Origin: Deuterostichococcus epilithicus
Lineage: Eukaryota > Chlorophyta > Trebouxiophyceae > Prasiolales > Stichococcaceae
Length of the DNA stretch: 64,000 nt
Reading direction: 5' to 3'
Assembly: GCA_033439295.1 (NCBI GenBank)
Contig: JAVTLE010000010.1
Location: 1,364,001-1,428,000 of the forward strand
How positions within the stretch are numbered: the stretch's first letter is position 1; every line of letters begins with the position of its first letter. The translations under genes and the position numbers were made by a program. Under the pieces are notes generated by a model that worked only from the letters and a program-made list of their open reading frames with translations, did not search any database and had not been told where the DNA came from. Of the stretch, positions 1-64,000 are shown piece after piece.

Positions 1-697
1 CGCTTCATGCAGGTCTCCAGCGTCTGCAGTTTTTGCAGTGGACCCAGATCAGCCTCGGCGGGAAGGAGCACATGCCATCCAATATGAAACTTCGTTACAT
101 GCAGGTGCAAGAAGACTGACGCAGGCATTTGCGGACTCACAATGAGCGTCAGGTTCTGGACTTTGACGTGTTTCTGCTTGAAGCGGTTGTTCAAGTATTT
201 AAGAGCCTTATCCGAGCCCCTGCACCGGCAATCTTGAGGAGCATGTTGTCCCGGTCTGATTGTGCGCTGTTGCAGCGAAGATGCGCAGGCGGTGTCAGAT
301 AGGTTTGGTGCGATGAAAGCCAGCCTTCGATTCCAGGGTTGGTCATACCGCAGAGCGATTTGATAACGTAGCCGGACCCGACGCGTCTGACGGCAAGCCT
401 GAAAGCGAAACAAGGGGGTTCGTAACCCACCTGTCGGGCGATCTGTTGATGTACTCCACGATCCTCGCTAGCAGCTGCGGACTGGCGCCGGGACTGGACT
501 CGTTTGTCACCTGATTGATCATGTCCTGCGCACGAGGCCACGGTCACGGTCAAAGCCGGGACACTTTGGTGCGATCTCCAGCGAAGCGCATTGCTGGCCG
601 GTAAATGCCCCGCAAAGCACCGGTGAAACGGGTCCCCATGCACCTGCAGGCCGCCAGCCTTGGCCTTGCTGCCGGTCACGCGCTTCATGGTGTCCAT
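1..697 (-). CDS. VHS-domain protein, TOM1-like (5' part, runs off the window)
   Basis: Partial gene read on the minus strand. Exon 1 (697-644) starts MDTMKRVTGSK and ends at a GTGCAT donor; exon 2 (525-431) encodes DMINQVTNE...LLARIVEYINRSPD; later exons lie near 398-349 and 215-140, the last ending at a GTGAGT donor with KYLNNRFKQKHVKVQNLTLI, followed by TLETCMK at about 24-1. The order 'early helix with a T(N/S)E motif, then INxxPD, then KxVQNLTLxTLETCMK' matches the N-terminal half of VHS domains (TOM1/TOL, GGA, Hrs), which bind ubiquitinated cargo on endosomes. The join between the third and fourth exons is not resolved (two acceptors possible). The GAT domain expected after VHS in TOM1-like proteins lies outside the window, so ENTH-type alternatives stay open. 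Divergent from the nucleolin gene, 383 bp away. Confidence 0.5.
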
Positions 698-1080
698 CTT
701 TTGAAAATGTATCAGAGATTGTTGGGTCAACCAGCGTCCGTTTGGAGCTCGCTGACGCCCGGCTCAGTTGGAACCGCACAGCGCTGCGATTTTGACCAGG
801 ACCTTCAATCTGCAAGCGCTGCGTGCACCAGGGCGGTGCGATTGACTCGGGGTGAGCCTGGAGCCGGGAGTGCCCAGTCGTGCGTCTTCGTTCCACGTGA
901 AGCACAGCTTCTCTGATGCAGCAAAACCCTAGAACTGTCATGAACTTTACGGCGCAGCGGCCCGTTCCGCGGCAGGCATGCGTATACCCCTTGACTTGTT
1001 TGCCGTCTGCTGTGCCGGCTGGAGCTGCACAACGATCTTCTCCGCTCCCCCCACGACAAAACGCAAGCAAAGTCGCAGCC
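698..1080. promoter_or_regulatory. Shared upstream region of the VHS and nucleolin genes
   Basis: The two start codons face away from each other with 383 bp between them, so both promoters must lie here or inside the genes. I see no TATA box I would trust. Open frames through it have no recognisable protein content. Confidence 0.4.
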
Positions 1081-4000
1081 ATGGCCAAGAAGGCGGACGT
1101 CAAGTCATCCAAGAAGAAGGCCAAGCCGCCACCGGTGTGCATCCTGCATGGCAATGTCTAGTTTACTCTGTTACGGCTGCATGCATTGCGAGCATGCTTC
1201 CCCACTTTCGCAAAGATGTTTAATAGCCTTACCGAGAAACCTGCGCAAGTTGCGAGGGCTGCATGCAGCTTTCCGACACTTCCGGTCGGTCGTGTGTCGG
1301 CTGCAACCAGCCGCCGGCCGGCGTTTCGTGTCCGATCGTCTGTTTGGCACCTGCAAATGCCCGATGGCTTGCATGAGCAGCGTGCGCATGATGGGCGCGC
1401 TCCCCGCCCGGCGGTCTCCAAGCTCTACCTCGCACTGACAATCTGCCCTGATGTGTTGTGCAGCCCTCCAGCTCGTCCGAGGATGAGAGCTCCAGCGACG
1501 AGGAGCCCGCACAGCCTGTGAAGGCGGCGAAGCCTGCAGCCAATAAGAAGGCGAGTCCCTGGCGCAAAGCTGTCAGCTTGCACCTCGCACGAAACCTGTG
1601 CACCACTCTTGCACGCCATCAGCTGCACCTAGTGCTGCCTCCTGCTGGTGCACGTGGATGTCTTTTGCTGCACCTGAGCCCGTCTTTGCGCGTTCAGCCT
1701 CCGAGCGATGACCGACAGTGTCTCACTTCGTGCACCTCACTCAACAGGCCGCCGCCCCGGCGCCAGCAGAGAGCAGCGAGGAGGAGAGCTCCGAGGAGGA
1801 GAGCTCCGACGAGGAGGTGTGCGTTCCTTTGCGTCACTGCATCAAGTGTGCTGGCTCAGCAGCAGTTCGTGTGGCGCGATTGCACCATACCAAGCAGCCG
1901 CCGCCTGCTGTCTTGTTGACAGATTGCTGCAACGGTGCTGAGCATAAGCTCCTTCGTCTCACGTGCTCAATCACCTTGCAAAAACAGGAAGCTCCCCCTG
2001 CCAAGAAGGCAAAGGCAGCGGCTCCGGCCAAGAAGGCGGCTCCGGCTAAGAAGGCAGCAGCAGTCAAGGCAGACTCCAGCTCAGAGGACGAGAGCTCCGA
2101 CGAGGAGGTGCGGCCCAGTCTCTCGTTGCTTTGCACTGTCCAGACTGCTTCTGGCTGTGTTTCCGAATCGTTATCCGTCAGTCGCATGCAAGAAGAGGGG
2201 GCCAAGCTGCGATTGTCACGGGATCTGCGGCAGGAGGCGCCCCCGGCGAAGAAGGCGGCCCCTGCGAAGAAGGCGCCCGCCAAGGCAGACTCCAGCTCCG
2301 AGGAGGAGGAGGAGAGCTCTGAGGAGGAGTCCTCTGACGAGGAGGTGCGGGTGTTCTCTGCAGCCCCCGATGTAGTGCACCTCTGTCCGTCCCCTCTGCT
2401 TGTCTTGCGAGTCGGACGAGCCCACTACGCAGGTCTGGCCCTTGGCAACAGCCTCTTGAGCGTGGCTCCAAGTGTGCGTGGCAAATTTAAGCCGGTTGGA
2501 CCCAACAGGTGCTTATGCGGGCAGAGTGCTCGCTACACTCTGGCGCGGAGCCGTGATATGGAACTCACACCTCACAGCGTGTGTGACTCACAGCTGACGG
2601 GATGCACCCTTCCCTGCCGCAGGAGGCAGCCCCCGCAGCCAAGGCAGCGCCCGCAGCCAAGAAGGCGGCCGCGGCCAAGGCGGCCCCCGCCAAGAAGGCT
2701 CCAGCAGCGGCAGCCGACTCCTCCGACGAGGAGGAGTCCTCAGACGAGGAGGAGGCAGCAGCCCCCGCAGCCAAGAAGGCGGCGGCTGCCAAGCCGGCCG
2801 CCATGGAGGTTGACGACGACGAGTCCTCGGAGGAGGAGTCCTCAGACGAGGAGGCCCCGGCACCCGCACAGGTATGCTGCCCCTGGTTGTTTGTGTGCTG
2901 CTGCTGCTGCCATTGCGCATGCGTGGGGTTTGGGAGTGAGTGCAGTGTTTCGCCAAGGTCTTGTCGCATTGCATCTGCTGCCGGTAAGAGTGCACCGCAG
3001 GCCGGCCGCCAGACCCCCTCAAAGTGCGGGTTGACTTTGGCAGCTGCGCTTTAGCATGCTTTCGAGATAGCGCCTCTAATCCCTCTCCCGCAAGCAGGCA
3101 GCCAAGGCGCGGGCAAAGGAGATGGCAGCGGCGGAGGAGGACTCCGACGAGGAGGACTCTGACGAGGAGGAGTCTGAGGAGGAGGAGTCTGAGGAGGAGG
3201 CGCCTGCACCCAAGGCCAAGGCCAGCAAGCGCAAGGCCGAGGAGGTGCGTCGCTGCAGAACTGTTTAGTTCTGGTTAGGAGGTTTGGCGTCTCTGCTGCG
3301 TTTCAACCGGCGCAGCAAGCGCCTCAGCCTGAGCTCGAAATGCATGGCGCATCATGTAGACCGCAAGAGTAGACTGGCTGTGATGAAGCATTCCCCGCTT
3401 CGGGGTCTTCCTGGCCCTCCCATCTGCTACCAAGCAGACACCGGGGTTCTGAGCCATGTCTTCATGTGTCACGGCAGCTTCCTAACATCTGGACAGCATC
3501 AGCCTGCATGACCATGTTCAGCAAAGAGCCGTGATGAAGCATTCCCCACTTTGGGGTCTTCCTGACCCTCACATCTGCTCTTGAGCAGACACCGGGGTTC
3601 TGAGCTTTTGTGATGTTGCTCCAATGGCGCTTTGGTTTGTACAGCATCGATGTGGGCGCTGCAGGGCTGCATGAGCACATGGCTGTGATGAAGCATTCCC
3701 CACTTCGGGGTCTTCCTGACCCCCCCATCTGCTACCGAGCAGACGCGCAGGGGTTCTGAGCCTTGTCATGTGTTTGCTGTATCAACTGCTGAATGGGCTG
3801 AGATGACAGACACACCTCAACGAGCACTTCCTGCGCTCTGCCTTCTGAACCCCTTTGGGTTGCGGATCCCAGGTGTCCTGAGCCCTGTTGTCAGCTGTCT
3901 CGCACATGTGGTCCTTCAGGCCGTTGACAGACAGGCACAGGTCGGCTGTGATGAAACCACATTACAACATCGGGGCACATCTCTGCCTCCTTGTTACCGA

Positions 4001-7000
4001 TGGATCTATCTCCCAGAGGCGGAACACGAGACCCTGAGCCGCCGTCTGCTACCCGTTGCCTGCACCGGAAACGATTTCACAGCGATTACCAACCAGCCAT
4101 TTAAGAAGCTTTCCAATCATTCTTGCGACCGCAGGTGGAGGCGACTCCCAAGGCGGCAAAGAAGGCCAAGGCGGACGCGGCGGCGACGCCTGCGACCGGC
4201 GGCGGCGACGACTCCGCGGCGCAGGGTAGCTCCACGGTGTTCATCAAGAACCTGCCCTGGTCCGCCACCGACGAGGAGCTCGCCAACTTTTTCGGAGAGT
4301 GCGGAGAGGTCACCGAAGTCCGCATCGGTGCGTTTTCCTACTGGAGCCTTACATTTTCCCTACTGTGGCTTTCACAGGGTTTGTAACTACCTCTTGTGCG
4401 TGCTTCTCGTTGGGGAGGGATTGCGGATTGCAGGTCTTGCTTGAACCCAGGCGGGCTCTGATGAAGAACCCCCAATGCCAGGACGCTTCCTGCGCCTGCT
4501 GTTACCTCTTCATCTTTGAGGAAGAACTCGGGGTCTCTGAGCCTCGTCATAGTGTCTGCGAGCTCGTTTCTGGGCATGTAGCGTCGGTCAGCACAGCTAG
4601 GATGACCGCCACCCCCACATCGGGACGCTTCCTGCTCCTGTGACCTCAATTTTGATGAAGCTGGCGGGGGTCTGAGCCTCGCCGCAGCCGCCTTTTGCTG
4701 GGTTGAAAGCACAGAGTGCATGGGTTGCAATTGTAGCCAGGAGGATAGTTTAGGATAGAACGGCTAGGATGATAATTTATCCCATATCAGGATGCTTCCT
4801 GCTCCTGCGTCCTCTTTTGAGGAAGCCTGGGGTTCTGAGCCTTGTCATAGCCGCGTGTTGCGGTGCCAGATTGCATTAATTAGTAAAACATTTTCGCAAC
4901 GCACGGCTAGGATGATACCAAGTTCCGCACCAGGACGCTTCCTGCTCCTGCATACTCACTTTTGAGGAAAACTGGTTTCTGAGCCTCGCCAAGGCGCCTT
5001 TTGTGGGGCCAAAAAGCATGAATTGCTGGTTCCAGCAGCCTCTGCTAGAGAACTGTAGTAGTGCACGGCTAGGATGAGACCCACCCTGCATCAGGATGCT
5101 TCCTGCTCCTGCGTCCTCACTTTTCAGGAAGAAACCGGGGTGCTGAGCCTCGCAAAGAAACTTTTGTGCATTGACTAGTCAAGCATGCACGGCGTTGATG
5201 ACACCCACCCCAACCCAGGATGCTTCCTGCTCCTGTGTCCCCACCTTATGAGGAAGAAAGCCGGGGTGCTGAGCCTTGCTGCAGCTTGTGGAATACTCTC
5301 TAGGACAACATTGGTTCGACCAGCACGGCCAGGATGAATGCCACCCCATACCAGGATGCTTCCTGCTCCTGTGTCCTGACCATTGAGGAAAAGCCTATGG
5401 GGCTCAGAGCCTGTGCTAGTGTTGCAATCTGAAACAGCAATGAAGACACGCACCCTGTTCAAAGGACGCTTCCTGCGCCTGACAGACCGACCTCAGTTGT
5501 CGGAGACCCGGGTTCTTGAGCTGCCATGTGCCTGGTTGTAGGGTTCAAAATGGCCGAGATGAACAACACCCCTCACTAGGACGCTTCCTGCTCCTGCTGT
5601 GCCGATGCCAAGAGGCGGAAAGCCGGGGTTCTGAGCCTTCTGCTGTCTCTTTCCCGGATCACACCCAGTTCCGAACGAGCTGCCTTCAAGCCGTTCTCAT
5701 GTTTTGTCCCCCGCAGCGTACGACAACGAGACGGGCAAGGCCCGCGGCTTTGCGCACGTGGCGTTTGCCGACACCAAGGGCGCCGCCAACGCCATCGCGA
5801 TGACTGGCACTGAGCTGGGTGGCCGGCAGGTGTACATCGACTCTGCCCGCGAGCGCGGCAGCGCTCCCCCCAGCGGCGGCTTTGGCGGCGGCGCAACCCC
5901 CGGCACAGGTGCAGGCCCCTCTTGCAGCGGGCTGTCGTGTTCCGTCGCTTTGCACCCGTGTGCCATCGCCTCTGGAGAGTCTCCTGCCTGCAGCCAGACC
6001 TGCTGTCGCTTGGCAGCCTGATGAGTGGCACCTCCGCAGCTTAGGAGCACTGACGCTCGCACTCCCCTGCCGCACGCAGGCGGTCGCGAGACGGACGGCA
6101 CCACCATCTTCGTGAAGGGCTTCAGCCGTGAGTTTGGCGGCGAGGACGAGGTTCGGCAGGCACTCACAGAGGCCTTTGCAGACTGCGGCGAGGTGTCGCA
6201 GGTGACGTTCGAATGGGGGAATTTTGAGAGTTTGTGCACATCTGAAGGGTCCCCTGCCGCTTGCTGCCTAATGCCGCAGCCGTCCTGTCTGCTCAACAGC
6301 TGGGAGCAGCAGTGCGCATGGTCTGGCATGCTTGCTTGCTTGAGGCACGTTTCTGCAGCATGCTGCGCTGTGTTCAACGAGGTGCTGTTGGTTGGCGCCG
6401 ACCGCTGACGCCTTGCAATGCTTTCCCCCGCCGCAGGTCCGGCTACCGACAGACAGGGAGACAGGGGAGCTGAAGGGCATCGCTTTCATCGAGTTTGGCA
6501 GCTCAGAGGCCAAGGTGGGTCGTTGTTCTTGCAGCTTTCAAATCTGAGCTGAACTCACTCGCAACTGCTTGCACCCTCACAGGGTTACCTACTAAGTCAA
6601 CCAGTATGTCAAAAGTCCAGCATGGTTGACAAGCCCTGAGTTCTGCATGTGGCTATGACGAAGCTAGCACCTCACCAAGGGGCACTTCCTGCTCCCCAGC
6701 ACCCGATGCCTTCAGAGGCTGACACCCGAGGTCCTGAGCCATTGCACGCCACGTTGTTCTTGAAGAAAACCTGCCTAGCTGGCCCTGATGATTCTTGCCT
6801 CACTTACTGGTGCCTCCTGCACCCGCTTATCTGCCATTTGCGCAGACACCTGAGGTTCTGAGCCACTGCTGTGTATGTGTCCTGTCTGTCAATGGGCCCT
6901 GATGATTCCCACCCTCGCCCAGGGGCACTTCCTGGCCCCTTGTTTCTGCCTTTGCAGATGCTGAGGTTCTGAGCCCATTGCTGCTGTGTTGCCGCAGGCA

Positions 7001-7620
7001 AAGTCGCTAGAGATGGACGGCGCAGAGGCGGCGGGCGGCTGGCTGAAGGTGGACGGCAACGTCTCTGGCGGCGGCGGCCGGGGCGGCNGCGNCGGCCGGG
7101 GCGGCGGAAGGGGCGGCGGTCGTGGCTTTGGTGGCCGCGACGGCGGGGGAAGGTTTGGCGGCAGGGGCGGCGGCCGCGGCGGGGGCCGCGACTTTGGCGG
7201 CCGCGGAGGAGGTGCGCCCTTTTCCTGGTGTCTGCTTCTTGTTCTTGTTCTCACGCGGCGGGGCTGCTGCGGGTTTAGCCGCCCGCAGCCGCCTGACGCA
7301 CCACTGGGGCGCCAGTCCTTTCAGGGCACAACATGGCGTATGTCCCAGCGTCAACGCCGCAGAGCAGTGCCCCGGTCGCAGGCCGCATTCTGCGGTCTCC
7401 CGGGCACGGCACGAGTGCTGATTCCATCGCAGTGGGGAGCTGCGTCGCGGCGCTTACCCTTTCTGTTCTACCCAGCACTCGACACTTTTCCTGCACTGCA
7501 GGCCGCGGCGGCAGGGGCGGGCGCGACGGAGGCAGGGGAGGCCGCGGCCCCAGCAAGCCCCGCATCAGCATCAACCCTTCAGGCGGCGGCACGGGATCTA
7601 AGAAAACCTTCGACGATTAA
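1081..7620 (+). CDS. Nucleolin-like protein (acidic repeats, two RRMs, RGG tail)
   Basis: Nucleolar RNA-binding protein of rRNA transcription and processing (plant NUC1, yeast NSR1/gar2 type). Thirteen exons give about 584 residues: 1081-1134, 1464-1550, 1748-1816, 1988-2107, 2234-2344, 2623-2871, 3098-3244, 4135-4327, 5717-5908, 6080-6201, 6437-6514, 6998-7211, 7502-7620. The first seven, all in phase 0, encode Lys-Ala stretches alternating with acidic Ser blocks such as SSEDESSDEE. RRM1 spans exons 8-9 (STVFIKNLPW, RNP1 ARGFAHVAF); RRM2 spans exons 10-12 (TTIFVKGF, RNP1 LKGIAFIEF). The tail is Gly/Arg-rich RGG and ends KKTFDD. Exon 2 ends at a GCGAGT donor, a GC-AG intron that keeps the frame. 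Two N bases (7088, 7092) fall in the RGG region. Introns 7, 8 and 11 carry snoRNA-like elements listed separately. A TGTAA signal follows the stop by about 95 nt. Confidence 0.93.
3376..3455 (+). ncRNA. Box C/D snoRNA-like element 1 (nucleolin intron 7)
   Basis: C box TGATGA at 3381-3386 and D box CTGA at 3449-3452 are flanked by GGC and GCC that can pair as the short terminal stem. The sequence before the D box is ACACCGGGGTT. About 80 nt, a normal C/D size. Target unknown. Confidence 0.65.
3524..3609 (+). ncRNA. Box C/D snoRNA-like element 2 (intron 7)
   Basis: C box TGATGA 3532-3537, D box CTGA 3600-3603, an internal CTGA (D'-like) at 3562-3565. The flanks AAGAGC and GCTTTT pair over six positions, and differ in sequence from element 1 while keeping a stem, which is the pattern expected of a functional terminal helix. 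Confidence 0.7.
3677..3766 (+). ncRNA. Box C/D snoRNA-like element 3 (intron 7)
   Basis: C box TGATGA 3686-3691, D box CTGA 3756-3759; flanks ACATGGC and GCCTTGT pair with one mismatch. Body is nearly the same as elements 1 and 2, including the CCCCAC-TTCGGGG segment and GGGGTT before the D box. Confidence 0.68.
3795..3885 (+). ncRNA. Box C/D snoRNA-like element 4, diverged (intron 7)
   Basis: GGGCT flank, C-like box GAGATGA (3800-3806), D box CTGA 3878-3881 followed by GCCC; an internal CTGA lies at 3845-3848. The C box has one change from the consensus, so function is less sure. Confidence 0.5.
3954..4041 (+). ncRNA. Box C/D snoRNA-like element 5 (intron 7)
   Basis: C box TGATGA 3959-3964 after GGCTG; D box CTGA 4034-4037 before GCC. 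Its body between the boxes is unlike elements 1-3, so if it is a guide it has a different target. Confidence 0.6.
4453..4543 (+). ncRNA. Box C/D snoRNA-like element 6 (intron 8)
   Basis: GGGCTC flank, C box TGATGA 4459-4464, D box CTGA 4537-4540, GCC flank. First of nine tandem elements in this intron that share GGACGCTTCCTG in the middle and GAGGAAG before the D box. Confidence 0.65.
4595..4679 (+). ncRNA. Box C/D snoRNA-like element 7 (intron 8)
   Basis: C-like box GGATGA 4600-4605 (one change), D box CTGA 4672-4675, and a perfect internal TGATGA (C'-like) at 4653-4658. Middle GGGACGCTTCCTGCTCCTG is shared with its neighbours. Confidence 0.58.
4762..4842 (+). ncRNA. Box C/D snoRNA-like element 8 (intron 8)
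   Basis: Flank GGCTA, C-like GGATGA 4767-4772, D box CTGA 4835-4838 then GCC. GGGGTT precedes the D box, as in elements 1-3 and 14. Confidence 0.55.
4905..4986 (+). ncRNA. Box C/D snoRNA-like element 9 (intron 8)
   Basis: Flank CGGCTA, C-like GGATGA 4910-4915, D box CTGA 4979-4982 then GCC. Shares CAGGACGCTTCCTGCTCCTG with its neighbours. Confidence 0.55.
5067..5150 (+). ncRNA. Box C/D snoRNA-like element 10 (intron 8)
   Basis: Flank CGGCTA, C-like GGATGA 5072-5077, D box CTGA 5143-5146 then GCC. GGGGTG stands before the D box. Confidence 0.55.
5190..5276 (+). ncRNA. Box C/D snoRNA-like element 11 (intron 8)
   Basis: Flank CGGCG, perfect C box TGATGA 5196-5201, D box CTGA 5269-5272 then GCC. 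Otherwise like element 10. Confidence 0.62.
5326..5412 (+). ncRNA. Box C/D snoRNA-like element 12, decayed D box (intron 8)
   Basis: C-like GGATGA 5332-5337; the D position reads CAGA (5405-5408) instead of CTGA, still followed by GCC. Probably a decaying copy of the family. Confidence 0.4.
5435..5524 (+). ncRNA. Box C/D snoRNA-like element 13, decayed (intron 8)
   Basis: Body is recognisable (AAAGGACGCTTCCTGCGCCTG) but the C position reads TGAAGA (5441-5446) and the D position TTGA (5516-5519). Listed as a relic of the array. Confidence 0.3.
5551..5638 (+). ncRNA. Box C/D snoRNA-like element 14 (intron 8)
   Basis: Flank TGGCC, C-like GAGATGA 5556-5562, D box CTGA 5631-5634 then GCC. AGCCGGGGTT precedes the D box. 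Last element of intron 8, about 80 nt before the acceptor. Confidence 0.52.
6650..6741 (+). ncRNA. Box C/D snoRNA-like element 15, weak C box (intron 11)
   Basis: Flank TGGC, C position TATGACGA (6654-6661), D box CTGA 6734-6737 then GCC. Middle GGGGCACTTCCTGCTCCC is related to the intron 8 family. Confidence 0.45.
6781..6866 (+). ncRNA. Box C/D snoRNA-like element 16 (intron 11)
   Basis: Flank GGCCC, C box TGATGA 6786-6791, D box CTGA 6858-6861 followed by GCCA. CACCTGAGGTT precedes the D box. Confidence 0.6.
6895..6977 (+). ncRNA. Box C/D snoRNA-like element 17 (intron 11)
   Basis: Flank GGGCCC, C box TGATGA 6900-6905, D box CTGA 6969-6972 followed by GCCC, giving a GGGC/GCCC terminal stem. 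It ends about 20 nt before the intron acceptor, closer than is usual for a spliced-out C/D RNA. Confidence 0.62.
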
Positions 7621-7715
7621 ATTCACGACTGCTGTTCAGGCTCTGTTTTCCCGTTCTAGGAGCGTAGCAAGGCAAGGGGCAATGCTGTTCAATCGTTGGT
7701 TCATTCTGGAGCTAG

Positions 7716-7720
7716 TGTAA
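7716..7720 (+). terminator. Poly(A) signal TGTAA of nucleolin
   Basis: TGTAA lies 96 nt past the nucleolin stop. This is the usual poly(A) signal of green algae; no AATAAA is present nearby. Confidence 0.6.
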
Positions 7721-9360
7721 AGATTGCAGAGTTTGCGCCGATATTCGGGCACTTCTGTTGCCAGTATCCCTCTTCAGCCCCTCTGCTCGCTCAGCCTCCA
7801 GACCTTGCAGCTGTGGCACACAGCCTCTGCCCAGCAGCCGCGGCCGCGGCAGCCGGTTCTGCGCAAACAAGCCGCCGCCGTCAGGAGCATCGATGACCGC
7901 TTCGGAGAGGTAAGCCGCAGCTGGTGGCTGCCGCACCGTTCCACAATGGTGCTTGCGGTAGACATATCAAGCCAGTGTACGGGTTTTTTCCCAGCATAGT
8001 TGATGCAAGACGCTGGAGCGAGACGCCACAGGCTGTCGGCGGCATTTTTAAAAATCGACGGCAGCTCCATCCATTGCCATCACACGGCAGAGCCGTTCCA
8101 CATGCTGTTGTAGTTTGGAGAGCCCAATGGGTGGAAGCTTTGCTTGACATCTGATTGAACACTCCGAATTGCTTGATGAAGAATTTGTCACCAAGCTGTT
8201 GGGTCATGCTGTAGACCACCTTTCAGCTTTGCCACATACTGCACCTTCCTGTTCTGCTTGAAGCAAACAAACAACCATCCTCTTATGCATGCAACTGAGC
8301 TGGATCTGCAGCTTTGTGCTGCAGCTCATAAAGAAGTTCCTCTTCCTTTGCCTTTCCCTGCCATGATTGGTGGCCACCAATCACTTGCAGTGCTACCAAG
8401 CAGACTTAAGCATTCTGTCTCTCTTCTTCCTTTACGTATGCCTACCATTTTATCCCGGCTCTATGTGCGTTTGCCAGGTACCATGGCGTGGGCCGCATCC
8501 AAGCAGGCAGCAGCAGCTTGGCTGGGGCCGTGCTTTGGAACTGGCAGTGCCACCGCAGGATTATAGCAGTGGCATCGTGGACAGCTCTGCGCAGTCCCGT
8601 GTCCCAGGCGCGGCTCGAGTCGTCTGTCGCTTTGACGTTTCTGAGTGCTGGGCGGGGGTCGTCACGGCCGGCCGCCATGTTGATGCCTATCTGCTGCCCG
8701 TGGCCCAACAGCATGGCCATGTACGAGATGAATTGCAACAGCAGTGAGTTTGGCAAGACGAAGCGATCTACCATCGTTCAGATTTTGATGGTGAAGATGC
8801 TGCTGTGGGCTGCTGTGGGCCGGTACTAAAGTCGAGCGGCTTCGGCGGCACGAGCTGCGGAAACACTGGCGGGGCTGCAGTGGAGGACTTCGGTAAACGA
8901 CGTTGCTTGTGCAATTTGTCTCAGATGGGACGTTCTGGAGGCTCTAAGGGTAGTTTGGCTCGTACCAGGCGCCTCCTCGGTGCAGACTCTGGGCGTAGAC
9001 CCTCTCTTACGTAAGGGCAATCAACCTTGAAAATTCTGCTGCTTGCGCTCTCTTACCTTTGAAACTCTGCTGCTTGCGCTCTGTTCCAAGCCAGCACAGA
9101 AGCTGTCAGCCACGGAAACTGCAGATGCTGTCAACCTGCTGTAGACTGCATGTAGAACTTCGATATCCTAATACACGATGGCTGCCCAGATAGCCTGCAG
9201 CATGGCATGCGTGCCGCCCGCCTGCAGCAGACCACTTGCAGTCTGCAGCATGCCCGCACGGCGATAGGGCTCAATATATAGGCTAGTTTGGTCTTACCTG
9301 ACGGGCTGTTTCGTAGCTGTGAGTCTAACACTGCATGTACAAGACTGCTTGCCAGATTTG

Positions 9361-9408
<48 letters not shown>

Positions 9409-9460
9409 TTCAGCATCACTTGTGGGGCGCCTGATTGCTGCCGTTGCACTGCCTGCGCAG
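7721..9460. other. Unresolved stretch between nucleolin and the next gene
   Basis: Short coding-like pieces appear on both strands but no model holds. On plus, 7727-7911 reads SLRRYSGTSVAS...RSIDDRFGE up to a GTAAGC donor. On minus, 8774-8660 starts MVDRFVLPNSLLLQFISYMA and could be a first exon, and 8219-8110 reads VYSMTQQLGDKFFIKQFG. None matches a family I know. A 32-bp unit around CTGCTGCTTGCGCTCT is repeated at about 9027-9085. Confidence 0.35.
9364..9405. repeat. (CTG)14 trinucleotide run
   Basis: Fourteen perfect CTG units, just upstream of the first convincing exon of the following gene. It is probably intronic or 5' to the coding part, since the coding frame becomes convincing only after about 9460. 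Confidence 0.85.
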
Positions 9461-9461
9461 A

Positions 9462-10750
9462 TTCCCGCGCTGTGCGACTTCCTGCAATGCAAAGAGATAC
9501 ACAAGGGTGATGGGGGTGAGGACCTGGCCCGTTCTGCCGGCGCGGCAGCCGGTGCACTGCGGCAGCTCATGCGCTGTGCCGCCGCCATGGCTGCCGCTGC
9601 AGGCGGCAGGCCGCTTCCCTACATTGCGACCGCGGCTGGGCAAGTAACACATCCGTTCAACGTTGTGTTGGGTACCTTTGTTTGCGCATGCATGTCTTGA
9701 TGGCGCGCATATGCTGAACTACTAGCAGCTTAACGGCAGCAGGTGTTGTTATGTGGCACTGGAACGCCTTCGTTGTGCGCTTGGAGCGAGCTCTTTTAGT
9801 GGCGCTCGTGCTTGTACATACAGCTATAACATGAGACAGAATCTGATGTGCAGGCGGCAGTCGCGCTGCTGAAATTGAGGGCCGACATGCACGTAGTCGC
9901 AGCGCAGACTCGTGCTGACATCAGCACCGCACAGGCCGCTCGCGACATGCAGCAGCTCGTGGCTGCCAGCCCTCACCTGGCGTATGCAGCGGCAAACAGC
10001 AGTGCTGCAGCAGCACTGGCCGATGCCCTGCTAGCCTCGGCAGTGTGCTTGCCTGGGGCAGCTGCTGACTTTGCAGCTGCGGCGGCCGCGCTCGGGGCGC
10101 TCGTGCACAGCGAGAGCCGTACCCATGCGGCGCTCAGCAATGCTCAAAGCGCGCACAGCTGGCCTGCGCTGCGCCGGCAATTGCACCAAGGGCTAGGACG
10201 CAACTTCTCAAGCGCGGTGCTGGTCGGTCTCGAAGCCATCTATGCGGCAATTGCGTCGGCGCCGTCGCCGCCGCCCTACGCGCCCGCGCCCGAGCCTGAG
10301 GTGGACATCACACCACTGCTGCTGTTGACGCTCATACAACATGTCGCGTGTTACGGTTGTCTGCAGAAGAGGACTTGGTAATTGTTGCCTGATTTCGCCC
10401 ATCACCACGTTCAAACTTTCGCGCTGCCGACTGACGTGACCAAGTCCTCCCCTGCAGGTCCAGCGCTTTGGTCCCACAATGATGCCCACCGCAGGATACG
10501 TGCAGCAATGCAATAGCATTGCTGCAATGGCGCTCGACAGGCAAGTACTGCATCTCCGCATGGCATGTGCTATGGCAGCGTCTCAGGCTCCTGTGACTCC
10601 AGAGTCTCAACATTCTTTTTGCCTCGATGGCCTTCGATATTCAGTATCGAAGATCCATCGTCGTTCATGGTGCAAGGGACTTCACAGATGAATACGTCGC
10701 GCCTGGTGACCCCACGCAGCCTGCCGCATGCGTGTCGGGCTGCTGATTGA
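9462..10750 (+). CDS. Unidentified protein, Ala-rich helical
   Basis: I do not recognise the family. Coding-like blocks: about 9462-9640 (PALCDFLQCKEIHKGDGGED, ending at a GTAACA donor), 9853 to about 10300 (LLKLRADMHVVAAQTRADIS, then a long Ala/Leu helix-forming stretch ending in a Pro-rich patch), 10458-10541 (QRFGPTMMPTAGYVQQCNSI), and possibly a last exon ending at the TGA at 10748-10750. The 10458-10541 block ends at GCAAGT, a good GC donor. There are no signal peptide, membrane segments or catalytic motifs that I can see. The start is not located and may lie in the unresolved stretch upstream. The composition suggests an armadillo/HEAT-like fold, but that is only a guess. Confidence 0.45.
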
Positions 10751-10796
10751 GTTGGCTGCACTGCCTGTGTTGCTGCGGCAACGAGTTACCTCCGAA

Positions 10797-10811
10797 GGGG
10801 GGGGGGGGGGG
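10797..10811. repeat. Run of 15 G
   Basis: Homopolymer of 15 G on the plus strand in the convergent gap between the unidentified gene and the ACBP gene. Such a run is prone to length errors in assemblies. Confidence 0.85.
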
Positions 10812-11126
10812 CTGCTGCACACCTAGTCGGTCAGACAGCGTGCAGGGTTGAGGCCTACAGTCATCAGCCTCTGACACCATTGCATCCGAGCAGATGTGTT
10901 TCACGGATCTGCGGCATCAGTGTAGAGCGCCCTAGTGGTGCATGCTTTTGCATGTCGGATGCTCGAGCAGCTGCAGCTGAGAAGCGGAGGTTGTCCGGAG
11001 TGAATGCAAAGGAGGCAGAAGTATTTGACCATAAATACTGCTCAAAATACTGGAGAGTATATTGGTGCATTGTCCACGTCCCTTGAGCAGAAAATGAGGT
11101 TGCGTGGGTACCTTGATTGGGTTTCG

Positions 11127-11131
11127 TTACA
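11127..11131 (-). terminator. Poly(A) signal TGTAA of the ACBP-kelch gene
   Basis: TTACA on plus (TGTAA on minus), about 82 nt past the stop codon of the minus-strand gene. Confidence 0.55.
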
Positions 11132-11212
11132 TTCGGATATTCCCTACTGCAGCAGTAACCCCTGAATCTGTGCGATCTAGCGCCATGCCGTATTGCTCGC
11201 ATGCCTGCGGTG

Positions 11213-14200
11213 CTAGGTACCAGTGATGTAGGAGAACAGGCCGCCGCCCTTCTTTGGGGACGCCTCCACCTCCGCCAGCGCCGCCCGCGCCCGCTGCAGG
11301 GCAGCCAAATATCCAGTCTTGGCAGGAATGACACACGATGCCGTCCACACCTTACCGCCAGATACATAAGGTCTGCTACTTGGGGCTTTAACAGCATCAC
11401 GAAGCCACTGGGATAGTAATCTAAGGAGCACTGGCTGTGGTTGCCTGCGGCTCGTGCTCCACATCAAATAGGGTTGCGAGACGGTATTGCATGGTTGCTG
11501 GGGATGGAACCATGATGGGTCCGCGAGGGTGTCAACACCAAGGTTAGCCGGACCTGATTCAAATGCCCTGCAGCTCGCGCTCCGAATCGGCCGCGCAACA
11601 TCACGAGACCGCTGGGGTGGAACCAGAAGAACAACGGAGGATAGACTCCATCAAATCCGAGTCAAAAAAATGGTTGATAAGGTTCAAAGTCGCACCTGCA
11701 GCTCGCGTTCCAGGTCGGAGGTGCGGGACAGCGCCTGCCGCAGCTCCGCAACCTGCGCCTCCAGCTTAAACGAGCGCCCCTGCTCCGCGGCCAGCGCCGC
11801 GCGCGCTTCCTCCGCCCGCGCTGCTGACCCCTCCGCCTCCTGCAATTTTCAGGATTTGCAGTTCGAGGGTTCAGTGGGTTCGGAGTTCTGCTACTGTGCA
11901 TTGAGAGCACCGGAGCAGGGGACAGTGTCTCGGGCAGCACGTTCGGGTTGCATCCACCCTGCTATTCAAACGTTAAATCGCTGCCTGTCAAGGGTCGGAA
12001 AGCCATGGCCCTGCTTGTGAAACGTCAAGGCGGCAGCAGCGCCAGGATCTGGGGGCGCAAGCGGCAGTGGCAAGGGGCCACCTTTTCTGCGGCCGCGAGC
12101 GCGGACTGCGCATGCGACAGCTGCCGCCGCATGAGCGCCAGCTCATGCCCCGCTGTCTCCTTGGCCGCGGTCGCCTCAGCCGCCGACGCCTCCGCACGCC
12201 TCTGCGCCTGCGGCACATGGGCGCCAGGGATGGTCTTACGCGAGTGCAAACGAGCGGCAATCGGTTTTCGTTGCTGAAAGGCACCTGAGTGCTCCTCTAA
12301 ACGACACTGCCGCCCTCGCACGGCAGGCTGGGTTGTCGTGGTCTCAACATGATGCTGCATGATGAGATGGTGCAAGCATGAGATGCTGACCCTGTGGCTG
12401 GTGCAGCAGCATGGGCACTGGCGAGACCGAAAAACGTCTGTCAGTTCAGGTTGTCCTCACGTGCGGCACTCAGGGCTCAGATCGAAACTCGCCTGATCCA
12501 ACTCTGTCTGCAGGCGTGTCAGCTCGCCGCCGGCGGCGGGCGCCGCATGCGGCTTTGTCGGCGACTGCGCAGGCGACGCCCTGGCGGTCTGTGCTGGTGC
12601 AGACGGCGACGGCGGCGGCAGCGCCCGCTGCTGCTGCTCCGGTGCGGCCTCGGGCTGCTGCAGCGCATATCGACAGGGCTGCACATTAGCATTGGGGTCG
12701 GACAGGAACGATTGCAGTTGCAGCCCTCTATATTTTTTTGAGTCTGAGACGCAATTGCCGTGTCCAGCCAGCCACATGCTGCAATGCAACATTATTCGGA
12801 AGCATCAATGCACTCCCAGAAAAGGCAGTTGTGATACAGCACCCACTTTTGGCGACTTGGGGATGGCGGCGTCCACAAGCGACTGCAGCGGCTGCTTGAC
12901 AGTGTCGACCAGCTGCTGCAGCGGCTTGGCAACCGCTGCAACGACCTTGGTGGCCACACCCTCCACACCCTCTGTTTTGTGTGCAATGACAAGCCGGTCA
13001 TTCATGACTGGAAGGTCGTCTAGCGATGCAACACAACTGATCTTCCGGATATCTTGCAGTATGCTTGGCTTGCACAGTCCAGCAAAGCCAGCCGAGCATG
13101 AAGCACTCAACCCAAGAAGACGGAAATAACACACTTAAGAAGAAAAATTCGATACTTCTCTTGAATGCAGCTTCACTGGCCGAAAGAGGTAAGAGGAAGT
13201 TAAAGAGGGCGGTTCTGGCCGGAAGCGGTGCACATCCCAGTGGTCTTGCCAACCATGCACACCTTCAGACATTTGCCCGATCACACACATATGCCCATGG
13301 TGTGAGCCAAGTCGCCCAGCCTGAAATGCGTTTCAAGCGCACCTGGCCGGAAGAGGTGCACATCCTGGTGGTACTTTCCGTTGTAGCCGCCGAAGGAGAC
13401 CAGCACGCCGGCCGCCGGCGCCGCCAGCAGGCTCAGCCCCTCGCTGGCGATCGCCGAACGCGGGTCCACGTCGACGACGCGTGCCCACGTCAGCGCGGAC
13501 GGCTCCGCCGGCGCATCTGCGTCTGCTCCGCTGCCCGTGGCGCCGTCGGCGGCATCGTTCCCCGCTTCGCCGCCGCCCTCGGTGCCGCCGCCTGCCGCTG
13601 GGGAGGCCGCCGCGGCAAGCGGCGAGAGGTCCAGGGACACCAGATCGGCGCAGCCGGAGGTGTTGTTGCCGCCGCCCGCGATGTACCAGGTGTCGCCCAG
13701 CACCGCGCCCGCGTGCCCTGCAGCGGCTTTGAGCGTTTAAATCTGAGTCGATGAAGGGCAGCCTCGGCGTGCTGACTCATCTAGTTGACTTCAGTGACCA
13801 AGGCGAGACTCGGGAGCTAGTGCGGCGCCCGCCGACGGCAGGGCGGCTCCCCCCGCCGCCGGGAGGTGGGGGGGTGGGGGGGTCAGTGGATGCAGTCCGA
13901 GCAGTATGTCGACGGGAGGGAACCCACAGAAATCAGCATGAGCAGCAAGCGACCGTGCAGGAAAGGGGAGAGGGGCTCGCACCGGCGCGGGCGGAGGGCA
14001 GGGGGCCTTGCGTCGGCGGGCTGCTCCACTGCCCTGTATGCGTGTCCAGCACATGCAGGTCCGCGAAGCAGTGCACCTGCTGGTCAGGCAGCGATTGTTC
14101 CATAAGTAGCGCTTTGTCTGGAAGCGTGATGGTGTGGTCGCTGACAGTCGTTGCATTGAACGAGGGCAGGCCAGCCACCCGTGTAGATTGACAAGTGACA

Positions 14201-16725
14201 CAAGACACGAGGCCACGCAGCAAGCGTGGACACAGGCGCTGGTCCATCGCCTGGCAGCTCCACAGCCAGTGACCATGCGCCGGGTAGGCGACGCTGGGAT
14301 TGAGCGGCCGGCGCAGCACGCATGCCGCAAGAGCCCTGTGCGGGTGGTGCCACGCCAGCCCTTCGAGACCATCTGGCAATATGTTTCCCGAGCTCAAAAC
14401 CAGACGGCCCCGCACCAGCGAGCCGCCGCCAAAGACGAGCAGCCAGCGGTCGGCATACGCAGCGGCGGCGTGCGCCGAGCGGCGCGAGGGGCCGGCGCCC
14501 GCCAGGCTCGGCCGGCTCCAGGACATGTCCGCCAGGTCCAGAGCGTGCACATCGTCCTGCGGCCGCCGGGCGCCGTCCTCGCCGCCAAACACCCACACCT
14601 TGGCGCCCACCAGCGTCGCCTGCGCAGCAGCGGGGCAGGTGTGAATGTTGGCCGATTTTCAAGTGCGATTACAGGGCAGCGGCGCGTGATGCGGACCGCT
14701 GTGCGATGGTGTCAGGCCCGAAAGCTGCTCCAGCCGTACAAGCAGACTTCTCAGCCAAGTGCTCACAGCAAGGGAAGCCTGCATCTCCGTATCCTCTGCA
14801 TGAAACTGGTAGTGTTTCCTCTTTCATCAAGAAGCAGGCCTTGGACTCGACATCGTCTTCCGCAGGCTTCGCACCGAGTGGCTACCGCGGGCGGCCGGCG
14901 CATCCCCGGAGGGCGTCAGCACCGCCCAGCTCAGGGTCTTGACGTCCAGCACCCGCACCATCATGGTCTCCTCCCGCGGTGCCGCACCGCCCGCCTGCGC
15001 AGCAGTCGACTGAGGGTTCGATGACGCCAAGGCCAACGGAAGTGCATGATACCAGTGGCAGTGCGCCGAAGCTGAAGCAGGCATGCTCAGTCGATGCATC
15101 CTGCACCCATATGCAGCACCCAAGACCTAGAAGAGGATCGGCAGTCGCTCAGGCACCTTGATGTGGCCGCCAATGCTCAGCAGGCTGCCCTGCCACGGCA
15201 CCAGCGCGTGGCCCGCCGTCGGCGGCATTGCCGGCGGCAGCGTCGGCGGCGGGCTGGCGGGCACTGACGACAGCGGCGGCGGCGGCGCACCGCCCTTGAT
15301 GGACGACGGTCCGGGTGTCCAGGTCAGCGTGTCCAGGTCCAGCACCCAGGTGTCGCTCAGGTAGCGCCCCCCTGCCAAGGCGTGTTTGAATGCGATTAGG
15401 GCCTTTGTACTCGATCGGCAACTGAACATTGTCATAGACCTTTGATCTGGCAGGTCAGAGACGTGACATGATGTCCCAGCGGCAGGGTGTCATGATCAGA
15501 CAGCGTGATATTTTCAGCGGCGAATTCGTGTTCCTGGGGCAGCAACAGCATCAACAACTGCTCTCTCTGGAGCAACAGAATTTCCCTCAAACGCCAAACT
15601 CACCGCAGTTGCCGCCGACAACAAACATGCGCCCGTCCAGCAGCGCGACTGCGTGCTCATAGCGAGCGCCGGGGCGGCGGGCGCCGCCAACTGTTGGCGC
15701 TGTCCAGCTTCCTGCTTCTGACGCCTGCATAATGCTGCGCTGCGCGCTTGAGACACCGTTCGCCTGCGGCACCTGCTGTTCGGCTGCTGATTGCTGTGCT
15801 TGCTGCGCGTCCGGCGCAGACGGCTCGGCGACGCCGTTGGCGGCAGCTGGCTCCGCGCTGGCGTCATTGCTCCGCTGCCACCAGTCCGGCTGCAGGCATG
15901 AGGACAGGGCCGGGTCTTAGCCATTGGCTACCTCACGTGCAACCGATGCAGGATGATCACACAGCTGGCTGCCATGCACCGAGAAGCTTTTGCAGGAGGC
16001 CGAGCAGACCCTTCAGATGGCTGTGCGCCCGCCACGATGAGTCGCCAGTGGCTCACCGCTGCAGCTGGGTATCACACTCGTCAATGGCTCCGGCGACGCA
16101 GAAACATATTGTGTGTCTTGAACACACCTGCTCCTCCTCGAGCGTGCGCACGAACAGGCGCATGGCCTCCATGGGTGCCATGTCCCCGAGGCCGGACCAG
16201 GCTGCGTGCTTGGCAGCCTCTTCCACATTCCAGCCCCACGGCTTGGCCTGCGTGCAAGGCCCCTCGTCCGCCTGCCGCTGCAGCCCGTACAGCACCAGCC
16301 GGACCTCGTCCTCCAGGCCCGTGTCGTCTTGAAGGTTTGACGCAAGAAGTGGATCAGCACCAATACATGTGCAGATTGATGCGGCATCAGCCAAGTCGAC
16401 CAAGGCCCGTGTCGTTTGTGGAGGCATGCCGCAAACACGGCTCGATGCATGCACAAGTAGATGAAAGGGGTGGGTGTGTGCAAGCAAGCACATGAAGGAA
16501 GCACGGCTGACGGCTCAGCACCATATGTACGCACATGCAGGCGTCGAACGGATCACAGCCAAGGCTGAGACACATGGAGCTGCAGGCGTGGACGCAGGGG
16601 CGCATGGCCTTCAAGCAGGGCAGAAGAGGCTCTCTACCTGAATTGGCCCAGGCGGCGGCCGCTTGGTACTTGTCTGGATATGGAAGAGTGCAGGCGCCGC
16701 TCCCGGAGGAGCCGCCCTGCTCAGC
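11213..16725 (-). CDS. Acyl-CoA-binding protein with kelch repeats and coiled coil
   Basis: Matches the kelch type of plant ACBPs (Arabidopsis ACBP4/5): cytosolic acyl-CoA carriers of lipid metabolism and signalling. Exons on minus: 16725-16638 (YPDKYQAAAAWA), 16327-16128 (ACB core with EGPC, AKPWGWN, EAMRLFVRTLEEE), 15889-15604, about 15376-15157, about 15004-14875, 14619-14416, 14076-13983, 13717-13343, about 13025-12847, 12678-12493, 12207-12082, 11839-11696, 11317-11213. Exons 3-8 hold kelch blades (VVGGN, LSDTWVLDLDTLTW, VWVFGGEDG, LHVLDTHTGQW, LVSFGGYNGKYHQDVHLF). Exons 10-13 form a Pro/Gln linker and a coiled coil, ending LFSYITGT. In the ligand pocket the family's YKQ reads QRQ, a mild change. 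Exon 10 ends at a GCGAGT donor. The first exon may be preceded by another holding the start codon. It is divergent from the DUF2062 gene. Confidence 0.88.
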
Positions 16726-17345
16726 CTGCAGTCGCGGCGATCAGGCGTGCGCGACTGATGTGGGGTTTAAAATTTATCACTTGGGAGCAACCCATGCTGC
16801 GAATCGCCGTGCTGTCAGCGAACTCATGCACAGGTGCCAGGCTTGTTGTGATCAGCCTCGCACCATTAGGCCTGCGCCGGTCTTGCGTCGACCAGACCAC
16901 TGCGGCACAGTTGTGCCGTAGATGACCGCTAAAGTTGGTGCTGTCGTGGGGCGAAGTACCGCTGCGACTGCCACTCCAGATCGTTTCGAATATTGACAAG
17001 ATCAGGTGCTTCTTACTCCAAGCTGCACAGCCCCTGCAAAGTCTCTGCCTTGCTGTACACTGGCCTGTTGATCGCAGGAAGGTCGCAACTGGTGCTGTGC
17101 GGTGTGTGACGTAGGAGTAGAGTGCCAGCTTGAAGCAGCAACAAGGGGCGGTGAGCAAATAGCTCTTCATGTGTTTCAGGTGCACGCCAGCAGCGCGCAT
17201 GGCAAATGTAATTGTATAGTTCACAAGTGACAAGCAGGTGCTCTCGGTCGGCGCATCTCCGCGTTTGTCTCTGCATTTGCCTGCAGAACATCACCGTGTC
17301 AATCTACACAGCTCACGTGGGTGCCACTTGAAGGACTGACAGTCC
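16726..17345. promoter_or_regulatory. Upstream region shared by ACBP-kelch and the DUF2062 gene
   Basis: Both genes point away from this 620-bp stretch. It should hold both promoters and the missing start exon of the ACBP gene. A minus-strand ATG at about 16797 opens a frame that stops before joining exon 1, so I did not use it. Confidence 0.35.
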
Positions 17346-18941
17346 ATGGATCGAGCAAAGGCATGGCTGCGCACTAAGGTGAGTGGAAGCTGGCGGTGCC
17401 ATCATCTCGCCAGGCAGGCACCTGCTGCTCAAACTCCACCGCTGGAACGCTGACGCGCATGCGCATATACTTGACATTAGAGAAGCTGCACATCATTTTG
17501 CAGTCTCGTGGTACCGCTGGGCTGGTCAGTCATCTGGCATACGGCCGCCGCTGGTGCGGCATGCATCAGCAGTATTCATGGCGGTTGGAACCTCACTGCC
17601 GGCCCCAGCTGCCACGGCACGACTGCCTCATATCGCCGATCCAGTAACAATTGAATGGTTCGTTTACTATGGGCAATACATGCCTCAGCTCTGCAACAAC
17701 ATGACGTGTGCCCATGCGCAGGTGATCGAGCCTGGCACAGAGTACATCAAGAATGGAGCGGAGCCCAAAACTCTTGCAGCCTCAGCAGCCGTCGGCTTTT
17801 GCAATGGCCTGTGCCCACTCCTTGGTACGTGCAGCATGGCAGGGCGTGAGCATAGCACGCCGCATACGCTACCGGAGCGCGATGCAGCTCGCCGGGGACA
17901 CGGTCACAGATATGGCAACTCATGGTCTTGTGCTCATGCAGGCGTCAGCGCGGGCCTCACGTGCCTGTTTATCTTTGCGTCGCGGGGCGCGCTCCACGGC
18001 CCCATGGCGCTGCTGGCCAACTTCATTTCGGTGCCAATTGAGGTGGGCCTGATGGCCGTAGATTATGTGGCAGTGCAGTGTGGCAACAACAGTTTGCAGG
18101 TTATTGATATGCGAAGTCAAACACCAGTGCTGCACCGCAATGCCACGAAAAGTGAGAGGCTGTGGCGGTGCACGAGCGGCCTTCGCCTTCGTCACCACTG
18201 ACGTCGGGTCTTGGCACCCGACCGCAGCTGGCGCTGATCGTGCCATACATGCGGGTGGGCGAGTGGCTGACCGGCGCGCCGCACGTCAACTTCTCGCCTG
18301 TTGGCATCAAGGACCTCGTCCTGCACTCGTCCAGCGACCTGCTCAAGTCCATCGCCCGCGCGCTGCTGGCGTGGGCGCTCACCTGGCCGCTGCTGGCATT
18401 TGGCCTGTACCTGGCGCTGACGCCCGGCTTCAAGTTCCTCAGGCGCAGGTCGGTTGGAACAGTTGCGGCAACCGTCATGTGTGGGTTGTATCGAGGTGTT
18501 GCTCTGGCTTCTGCCCAAAGCACGATGCAGGCTGGAGGCACCATCTTGACTGGCGCTTGCCACATCACGCTGCGTGAATGGGGTGAGCGCCTTGACATAT
18601 GGCGTCTGACGGCATAGGTACATGCGCGCGACAGGCAGCGAGGCAGGGCTCGGGGGGATGCCTGAAACGGAGCTGGGGGCGGATGATGCGCTACACAGCA
18701 TGCCGCTCCTTCCAGTGGGCGTCTCCAGCGATGGTTCAGGTGAGGTTGGCAGCCCCCAGTGAGCCACTGCGTTTTCCTAGATACTGCAGCTGCTCCAGTG
18801 TGTTGGGATGGCAGGGACAGCTTTGTTGTGCCTGCCTTGCGCAGCAGTTGTTCCACATCAGGCACATCTGTGGTGCCTGCAGCGGGCAGTGCAGGGGTCA
18901 TCAGCCGGCGCCAATCTGGGAGCAGCGCCGACTTCAAGTAG
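17346..18941 (+). CDS. DUF2062-like small membrane protein
   Basis: Six exons (17346-17378, 17722-17824, 17942-18042, 18228-18448, 18618-18739, 18790-18941) join in phase to give about 243 residues. The N-terminus MDRAKAWLRTK is followed by PKTLAASAAVGFCNGLCPLL and LFIFASRGALHGPMALLANF, then ELALIVPYMRVGEWLTGAPH and a hydrophobic helix RALLAWALTWPLLAFGLYLA ended by KFLRRR. The small-residue helix with GxCPLLG, the N-S-P/T-E helix start and the PYMRVGEWLTG motif fit DUF2062 membrane proteins found in bacteria and plants, whose biochemical role is not known. The C-terminal 90 residues are Ser/Gly-rich and probably flexible. The start codon sits right before a GTGAGT donor; a longer 5' exon is possible but not needed. 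Confidence 0.75.
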
Positions 18942-20044
18942 CGTCGACAACTTAGCAGCCTGCGCTGGACATTCGGCAGTACTGTTCTGTCACAGTTACA
19001 GATTAGCTAGCGTTGACAATGTGAGATCGGTTGACCTGGGCCGATGTTCGATTGGTTTCGCACTCACTGATTTCGAGTCGGGGCACTGCATAGGTACCAA
19101 CATGAGCAGTTTGTTCGTTGCAAGCTCACACCTCTCCCTTGATTCGTGTTACCAATACTGACCAACACCGACCGTTTGTGTTGCGCACACACCAGAGCAC
19201 GGGCACAAACACCAAGACAAAGTATCACCTACAAAACCACCATCCGCAACATCTGTCTGCAATGCGGGATGCCAAGCACAGCGGCCACTCGCCTCGCGGC
19301 CCTCGCTGCCGCCTGCATGGCGGCACCAGATGCCGGCGCGCATGAGCCGGTCGGCTGCCACAGTGGCCTGCTGAGCATAGCCGGCTGCGCTGCCGAGATG
19401 GTGCTGACGCTGGAGGGTGCACTGCCAAAGCAGAGCCGGCGCGCCGATGGCCGCCAGACGCAGAACCTGCCGCCGCCGCGCATCCGCCAGCTGCTGACAG
19501 GCTGGCAGCCAGGCGGCACTCGATGCCTGAAAGGCCAGGGGCTGTACTGTGGGGCTGGATTGCTGCCGAAGCTGCTGATGCTGCGCAGGACGGCGCTACC
19601 GACGTCCAGCCCACTGACGCCGCCGCAGCAGCCGCTCATGGCGCCGCCGGCTGTGCAGCTGCCGGCCATGCCGCTGCTGTGCCGGCGTCCTGCCGCCGGT
19701 AGCAGCCATGCCCCGAGCAGGGCCCCAGACGATGGCTGCCCCGGCGTGCCAGCCGCCAGGATGTTTGCTGAGGAGGCCAGTCCGCGATGCGTGCCTGTGG
19801 CCTGGCTTCCAGATCGCCGCTTGACAGGGTTCGAGGCCTTCAACCCAAAGAGGCTTGTTCCTGATGTCACCTGCATCGCCAAAGCATCACTGGCATCGCA
19901 CATCTGCACCACCTGCAGCTTTCGCATGCCACTCTTCCGAAGCTTGCCAAACCATTTTCTTTCTCTCCCGAAGCTTGACAAACTAGATGTGTGATATGTG
20001 CAGTAGCAGTCAATGAGGCGTTTGATGTTCACTACCAACAGGTG
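18942..20044. other. Convergent gap with unassigned open frames
   Basis: Lies between the 3' ends of the DUF2062 gene (plus) and the RNase H1 gene (minus). Open frames run on both strands: plus 19146-19994 (282 codons) and minus 20038-19229 (269 codons, including ERKWFGKLRKSGMRKLQVVQ). Both are GC-rich with no motif I recognise and they overlap each other almost fully, so at most one is real. No TGTAA is visible on either strand near the flanking stops. Confidence 0.3.
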
Positions 20045-22306
20045 CTAACCGCTGGCTGAATGCGTGATGCTCGGGATGGAGCAGGGTGCACGACAGAGCA
20101 GGTGGGTGGTGATTACGTGGCGGCTGACGCACTGGTCTGAGGCAGACCGTCGGCGCTTGCGGCTGGCGCCACCGCGCAGCAGCCCCGGCAGGCTGGACTC
20201 GAGGGGCGCCACGTCCCCCTGTGTAGGATTGAACGCTGCCGATCAAGCGCCGCATCCTCGGTGATACGCAGCTGGTCCTCTGCAAAGGGTGGTTGATCGA
20301 ACATACAATCTTTGTAGAGTGGTACAGCTGGCGCCAACAACGGTCAGGCGCCACCTGTTCAGCATCTCCAGAGGGTCTGGGAAGATGCTCAGAAACAGAT
20401 CACCAGGCAACGGGAAGGGCGCGTGCACGAGGCCGAACCTGCGGCAGCTTGAGGCCGCCACCCCAGCCAACGCCGTCCAACGCCTCGTTCGACAGCTCGT
20501 CCGCGATCTTGTTCTGGTCCCTGCGTGGTGAAATGTGCAAGCGTCAGGCTTGGGCAGAGATGCATGCACGTGGTCAGGCTGAACGTCTGCCGCGCAGCTG
20601 CCACTGGGCGTTATGCGGATGAACCAGCACCCGGCAGTCGCAGCGGGGTCAGCACGCACCTGAGCACGTGGCGAATGTCGAATTTTGCGAAGCTGCGCTT
20701 CAGCTCGTTGACGCGCGCTAACAGCGGCACCAGCCCCTCGTTCCGGCACGCGTATCGCCCTGACACCTGCGCACCGAGCGGGGAGACTCAAGACGGTTGT
20801 TCCAACCTGTGCCCTCTGCTCACATCCCGTATCTCCTGCGGATCATCACTTATACGACTGCGAGCATCGTGTGGCGCACGAGCATTTATGTGGCACTAGC
20901 CTGGGCAGTGGTCGCGGCAACCAGAGGATTTGGGGCGGCGGAAGCACAAAGCAGGCAGCAGGGGAGGGGGGGTACCTGCAGGACCACCAGCTGGCTGTCG
21001 CCAATGACCAGCAGCCGCCTGACGCCCGCCTGGGCAGCCGCCTAGGTAGGTGCCAGAACCCACTTTCAGGCCAACACGCACATCAGCAGCATTCGGGGTG
21101 CCTCAGCCATCACTGAGTGGCAGCGCACATTGCTTGACGGCTGCAGGGTGTCGATGCCTGGTCTTGCGCACTGCCTCCATGGCGACGTGCACCTGTCAGA
21201 TGCACCGTCAGGTACGGGACAAGAAATTCTGGAGGCCTCGACCAAACACCTCGAGGCCGATGATGAGGCCGCAGTATTCTGCCACGTTGTTGGTCTGCCG
21301 CTCCAGCGCCAGCACTAGGCGACCCACCTGAATCGGGTTTCGAATGCTTTCGAATGCTTTCGAATGCTCAGTAACTGTACCATCGCGTCACCGTTCTGAC
21401 GACACCCGTGCAGATGCATTGGGGTGTCCAGAACCCCCCAGTCATGCGACGCACTCCTGTGCAGTGCACATGGCAAGGCTGTTTGGGGGCGACTGTGCTA
21501 GCTGTGGCGGGTACCCGCCGGTCAGTGAGCGCCCCACCTCCTCGCGGCTGGCATCCTCCATAAGAACCGCCCCGGCACCCGCCGGCCCAGGATTGCCTCG
21601 CGACGCGCCGTCAAACTCCTGAGCGTGCAGCACTTGGAGCTCGGCTGCGGCGCAGCGACTGTGCGTAGGCAATGGCACTGCTGACCGACCAGAAACAAAC
21701 ATTGCTGATGGCTCATGGCATGAACGGTGAAGATGAACCAGGACATCACCCACAGGATGGCAAGCGCCGTACCATGCGGTATAGCTTTGCGGAGTCGAGC
21801 TGCGGCATGCGCGCTGCTGTGGACCCATTGGGTACTGGCGCCTCCGCTGAGGCGCCACCGGCAGCCAACAATGCCTGTACAGCAGGGCGCTCCGCATTCC
21901 CATCTGTCCTGGCACCTGTGCCGACCTCTGCTGCAGGTGTGCCGCTCCTGGCTTCCTCGTCCTCGGCTGCGGGCTCTTCAGCCGCAATGTCAGCGCCGGA
22001 GGATCGCGGCCGGCGCTTGGCCACCGGCGCCGCCGTCGGCATGATGGCAACACCGCGCTTAGTATGGCTCTGCACGAAAGCCGCGGCTTCGGCTCGGCTC
22101 TCGAAGGATTTGTGGAGAGCGCCCGAGAACTTTCTCACTTGCTGCTCGCACTCTGCCCAGGACGAGTAGACACCTACGACAAGAGATCCGAATTGAGAAT
22201 CCACCGACACTGCAACGATCAGCGCCGGAACACATGGTATTTCCAGACATACATTCGACGTGCCTGGTCGTCGTCCAACTGCAACAGCGTAGTGCTTCGC
22301 GGTCAT
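20045..22306 (-). CDS. Ribonuclease H1 (hybrid-binding domain plus RNase H domain)
   Basis: Degrades RNA in RNA-DNA hybrids. Nine exons on minus: 22306-22264, 22173-21754, 21644-21538, 21327-21250, 21192-21172, 21029-20976, 20766-20660, 20520-20439, 20218-20045; all phases agree and give about 361 residues. The N-terminal hybrid-binding domain spans exons 1-2 (HYAVAVGRRPG, then VYSSWAECEQQVRKFSGALH). An acidic linker follows. The RNase H domain has all four acidic catalytic residues: FDGASRGNPG, NNVAEYCGL, VIGDSQLV and NKIADELSNEA. The C-terminal exon carries SRKRRRS, a possible nuclear signal; there is no clear organelle presequence. Intron 1 starts with GC (CCAG|GCACGT) and is supported because both sides of the domain motif rejoin. 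Exon 5 is only 21 nt. Two shorter relatives of the N-terminal domain lie 10-15 kb away. Confidence 0.9.
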
Positions 22307-23218
22307 GCTGTGCTGCGCATTCGAGGCCAGCAGCACCACCACCTCCTCGGCATGTGCCTGGCAAATGGGGATGTAGGCTGCAAAACACTCTTTGTAAGTT
22401 TGCTGAGGCCGGCAAAGTTCCAAGTTGCAAACTGCACATCTGCCAGCCTGCTACAGAGGTGTCTTGTCCCAGAGTCTGCAGTTCACTGCAGGGCGGGACA
22501 GCCGCCAGTACCTGCTTTGGCGGATCACAGGGCATCCGCACCCGAATGGCATGGAAAACACCACAAAGCCAAGGTTGGAAAACACCTACATATCGGATGC
22601 TGCGCGCGGCGGCCTAGTCGTCTGCCACAACCGCGCAGGAACTGTTGAGCCGCTTCAGCAAACCAGGAGACCTGCCAGAAGTGCCGCGTTGCCGTCGCGC
22701 GCAGACATGTCAAAACATATGATTGATAGCAGTCTGTCATGCTTGCATTGGTCGCTTTTCTACTGGCAGTGTTTATCAAAAGCAACAGGGCAGTTAACCT
22801 CATGACGCACAGGCCTTGACATACAGTTGTTCCAGCGGTTTCACGCCGTCATTGGCTTGGATGCGAGCGCACCAAAATGCTCCAAGGAAGAGTAAACGCT
22901 CAGCCGAAAGCTGCGCGCTCCACAAGCAGGAAAATCGAAGCAAAAGATCACGAAGCAGGAAAGGAAACGGAAGTCTGCATGCAAGCCATGCGCCATCAAC
23001 AGGCCTCGAGAATTTGAGCGCAGATATCCAAGAAGCATCAAAAGCGCCGTGTTTTCTGTGAAGCTTGATCGAAGTGTCTGATTGTACCTCTGCTTGCCGC
23101 AGTCAGTCTTCAGCCGCAGTCTGCAGGTTTGTTATCGCTGGCCCGGCCATAGCAGGGCGGCCGCACTAGCTGTGACGGCACACACCGATCTGGCATGCCG
23201 GCGCGACCACAACCACCA
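22307..23218. other. Gap between tyrosinase 3' end and RNase H1 start
   Basis: About 910 bp holding the tyrosinase 3' UTR and the RNase H1 promoter (both genes on minus). I see no exon, RNA gene or clear repeat in it. No TGTAA was found on the minus strand within 200 nt of the tyrosinase stop. Confidence 0.4.
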
Positions 23219-26200
23219 CTACTGGTATGTAATATAGTCCACACCGTCGCTCGGCGGCTTCCAGGTGTTCAGATCCAGCTCTGCCTTGATGGCGGACCCG
23301 GACCTCGGCCCGTGCTTCCCTCCCGGAGTCCACACTCGGACTTCTCCCTGTGCATTCAGTCAGGAGTCAGGTCTTGCTGGTGCAAAGCATGGACGGTACG
23401 GCATGGCTCAATGCCCGACTCTGCGGCAGCACTCACGATGCATGAGCGCTCGTGCCCACATTCCCAAACTGATGCGCTTCGATGGGTCACGACAGTCCCA
23501 ACCTCTGTTGGAGATCAAGCTCGCTGATACGAGCCCGGCCCCCACGGCTAGATTGCACAACATACTCAGGGACAACTCGAGACAAGAGGTCTGCAGCACA
23601 CAAAGAACAGCCCGCAGTCTGAAGCTATGAAGCGCACGTTGATGGCGACGGCCACCAGGTGGACGTAGTCCTTGACGAAGTCGTCGGGCAGCTGTGCGTT
23701 GGGCGCGCTCTCCTTAATCAGGCCCAGCAGGATCAGCACGCGCGTCAGGTCCACCTGAGTGCAGCGGGATTTGAGACTCGCACCACCCAGACTCTACACG
23801 GCTTTCTGCGCAAGGTCACAGCAGCAGCAGCAGCAGCAGCAGCAGCGGTGGCGGCGGCGCCAGCGGCACTTCTAGGTCTCTCCTGCAGCACACAGTTTCT
23901 GAGTCAGCGCGGCCGACCCATCCCGAGGGGCGCACCTCGTCGTTGACAAACTGGGTGCCGTCCCGGTTGCAGTTGGCACACTTTGTGCCGCTCGCGCTTG
24001 TAAAGACTGACGCCGCGCCGGCGTAGTGCGCCTACATGTCAAAGCGCATAGGCTGTGATTGCCATGCGCGCAGTTGAATGAATGTGCATAGCTAAGAAGG
24101 AGCCACTGGGAGATGGACTTCCCAAGATGTCACCTGTGTGCGCCTGAACAATGACTTCGCAGACCGTCTGTCCTGCCTGTATTGCAAAGAAGCCCAACCT
24201 GCACGTCTGGCGGCGCGGTCGAGGGGCTGGCCAGCACTTTGGTCGGTGGCAGCGGTTCAGCGCCCTTTGCCCCCTCCGGCGCGTACACGTACACGTGGAT
24301 GGTGAAGGACACGCCGCTCAGCTGCCACTTGGGGATCTGCAAACCCTCGCAAGAGGTGTACTCAGAATGATCGTGACGCAGGACGGTTGACTACCTAACT
24401 CCGATAGGGCGCTGCCTTGGGGTGTGCGCTGGCGCAGCACCGGAGGCAAAGTTCGGACGAGGATAGCACCTCGTTGAGCTGCAGGTAGTGGCGGGGCCCC
24501 AAGTAGCGGTCCGGCCGGAAGCGTTTCAGCAGCGTCTTGAAGACCTGCCGCCATGCAGCCCATGTTCAGCTCAAGGGCTGAGTTGGACCGTGCATGCAAG
24601 TCAGCTCGACTGCCAATGCGCTACAGCGTCAGGACGGCACAGCACGCAAGTGACGGCCCCCAGGGCAGCGAGCGAGGGCTGAGGCTTGCACGCACCTTTG
24701 GGTCGGCCGACTGCACGTCAGGGTACACATAGCCCTGCAATCGGAGCGAAGAAATTTCATTGGAATTGCCCTGAAGAAAATTCCAGCGAGTTGTCTGCCA
24801 TGGGTGCACATGAGCTCCACATGCTGCACCCGTTGCCCCTTTAGAGCTGCTGCGCCTTGGGGGGCCAAAACCAGGCTGTCATGGAACGGCAGGCGCTCCT
24901 TCCTGCGCTTTTTCCCCTGAGAGTGCAAACATGAGGGAGCAGGGAGCAGAGCTGGAGCAGCACCAGCTCCTTGGTGTGGCGCAGGTCGTCGCTGGTCCAG
25001 AAGGCCTCCTGCGGCGCTGCCGCCTTGCGGAAGGGGTACAGTGGGGTCGTGCCGCTGGTGGTCCAAGTCTGTGGGTTCACCCACGTCTCCACGTTGGCCT
25101 CCTCCCGCTCCTGTGCGACCGAAAAAGGTATGGAACTGACAGGAAACGCACAAGAGGCGGTTCGGGGTCAGGAGGAGCACACCCAAGCGGAGCTGGTGTC
25201 GCCTTGCAAAAGCTGGGTCCATGCACAGTGCGCCGGGTTTTGGGGGTTTGTCAAAGCGGATGCGAACGTTTGCAGCCCTGCTCAGCTTGCTGCTTGCTCG
25301 CCACTGAACGACGGCAAATCAGTAGTCCAGGCATTGCCGCCGCAGCGCTGGCGGAGGCGATTGGCCAGATAAGAATGGCGCACCGTCAGCCAGGGGTCAG
25401 GGTTGACCGCCTGGTACCATGCCAGCAGCCGGTCGACATTGCTGCGGCGCAGGCAGCAACCAGTCAGAAATGGTGCATGTGCACTGTCAGCCATGTTCCA
25501 GAGGTGATGATAGCCACGAGGGAGGCCCCATCAAGCGAGAAAATGAAGGCAAGACAGAGGCCACAAAGGTCAATAATGACGTTTCTTCGGACGCCGTTTT
25601 TCCGGACGCCACATTTCAAACTTTCAAGCTCCCAACTCACCAATGGTGTAAAAAGAAGATGGGGTCAAATGCAGCCACCTGAGCAACATACAACGCTGTT
25701 TTCAGCTCACAAGTTATCAGGTGCAGTGGGGCCGAGGTTCCAGAGCATACCAGCATCAGCTGCGGCGAATTTGAGCAGGATTACCCGAGAGCATGGCCAT
25801 GTCGGCGATGGCCCCTATCACCGATATGCAAGGCGAGTATGTGATGTTATGTGTGCATCATACCTCGTTCAAAGCCATGTGGCCCGAGGGATCCGCTCCA
25901 GCAGCCTCGAACGACCCGGGGTTGCCGCCCACGCACAAGTGCAGATGGTTGTGCACGGCTGCAAGGGCGAGCAGAGCACAGGTCATCAGGCTGGCGATGG
26001 CTGTCCAAGCAGTTCTGTCCAGCATGGCGCCTTGTGACAGTATGTGTGGCATCAGTTGTTGGCAAAAAGGCGGATGTCTATGATGTGTATTAGAAGCGTC
26101 TCGATGGTGAAGCTGCATGCATGAGACAGGATCGCCTCACCTTCCAGAGAGGCGCCCTTGCCGGCGGTCGTCGCAAACGCAAAGTAGTCTGTCTTGTTCT

Positions 26201-28843
26201 GCTCGTCGGTGATAGCCCGCCACCAGGTTGGCAGCAGGTCCGTCACCGCCTGCAGGCAAGCAGCGGCGGTGGTGCACTTGGCGGTGAAGCGTGAACGATG
26301 AAGTCCAAACACGCTCGGCCGCCAGTGGATTCAGAGCCCAGCACGCCGCCTTGACGAAGAAGTGCAAGGGCACCCAAGTATTGTTACCGACATCCAGTCG
26401 TCTTGACGCGATTGCAGAAATATTGCAGACGCCTTATTCTGGAGGTTCTGGAGGTTTAGGCACTCACCGCAAACAGCACGGACTTCTCCAAAGTCTCGTT
26501 GTCTGCCTCGTAGGCGCGGTTGGGGTGGCGCAGTGTGCTGTCGCCCTGCAGCGCGGGCGGGTATGCGTATGGCGCAAAGGGCGCCTCGTCGGCCGGCAGC
26601 TCGTTGGGGTCCTGTCGCCAGAGGCATGCCTCCTGTCTATGTATGTATGACAGGGCCAGGCGCTGCAGCAGTCCACAAGGTGGCACGCCCGGCTAGAGGC
26701 TGCAGTCTTGATGCAGGCCTGTTTGGAGGGCACCAAGCCAGCTCACATGCTGGGCTCAGCAGGGGCGAATCCGCACGGTGTGCAGCCTGTGCGCCTCGTG
26801 GATGCAGCTGCGCTGCTGACACGCAAGTTCGGCACACTCTATTTTGAGCTGGGAGACGCAGCCAAGATGCAGAGAGAGAACACTCGGTCCTTCTGTAAAG
26901 TCTCCTTTGTAACGATATGCAGGAAGAGGCGCACCAGGGGAGGCGCGTAGTTGCTCTGGTACGTGTCTGGCAGGCGGCCGTTCTTGGGGGGCAGTGCGCC
27001 GCCCCACATCGTGTCCTTGGGGAAGGTGAAGGCGTGCAGCGGGTTGTCGATGATGGTCGGCCAGCCCTCGATCGCATCGATGAGCGCCTGCGCTGGAGCG
27101 AGAAGACGACATGGAAAGGCGAAGGGCTGCATGCAATGCGAGAGGCTGTGCGTCAGGCGAACACACGCTGCGGCTGCCACGTGTCTGCTGCTGCCGCCTC
27201 CCATGATCTCGACGCTGTGACATGCCCATGTGCCATGCCGGTGGGCCCTGCCACTGATCAATATGCCTGGGACTTGGTCGTAAAGTTGGAGGCCTCGTCA
27301 AAGTTGGGCGGGTACACCGAGACCGTTGGCGCGCACAAGATGCTGGGCACGCCCGTGCTCTCCGCGTTCAGCCCTGCAGCATTCCGAGCACCAGTTGCAT
27401 TGACGCTGTGAGCCAGCTACCCGCCTGACCAAACCCGATGCCCAACCGCCAGCGCTCGCTGGACCGCCCCAGCAACCCGCTGCATGTCTGGTGCACGCCG
27501 CCGCGCCACTTTGGACAGCACAGACTGCCAAATGAGAACTGCCACGACAGGTTTTCAGTGTGAAACCTACTCACAGTTCCAGTAAGGGAAGCGCAGCTCC
27601 TCTGCGGCCGCCTCGTACTGGGCGCGCAGGCCTGGCTCCTTGTACATCTGGGCGACTCCCTTCGCCAGGCCAATGACCTCCTGCAGGCACGGCGACAGCT
27701 GCCCACTCTCTCTGAGACTCTCTCAGACGCGCTGTGCCGGACACGTGTGCTGCTGCCCCAGGCTGAGTGGGCTGCAGTCGTGTGCGCCGCAGACCGACAG
27801 GCACCATCGGGCAGCATGCAGCACGGCCTATGGCGCTGTGGGATGCACAGGCGTGCTCTGCGTGCATTGCACGCATCGCGCCTGCTCGACGAGCCCCACG
27901 TAGGCGCGGTGCCAGGTGGGGAACAGCTGGCTGCCGTGCCAGCAGTACCCGCCCCACCTGCGCAAGTACCAGCAGTGGCGCCTCAGAAGGGATATGAGAC
28001 GAGCACGGATGCGGGTCAGATGTGCGGCGTCATCCGCAGACAGACACACAACCAGGGCATGGCATGCTGCTGAGTTGCGTCATTGCACGAAGAAACCAAT
28101 TGCAGACCCAGCCGAGGTTGATGCCGTCGGGGCAGAAGGACACAGGGAGGTAGCAAGAGACGCACTGGCTACTGGACAGATAGTTAGTGTTCCCGAGCGG
28201 CTGGTGGTCCGAGCCCATGACGCCGTCGTACGCCGTGAACGGCAGGCCATGGATACCAGCGATCTGCGCGCAGCTCGAGGACAGCACGTCAGCAGCGTGG
28301 GAGGTCGCCACCAGCGTGCAGGCACCGCTGTGGCAGTCCAAAGCACGTGCGGACCAGCAACTTTGGCTGCTTTCAGCGCAGTGCTTGAGGGTGCCAATGA
28401 CCGCTGCGTCAGGGCGGCGCGGCGCACGCAGATGTGTCAGCAAACGTGTCAGCAAATGTTCAGCCATGCAATGGCGCCGATGGTCGTCCATTAGCCGCGT
28501 GGCACGCGCCTGATAGTACGAGCGGAAGTCCTCGGCCGGGCGCTCCTTGAGTAGCGTCAGCGCGATGAGGAACAGGTCCTTGTGCTTTGCATACTGCGGC
28601 AGCGTGGTGAGGTCCAGCAGATCCAGGCGCGGTTGCACATCTGCAGGCGCATGCGATGATCGTATTGGTGAAATATCTGGCATGTTCCTGGCACAGGGAT
28701 TGCCAGCCTGGCGACAGCTGGGTTGTTCAGCTGTAGTGCTGCGCCAAAATGTGCAGCGCACTTGGCGAACGAGTTTCTGCGACGCCGGGTCAGGCCCGAT
28801 GCTCACCCGTGGGAAACTTCACGACGACAGGATCCGTAGACAT
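23219..28843 (-). CDS. Tyrosinase / polyphenol oxidase (type-3 copper)
   Basis: Oxidises phenols to o-quinones with a two-copper centre. Nineteen exons join in phase to give about 630 residues, close to full-length fungal-type tyrosinases. Exons (minus): 28843-28807, 28640-28510, 28263-28166, 27957-27882, 27680-27575, 27373-27267, 27087-26935, 26611-26468, 26249-26141, 25958-25864, 25678-25641, 25441-25384, 25110-24964, 24734-24696, 24544-24470, 24336-24199, 24031-23936, 23754-23638, 23347-23219. CuA ligands: [24 protein letters not shown]; the Cys-Trp-His spacing fits the Cys-His thioether of fungal enzymes. CuB: VHNHLH and [19 protein letters not shown] is split across exons 5-6. A C-terminal region (LYPFRK, FWTSDDL, GYVYPD, KCANC) corresponds to the shielding domain of fungal pro-tyrosinases. 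There is no signal or transit peptide after [10 protein letters not shown], so it is probably cytosolic. Three introns use GC donors. Confidence 0.92.
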
Positions 28844-29740
28844 AATGCCCGCGAGTCGTTTGCAGTCCAGCAGCAGCTTCTTTGAAACCTCCAACTCCTG
28901 CACAGGAATGTCAGTCGACGATCGAACCAAAGGGATATAGAACGGCAAATTGCTCTTGATACCCCTTTGCTTACACCAGCTTAGACTGCTGGAATAGCTC
29001 ACCAACAGATTGTACGACAGTTTGTCGATGCCAGGCTGTTGTGTGCTGAACGCAGTCTAAGAGGCACCTCCACGACGCAGCGCGCCGGATCTAACCAGCC
29101 AGCCAGATATCAGATCGTTCCTGTGCGTCAATCTTAGCAATGCTTCCCGGCGAGGCAGTCGACAGGCCGGTGTGTGAAAGTTGGCGTAGATAAGGACAAC
29201 TGGTGCAGCCTGGACAAACGGTACCGCTTCGTCGTCCGTGCACGCACGCCTGATCTATTTCTCATCGCTCCTTAAAATCGTCAAGCGTGCCTTGCGTCGC
29301 CCTCGTGGCGGTTCGCGCGTGCACATCCTACTACCGTGTTGATGGGAACCCGATCATGAACACTGCCGACCCTTGCGACTCCGACAAATTTGCGATACGA
29401 GATTCAGGGAGGATATGACCCTTTCAAGAGGCGTAGCTCGAGTTTAAAGGCTGACAAACAGGGGCGGCATGGCCGCCGGTCACCATCACGTGCCAGCCGA
29501 CAGGACAAAGCCTGGAGGGACTCTTGCGAGCACAGCAGGTCGCACCTCTACTTCTGGTGCGTGGCAGACGAGACGTACATCCCTGGGATAACCCGCGGAA
29601 ACCAAGAAAATGCGGGCTTGATGACTGAGCTGGCACTTGCATCACGACAAGGGGAATCTCTCCTTCGTTCCCCATGGTCACGAGACGGGAAGTGAGGTAC
29701 AGTCAAGTCGTGAATGCCAAGATGACTATCTCACACGCAG
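28844..29740. other. Tyrosinase upstream region
   Basis: Between the tyrosinase start and the poly(A) signal of the next minus-strand gene. It should contain the tyrosinase promoter. An open minus frame runs into 28844-29005 from upstream ([18 protein letters not shown]), so a longer tyrosinase N-terminus of about 40 residues is possible. Nothing else is recognisable. Confidence 0.35.
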
Positions 29741-29745
29741 TTACA
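29741..29745 (-). terminator. Poly(A) signal TGTAA of the unidentified gene at 29858-31970
   Basis: TTACA on plus (TGTAA on minus), 113 nt past the stop codon at 29858-29860. Confidence 0.5.
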
Positions 29746-29857
29746 GCGCAATGCACGACACAACAGAGATGGTTGCACCGCACGAGAGGGCGCTCACCCA
29801 CAGCTTGCTCTGCTTGATGCCGCCTTCTCGGCAGGCGGGCGGCAGAGCACGCCGCCA

Positions 29858-30892
29858 TCATCTGGCCTTCTTCGTCCGCTTCTTCGCTGTCGCGGGAGCA
29901 GCAGGCTTTTCGGCCGCTTCCTGCAGCGAGTCATTTTACCATGAGCCACCTTTCCGTCGTTGGCGCTTGTGCAGAATTTGTTGCGGCTCCGCCGACTGCC
30001 GACCGACATCATTTGACAAACCATCTACATATGTCAGAATACGAGGTGCATCAGACGAAACAAACAGGATGCACCTCCAGCAGGGGTGCGTTCATCGCGG
30101 TCTGGGTCGCCGCCTGCGCCGCTGCATCGGCAGCGTGGGCTGCCGCCGCCGCCGCCGCAGCCCCCTTGCTGGCTGGCGGCTTCCGTCCAGCCACCGCCGC
30201 AGTCACCCCATTCAGCGATTTGCATGCCGCACGGTCTTCAAGCGTTATATTGAGAAGCATGGGGCAGGGCTTGTGCCATGGCAGTATAATGTCTGGCCCT
30301 AGCGCCGCCCGGCTGTCGTCGTTTGCATCCGCCAGGGCCACAAGGGCCGGGCAGGCCTCGGCCGAAAGCTCCGCAATCGCAGGCCGGCCTTCGACCGCGC
30401 CCGCCACCATCCCGAGCGTTCTCACGAGAGCCTTTGCTGCGGCCTCGCGCTGGGGGGCTGGTAGGCGCGGCATGCCTGGCTCGCAAGCAAGTGCTGCCAG
30501 TATCGAGCAGCCGGTCAGCGCGGCTCGCAGCTCCCTGCCGGACAGCGGCTGCTTGTTGCTGAGCCTGCCAATGATCAGCCCGATGGCCAGATCGACGGCG
30601 TGGCAGGCGGCCTGGGCGATGGCGCAGCACGGGCGCTTAAATGGGGACCGCCGCAGCGGCCCTCCGACCACCCCGCGGAAGCCGCCAGCGCGTTGATGGC
30701 CGCCCAGACGCCGATCAGCAGCTCCAGTGCAGAACACGGGAGGTCAACCTGCGTACACAGAGCGTTTGCTGACTGTATCTGCAAAGCAGCCAGCGGCGCC
30801 CCAGCGGAGGCCGCATTGTGTGAGTGCTGCCCGCCTGCGGAACTGCACAGCACGACAGCAGGGTTCAGCGGCGGCACAGGCCCTATCATGGC

Positions 30893-30940
<48 letters not shown>

Positions 30941-31970
30941 CGGGGACTGCCACCCCTGCAGTCAGGGGACCAGCTGCAAAGGAGGGGTGTGCGTCTTTCC
31001 AGCAAGCCTGCAAAGGCAACATTCGTCGGCACAGTCACCAGGTCTGTGCCAGCTCTAATGACCAAACCTGCTCATCCGACTGCACGATGGCGAATGCTGC
31101 CCACTGCAGAGCTGAGGCCACATGCGGGATGGCGCTCAGCAGCGCCGGCCGGCGGTCTGCCCGCAGACCCCTCGTGGCACGCAGCGCCGCCGCCGACGCA
31201 GCAACAATGCCGATGCCGTCGGCTTCCATGCCCTGCGCCACTTATGCCCATGCATCAGAGGCTTCACGTTCCTGTCACCCTGGTTCATATCATCAGTCGA
31301 TGCGCACACGGCATTTGCACAAGCCGGGCAACATTTGCCCAGATGCATTGCGTGCGCACGCATGCAGGTGCGTCGGGCCCTACCGCAGCAGCACACACAC
31401 ACGCGACGGATGGCTCGGTGCTGCACCGCACCTGCGCGGCGCGCTGCAGGGCTGGGCGCTGGAGCACGTCACAGATGAGCGGCACGTGGCTGCCGAGGAC
31501 CTCGATTGGCGTGCGGCTACGCGGCCTCGCCAGCAGGAAGCCAAGGCCACGAGGCTGGCCGCCTGCAGCTGCGGCGGCACCGCAGGGTCCGGGCGCAGCA
31601 GCACGAGCAGCGCCTTTGCGCACCGCGGTCATGGCATGTTCCACCTGCTCGACTCTGACCCACTTGCCAGGGTACAGCCCGAATGAGTTTTGCAATCTAG
31701 CACCGAGCCCAAAGAGCTTCGTGCGCTACTCTGAGTGCCTCCCGGTGCCGGTGCATTTCCAGACGGCAGCGGCAATGCGCACATTTGTCAGCATATGCCC
31801 GTTTCGCTCCAAGAGACGAGCAGAAGAGTGCTCGCCTGGTAAGCATCCGCTCCAGCAGCCTTAGGAGGAGCTAAGGTTGCGACGTGTGGTCGGCAGCGGT
31901 CAGCAGCTCGTGCATCGTGGCGGCGGACACCACCAGCGGCGGAATATTTGGTGCTGCCTCCAGATCATGG
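29858..31970 (-). CDS. Unidentified Ala-rich helical protein with basic tail
   Basis: I cannot name it. The best exons on minus are 30611-30075 (179 codons in phase 0: CHAVDLAIGLIIGRLSNKQP, LRAALTGCSILAALACEPGM, RPAIAELSAEACPALVALAD) and the last one, 29920-29858, which ends KKRTKKAR. Further coding-like blocks lie at about 31240-31040 (DRRPALLSAIPHVASALQWA), 31640-31430 (EVLGSHVPLICDVLQRPALQ) and 31965-31880 (PNIPPLVVSAATMHELLTAA). The repeating short helices with small and aliphatic residues resemble armadillo/HEAT proteins. The Lys/Arg tail could be a nuclear signal. The start codon and the exon joins upstream of 30611 are not settled; an ATG at about 32105 followed by a GTATAT donor is one option. 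Confidence 0.5.
30895..30939. repeat. (CTG)15 trinucleotide run
   Basis: Fifteen perfect CTG units between coding-like blocks of the unidentified minus-strand gene; read on minus it is (CAG)15. It most likely lies in an intron, since neither flanking block needs it. Confidence 0.85.
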
Positions 31971-32467
31971 CAGTCGGCGTTAGTCGGCCTGCGATAGCGA
32001 CGATGATTCTCGTGTAGGAGCAATTACTTTGTCGACGATGCAACATGCAAACGTACACACGCCAGGCGCCTGCTGAGCAGGGATCATATACCTGGCATCG
32101 TCCATCTTTTGCTGTGAAACGCAACAGACGATGACGCGACCACACAGAGTCTGAAGTACGATGCGTATGAGCCCTGAGCAAGCGATTTACTGAGAGAGAT
32201 TGCTGATTGGGTCGAATTTAGCAGATAAGCTTGCAACACGCCCCTGCAAGTTGCTGGACATCACCATGCGTACTGAACAGCAGTTGATCTGTCAAATGGA
32301 TCATGGGGCTTTGTTCGCGCTGCCCATCTTCAATTTCAAAGTTTACGTGGACTCTTGGAGCCTGGGAACAAGTCTCGTCTGAGCTTTTAATCGCAAGATC
32401 GATTGCAGCTCAATCATGTGCAATACTGATCATCAATTAGGTGCAGTTTACCAGCCGGCAAGAATTC

Positions 32468-32472
32468 TTACA
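32468..32472 (-). terminator. Poly(A) signal TGTAA of the hybrid-binding-domain gene
   Basis: TTACA on plus (TGTAA on minus), 194 nt beyond the stop codon at 32666-32668. Confidence 0.45.
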
Positions 32473-32665
32473 CCACCCTGCCGAGACGCCCATGTCTTGT
32501 GGCGCTCATGATTTGAATTCCGCAGGATGGCAACAGCCAGGTCTGATCTTGTTGTACCCGCAGCCATCAACTGCCGCAGAACAAAAGTGTGTCGCAGAGC
32601 GTATGGAAGCGCAATACTCGTTCTCCGCTTCCATCATCTATCACAGGGACATGCACCGTCAGCTA

Positions 32666-33332
32666 TTACGTATTCTTGCCGCCCTTGTAGGCGGGAGTGG
32701 TCGGGCCGTAAGAGCTCTTGGCATAGCCGTCGATGAAGGCGGATGCTGCCTCTGCGCACACATTATGAAACACAATATATTCCTTTCATTCTGTTCAGTC
32801 TACAATCTGAAAAAGGCGCAGCGAGCACTGATGACTTGGGTGGTCCATTGCAGATTCACGTTGCGAAGACGTACGAGCTCGTATGCCTACTGAACGCGCG
32901 GGCAAGACCTTGCAAGAGCACAGGGATTCGAAGAACTCGGATACAGTTGTTGAAGGAGGTATGTCATGGCGTTCCGATGAGGCATGCCCACCTGGTGACT
33001 TGAAGGATTTGTGGACGGCGCCGGAGACATGGTCAACGTTGGATTTGCAGTCATTCCAGCTGTTGTAAACTCCTGCAAGCAGCATGCTTCCATGGACACA
33101 CTGAGCTCGCCTAGTTCTTGACGGGTCTCGTCAACCTGGGACCTTTTTCACAGGACGCTCGCCCTTCGAGGCTGTTCCGACGCAGCACATACTCCAAGAT
33201 ACCTACCATCACCCATTCGTGAATCGGGCGTCAGCACACAGGGGTTCAAACGTGCACTGCTGCCAAAGCACGCCCACCTGGCTCGCGGCCTTTGGCTACG
33301 GCGTAATACTTGCCTGACCCCTTGCCCGACAT
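32666..33332 (-). CDS. Stand-alone hybrid-binding domain protein (RNase H1 N-terminal type)
   Basis: Three exons on minus, 33332-33278, 33072-32992 and 32751-32666, join in phase 1/phase 1 and give a 73-residue protein. It begins MSGKGSGKYYAVAKGREPG, continues VYNSWNDCKSNVDHVSGAVH-KSFKS, then EAASAFIDGYAKSSYG and ends YKGGKNT. This is the small alpha/beta domain that gives RNase H1 its grip on RNA-DNA hybrids; it includes the YAVAxGRxPGVYxSW core, the GAxxKSF strand and the closing helix. No RNase H catalytic domain follows: the stop comes 24 residues after the helix begins and a TGTAA lies downstream. It is clearly related to the N-terminus of the full RNase H1 at 20045-22306 but differs at many positions. 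It could bind R-loops or act against RNase H1. A 5' part of it is duplicated at 37440-38110. Confidence 0.85.
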
Positions 33333-33510
33333 GCTTTCAGCCGTCTCACGCGAAGATTGCCTCGCGACAGTGCTCCAGGGCTCGGCAGGGCGTGCGTGTA
33401 AGTAAGTTGAGGCATAAAGCACGCTGCCCGTGCTGGGGAACTGGAAGGATGATGAGAATCCGATGCAGATCGTGTGAGATCCTTGGTGGAAAGCACGGCG
33501 GCTCCATGCA
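32860..33510. repeat. Dispersed duplication, copy A
   Basis: About 650 bp that reappears in the same orientation at 37440-38110. It covers the promoter, exon 1, intron 1, exon 2 and part of intron 2 of the hybrid-binding-domain gene. Shared landmarks include TACGAGCTCGTATGCCTACT, GCTCGCCTAGTTCTTGACGG and CACCCATTCGTGAATCGGGC, with small indels in between. Confidence 0.85.
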
Positions 33511-33938
33511 GAAATTTGCCGTCACCTGGTCGTTAAACTTCGACTAAGGAAGTGAGATGAAGTTCAATCGCTCAGTTGCATTCGGCAACAGCTGCATTGA
33601 CGCTGCCGCGCGCAGCGCGCGTGCCTCGTCTGCATCTCGCATATGCTTTCCTTTGAAGGTATAATCCAGCCAGTATGCGGCATGCTGGGCAAAGTGTGTT
33701 TGTATCGTTTTGCCCAGGACCATATCGCACCCAGGGACATGCGACCTGTGGATCTTCCTGTTGATCTTGGCGCACACCATGGCATGCCAATGCGCCTACC
33801 AATACCAGTAGCTCAACGACCTCAAACCCTCATTTGCAGCAGCGCGCATATGCATTGTGCAACATTGCAACCAGAGTCTTGGTTTGAAGAAGGGTGCCCA
33901 CCAGCTGCCAGCACTGGATGTCACAAGTCCGCTCATGC

Positions 33939-33943
33939 TTACA
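33939..33943 (-). terminator. Poly(A) signal TGTAA of the JmjC gene
   Basis: TTACA on plus (TGTAA on minus), 69 nt past the stop of the JmjC open frame at 34012. It supports 34012 as the true end. Confidence 0.5.
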
Positions 33944-34011
33944 GAACTTTTGCAGCATATCGCATGTTTGACCTGCGGCGCCCGCAAGCCAGCAACATAT
34001 ACACAACCAGG

Positions 34012-37000
34012 CTATTGGTCCCGCAAGCAACAAAACCGCCACATCGAAGAGGGACACGACCCTCCCCTCCCAAGGGAGTCGCAGAATGGGCGTCTCTTCC
34101 TCTCACAGGCCTGATGTCTTGGCTCAATCTGTATCGTCCGACAGCACGCGCGCGCCGGCGAGCTGCGCCAGCAGCTCGCGAGCAATTTGGGGCGCTGCAG
34201 CTCCTCCGCAGCGCCGCCATACCGCTTGCTGCGGCTGTGCACCGCGTCCGCCTCCAGATCCTCCCAGGCTGCCAGCGCCGCCGCTGGCTGCATGCCGCCG
34301 CAGCTCGCCGGCACCCAGAAGTTGACGCTTTCTGCAACGCTAGCGCCCAACGCCACAGTCAAGTGGTAGGTGAGGCCAGGCTGCAGGCAAAATGCAACGC
34401 CCGGCAGCTGCACCGCCGAGGCGCACGCCCAGCTCTGCCATCTGCTCGCCACTGAGCCGCGGTCGCCAGTGCTTCTCGAATAGTGCGACAGCCCGCCGCC
34501 GTCGACGCCAAACTCCCGCTCGGCGAACGCCTCGAATGTACGCCGCCGCTGCCATGGTACCCAAAACCACAACTTGCTGCCGCCGAAGAGCAGCACATTG
34601 TAGCTGCCCATAAGCAGGTCCTCCACGTGCGCCGGAGTGCATGCCAGTGCGCCGCCAGCGATGACTGCTGCGCAGCTCGTGCCCGACGCCAGGTGCCACG
34701 CCTCACCAGCACGGTGGTGGGCGGCGGCGGCTTTGCCGAGCAGCGGGCCGGCGTGCGGCCAAGAGTTGGCCGCCAGTACCGACGCATCCGCGCTGCTTTG
34801 CTCGCCGAGCGGCCCTCCCAGCGCGGCAGGTACGACAGTCCGTCTGAGCCGCGCGATGCCTGCAAGCAAACATTGGCGTACAGGGTTTTCCGCATGCGCC
34901 AGATCGGTTGATTGACTCAGTTTTTGCAGTCGTTCTGGCTGGCGCTGAGCACAGGGTGCAGGGCGCGGCGGCAGTAGCACTAATCAAGCTGCAGTTTGGA
35001 GGCGGTGGCCGGCGCAGGATCGGATCTAGGGTTATCCAAAAAAAGGAGGAGCACAGGCTGCAAGGAGCAAGGGCTGACCGGCTGCAGCGCGGGCTTGTTG
35101 CTAGCAGCGTCGCCGCGGCCCGCCAGCGACACCTGCGCGCTGGGGCCGGCGGTGGCGGAGTCGGCCTGGGAGAGTTCGAGGTCGGCCGCACAAAGCGTGG
35201 CGTCGGCGTGGTCCTCTGGTAAGTTGTCGAGCAGTGCCGCTGTAAAGGCGCCCAGCCTCAGCGGGCACTCGTGCTCACCGCCGCCGTCGCTGCACAGGTG
35301 CCGGGTACAGGCCGCCGCCAGCTGCCGCACCTGTTTGGTAGTCAAGGCGCCGCTACTTGCTGAAGGTACTCTGCAGTCGTGACCGGCCCCTTCAGAAGTC
35401 ATGACCGGCCTCTTTGCAGAGTCCAGCGACAGACGCATGCCCCACGCCAGAAGGTGGTGGTGTACAGCCGCAAGCATGGAAGCGTGCGAATGACCATGCA
35501 GATGCGGCGGAGGAACGAAGCCACGAAAGGGCGAGCACCTGCAGCGCCAATGCGTCGCCACCCGTGAGAAGTGAGTGAAGGCTGAGCCGTGGCTTCTCCG
35601 GTGCCGACTGCTCATGCAGCTCCAGGCTGCCGCCGCTGCCGCCAAAGCGCTGCTCGTAGTACGGCCGCGCATCGATGGCTGCAGAATGCTCGACGAGGCG
35701 CCATATGTCTGGGCACTCGTGCAGCGTCGCACCGCCGACGGCGCCAGAGCAGCAAGGCCACCGCCTTCGTCGACGACAGCGCCGTGTGCGTCCAGCGCAG
35801 CGTGTGATCCAGTTTTGTCGCGCCCACAGCAGAATCATGCCGTGCGGTCTGCTGCATCGATTGAAGGTGACACATTTCGGGGCTGCTGCACGCAAGATGG
35901 CGGTGGCAAGGTCCGAGGAACATGTGACGAGATGCCTGTGAGGAGACGACTGAGGCGGCAGAGGGCGGTGGGCGTCGGAGAAGAGAAAGACTCACGTGCA
36001 GCGTGCCAATCCGATCGTCGAGCACGCTGATGACTGGCACAGACTCCACGCCGTCACTCCGCATGTGCGCCAACAGGCCCTCTGCCTGCTCTAGCACCTG
36101 CGCCAGCCATGTGGCATCAAGCTGTGCCGGGAGTGGCTGCGGTGCTCTGCTCACACACAAGCAACAGCATATCACCCGCTCCAGTGATGTCTTCTGAATT
36201 TCTCTGAAGATGCCAGCAGGACCTCTGCCCGCTCTAGCACCTGCGCCAGCCGTGTGGCATCAGACTGCACGGAGAGCGGCTGTGGTGCTTTGCTTGCACA
36301 AAAGGTGCTTTGCTTGCACAAAAGCGACAGCCCAAAAATTCGCCCTCTCCAGTGATAGCGTCTCCGAGGGTGCCAGCAGCGCGGTTGAACCTGGCAGTCG
36401 CCAGAGAGGCAGCCATGCGGCAGGTGCATGCCTGCGTCTTGAGCTGTTGCGCCTCTGTGCCGGCGAGCCAGCGGATGAAGTCCGCCACCGCCGCTGCGCC
36501 CTTGCCCTGCTGCTTCCTGGCTTTCGCCCTGGCCGCGAGCGCCGCCGTCGCCGCCGCCGCTCTGGCCGTCGGGCCGCCGCGTCCGGACGCCTTGCGCCGC
36601 TTTGCCGGCGGCTCTATCGCATCCACCCCCGCAGCCTCCGCACAGTCGGCTGCGCTGCTCGTGTCAGCGGTGCCGAGCTCTAAGGGTTTGGCGCTGCCGC
36701 CGCGCGCCGGCAGCTTGCCTGCCCATATCCCACAGGCTTTTCTTTTCCGGTGGTCGGTAGTCGGGTGGGACAGAACTTTCATGGAAGCCGAGGCGTGAGA
36801 CAGAGCCAGGTCTGTGGTCGATGGACTGCGGCAGCAGGCCAGGCGGCGCTCGGGGTGCACGCCGCAGGGGAAGAGGTGCGGCTTGTCGCGCAGTCTGGAG
36901 ACACGCAGCTCAGCGCACCTGCCAGTGCCTGGTGAAGCGCCTCCTCGGCTACCGGACGGCGGTCCCCCAAGTGCACCCGCAGCGCGGCGTCTGGCGGCGC

Positions 37001-37021
37001 CAGGTCCAGCGAGTCCACCTG
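34012..37021 (-). CDS. JmjC-domain protein (probable histone demethylase or hydroxylase)
   Basis: Fe(II)/2-oxoglutarate enzyme by sequence. The C-terminal block (about 34870-34012) holds the JmjC core: TPAHVEDLLMGSYNVLLFGG with the HxE iron ligands, GGSKLWFWVPW with the Lys that binds 2-oxoglutarate, and QPGLTYHLTVALG with the distal His, followed by VAESVNFW. Upstream blocks on minus: about 37018-36915 (SLDLAPPDAALRVHLGDRRP), 36740-36360 (containing PPAKRRKASGRGG, a likely nuclear signal, and an Ala/Lys helix), 36150-36000 (ATWLAQVLEQAEGLLAHMRS), 35800-35570 (HECPDIWRLVEHSAAIDARP) and 35375-34985. JmjN, PHD or Tudor modules are not visible, so the subclass is uncertain. The first exon is not located; the leftmost block begins after a CAG acceptor at about 37021. 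The gene sits between the two copies of the hybrid-binding-domain duplication. Confidence 0.7.
36079..36330 (-). repeat. Tandem partial exon duplication inside the JmjC gene
   Basis: The segment CTCTAGCACCTGCGCCAGCC and its surroundings occur at about 36084-36160 and again at 36222-36300. On minus the first encodes ATWLAQVLEQAEGLLAHMRS in a good exon; the second encodes ATRLAQVLERAEVLLASSEK and then loses similarity. The 22-bp piece GTGCTTTGCTTGCACAAAA is itself doubled at about 36285-36322. The upstream copy looks like a truncated exon relic in an intron. Confidence 0.75.
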
Positions 37022-37439
37022 GGGCGCGGAGTAAAGGAAGTAAAGGAAAAGTAAAGCTTCGAGCCAAATGTGCGACTTAGCTCGAAGGCTTTCGGATGGA
37101 GTGCCGCCTCAGTTTCGCGCACCAGGGCCTAAAACTCGAAGGGGCGCTCGGCGACCGTCGGCTGTCTGGCTGACTGGTGCGGTGGCGACAAGGGCGGCGC
37201 CTCATGCCGCGGCGAACCCCTGTCTGCCAAGGGCTTCGGCTCTGCCGCCGCGTCTACAGACGGTCCAGCCGCACCGGGCCCCTGTGCAGAGAGGCCCCGC
37301 CGCCGCCGGCCGCGCTCTGCGTGCAGCCAGGGCTAGGGAGTCAGGGATGGGTGCGCAGACGGTTTGCAAAAAAGCATGATGTCTGGAAACCTTGCCGCTC
37401 AAGTTTCTAATAGTGGCGCAGCACTTGACTTGGCTGCTC

Positions 37440-38110
37440 CATGGGGGGCAGAGTTGAGTCTGCGAAAATGTACGAGCTCGTATGCCTACTGTAAGCGCGT
37501 GCAATGACTTGCAAGACTACAGGGATTCGAACACATGGATCCAGATGCCGAAGGAGGTGCGTCATGATGATGGGGAATGAGGCACTGTGACAGTCACCCA
37601 CCTGGTTGACGGTCATGTGGACGGCGCCGGAGACATGGTCAACGTTGGACTTGCGGTCATTCCAGCTGTTGTAGACTCCTGCAAGCAGCAAGCTTCGACT
37701 GGTACAAGGAGCTCGCCTAGTTCTTGACGGGTCTCGTCAACCTAGGACTCTTTCTTCCAGCAGGCTCGCCCTGCGAGGCTGTTCCGACGCAGCACATACT
37801 TCAAGGCAGCCAACATCACCCATTCGTGAATCGGGCGTCTCCACACAGGGTGCCAGAGGGCTGCTGCCAAAGCACGCCCACCTGGCTCGCGCCCTTTTGT
37901 CTTGGGTGATTTGCCAGACATGGTCGGGGAAGGCTCGGGGGCTTGTTCAGAACGACTCGAGACAGTGCTGCAGGGCTTGGAAGGGCTTGCACATATCAAC
38001 TGGATTGCTATGCACGTCCTGCACCAGCCCGTGCTGGGGAAGTGTATGAATGCTGAGAATCCGCCACAGATCCTCGTGCGAGATCCTTGGCGGAAAGTAT
38101 GGCGGCTCCT
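37440..38110. repeat. Dispersed duplication, copy B
   Basis: Second copy of the block at 32860-33510, same orientation, with several substitutions and indels. Similarity stops before the place where exon 3 would be, so the copy is 3' truncated. Confidence 0.85.
37602..37921 (-). pseudogene. Truncated duplicate of the hybrid-binding-domain gene
   Basis: Exon 1 (37921-37882) reads MSGKSPKTKGREPG: 15 nt shorter than the intact copy and lacking the KYYAVA strand. Exon 2 (37678-37602) keeps VYNSWNDRKSNVDHVSGAVH but is 4 nt shorter, which changes the phase, and its KSFKS strand is lost. No third exon is found downstream. Lost core strand, changed phase and missing last exon together indicate a pseudogene, although the splice sites of both exons are still intact and it might be transcribed. 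Confidence 0.75.
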
Positions 38111-38484
38111 TATAACCCTTCGACGGCGTTCTGGTGCTTCATGGTGAAGGGGAGGAAGGTCGAGGAAGGGGATTCCTCTCTTGCCCTTTGCCTGGCAAAA
38201 TGTACGAGAGGAGATTGCGCGCAGAGAGCATGGAACCTTCGGTTCGTTCTGTTTGACCATGACGCATATCATCAGCATGTCAAAGTGCGCCTGCATACCA
38301 ATCTTATTCCCGCCAAAGCCAAGCACCATGTATGTATCAAATTACGCTTTGACGAAACGCGATATCTGCCGAGATCAAGCGGACACTTGATCTCGGCTTG
38401 ATCTCGCCATCGCTATTCCCCGGGCCGCGCACGACCCTAGCTGGTCATTACTTTGGGACCTCCATGGCGCTGAGCTACGGCGAG

Positions 38485-41400
38485 CTATGCGTCTGACGAT
38501 GCCAGTAGCTGCCTGAGGCGGGAGTGCAGCTGCGCCAGCGCCGCGCCGGCACCTGCCTCCTCCCCGGCCACAATGAGCTCCTGGATCTGCTGCACGGCGG
38601 CTGCCTGCGTGATGCTGCTCAGGCTGCCGAGGCGGGGCCCCTCCGCTGCCGCTGCCGCCTTCTCCGCCTCCTGGGACCTCTGTCAGCAAGGCGTGGCGCA
38701 CTTTCGACGATGGCATCCGAGCTTGAGCTGAGCTGGGACTCGTGCACAGCACTGCACTGCTGGCGGCGCTGTGCATCAGACCAAGCGGCAGCACGATACA
38801 TGACAGGTGCATCACTCATGAGCAGCCGTGCGGTTCAGCTGGAAGCACAGCCGAGGGTCGGTGGAGAGACTTGTACCACTGCGCGGCTGGCGATCTCCGC
38901 GGCACGGGTGACGACGCCCTCCGGCAGCCCCGCTAGCCGCGCGACGTTCATGCCGTAGCTGCTAGGGCACGCACCTGCGAGCACGCACATAAAGGCATCA
39001 TCACGATGCCCCCACAGTCTAGTACACCTCCAAGTCCGCCGCTTGGGCTCTAGCTACAGGGCATGCCCCCCTGATCTGCCGTGCCCTGCTTTTCGCTATC
39101 ATCTGCAGCAAGCTAGCCTCTGGCAGGCGTCGTCGTGCTGAATCCGTCTGCTGGAGCGCATCACTGGCTTCGCCGAATGCTCGACAGATAACAGAGCAGC
39201 AGCAACAGGAGCGGCTCATTGCAATGGCAATCACTGGAACTGTCACCTTCTGCGCACTTGCGATGAGTTCTCAGAAATGTGAAGCACAAAGGGAACTTCG
39301 CTCAGCAGCGCACCCTCGGCCAGCTTGTACAGGAATGTGACTGCCTCAGGCTCGCCGGCGGGGCCTGGCGGTGTCACTGCGCACGCCATGTGCCGGATTG
39401 CGACGCCCGGGTCCACCGCGTGCTCCTCCGCCAGCCTGTGGTAGTGCGTGGCAAACAGGCCCCTGCACCGAGACAGTGAGTCGCATTTGTCATGGATGCA
39501 AAACGCCGTCGCTGTTGCACAAGAAAGGCTGGTCGTGCATGGTGTCGTTAAAACTGTGGGGCGGGGGATCTGCATGCAACGATGGGCGCACGTTACGCTG
39601 CCGCCTGGTGGCGTCGTTTTGCGCTTAAGACTGTCGCCTTGCGGGGGAGCGCAGGCTGATTGGAGCACAGAGTGGATAGCAGGCACCCACCGGCAGCCGA
39701 CTTTTGTGGACAGGTGCTGTAGCACCGCGGCGGCGACGGCAGCGCCGTCGTTGGTGGCGGTGCCGCGACCCAGTTCGTCCAGCGCAACCAGGCTCGCCGG
39801 CGTCGCAGCCTGCAGTCGTGGCGGCAGCAGCCTCCTTCAGCATCGTGACGTATGGGCAGGCAGAAGCATTCCAGGCCACGGGCAATGGGGCGCCAGCTCG
39901 CTGCGCATGGCGCCGTGGCAACTGCGGGCAGGCAAACCTGTGACGCGGGACGTCGGATCCAGCCAGCAGAGTGCGTCGCGACAGCTGTGGCATATACACT
40001 CAGCCAGTGCCGCACACGCAGGCACGGTCCTGCGGTGCCTCGACTGCTTGACGCTCACGGCACCAGGTCTGTGGATGGTGAGGTGCTCTGACCAACATGT
40101 ATTGATATCCTATTGACAGGGTACCTGCAGCATGGAGGCGGTCTCGGACAGCTCCACGAAGAAGGTCGACTCGCCGGCCATGATGTGGTCGCGGGCGCCC
40201 ATGCGCACGAAAACCGCGTCTGCCGGCGACAGCCGGAAGGAGGAAGCAGGCACCCACGCGCCCACCTGCGCCAGCACTGCCGCGAGGCACGCCTGCCGCA
40301 GCAGCGTCGACTTGCCGCCCATGTTGGGGCCTGCGGCGGCCGAGGCGGCGGGTCGGGGCTTGTGGCTGGGGCTTGCGATCGGACAGCCATGCAAAGCCCG
40401 ACCGCAGTCCTCACCAGTCCTGCCACTCTGCTGGCTGTGAGCAGCATGCGAGGTACCCGGCTGGTGCCGCAGCTGAGTTTGTCCATACGCTAGGGGGCGC
40501 CATACTGCTCTATCAACCGCCGGTTGAGTACAACATGCCCACATGTTGTCTGTGGCAGAGTGACAGAGTGCCAGTGCTCTGGATGAATTGCATGCGCACC
40601 AGTGAGCAGCACAAAGGGCGGCTGGCCGCCGCCCAGCTGCACGTCGTTGGGCACAAAGGCGGCTGCCGCGCGGCTCATGAAGGCGCACGGGTGGCGCAGC
40701 CCCCGTGCTTCGAACACCTGCTGCCCGCCCGGCGCCGCTTCCACGAGCTGCGGCCTGCATCATGTGCGGTCCAGCGGTCTAGTTTCAGGGGTGCCCGGTG
40801 GCTGTGTGCAAGGTGAATCCCTCTTCCTGACCTCAAGATGACCCAGATGGTCTTGAAAGGTAGATCGCGAAAGTGGCTGCAAGTCCTCTGTCCTCTCAAG
40901 CGAATGGCAGCCATCTGCTGCGGTCTCCCCCACAGAACCACTTCGCATCTGAGAGTTGTACTGCAGCGGACCTGCACATGTCGCCATCGCCGGAGGCAGC
41001 CGCAATGGCGAGCGACATCAGGGCGTCCAGCTCCGCTACCGCCTCCACCGCGGCCAGCCACAATGCATGCCGCTCCGCAAAGCGCTGCAGCATGACCTGC
41101 ATGGGCGAGCGACCACATGAGGCGGACCGGTGAGACAGCTTGCTGGAAGGCGAGTCGGGAGGCTTGACCTGCGCTTAATGCCGTGCAGAGCACCAAGGAC
41201 ATTCTGCCCGGGCCTTCTGTCTGTGCGCAAGGCAGCATTTTTGGATCGATTTTAGGTTGAAATTCCGGCCACACAGCTCTGGATGCTGGCGGCGCAAGAT
41301 CCCCTCGCATCCTCTGACCTGCAGGCTGGCGGCCAGGCGCCCCTCCCGAGCCTCCCGGGCCGCGCCCAGCGCCGCGACCAGCTCCAGCAGCCGCGGGCTG

Positions 41401-44400
41401 CGGAAGCGCAAGAAGCCCTTGCGCTGCGCCGCCAGCTCAAAGTCGCGCGGCACCGCCTTCCGAAGCGCCTCCGGCACCTGCGCGGGAACGGGTGCTGGAA
41501 AGCCGCCATGTGACTGCGCAGGTTGCACGACTCGAGTGGCGGTTCCGTTGTGGCAGAGACGGACGATCCTGCGGCGGCCCGAAAGCATGCTGCTGGAATA
41601 CGCCGCCACAGCAGAAGCAGCTGCACAGGTCAGCGGGCGGCCTGATGGCCACGCCAGACGCAGCTGGCCGGGCAGCTGCGGCCAATCACTGTGATCTGCT
41701 GCACATGCGCAGAGCTATGACAGCATGGCGGAGTTCACAACTGACAGGCAAGGGATGGCAGATGTCGATCGGTGTGCCGCAGGGCTGCCGCTGCGGCGGA
41801 GCTCTGGCTGGGACACCCCCTGCTCACCTCGATCAGGTGGGACTCCTTGTTGACGGCCACGAAGCAGACCTCGCGGCCGCCGCCGATCTGTCGCCGGACT
41901 TCCTGCAGGTGCGCCTGCAGGTCGGCTTCCGCCTCCTCGATGGCCGCCTCCGCTGCATCAAATGCCTCGTCCACACCCTGCAGCAGGGAACTCGTCGTCA
42001 GTCCGGCGAGCGGCATCGTGTGACGAAAGCCTGGGGTGACGATCTGGCGGGCCGGGCCTCTGTTGCGGGCAGGGGCGCATGTGCGCAGAGGCACCCTCCC
42101 ACAGTGCTCTGCTCCCAGACAGCCCGTGCGCGGCTGGCGCTGCCACTTGCACCAGCAGTCGTCTCCTGAGCAGATGTTCGGATGCTGGCAGCGGCGGGCG
42201 GTTTCGCACCGGGCGCGGCACGACGCGGCCGGCGGTCTGCGCCTCGGCCCAGTCGGTCGCGGCCTCCAACTCCGCGAGCGCGCCGTCGATGGCGGGGAAG
42301 CGCGCCCCCGGCGTCGCCAGCTCCGCCAGCAGCTCGCTGTCACACTCGGCCGCCACCTCTGCGGCAGCAGGGGCGCCTCGCAGACGTGAGCAAGTGTACA
42401 CGGCTCCAGCCAGCTTTCGTAAGCCTGCCAGCAGCAGACGCTTTGCAATGTGTGAGGCAGCGACGCCGCTCAGACGGCCCTCGCGGGTGTCGTGCGCCCA
42501 AGCGCCCATCCTCAGGGCTTCAGCATGCCTTCGCAGACGCACCGACAACGCTAGACAACGCTGTCACAACGTTCTTGTCCAGAGGCACTGAGCCGTCAAG
42601 CCACACCTGCAAAGCCGGCGGCGACGTCAGCGAGGGTGCGCAGCGAGGCGAGGGCGGCGGCCAGCGCGGCCACGCGGCGGCGGGCGGCGTCCTCGNACAN
42701 CACNACGCCCGCGCCCTCTCGTGCCGAGGTGCCCGCGGCGGCCGCCGCCAGGCGCGCCAGGCCCCGCTCCATGTCCGCGCCGCCTGTGACGGGAACTTGG
42801 TGCGCCCTCAGGCGGGTGTCCCCAGGCGTGTACACATGAGGGACCTCTGGGATCGGGAAAGCAGTAACAGTGTTCATGTGACTTTGGGATCCTTCAGGAG
42901 GGTGGCCGCTGAGATTTCCACTGCGTATCCTGCAGTAGCCATTCCTGAGGATTGCGCTGCTCGGGCTTGCGAGGTGCCGCTTTTGAGTCCCAAGCAGGAC
43001 TGCAGCACTGCCGCCGTGCCGGCATTTCGGAGCCGTCAGCATCGCACGCAGACCAAGGACCGACCAGGCATCATCCGGTCGCGGCGCTGACCTCGCAGCT
43101 TGGAGCGCGCCTCCCGGGCGGCGTCCGCCGCGGGGCCCAGCAGCGCAGCGACAGCGTCCTGCCGCCGCACGATGTCGCCGATGCGCGCCAGCGGGCGGCC
43201 CAGCCACCGGCGCAGCAGGCGGCGGCCCGGCCCCGTCATGCAGTGGTCGGTCGCCGCCAGCAGCGTGCCGTGCACGCCGCCCGCATCGTTCTCCAGCACC
43301 TGGCGGGAACGACCCCCGGAAAGCGCGCCTGAGTTTTCGGCAAGCACGAGCTCGAAGCACCCAGCCGGACGACCTTTTGCATCCAGCGGAAAAGGCTGCG
43401 TACCACCGTGGCAGGCGCACAACAGCATCAACCCCACCGCACTTTCGCACACAGCTGACAGGACGGCTGACAGGTGCTCCTCACCTCCAGGTTCTGCAGC
43501 GCGGCGCCGTCCATGCGCATGTGCTGCGGCCCCTGCGCGGCCGCCGCCAGGGGCTGCCGCCGGCGGCAGCGGCGTCGCCGCCAGCAGCGGGCAAGCGGTC
43601 GGGGCGGCAGTTGGGCAGTACCGCGCGGTCCAGCAGGCCGGTGCGCAGGAAGGCAATGGCGGCGCCCAGGGCCGCCAGCGCAGCATCGCTGCCGCCGGTC
43701 TTGTCCTCCAGCAGAGCCTGTGGACATGAGGCAGCTGGAGTCTGCTGGAGTCTGTGCCGGTCGCAGGCGGCGGCCGTGGCAGCATAGGCAGGTCTGCGTT
43801 TGCTGCCATTACACTTGTCTGAAGCGACTGAAAGCTGCTTGTCTGAAGCGACTGAATGCTGCATGCCGCAACTGTCAGCCCATCAGCAGCGCACCACGAC
43901 ATTGATGCAGCTCTTCGACGTCAAGTCACTACAGGATACGACATATTGTAAGAACGGGAGACCTGATGCAGCTGTGCAGCACATCATGCAAATCACAGCA
44001 GGTTCACGACTCTGGAAACACAGACATATATACCGTACCTGTAGCACCGGGGGCGGCGCCTGCGGCCAGTAGTCGGCCTTGGCGAGCTCCCGCCGCGTGC
44101 GGGCTGCGTCCCACAGCTCGGCCGCCGGCACCTCGTTCAGGCGCGGGCCGGCCGCGGCGCCGCGCACCACCCGCCGTGTCTTGCCGCTGGCGTCGCGGGG
44201 CAGGACCAGCTCCACTGGCTGCAGCGAGGCGAGGTGGGAGCGCAGCCCCGCCCGCAGCTGCCCGTCCTGCCTGTAGAAGCATGTTGCGGTGTCGTGTGCT
44301 GGTGTGTGTGCCAAGTGTGTACGCGGACAGATTCAGGCGAGTTTTCGTGCGGGGCGGCCCGCAGCGCCACGGCGCGGCTTCACTGCCGGACGAGGAGGTG

Positions 44401-47400
44401 ATCAGCGCGGCGCGGCCACTGATCTTGACCAGCTCGTGTAGGACGCCTGCACACGCACTGGAGGCAGCGCAAGCTGCATGCGCATTCCGAGTCCTGGCGT
44501 GACACATGCGCAGGCTTCTCAGGCGGAACACACCACTGGCCGACGAGGATCTGGCCTGTGGCGACGTCCACCGCGCACGCGCCCAGCACCACCTGCTCGT
44601 CCCCGGAGCCGCCGCCGCTTCCGCCTCCCGCGCCCCCAGCGGCGTCCGCGGCATCATCCGCGCCGGCGGCCGCCTCTGTCGCCAGCGCTGGCGCCTCGGC
44701 GAGGGCCAGCAAGAAGGATGCGTCGGGGTGCGTTGACAGCATCTCCCCGTCGGTCATGGTGCCGCGCGTGACGACCGCCACCATGTCCCGGTTGACGACG
44801 CTCACCTGAAACACAGGGCAGGCTCACATCATACCAAGGCCACAGCCCTGCACCTGCCATCCCTGCTGACTCAGCTGCGGTGCTTGGCACTGGCACCGGC
44901 AGTGCAGCCTGCAGAACGGTGGTCGGCACGCCGTCTGCAGGCGCGTGCAGCCAGACATCCGACGCAAGTTTCTTTGTCACCACAGGTGGCGTTGATGCTG
45001 AAAAGCAGGCACACCCCACCTTTGGCAGCTTCTGCTTGCGGCGCTGTTCGTTGCGGGCCGCCAGCTGCACAGGTGTCTCCGTCTGCGCGCCGCACAGCAT
45101 CAGCGCATCATCCTGGCGCTGCAGCTGACGTGATTGTGCATCGCACCCCGTCAGATGCCGCTGCAGTCAAACGCCTGGCTCTGCTGCCGGCCGTAGCATT
45201 GCTCAAGGTGTCGAACGAGCCAGATCTACCAGAGCCAGAGCCGAAGCAGCAAAAGGTGCTCGCCACCTCCTGGGCAGTACCCTGATGCCAGCTGCCGTCA
45301 ACCGGGTTTAAGGACCACCGCAAGGCGCCCCCACCTGTTCGATGACGACCACGCGCAAGCCGGCGCGGGCGAGGCGCTCTGCGTGCGCGTGGTAGTTGAC
45401 CTCTGGGAAGCCGCAGTGCGGCTGGTCGCCCTGTTGCAGAATCGACAGCGAGGCGACTCAGCGAGGTTTCCCAGCAGCCGCGTCAACTGCCAGCCGCCGG
45501 CGGCGGATGCCGGATGCGCGTCCACAGCCCGGCGGCCGCCGCATGCAACATCGCCGTTTGCTCTCGCATGCTCAACTAATAACACTCCCTGTTTTCTTGC
45601 CCGGGAACTCTGTCCAAATTTGCAGAGCATTCACCTTCATGAGGAGGAGGCCCAGGATGTCGACGCCCACATGCGCGTCCATCTCGAACATCTGCAGCAT
45701 GCGACACAGTTGATCAGCCGTCCAGAGGACACGCTACCAACAGCACCGTGCAGTCCGCAACCCACACGGAGAGGCGAGGCGAGCATGGCAGGCGAAGACA
45801 AGCAGACTGGCTGCTGCTGCCAGCTGCCCCCTGCAGTGTGTCATGTTCTGCTTAGAGGCATATGAAGAGAGCCTCGAGAACTGGCGTAAAATCCTCACCT
45901 CGTAGAACTTGCCCATCTGCGAGGCGCATTCACATCATCAAAACAGACTGTTGATGGAATATAGGGCAGATTGCAAGCACGGGATACAGCACCGACGCGG
46001 CGTGACAAGAGTCTCACATAAGAATGCCGAAAGAACATCACACCTTGAAGAGGAGCACCGAGTCGAAATTCTTTGCCTGCACAGGCGCGAGAAGGCGGTC
46101 GATACCCTACTTGCAGCATCATTGGATTGAGCAGTGGCGTGCGCGAGGGCCACAGTGTGACCGCAGGTGCACTGGCTCGGGTGGGTCAAGTGGCTGAAGG
46201 ATATTGTATGGCAGCCATTACCTTGAACTCCCACCACTGCTGCTGCCCAGGCGACACCTGGGATGGTTAAGGGGGCCACAGCAGTCACACACAGCTCTGC
46301 ACGTGAATGCCCATCCACAAGCACCGGCCGTGCGAGCAAAGTGGGCAAGGGAGCCGCACGTCCTGCTTCTCGGACCAGTCTTCTGTTCAAGCAACTGATC
46401 GTCCACAGGCACTGGGCATGCGATCACGACATGCGATCAGAGCGAGCATTCAGATCATCACAAACAGATTCGCCTTCTGCGTGTTGAGCCAGTCTGCCTG
46501 TCAGACCACCCCACCTGCCCACAAGCGCCGGGCATGCAAACTGCTGCGGCCAGAGTTTGTTTGTTGTTATTTTGATCGCAACGAACCTTCTGCGTCTTGA
46601 ACCAGTTGGGCGGCAGCTGCAGCGTGCGGGGGTTGTACCCTGGCTGCCCCGGCCGCACGCCCGCGGCATCCCGCAGCTTCGACTGGGCCAGGAATGGGAA
46701 GCGCTCCGCAGAGCGCGCCGCAAAGCGATCCATCTCCGACGGCATGTGCGCCACCGCGTCGCTGCCGCCTGCGTGCGGCGGAGAGTCACTGTCATTGCTG
46801 CTGTGCCCCGTTCTTCGCTGTTGTGTCTGTGCATCGAATCGCAGCAGTTGGCACCCCTCCGTGCTTGGGCGGAAAGAAATCCTGCAAGCTTCGGCATTGC
46901 ACCGATCGCACGCCGCCAGTGTGCCGCACAGCAAGGCAGGTGGCCGTCTGCCCACCTGAGGGGCTGCGGCTGGCGCTGCCGGGCTCGCCGAACGCAGATG
47001 CCAGCATGGCCTTGGCGCCCGCCTGCGGAGCGCGCGGCGTCCGCAGCTCGGCGGGCGGCCGCAGCGGCGTGACGCGCCCCTTCTTTGCGGACCGGGGGCC
47101 CTCCTGTGCCTTGCCCTACGGCAGGGCAGAGCATACCTCTAAACATGCGTCTCTGCGCAAAGCTTGGCGCATGACGGCGACTCCGGACGACCACGCCGCC
47201 TGATGTCGTGCCGTCTCATTCCGGTCGCCGACAGGCGACCTGCCACCAGCAATGGGCAGCTCTCCCGTACAGTCGACCAGCCACCTGCTGCTGCCATGTG
47301 AGGAGGCCTGAGGAGAGTGATGGCAATGTATGTCAGTGGCGAGAGCCGAACACTGCGTCAGCACCTTGCGCTTGGCGGGCGTCTTGTTGCGCCGCCGAGG

Positions 47401-48969
47401 CGCTGGGGCATCGCTCTCGGCCCCAGAGGCGTCGTCAGACATGTCCAGCTCCTCGTCGTCGGAGCTGCTGTCGTCGCCGCCGCCCGCCACAAACTGCTTG
47501 TGCAGCACTACTTGCTCAGATGTGGATCTTCTCCCAACGAATACTCGATTGAAGTTAACAGCTATGCTTCGACTAGCAGACTGTTTTGCATGAGATGCAT
47601 CTCGTGAAGGAGGAGCACCGACAGGATGCATCATGAGGAAAGGTGGCAAGCCGGATGTTGGCGCATCTGCCATGTGACCACGATGCATGTGAGCCCGGGG
47701 CGCCATCTGCAACCCTCACCTCGGAGCCGGAGTCGTCGCCAGAGTCGGCCGCGCCGGCTGCTTCTGCCTCCCCGTCCGAGTCGGACATCAGCGTCCGCGC
47801 TTGCCGCCCAGGACGCTGCGCTGCGGCTTTTGCCGCCGCCTTGCCTGCGCACGCGTCGCATCAGCGCTGTGAGGTGCCGCTGCGCCCCTATGGCCACCAG
47901 ACATTAGACACGGCCTTTCCTGTGACAGTGCTCTTGTAGGAGTGGAGGCAGTCGAATGAAGCTGCGGGGCTCGTGTGAACTCTGGTTGTGCACCGGAAAC
48001 TCACCCGGCAGCACCTCGTACTTTTCGGCGGCAAAGTCCACCAGTTCTTCGTCCCCATCGTCGTACTCCACAAGGTGCTTCTTTTCGCCAGCATCGTAGC
48101 GTGTGACGCTGCCAGTAAACCAAGCTGCTTCGCCGTCCCACCACACCTGGGCCAGCATCTGCAGGGTTCAGGGTCTATGCATTGCGTTATGCGGCGTGCT
48201 GCTGAAGGTGCCAGGCCTGTTGACAGGGGCCGCGGGTGCCTTGCAGCAGTGGTGCCCCAGTGTGGCATGTCTGCAGGTGGTCGAGTGGATGCAAGCGATT
48301 GCAAGCAGATGCACTCCAGCAGCCGGTAGGCAACAAGGGCGGAGTCAGCAGGACTCACCTTCACGCGGCGGCCGACGAGCTTGCTGGGCGGGCACTCCGC
48401 CGTCGTGCTCTGCTGCTGCGGTGTCACCAGGACCGGCGACTTGCTCGGCCTGTGCGCGCTGCCGCTGGCGGCCGCTTTGCGCGGGGCCGCCTTTCCAGGC
48501 GACGCCTTTGGCGTGGTTCCGCGGCCGCCCTGACCGTCTGCTGCGGGCGCGGCGGCTGGGGTGCCGGCGTCTGCAGAGGCCGCAGCATCTGGCGCCGCTG
48601 ACGTGCGCGCCTTCATCCTGCACACCGCCAGCGGTGTGGAGGCGTTATGATGACGCATCACTGTCTGGAAGCGACATGTGGAGGGCGACATTCGAACGGG
48701 CATGTGTGGCGCTGCCGCGATGCAAGGCAGCCTGTCAGTGCGACATGCCGAAACCAATGTGGAGATGCTGCACTCACGGCGCACCGGGGGCTCTGGCGGA
48801 TGGGTGTTGTGGGCGCCCGCTTTGCGGGCCTACTGGGCGACCCAGGGCCGCTGCCCGGGTTCTCCTTGCCCGTCTTGGGCTTGGGCGCCGCGCTGAAGAA
48901 GCTGGCAATGGACTTTTGGCCGCTGACTGGGGCACCGGCGCCACCGCTGCTCTTGCGCTTGCCTGCCAT
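38485..48969 (-). CDS. MSH6: DNA mismatch repair protein MSH6
   Basis: Partner of MSH2 in MutS-alpha, which recognises base mismatches and short loops. Roughly 26 exons on minus. N-terminus: PIP box QKSIASFF (residues 18-25) that binds PCNA, then a basic linker and a Tudor domain in 48158-48005 ([20 protein letters not shown]), as in plant MSH6. Mismatch-binding domain: [27 protein letters not shown], then MGKFYE with the Phe-x-Glu motif, which is encoded alone by an 18-nt exon at 45916-45899. Connector, lever and clamp follow. The ATPase has Walker [14 protein letters not shown] (exon 40330-40125), [16 protein letters not shown], Walker B/signature [12 protein letters not shown], and [12 protein letters not shown]. 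The C-terminal helices end QLLASSDA (stop 38485-38487). An apparent frame break near 43,590 is removed by a GT-AG intron at 43621-43533. Three N bases at 42696-42704 hide two codons. All key residues are present. Confidence 0.95.
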
Positions 48970-49696
48970 GCCAGGACCTCTTGACTGCTGCTGGCCTTGT
49001 AGGTGATCACAAACGAGCGATTTTCAGCAGTTGCTCAAGCTCCAACGGCCTGAGACATTGTCATCAGCTCTTGTTGGCAGTTCGTCTCGAGTGGAATCGG
49101 CAGTTTGGCCAGCAGCAAACGGCAACCACGACTGACGCTTGCATGTGCTACACACTTTGTTCGGCGATCGATGTGCGTCCGATCGGAGTGCGTGACTTCC
49201 GGACGACAGAGTGCAATTGCATGCATAAAGACTGGACCTTGGTTTTGAATTTGCTGGCACGTGCCTTCAAGGTTCACAAAAAAACGCCGAACCGTCGTGC
49301 AAGCACGACCTTTTCAATTGTTCCTTCAGTTCCTAGATTCTCAATTTGCGCCCAGCTCGAACCAGTCCTGGGCACCGTGCTCGGTTGCAAACGAAAGTGA
49401 GGCCAAATTGCCTGGGACAACCCGAGGGCAGCTGCTGCGCATCGGCTTGCGTAGCAGTAGCGTATCCTCGATGTCTCTCTGCGTATCGGCTTGCGTAGCA
49501 GTAGCGTATCCTTGATATGCGCGTAACGCCGACCTTCTGTGCTAATTCTGAAATGCGGAGCTTCACGCTGACCATGACAGCTTGAGGTCCCGCAGGTGCC
49601 GCACACTCTGCAGAGAGTTGGCGCCACATGCGCGCGTGTGAACCGGCACCCCCGTCACCCTAGCTGCAGCAGGCTGCACTCGAGAGCGCCGACACG
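48970..49696. promoter_or_regulatory. Divergent upstream region of MSH6 and the U-box gene
   Basis: 727 bp between two start codons that face apart. It includes a 44-bp tandem duplication listed separately. I see no further coding signal. Confidence 0.4.
49438..49516. repeat. 44-bp tandem duplication
   Basis: The unit containing ATCGGCTTGCGTAGCAGTAG and CGTATCCT starts at 49441 and again at 49485, with a few substitutions at the ends. It lies in the shared upstream region of MSH6 and the U-box gene. Confidence 0.85.
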
Positions 49697-52600
49697 ATGA
49701 GCAACCAGCTGAAGGGGTGCGTTTGCAGTCGGCGACCTCACCGCTCTGGGGTGTGCGCGGCGCACAACTGCACATGCACTGCACAGCACGCTGATGAGCA
49801 GGATGTGGCTACCTGCGCAGTATCAGCCCAACGTTCGCCAAGCGCATAATGAGCGAGTACGTGGCCGCCTTTTGCAAGGACGGAGAGGGGCTGCAGGCAG
49901 CGCGATCGCACTGTCATTGCGTCGCAGCCCTCTCAAGAATCCCTGCTAGCCGTCTGTCCGCGCTGAGCTTCAGCGAGACCGGCAACCGCACGGACCCAAG
50001 TCGCTGGGACTCCATCATGCACGTCGACATCGAGTGCGTTGTGTCTCCGCTGCAACGAACCGTATGTTTGTTGCAGCAGACACATGCTGTCCCTGACTAT
50101 CACCAGCACTTGACGTTGGCCAGCCAGGGCCTACCTCGGCTGCCCTCTTCTGCGGACGCTGTATGATCAACGGAGAACCGCATTGGAATCAAATGCTCTG
50201 AGTTCCTCGAGCTGCTGCCCGCAGGCACACGGAAGACGGCCACGCCTGCGCCAAGCGAGACATCTGTGCGGTCAGCATGCTCGTTGCCATGCTGGACCCG
50301 GCCTGTGCCGAAGTCGTCTGGGACGACCCCGGCTCGGAGCCCGACGAGAAGCTCAAGGCGTGAGCGGAAGCTCTTGTGGTGCTGGCGCTGACGCTGAGCA
50401 GCGCAGCAGAGGCGACGCGTGCAAAGCGCATGGCGGCGGCGGCGCTGGCCCTGCCGCACATCGCAGCTGCGCTCGCAGACGAGCCACTGGCGGCTGCGGC
50501 GGAGCTCGCGCTCCCCGGCGCCAGCGCTCTCATCGCCGCAGCCGTGCTGCGGGGCACGCAGGCCGGCAGCAAGCTGGAGGCAGCGGTGGCGGCGAGGCTC
50601 GCCCTGCCGCAGCTGCTGCCGGCTCTGCGGGTCGCGCCACCGGCGGCCGCGAGGCTCGACCTCGTGCGGTGGCTGGCCGCCGGAGCAACCCTCCTGGACG
50701 CGATCACCAGCTGCGGCGCTGCAGCTGAGCTTGCGTCCTGCGCCGCCATGGCGCAGTCGGCGGGCCAGACCGAGCGGCTGCTGCCGGCGGCCGCGGACTT
50801 CCTCCGCGTGCTGCACGACATGCTGCTCGACGCGCTGGACGCCCAGGAATACTGCGCGCCCGCGGCCTGCATGACGCCATCCGACAGGTCTGCAGCGACG
50901 CAGCGGTGCCACGCAGCGCGGCAGGCCGCCGCCGTTCTGGCGCTGCAGCTGGCGGCCGCCCTGCGCAGCGTGTGCCGCCTGCTGCCGGCTGCGGCCGCGG
51001 CGCCGCGCGCCGCGCAGGAGGCTGCTGAGGGAGCCGCGGACGTGGCCAACGCCGTGAACGCCGTGTCTGACGTCCTGGCTGAGCTGCTGCATATACTGCC
51101 GCAGTGCCCGGCGGTCGCGCCGGTGCTGTACAACATTGCGCACGTCAGCAATGGCGCCAGTGGCGGCGGCGCCAGTGGCAGCCACCCGAGCTGCTCAGCG
51201 CCGCTGGCGGCGCTGCTGCCCCACCTGAGCCAAAAGTATATTGGCGACTTGGCAACGACAGCGGCAGCACAGGCGAGCAGCATCATCGGCGGCNGCGAAC
51301 GCAATCCCGGCGGCCGCGGGCCGCCTGACGCGGCCTCCGTGGCGCAGCTAGCCGCCGCGGCGGCGCTGCTGCAGGCACTCAGCCCCGCGCTGCCGCCGGC
51401 TCGCCAGGGCCGCATCGTGCAGTTGGCCGTCGTCGACGCATGCACTGCCATGCTGTCGCGCGCCTGTACGCTCGACCGTGACTGCGGCAGCCGCCGCGCC
51501 GTTGCAGAGCCGCAGCTGGTGCCGCCGTCAGTGGTCAGTGGCCATGCTGAGACGGTTGAAGACCAGGCGGGCATGCTGGCCCGCCATGCGGTGAGGCAGC
51601 CGCCCTGAGACATTTACCCCTGTGCGCAGCAGCAGCATGTGACATTGATTGACATTGGGCCAAGCTGAGAGCGAAAGCGACAGTGCAAAGGACTTTCAGT
51701 ACCCAATCGCGTTCGCATATACTGTCTGCAGTGGGTGACGGAGCCTGCGCAAGAGCGGCTGCTGTGGGGCGCGGCGCTGCCGATGGCATGCGGGTCCAAC
51801 AAGCCGCTGCGCTTCCCACGCACATGCATCTGGGATGACGTCACCGAGACCGTCGCCAAGGTGCGCGCTGCAGCAGGTGTTCGGCATGCCAGTATCGTTC
51901 TGCAAAGTCAGGCTCGTCGTCCCCTTGCAGCTCGGAGCTCGTGTCGGGTTTTTGCTCGAGTCCATTGTGCACTTGCGGTGATGCCACTGTCTGGAGGAGG
52001 GGGTGCACTACAGCGTGGCGCCAAAAGCTTCTTTATGCGGACGGTGGATGGAGTTGTCGGAGTGTAGGGTGCCCAGCCTGACGCCGGCACCCGCTGCCGG
52101 TCGCAGGCGGTGCAGCTGGTGTCGCGCAGTGTGCTGCAGCTGCTGGGCGATCCCAGCAGGGCCGCGGCGGCCCGCACGGCTGTTGCCGTCATGCAGGAGT
52201 GCGGCGCGGCACACACCCTGTGCCTCGTGGCGCGCTTTCCGTCCGCCGCATTCTCGACCCCCGCACCCGGCGAGGTGCACAGCGTTCGCCGCATGGCACC
52301 GCCATTTTCAGGGTTAATGTCATAAGGGAGATCCTCTCTCCTGGGTGCTGAGGCGGGTTGGCATGCGGCCTAAGCCTGCTGCCAGCCGACGGCGGCGGTC
52401 CCGGGCTGCTTTTGAAAGTCTGAAGCCTCAAGCTCGTGATCCACAGCTCACAGATCCGACCCGATTTGGTCTCACCTGGGTGACTTTCGGGTTCGGTGCC
52501 CTCTGGCTGGTTTGCCTTGCAGACTGGACGAATGCGTCAGGCAGGCCTCCAGAGCCCCGCCTCTGCTGCCGCACAGGGCCGCGGTCCCAGATGCTGCTCA

Positions 52601-54897
52601 TGCGCGGCTTCCGGCAGGTCTTCGATGCGCTCGAGGGGGTCGCGCGCGCTCCCATGACTGTCGCCGACGCTGGCCGGCCACTGTCAGCGCAGCTTCTTGC
52701 AGCGTGCCTCATCGCCATCGTGAGGCTCATGGACATGGCCAAGGAGGCCGAGCTCGTGAAGGCGGTGTCTACGCCGCCGGGCGCCAGGGCCACGGACTTG
52801 CCGACCGTGGGGTACATGTTGATGGCGCAGCTGGCCGCCCGCTTTGCGTCAGACTGGCCGCGACAGTTCCTGCACGTTAGCGCCGCGATGATGCTCAAGG
52901 CCGGCCTGAGCTCGATGGTGTCGTCGCTGTCGCCGTCCGACGAGTTTCAGCTGACGGCACACGCTGGCAAGGTATGCACGGCGGGCACGCCCCTCGCCTG
53001 CTCACAGGTTGCTGTGGCTCATCAAGGCGAGGCGACGCAGGCGCCTGAGATGCGGGGTGCAGTCGGAGACGCGCCGCCGGGGAGGGGGGGATGCGTATTG
53101 CATGTGTTGGCTGCCTCTTATGCCACAATCTTGCACCTGCGGCAGGCATTGGCTGGTTGTGCAGCCGCCAGGAAGCTCACAGCGAGCACGCAGGCGGGAA
53201 AGGGGGTTGTGCTCTCTTGCTCTCACCAGACGAGGGCAGTCCGTCAGTCCAAGGCAAGATGCCAACTGACCTGCTGCTTGGCGCAGGCTGACTCTGGGTC
53301 GAGGATCATCAGCCATCAGTGCGACGGCCTGCTGGCGCTGGTGCGATCGGGCGCCGAGGGACGGCGCACCGTGGCTGAGGCCCCACAGGATGCGCCCTAC
53401 CTCGCCTGGGATGTGGTACGCCACATTGTGGAGGGCAGGTGAGCTGCGGGTTCCACCGCTTCCTGCCCCTTCCGGCTTCCTGGCGTGGAGCCACTGTGCA
53501 TCGCAGGCCGTGGCCGCAGGGTCGCCTGCACCGGCCAAAGCGTCTGGCACAAACTGCAGGATGCCTTCGCCTGTGCTTGACAGCTTTGTCTGTTGACTGT
53601 CTCGTCTTGCAATCTGCTGTTGCTGAGACTGCGATTCGTGGAACGAAGCTGTCTGTGCCAGATCATTCAGGAAGCAAGCTTCACGCAATTGCTTTACCCA
53701 ACTCTGCTGACGCTTTGTGGTGCAATGCCAGGCTGCCAGCCGCGCTGCTGCCGTCCGTCCTGCCGGCACTGGACTCGGTCTCAGCAGCCATCAACAGCTG
53801 TGGCCCGGCGGGTGCGCCGCCAGTCGCAGCAGCGCGAAAAGGCTCCCAGTCAGCGGCAGGCCTTGCGGCGGCGACGCGGCAAGCGGACATGGACGCATGT
53901 GCCACGGAGGCGCAGCAGGCAGCCGACCGCCGGGCAGCTGAGGCACCGGAGCATGTCGCCGCCGTTCTCTTGGTGCGCCGCTATTTCTGTGCCACCTTTT
54001 GGCTGGCTTGCAAACCCTCATGCATCCCCGCTCTCCTCCGGCACACGTGGAACAAGAAAGGAGGGGCACACTCGAGGCTATACCTGGCCGCTGTTCCGAT
54101 GTTGTGCCTAACCGTCAGATCCGTGCCATTGCTGGCCTGTCTTCGCTTGGGGTTCGTCAGGCGAGCCAATCTTAGCATGAGCTGTTCCTGCGACGAGCCT
54201 TGTCCCTGATGTGATGCCCGTGCTGCAGGAAGAGGAGGATGAGCAGGACGCGGCAAGGGCCAAAGCAGCTCACAAACGCGCAAGGAGGAAGGCGGCCAAG
54301 AAGGCGGCATTATCCGCCAGGTCGGCTGCCCTGCAGCCGGGGCCGCCTGCCTCCGGCAGCGAGCCAATCCGGGGCCCTGCCAGCGTTGCCGCTGCGGCAC
54401 GGGAGCCAGAGCAGTCATCAAATGCCGCCGCATCAGCAGCGGCGCAGCGGGCAGTGGCGGGAAGGCAGCCTGCAGATGGCGGTGCCGCCGCCGCGACGCA
54501 GGCGCAGTCGCCAGCACAGCAGCAAGCGGCAGGGCCGCCCATGAAGCAGGCGCCCGCGCCGGCGTCTGACAGAGATACAGCCGACGACTGGATGCTGTGT
54601 CCTATCACCCAGGTAGCAGTGGTGCATCACCAGGGCAGTATGGTGATGCCCCGTCCCTTCTCATCAAGTCGGGGGCTGGTGGATAGCCAACGCAAGATGC
54701 CGAGAATCTCACCGTTCGTGTTGCAGGAGGTCATGCTGGACCCGGTGCTGTGCGCCGACGGTCATACATACGAGCGCGCCGCAATACAGACGTGGCTGGC
54801 GGAGCACGGCACTTCGCCGCAGAGCGGGGAGCAGCTTAGCAACAAGGAACTCGTTCCTAACCACGCACTGCGCGGCGTGCTGCAGGCAATGCTGTGA
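49697..54897 (+). CDS. U-box protein with long helical body (probable E3 ubiquitin ligase)
   Basis: The C-terminal U-box (CPITQ ... EVMLDPVLCADGHTYERAAI, TSPQSGEQLSNKELVPNHAL) spans exons 54229-54612 and 54727-54897 and should bind an E2. Earlier exons: 49697-49716, 49821-50033, 50225 to about 51540, 51732-51860, 52107-52274, 52591-52971, 53287-53438, 53732-53972. Their phases agree. The body is Ala/Leu-rich helical (armadillo-like), followed by a charged coiled coil (EEEDEQDAARAKAAHKRARR) and a Ser/Ala/Gln linker before the U-box. One problem: a TGA at 50361-50363 stands in frame inside exon 3, between DEKLKA and AEALVVLALTL, with coding-like sequence on both sides. The N-terminal part could therefore be another gene, or the stop may be an error or a very short intron. 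An N base occurs at 51294. I cannot place it in a named U-box subfamily. Confidence 0.75.
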
Positions 54898-55618
54898 CAT
54901 TTGACTCGGTGGCAGGAGTGGCGCAGTCACTGTACAGAGGCATCAGGGTTTTGCTGCCAGCAAGTCAGCACTCAGGGGCTTTGGGTGTGTGGAAACGTTT
55001 GCGTGCTTGTTGCAGAAGCGGTTCTGTATTCAGATCGCAGAATGCTTGTTGACGTGCGTCTCTTTGGACTTTCTCCTGAACCTGAGTTTAGGGATCGAAC
55101 CTCGGTCGTTCGAAGCCCTGCAGCGCGTCAAAGTTTCAAGGTTTGACATTGGATTGATCAGATTTCGGTTGAGAGTATATCGCTGGTTCTGTTTCTTGAC
55201 CGCCTCAGAACCAACGCATCACCGTCGATGCTCATAGCACTCGTCGCAACTGCGAGCAAATCGCAGTGCGGCCTGCCCGGCATATCGTTCTGGGAGAGCG
55301 CTCGACAGTACTTTCTGGATCTGTTCACCTGGGCTCACTGGTGGACGGTGTTCCTGGCCTTCGGCGAGCGCATGCAGTCGCTGTCGGCGGTGCTGCGGTC
55401 AATCGCGCTCCACATGCACCTCCTGGACTGAAGCGCTCGCTCGACCGGGAGGTGGTTTAGTCTCGACAGCTGTCGGCGAACACAGTTCGTGACCAATTGC
55501 GCTCCAGCAGCGGTCACGACAGCGGCAGCGACTCAGCCAGGTGAAGGAGCGCCGGTCTGACAAGGCGCAGCAGGACATGTCGGCGGGCTGCTGCGATCAG
55601 TGAAGCCGCTAGGTCGGC
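54898..55618. other. Gap between the U-box gene and WASHC4
   Basis: Both genes are on plus, so this holds the U-box 3' UTR and the WASHC4 promoter. One small open frame, 55228-55431 on plus, reads 67 codons including WAHWWTVFLAFGERMQSLSA; it has no known relative and no supporting context, so I do not call it a gene. No TGTAA is seen. Confidence 0.35.
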
Positions 55619-58600
55619 ATGTCAGAAGACGACGACGGCGCCGCGGCGGCAGAGGCGCACTTTGAGGCTCTGCGCCGCTTTGTCGATGAGCAGAATCTGG
55701 CCAGCCGGCGGCAGAGCTACGTGCAGGCGCAGCACGGAGGCCATGTCTCACCACTGCAGGTGGGTCCACTCGATGGACTCGATATCAGGTGGTCGTGACG
55801 TCGGTCTCAGTCCTTGAAGCTGGCTCGCACTAAGTGACAAAGCCCCTGGGCCTGACTTTCAAGGACTGTGTGTTCTCGTCGTGCAGCTGGCCTTTACGGC
55901 GGGCGCTGCGAAGCCGAGGACTGCTGGTGGGGGCTTGCAGCAGCCAGACACAGCGAACAGCGCGTTCAACAAGCTGCTGGGCGTACTGGCGTACCTGTGC
56001 GCCAAGGTCGCCCGACTGCGGGAACATGTGAGTTTGCGTCCATCTGTCCGTTGGCTGTACCTGCAAACTGGCATCTCGAGCTGCGTGTCATATGATTTGG
56101 CTTGAGTGCATGCCTGCACAGAAACGAACATTGTCGGGATGCAGCCGCTTTGCATCAGCCGCATAGTCCAGACAGCCGCGCCTGACTTCAGTGTGCGGTC
56201 ACTGCATCGGCAGGCCGAGGCGCATGCATTCCCGATGCTCCTGATGTTTGGCGAGGGACTGCCGGCGGTGCCGGAGCCAGCGGCGGCGCTGGCGGCTGCG
56301 CTGCCACGGCTGCGCGACGCTGCAGCGCTGGCGCAGGCAGTGGAGGGCTTGACGCTCAACCTGCTGTGCCAGCTGGGAGGCCTGTGCGCGGCGCACACCC
56401 GCAAGGCCACCATCCTGCAGGGTCAGTCTGCTCTGCTATGTGTCTGTGGAGGGCCCAGCTGTGTGCGCTCTGCTGCCTGCCACCAGGCTGGCCGCAACAA
56501 TCGAAAATTCTGCGCACGTGGTGTTTGATAGCCGAGACATCAGCGCATCTGCTCAGATGAAGGCTCGTAATTTCTCCGATTCAATTGGGTGTGTGAGAGG
56601 CCTCGCGACTTGCCCTGTGACCGCAGGCGAGGCGGCGCACGCGGTGTTTGCGGCGGCGGCAGAGGGCGTTGGCATCCTGCTGCGGCTGGAGGTGTTGGTG
56701 CAGCGCGCAGCCGGGCTGGGTCCCGCCTTTGCTGCCATGCGCAGGTGCGACAGGATCCTGTGCAGCTCGCGTGACTCCTCGCACATGACCCTGTGCGCCG
56801 CTGGCGGCTGGCTGTCATGTGCTGTGGGCGATCCGATGGTCCACCAGTGTTCACGCTAAGAATAGTGACGCAGCTCACAAGCGTGCATGGCAGGGGCTGT
56901 CCTACGGGCATGTTCCAAGAGCTTGCCTCCTTACTGTCCGACGCAGGCTCCTTGCCGCGGCAGAGGAGGATCCATCGCTGTGGGGCGGCGCGCCGGCCGA
57001 GGAGGCAGAGTCGCTGGCGGACGAAGTCGCAGCGCTGGAGGGCGTGTTTTCAGGCGGCCCGGGACTCTTTCGGTCGTTCCTGGAGGGCCAGCTGGCGCGG
57101 CCGGCGGTGGTGGAGCTGTTTGCCGGCGGCGCCGCGACGGGCATCCTTCCCGCGGCGCTGCGGTGGGTCTCATGGTGGCAGTGCTAGAAGCCTTCAATGT
57201 TGCCCTGCTGTTGTCGGCGTCGAGTGAGCACCAGCATGGGACAAGGACACAGTCTACGAAAGCTCTAGCTGCCTGACCCAAGAACAACTTGGCGGCCACC
57301 GCTGGGTTTACGCGATGCACCGCAGCCGCCGCTGCTGCGCGGCGGCGATATCGCATTAAGACGTTGAGATTGGCACAAATCAGTGCCTTGCAGCACGGCT
57401 CCGGTGCAGGGAGATGCTGGCGGAGGTGCTGGGCCGGTGGGGCGGGTCGGGTGAGGCGGCCGGCGACTGCCGCCGCGTCACCGACCTGGTCGCGCTGTCC
57501 ATTGCTGCGGCCTGGCTGACGGGCGGGCCGGCGGACAAGCGCCTGCTGCGCAGCCTGCAGGAGCTGCACCTCCAGGTGTGCAGTGCACTGGCAGTGGGAC
57601 AGCTTCATGGTGCATGGACTGGAGGTGTGCGCAGCAGGAGATTGGCTCAGCAGCTGGTGGGTAGGGAATAGTCAGGAATGTTGCTGTCGACGCATGCAAC
57701 CTTCGCCTTGTCAGCGACACAGTAGAGGCTGTGGATGGTGCAGGTACCACTGCTGCATATCCACGGCATGGCCACGGCGCCGCCCGCGGGGCTGCTGTCG
57801 CGGCTGCTGCCGCCAGGCGCCGCCGCGACGCTGCCGCTCGACTTCCTGCAGTCCTCCCACGCCGGCCGCCTGGCGGCCATGGATGCACTGGCGGCCGATG
57901 CTGCATCCGACATGCGACGCTTTTCTCTGGCCGCTATGGCATGGGCCTGCGACCTGGACGCTGCCTTTGCGCCGCAGAGGTGCGCCTGCGCCTTTGCACT
58001 TTTGAAAACCAAGGTTGGGCGTCCCTTATGGCCAGCTGCATTGTTGCTTTGCGTGGGTGGCCGCAGTTTGGGGTGACTCCTCCGCAGAGGCCGACACCCA
58101 AATTTGGGAGGGTGTAGGACTGAATTTGCCTTTGGCAGCACTTGCCAACATATTATGCAATGCCCAACACACGAGCACATGTCTGGTCGCGCATCACACG
58201 ATATGATCGATGCGCCGTATTCTAGCTAGCCTTGTCGAAGGTTAGCAGACGAGCCTTTTGTCATCTTGGACCAGCTGCTCGAGCTCAGCAGCTTGTGAAA
58301 GTGGGCGGTCGCTCGTCTGCTACCCCCAAAAAACTCAAGTCATCGTGGCAATGCAACCTGACAGCAGTCCTGGTGTCAGAAAAGCTCGTCAATACTGCTC
58401 GTCAATACTGCTGTGTCCTCTGTGAAAGCCTGGTCGCTTTCACATGTACAGGGCAAACTGCTGCCTCACATCACAGTGTTAGCCATGATGCTGCTGAATG
58501 CGCACAACCATGTGGCCCTCCAGGTCGGATGCTGGAACGGTGCGGCGGGCGGCGGCGGTGCTGCAGCGGGGCCCGCGCCTGGCGGCGGCGGTGCAGCGCT

Positions 58601-61600
58601 GGGCGCAGGCGCCGGCGGCGCTCGCCGGCCAGCTGCAGCTGCCGCTGGCCCCCGCACAGCTGGCGCACGTGGCTCGCGCCGTCTCGCTGCTCAAGGTGCC
58701 AGCAGCTGTGGCAGTGCGCTCACTGCATCACATGCCTGACTTCTGAGATGCGCCAGTATGATCATCTGCGCTGCGAGCTTGGCATGTTGCGAATTGGAGC
58801 ACTCCGCTGTGAAGATGTCTCCAATGCCAGTCCGGCTGGCACTGCACGAACCTTTGGATGCAAACTTTGAAATTGTCAGAGCACCTCACCAGAGTATGGA
58901 GGCATCGCTGGAGCGGCACTCGGCGGCAGTGGCCGCGGCGCTGCCGCACCTGCTGTCGGCGGCGCGGGCCAACCTGGCGGTGGAGGCGGCACAGCTGCGG
59001 CGCGGGACAATGCCGGGCGGCGGCGGCGACGCCCGAGCGCCGCTGCTGGCAATGCCGGGCGCTCGGCGGCGGCGCGCCGCGGCACTGGACGATGTGGCAA
59101 CCGTCGCGGGCCTCATTACGCGCATTGCGGCAGGTGTGCCAATGGCGTGGGCGGTAGTTGCGCCTTGCATGCGGTCTGCTCTGCACAACTCCACTGCATG
59201 CTGCATTCTCACTCCAGGCCGACTCATGCGACATGCTTGGTGGAGTTGCCTTGTGCAGTCTGGCGAGGCCAGCAGACGCACAGCCGACCTGCCCTGCGGA
59301 TGAACGATCTCAGAGGAGCAGCAGCATGTGGGAATGTGCGACCCCCCGCAGGGCCGGCTGGGCGGCACGAGCTGCTGCTGCTTCGGCTGTGCGTGGACGC
59401 GCTGCACGCGACAGCGGTGCTGACGCCGGACGAGACGGACCGCATATGTGCCGCCGTCAATGCGGTTGCCGAGCTGGCTACCGTGCAGCTGGCCATGCGC
59501 CAGGTGCCGCCTCTGCAAGTGCCCTGAGCCGAAACATCCTCCCACGGCCTGCCAACGGCAGCAGACATCAGATGTGCTTCCTATTTGGCAGCGAGATGTG
59601 CTTGCATGACCCCAAGCGTGGTGCCGCCGCTGAACTGCATGCCACGGCCAGGCAGGTAGCTTGCCTAGCTACCTGCCCGCTGTCCGTGCGACTGTGTCGC
59701 TGAGCCTGCCTGCATGCGGCTCTGCAGGCGTGCGACTGCGGGTGGCTGTTCAGCCTGCGGCAGCAGCTGCGACCGATGCTGGGCGCGGCAGCGCACGAGC
59801 AGGGCGGCGCGCAGCGCCTGTCGCAGCTGCTGGCAGCGTTTGCGGACGCAGCTGCGCTGTTGCCGCACTGCAGCCCGCCGTCCGGCCCGCAGGTGCTGCC
59901 TCTGGCTGCTGGGTTTTGGGCCATTGCATCGTTCTTGGGCTTCGCAAGTGGGTAGCGGGCTTACATGCTTGGCCGCAGCGGCCATGCAGCAGGGATTGGC
60001 CGCAGCGGCCATGCAGCAGGGATGTTGCTGTCCGCTGTATCAGCCCCAGGCCACTGCTCCCTCCGCACTCGGCAACTTACAATCTGCCCAGGTACTGTGT
60101 GCTGCTGCACGCTGCCCAGCCTCAGGTGTCGTTGGGGCGCTGTGCTCAGCCTGGTCCGTGCTGTGGCCAGGCACTCGACGAGCTGCTATTCAGCGCCCTG
60201 CAAGCGGCGGTGCTTGCGCCGGCGGCGGCGGCGATCGAGGCGGACCTGCGGCTACAGCTGTTTGCCGCGGCGGACACAGAGGGGGGCGGCGACACGGCGG
60301 CCACGGAGCAGGCGGCTGCGGCTGCTGCGGACGCCGCTGCCGCCGCGCGGTGGGCGGTGCCGCTGACGGCGTTGCCCCCGCTGCGCCTGGTCACCAGCAC
60401 GATCCACATCAAGTGAGGATGGCGATAGATATGTTGGTCTATCATCAAAGGCACAAGGTGAAACCACTGCCATCAGCGGCGCCAGCTGAGCACGAGCGAC
60501 AACTTTGTCAGCGTGGTCAGGCTCTGGAGGGGAGACTCGAATGCAGGACCCTGTGCTGCGCAGGCAGTGGCTGGGCGACAGGCTCAGCGCGGTGGCGCAC
60601 GAGAATGCCGCAGTGGCGCTGCAGGACGGGCGCCGGCTGTGTGAGGTCGCGGCACTGGCCGCCGACAAGTACAGCCTGCCGGTCGCGCCGCCGCGGCTGC
60701 CGGCCTCAGGACCCAACGGCGGTGCGCGCCTCCTGGCAGCAGCCCTCCTATCCACGCTTTGCCGGCCTGCCATCCCATGTTCCCGACATGTTGACGAGCC
60801 CCTGCATGCCCCACAGTGGTGCACTGCGCGTCTTCTCAAGCGTCCTTCTCAGAGCGGGCTCAATTGCGCAGCAGGCAGCAATCTGCACGACGACAAGCTC
60901 CCCTCGCACAGCTTCATCACGTACATCCCGTGATTTCATGCACAGCAACTGGCTCCCATCTCATATGTCTCTGATTGTTCTCCTTCATTGCGCACTTCAC
61001 TACAGGGCTGGATGTGCTGGAGGTCGTCGCCGGGCTGGACGTCTTCGCCGCCTGCTTCGCCTACTCTGCTGCGACGGGCGCCTTTGTGCAGCGCCCAGCT
61101 GCAGCGCCTGTCGGCGCGGCCTACCTGTCGGTGCTGACGCTGGATGCGATGGCGGCGGCGGTGCGCGCCCAGGGGCTGGGCGTATTGCAGGCGGCCGTCA
61201 ACGCGGCATACCAGTTCCTCGGCCGCCGCATCAGCGCGGCGTCGCAGGTGGGTGCGTCTGGCTTGGCGTGCAACCTGTGGGCTTGGACAGGACCGGACGC
61301 CAAACCTTACGATGGACAGTTTGTGGCAATGAAACCTCCACCTTGTGTCTGCTGTCATGCCGCATGTGCAGCAACCTCGAGTGAAAGCCTGAGTCAACAG
61401 CAACCCTGCAGCGGACTCAGGCTGGAGCCGCCATGCGTCGAAAGCTGCCTGTTCTGCACAGGTGCTGTTCCGGGAGGCGGTGCGTGGGCGGCTGTTGACG
61501 GAGGCCCGCTGGTGGGCCGCCACCCGCGAGTCGCTGGGCTCCAAGTACCCGCCGCCGCGCGCCGCGCGCCTGGCGTCAGAGCTGGCGGCGCCCCACGGCG

Positions 61601-63819
61601 ATGGCGCCGGCGGGAGCGACAGNGGCGGTGGCGGCGGCGCGACGCCGCGAGCAGACGCGGGCCCGCAGCCGCTGCAGCAGCTGCGCCTCCTCGTCACAGG
61701 TGCAGCTCCCTGCACTCCTGGGCCTGCTGCCTGCGTGCCTGCTATATTGTAGAAGAAGGTGACTCGAGCTGAAGGTGACTTCAGATGAAGGTGACTGCAC
61801 ACCGTTCGTACAGCAGCAGAGCGAATTCCCGTTGCTGCAGCTGCCGCAGTCGAACAGGCTCCCACTTCCATCCTGCCGCAGAGATTGGCAACGGCCTGGC
61901 CTTCGTGCGGCTCGCACGGCAAGCGGGCCTGCGCGTGGCCGCCGCCGGGGCGCAGGCCGCCCCACCGCCGCTGAGCGGCGCCGCCGGCGGCAAATGTGGC
62001 GGGACCGACCGCTCCTCTGCGCACGGCAGCGCGCCGCCGTCGTCCGGCCTGCGGTCGCCCGGCGGCGGGCGGCGGCGGCGGCTGCGGCGCCACCGTCGCG
62101 CTTGGCGGAGGCCGCTGAGGCGGATGGGCTGACGAGGCCCTGCGGCGCCGCGGTGGAGGCCCTGGACGACCTGCTCGCAGAGCTGCATGTCCAGTCGGCA
62201 GAAGGTGCCGCCGGCTCTCGAGACTCTCTTCAGACATGCTACACACCCTGCAGACTTGCAACGTGCATGGCAGGCAGCAAGGCAGCTGCACATAGGCGGG
62301 TGACGGTGCAGCTTCTTGTGACGGCATGAGGTTCCGCTTGGCGACTGAAGGGAATGGCGGAAGTTGCAGATACGCTTTCGGCCGAAATGTCTGCCTGCGG
62401 CCTCCAGGCCAGGCGGCCGCGCACCAGCCCTGGACGGCTGCGCTTGCGTTTGGCGGGTCGTATGGGGCTTTCTGCTGACACCTGAAGGCTGCACCAACTG
62501 TCGGCGCAGGCCTAGATTTCTTTCCGCCGCTGGTGACGGTCTTCTCTAAGGAGCTGTGCACCCCCGCCAACAGGTGAGAAATGTCAGCACAGGGTGTCAA
62601 GGCTCACGGCAACCTCCATGCATGCACTGGAGCCAGCTGTCCCGTGGACTTGAGCCCCAATCACGCTGCACTCCTGCACGTACGCTGCTGTCACACACGA
62701 GAGGCATAGCCCAGGCTCGGCCTGCGCATGCATGCGACCGCTGGTCCACGGGCGTGCACCGACAGCGAGCACGGCCTCGCAGGCACCTGCGGCTGTTCCA
62801 CATGGCTGTGCCGGCGCTGGTGGCGGCCGCTGTGGAGGCGGGGCTGGTGGCCAAGGAGGCGCTCGCCCGCCGCCGCCGCGGCGCCGCCCCTGCAGGCTTC
62901 ACCGACGACGGCTTCCCCCTGGGCCTCGCCTTCCTGCTCAAGGCAATCGCGCCTGCCTTGTAGGCCTGACCCTGGGATTGATGCAGACTGCGGAAACATC
63001 ATGCGGCGGCTCCGCCGGCCCCGGCTCTGCAGGGTCCCACCTCGTGAGGCGCGACCGGCTGAGGGTCTGCTGGAGCACATCAGGGTGTGTGGTAGACATC
63101 CCCGAGCAGGGGATGTCAGCAGGTGACCTCGAATCAGATGTGCAGGTGCTGGAGCAGGAGACGGCTTTCGACAGCCTGCAGTGGTTCGAGGCGGTGGGCG
63201 GCCACTACGCGGGCGAGGCGGCCGCAGTCGCCGAGCGCCCCAGCGCCCACGGCCCGCCGTCGCCCGCCGGCCTGGCGGCGCGCCTCCTGGACGGCCTCGG
63301 CTCCACGCTGCGAGGTGCGGCGTACCCTCAGCCCTTGCGGCGGGGTCAGCGAGTGTATGGTCGTGGCTGCGGCACCTCCGAGCACGCTGTGCAGAGGAGG
63401 GCCTGCTGGCGGGGCCTGGTCCGCTCCGATGGGAGTGCTGTTCGTCCGGGGCATGCACGGTGCCGTTCAGAGTCGTGCCTGCAAGCCGCCGGAGGTGTGA
63501 GAGTGTGAGATGGGCACGGACTGTGGGCCTGTGATGTCGAGAGCTCCATCGAAGGAGGTCGCAGCCACAGCACGTTGCCGTCGGCAGATTTGTGCATGGG
63601 CAAGCGGCGACATGTGACATGGCCAAAGCCGATACGGCACCTTACTCCCTACTACCGGCAGGCTCCGCAGGCGGCGGCAGCCCGGACAAGGGTCATCAGG
63701 GCGACGAGGAGAACCGGCAGCTGCTGCTGTCGCGCATCCGCGCGTACGCCGCAGAATACGAGCTGCTGGCCAACACGCTCGCGGGCGTGCGCATGTTCTT
63801 TGCCGATGCGGACGAGTGA
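55619..63819 (+). CDS. WASHC4: WASH complex subunit 4 (SWIP/KIAA1033 family)
   Basis: Core subunit of the WASH complex, which drives Arp2/3 actin patches on endosomes. About 20 exons give roughly 1.2 thousand residues, like the animal protein. Exons: 55619-55759, 55887-56027, 56214-56421, 56627-56744, 56947-57162, 57410-57575, 57744-57979, 58524-58695, 58893-59133, 59352-59503, 59728-59892, 60171-60412, 60547-60721, 61006-61247, 61462-61699, 61882-62204, 62516-62573, 62783-62942, 63146-63314, 63662-63819. Family landmarks in order: GLDVLEVVAGLDVFAACFAY, GVLQAAVNAAYQFLGRR, LLTEARWWAATRESLGSKYP, IGNGLAFVRLARQAGL, FFPPLVTVFSKEL, HLRLFHMAVPAL, GFTDDGFPLGLAFLLK, FDSLQWFEAVGGHY, and the C-terminal YAAEYELLANTLAGVRMFF. 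The intron after 62942 begins with GC. The join 60412/60547 and a frame change inside 61882-62204 are not resolved; an N at 61623 shows draft quality here. Confidence 0.88.
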
Positions 63820-64000
63820 GGCAGAGGTGTGAGGCGAACGAGTGAGAGGCGGCGGCAGCAATGGCGGCTGGGCGGATTCGCTCCGACTGGGAAGGTCATC
63901 ACGCCCACGTGAACGCCCTTGTATCAGCCTGCAGGGAGCGCGAGCACTTGCTGCTGGCCACATCAATCTGCTGAGCGGAGGCGGCCGTAGTCCCAGGCTG

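Follow-up and report, generated by a model that had tools for sequence, protein, structure and literature searches.

Box C/D RNAs are usually regarded as guides with an open interior. Tandem units with the boxes of such RNAs fill three introns of a nucleolin-like gene in the green alga Deuterostichococcus epilithicus, and the question raised by this locus is whether they should be read as guides or as something else. The window analysed here is the whole stretch of 64,000 nt (contig JAVTLE010000010.1, positions 1,364,001-1,428,000, forward strand). The gene model (Table 1) was built from the open frame and GT/GC-AG splice sites. Its product carries RRM_1 in two stretches, and the best named homologue, at 60% identity, is Nucleolin 2 of Coccomyxa sp. 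Obi, which agrees with the host assignment of an earlier sequence-only reading. That reading had placed about 17 C/D-like units in introns 7, 8 and 11, and all 17 are present there. Their length, given as 80-90 nt, was near the mark, although with flanks the units are slightly longer (88-105 nt). Outside the window, five further units are found in one intron of an eIF5 gene on another contig, for a family total of 22. All 22 are intronic and are carried by the sense strand of their host gene. We favour, at a probability of roughly 0.55, the reading that they represent a family of box C/D RNAs (~80-100 nt) that is encoded in introns, has expanded locally and has a structured and probably non-guide interior.

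Table 1. Host gene, array introns and C/D units of the window, with scores in covariance model R1 (units marked "held out" were not used for its training).
Feature	Positions	Strand	R1 (bits)	Remarks
Nucleolin-like gene	1081..7620	+		13 exons, 585 residues
Intron 7	3245..4134	+		a1-a5 (n=5); gene model
Intron 8	4328..5716	+		b1-b9 (n=9); gene model
Intron 11	6515..6997	+		c1-c3 (n=3); gene model
a1	3373..3460	+	55.9	held out
a1 box C hexamer	from 3381	+
a1 box D	3449-3452	+
a2	3524..3611	+	56.9	held out
a3	3678..3767	+	59.6	held out
a4	3793..3889	+	38.8	held out
a5	3941..4045	+	21.9	held out; divergent, without UUCCU loop
b1	4451..4548	+	69.7
b2	4592..4683	+	78.3
b3	4759..4846	+	81.2
b4	4902..4990	+	80.8
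b5	5064..5154	+	89.2
b6	5188..5280	+	90.5
b7	5324..5416	+	83.6	box D = CAGA
b8	5433..5527	+	42.5	held out; divergent, C = TGAAGA, D = TTGA
b9	5549..5642	+	79.4
c1	6648..6745	+	62.5
c2	6778..6869	+	72.8	loop CUCCU
c3	6892..6980	+	74.2	17 nt short of intron 11 end

C/D snoRNAs have RUGAUGA (box C) close to the 5′ end and CUGA (box D) close to the 3′ end, and the boxes of the units correspond to their first description as TGATGA or a one-base variant and CTGA at these two places. TGATGA is found in 8 of the 17 window units and a one-base variant in the other nine (GGATGA in 5, AGATGA in 2, TGAAGA and TGACGA in 1 each), while box D is CTGA in 15/17, the exceptions being b7 and b8. In the whole family the respective counts are 9/22, 13/22 (GGATGA in 7/22) and 20/22. 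The columns of the terminal inverted repeat (stem I) are 85.2% paired. That these flanks change in sequence while remaining able to pair, as had been proposed, was borne out by swapping strands among units: each unit's own flanks pair better, with 3 of 2000 permutations as good, or 61 of 5000 when swaps were confined to the same intron. The boxes fit a kink-turn, whose protruding base is U in 13/22 units, G in 7/22 and A in 2/22. The protruding uridine is described as invariable (PMC8162545), and the nine units with G or A speak against the favoured reading.

The intronic sense location of every unit, and the closeness of the end of c3 to the 3′ splice site (17 nt), would also suit cis-acting elements whose kink-turns act within the pre-mRNA (in splicing, retention or protein autoregulation) and are not released. 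We consider this improbable: intronic C/D RNAs are processed from just such a layout, with a terminal stem adjoining both boxes, as every copy has it, and two unrelated hosts with up to nine copies per intron would be superfluous for a cis switch.

Model R1, trained on 11 window units, recovered the six held out (a1-a5 and b8) with E-values from 1.4e-14 to 6.8e-4 and, on both strands of the 64-kb window, identified no further place at E ≤ 1. A search of the window for the loose motif GATGA-18..23-CTTCCTG gave 13 occurrences, always within the array introns (shuffle mean 0.06, n=100). Units are alike across introns and host genes (pairwise z 5.2-11.2, within and between arrays) while spacers are unlike (-0.6 to 1.8). 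The shuffle z was used here because aligned-column identity, discarded as a measure, is 0.73-0.82 for units and spacers alike, the aligner gapping out mismatches. The expected conservation of boxes over spacers holds among paralogues of one genome. Units a1-a3 group together (support 0.995), and a5 and b8 are decayed, with 45.0 and 49.8 bits in a scoring of all 22 units against 55.4-84.1 in the other 20, in keeping with the local birth and death suggested earlier. Variable and partly degenerate copies would also be seen if the units were functionless, as tandem repeats evolving neutrally or as mobile sequence. That explanation is disfavoured and we give it very little credence, since spacers lost their similarity while units retained boxes, loop and pairing, and the genome-wide patterns led to just two loci, both intronic and in sense orientation.

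Four genome-wide patterns, whose matches were scored in part, disclosed no third locus; note that they are blind to family members with a differing loop and end. Pattern GGNNGCTTCCTGCNCCTG with one mismatch gave 70 matches, of which 30 were cut out as loci (11 of them in the two arrays); among the 19 loci scored only L017, within the eIF5 array, exceeded 15.6 bits, and the 40 matches without a locus, including unit d3, were left unscored. For pattern GRGGTNCTGAGCC (39 matches, 12 in arrays) all 27 others were scored, the best reaching 13.2 bits. The third pattern gave 57 matches, 15 in arrays, with 11.9 bits as the best of the 40 scored among the 42 others, and the fourth gave 7, five in the array and two unscored. 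A viral-contig collection yielded 14 pattern stretches, the best of which (20.0 bits) lies within a long ORF and was taken as chance; a query with the Coccomyxa nucleolin detected no relative in that collection.

The feature that was overlooked earlier is the interior of the units. Comparison of the 22 sequences supports a common predicted fold in which the terminal stem and the C/D kink-turn are followed by helix P2 and then by hairpins P3 and P4. P3 ends in a loop, C[UUCCU]G, with UUCCU kept in 18/22 units and the closing C-G pair in 20/22, and P4 is variable in sequence. The structure tested was drawn by hand from the units, and the strand-swap test provided an alignment-free control. Permutations as good as the native strands numbered 0/2000 for P3, 0/2000 for P2 and 1/2000 for P4, and 1, 15 and 64 of 5000, respectively, when swaps were made within introns only. 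Paired cells amount to 80.0% against 74.4 in shuffles (0/500) and the covariation score is 0.271 against 0.185 in shuffles (0/500), with slid controls at 0.119-0.155. The strands of P3 co-vary at pairs 32-50 and 35-47. Two count measures were weak (77 and 271 of 500 shuffles in the first test, 8 and 31 in a later one), and the folding-energy z of the interior, -1.39 on average, is modest in single units (-2.73 to 0.09). An alignment of the 17 window units by MAFFT with RNAalifold gave a different, poor structure (10 pairs, -3.5 kcal/mol) and was dropped because it did not bring the hairpins into register. The conserved structured interior argues against an ordinary guide reading.

Such a guide reading would have the units direct 2′-O-methylation through an antisense element before a degenerate D′ box, in the 5′ strand of P3, the hairpin being a by-product and several isoforms sharing a single rRNA site, or a few, as their target. 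D′/C′-like boxes are indeed readable in part of the units (CTGC/CTGA-like after the loop, then TGATGA or TGAGGA in 7/22), a pair that would suit an ordinary double-guide C/D RNA and speaks against a structured non-guide one. Families of many guide isoforms are moreover usual in Chlamydomonas and plants, according to PMC7671301. Candidate windows were compared with Arabidopsis 18S rRNA, a partial foreign LSU with 5.8S (L078) and the alga's own U2, U5 and U6; no rRNA of the alga itself turned up in its assembly. Complementarity before the D box, which spans 10-21 nt in a methylation guide and which the sequence-only reading had proposed to look for, did not appear: against the foreign rRNA and own snRNAs 0/22 windows reach p < 0.05 (Fisher 0.84), no better than shuffled ones. 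Five of the 22 D′ windows (b1, b3, b4, b7, d2) have p < 0.05 against the same foreign rRNA and own snRNAs (Fisher 2.7e-4), and some of their variants are transitions that preserve G-U pairing to one and the same stretch. However, all five match one common 12-nt stretch (L078:1526-1537) and, given this single stretch and the common ancestry of the units, count about once. The match was discounted, as the stretch falls within a variable insert that the Rfam LSU consensus lacks, and the rRNA is that of an unrelated foreign eukaryote. A few units also fit GAAGUGUUCG in 18S helix 44 beside D′ (a4 over 10 nt with p = 0.07, and partly b and c units), which we take as a lead only. On these comparisons, made with foreign rRNA and own snRNA targets, a methylation-guide role is not supported.

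The guide region is, in addition, not free of internal pairing, as seen in the swap tests of P2 and P3, and the strands of P3 change in concert. Because both would-be guide sites are tied up in helices, we regard ordinary methylation guides as rather unlikely. Guides for rRNA base acetylation like yeast snR4/snR45, which use bipartite antisense elements, seem quite improbable, as we know of no multi-copy tandem arrays of such guides. C/D RNAs of this type do exist and were formerly counted as orphans (PMC8162545).

If the units are structured non-guide RNAs, the spliced intron would be debranched and then trimmed, the SNU13/15.5K-NOP58-fibrillarin core binding the kink-turn and fixing the RNA ends. 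In the mature RNP an arm may expose the P3 loop at its end, as a contact site for a partner, either a protein or an AGGAA(G)-bearing RNA. The RNP would most likely not be an ordinary 2′-O-methylation guide but a non-canonical one, whether structural, similar to U3 and U8, or of some other kind. The many copies, originating by local duplication and decay, would serve dosage. A bolder and tentative proposal, which we think possible but doubtful, is a new kind of C/D RNP: multi-copy, non-guide, with a three-way-junction body, with the conserved C[UUCCU]G loop as its working part. That loop would contact either a protein of ribosome assembly or pre-rRNA, and through its place in the introns of nucleolin and eIF5 the RNA would follow the expression of both genes in dose. 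In any case, 22 paralogues of one genome with a conserved fold and one loop, and no recognisable guide, are a natural structure alignment, and one loop with two host genes gives a clear handle on a possible non-guide role.

Vertebrate nucleolin introns host U20, U23 and U82, and the host gene family is the same as that of the algal array. The RNAs differ: no Rfam model matched at its gathering score in the window or in the eIF5 array, the best sub-threshold snoRNA in the arrays was SNORD33 (22.2 bits for a cut-off of 44), and U20, U23 and U82 were absent even from a lenient list. The ancient link, one of two possibilities named earlier, found no support. Nucleolin as a common host is better explained by translation and ribosome genes serving as hosts, since the family is also housed in an eIF5 intron. 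In this green alga, too, nucleolin houses predicted C/D RNAs, and as these have no match to the vertebrate ones, this points to repeated use of such host genes rather than to inheritance of the RNAs.

The intronic C/D clusters of Chlamydomonas, Ostreococcus and plants, as described in PMC7671301 and PMC5122169, share with the present arrays the boxes, terminal inverted repeats and families of isoforms. The units differ from them by a conserved two-hairpin interior in which no guide window to foreign rRNA or own snRNAs was found and, relative to those descriptions, by GGATGA replacing TGATGA in 7/22 and by forming one family instead of a mixed cluster. The snR4/snR45-type RNAs, in the account of PMC8162545, are C/D RNAs without a methylation target, as the units would be. 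The alga's own U3 is encoded at two other loci, and U3 models had no match in the nucleolin or eIF5 arrays. The units are less than half as long as U3, lie in introns and occur in many copies, and box A, box B or a hinge was not identified in them. U8 is a structured C/D RNA that does not methylate. The same is reported of U3 (PMC8162545), and with both RNAs the units would have in common a kink-turn C/D core, a structured interior and a role other than methylation.

The claim of the sequence-only reading that introns 7, 8 and 11 of the nucleolin gene carry about 17 box C/D-like elements was confirmed by an intron scan, which delimited 17 units, and was enlarged by a second array. Genome details and unit locations are given in the table. 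R1, a covariance model trained on 11 of these units, recovered all six held-out ones (a1-a5, b8), and its search of the whole window returned no place besides the 17 units at E <= 1. The motif GATGA-18..23-CTTCCTG occurs 13 times in the window (0.06 expected), always inside the arrays. No Rfam family was found in the window at its own cut-off; at a lenient threshold the array region gave just two matches, to SNORD33 (22.2 bits against a cut-off of 44) and to RsmV (15.4 bits against 100). The box D of unit c3 (CTGA, 6969-6972) lies about 25 nt upstream of the end of intron 11 (6997), and its bases could double as the branch point of this intron.

Location of the C/D units and of their host genes (L005, excised eIF5 locus in its own numbering; the window is G000:C9:1364001-1428000 of the 46.8 Mb, 21-contig genome G000)
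Feature	Coordinates	Orientation	Remarks
Nucleolin-like gene	window 1081-7620		13 exons, 585-residue protein
Nucleolin intron 7	window 3245-4134		units a1-a5
Nucleolin intron 8	window 4328-5716		units b1-b9
Nucleolin intron 11	window 6515-6997		units c1-c3
eIF5 intron	L005 4992-6245	sense	five d units; intron bounds drawn by eye

In the nucleolin-like protein, an acidic serine-rich N-terminus and a glycine-arginine tail flank two stretches of RRM; the exon of the tail contains two N bases, at 7088 and 7092. The best match among named homologues is Coccomyxa sp. Obi Nucleolin 2 (60% identity across 96% of the searched RRM region), followed by Auxenochlorella proteins (53%), which indicates a green alga, probably of the trebouxiophytes. 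The second array is the only additional place found by a DNA search of the alga's own genome, and R1 identifies five units there. Its host is eIF5, as assigned by PF01873 (2.3e-28) and by solved eIF5 structures (1.6e-31). All 22 units are in the sense of their host gene. Four genome-wide patterns yielded no third locus, most but not all of their other matches having been scored with the models. The spacer between d2 and d3 (L005 5391-5451) has C-box-like pieces (TGATGA, GGTGCTAGGATG) that receive no score from the models and are perhaps a decayed unit. By eye, a later eIF5 intron shows a sequence of about 100 nt in direct repetition (AGTTGTCTTGAGCACGCGAAGGC...; L005 ~7110-7330).

Each unit is closed by stem I (GGC/GCC, with variable pairs outside), inside which come a three-base bulge and the tandem G.A that belongs to a C/D kink-turn. 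Next to the boxes, on their inner side, is helix P2, and beyond it are P3 and P4 as neighbours. The P3 hairpin has six pairs, with the loop UUCCU in 18 of the 22 units and a C-G closing pair in 20; its stem reads, for instance, AGGA-GC/GC-UCCU, AGGC-GC/GC-GCCU, GGGUC/GACCC or GGUGC/GCACC. Folding gives P4, to name two cases, as UCUGC/GCAGA in the a units and CCUC/GAGG in b3.

The fold was assessed on the 22 sequences against 500 shuffles: 80.0% of cells are paired (74.4 shuffled, 0/500 as good), the covariation score is 0.271 (0.185, 0/500), 13 pairs are changed on both sides (9.3, 8/500) and 36 further pair types occur (31.9, 31/500). Slid structures used as control pair 39.9-53.3% of cells and score 0.119-0.155 for covariation. 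The outcome for the first 11 sequences was mixed (cells paired 0/500, covariation 2/500, both-side changes 77/500, pair types 271/500). An alignment-free test paired the 5′ strand of one unit with the 3′ strands of others. Own strands pair better than swapped ones in P3 and P2 (0/2000 permutations each), stem I (3/2000) and P4 (1/2000), and also when swaps are confined within an intron as a control for relatedness of the units (P3 1/5000, P2 15/5000, stem I 61/5000, P4 64/5000); the structure and strand limits were drawn after inspection of the units, which favours the tested structure to some degree. Relative to dinucleotide shuffles, the interior has greater average stability, with a mean z of -1.39 (from -2.73 to 0.09); for whole units the value is -0.88.

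Unit-unit similarity within and between arrays reaches group mean z values of 5.2-11.2, against -0.6 to 1.8 for spacers; plain identity over aligned columns does not separate the two. In a FastTree tree a1-a3 cluster with support 0.995, the eIF5 units are not one clade and supports are mostly low. This similarity and the tree fit a history of local duplication, decay (a5, b8) and at least one move between host genes.

Nuclear rDNA is apparently absent from the assembly: two exact 18S patterns had no match, and the 5.8S model gave a single sub-threshold match (31.5 bits, cut-off 42; contig C21). The complementarity of the stretches before boxes D and D′, which the sequence-only reading proposed to search, was therefore examined with the alga's own U2, U5 and U6 and with stand-in rRNAs, namely a provisional Arabidopsis 18S sequence and partial eukaryotic LSU and 5.8S from the contaminated MAG record L078. 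Against shuffled windows, none of the 22 D windows matched these targets at p < 0.05 (Fisher 0.84), while five D′ windows did (b1, b3, b4, b7, d2; Fisher 2.7e-4). These five fall on a single stretch, L078:1526-1537, which forms an insert with respect to the Rfam LSU consensus, and are counted as chance, which does not prove absence of a guide target. L077 and L078, labelled Clostridium and Pseudomonadales MAGs, carry eukaryotic rRNA genes as contamination. The genome has U3 at two loci (112 and 110.3 bits to the plant U3 family), and at two places U5 and U2 snRNA genes are neighbours in the same orientation, at a distance of about 1.7 kb (G000:C12:2857578-2859551, G000:C7:1914925-1916951).

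C/D RNPs are nucleated by SNU13 from a kink-turn core with paired ends (PMC8162545), and a unit that has these hallmarks would naturally be expected to leave its intron as a stable RNP. Conserved helices enclose both windows in which a guide would sit, so that the P3 loop is the remaining conserved single-stranded element; it is inferred to be the contact site. A partner recognized by base-pairing should contain AGGAA(G), too short a sequence to identify it by.

No description of such an array was found in titles and abstract openings of a literature largely outside subscription journals, and one may already exist in print. Ostreococcus is reported to have intronic and clustered snoRNAs, with 17 orphans and some unusual structures, multi-gene families make up most snoRNAs of Chlamydomonas and plants (PMC7671301), and land-plant snoRNA families are, with few exceptions, unrecognisable in green algae (PMC5122169). 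Given that C/D features are present and the guide features tested are either lacking or ambiguous, we place the units among the box C/D RNAs as a putative variant. They differ in one respect from the canonical kink-turn, in which the protruding uridine is called invariable (PMC8162545): in 9 of the 22 units this base is G or A.
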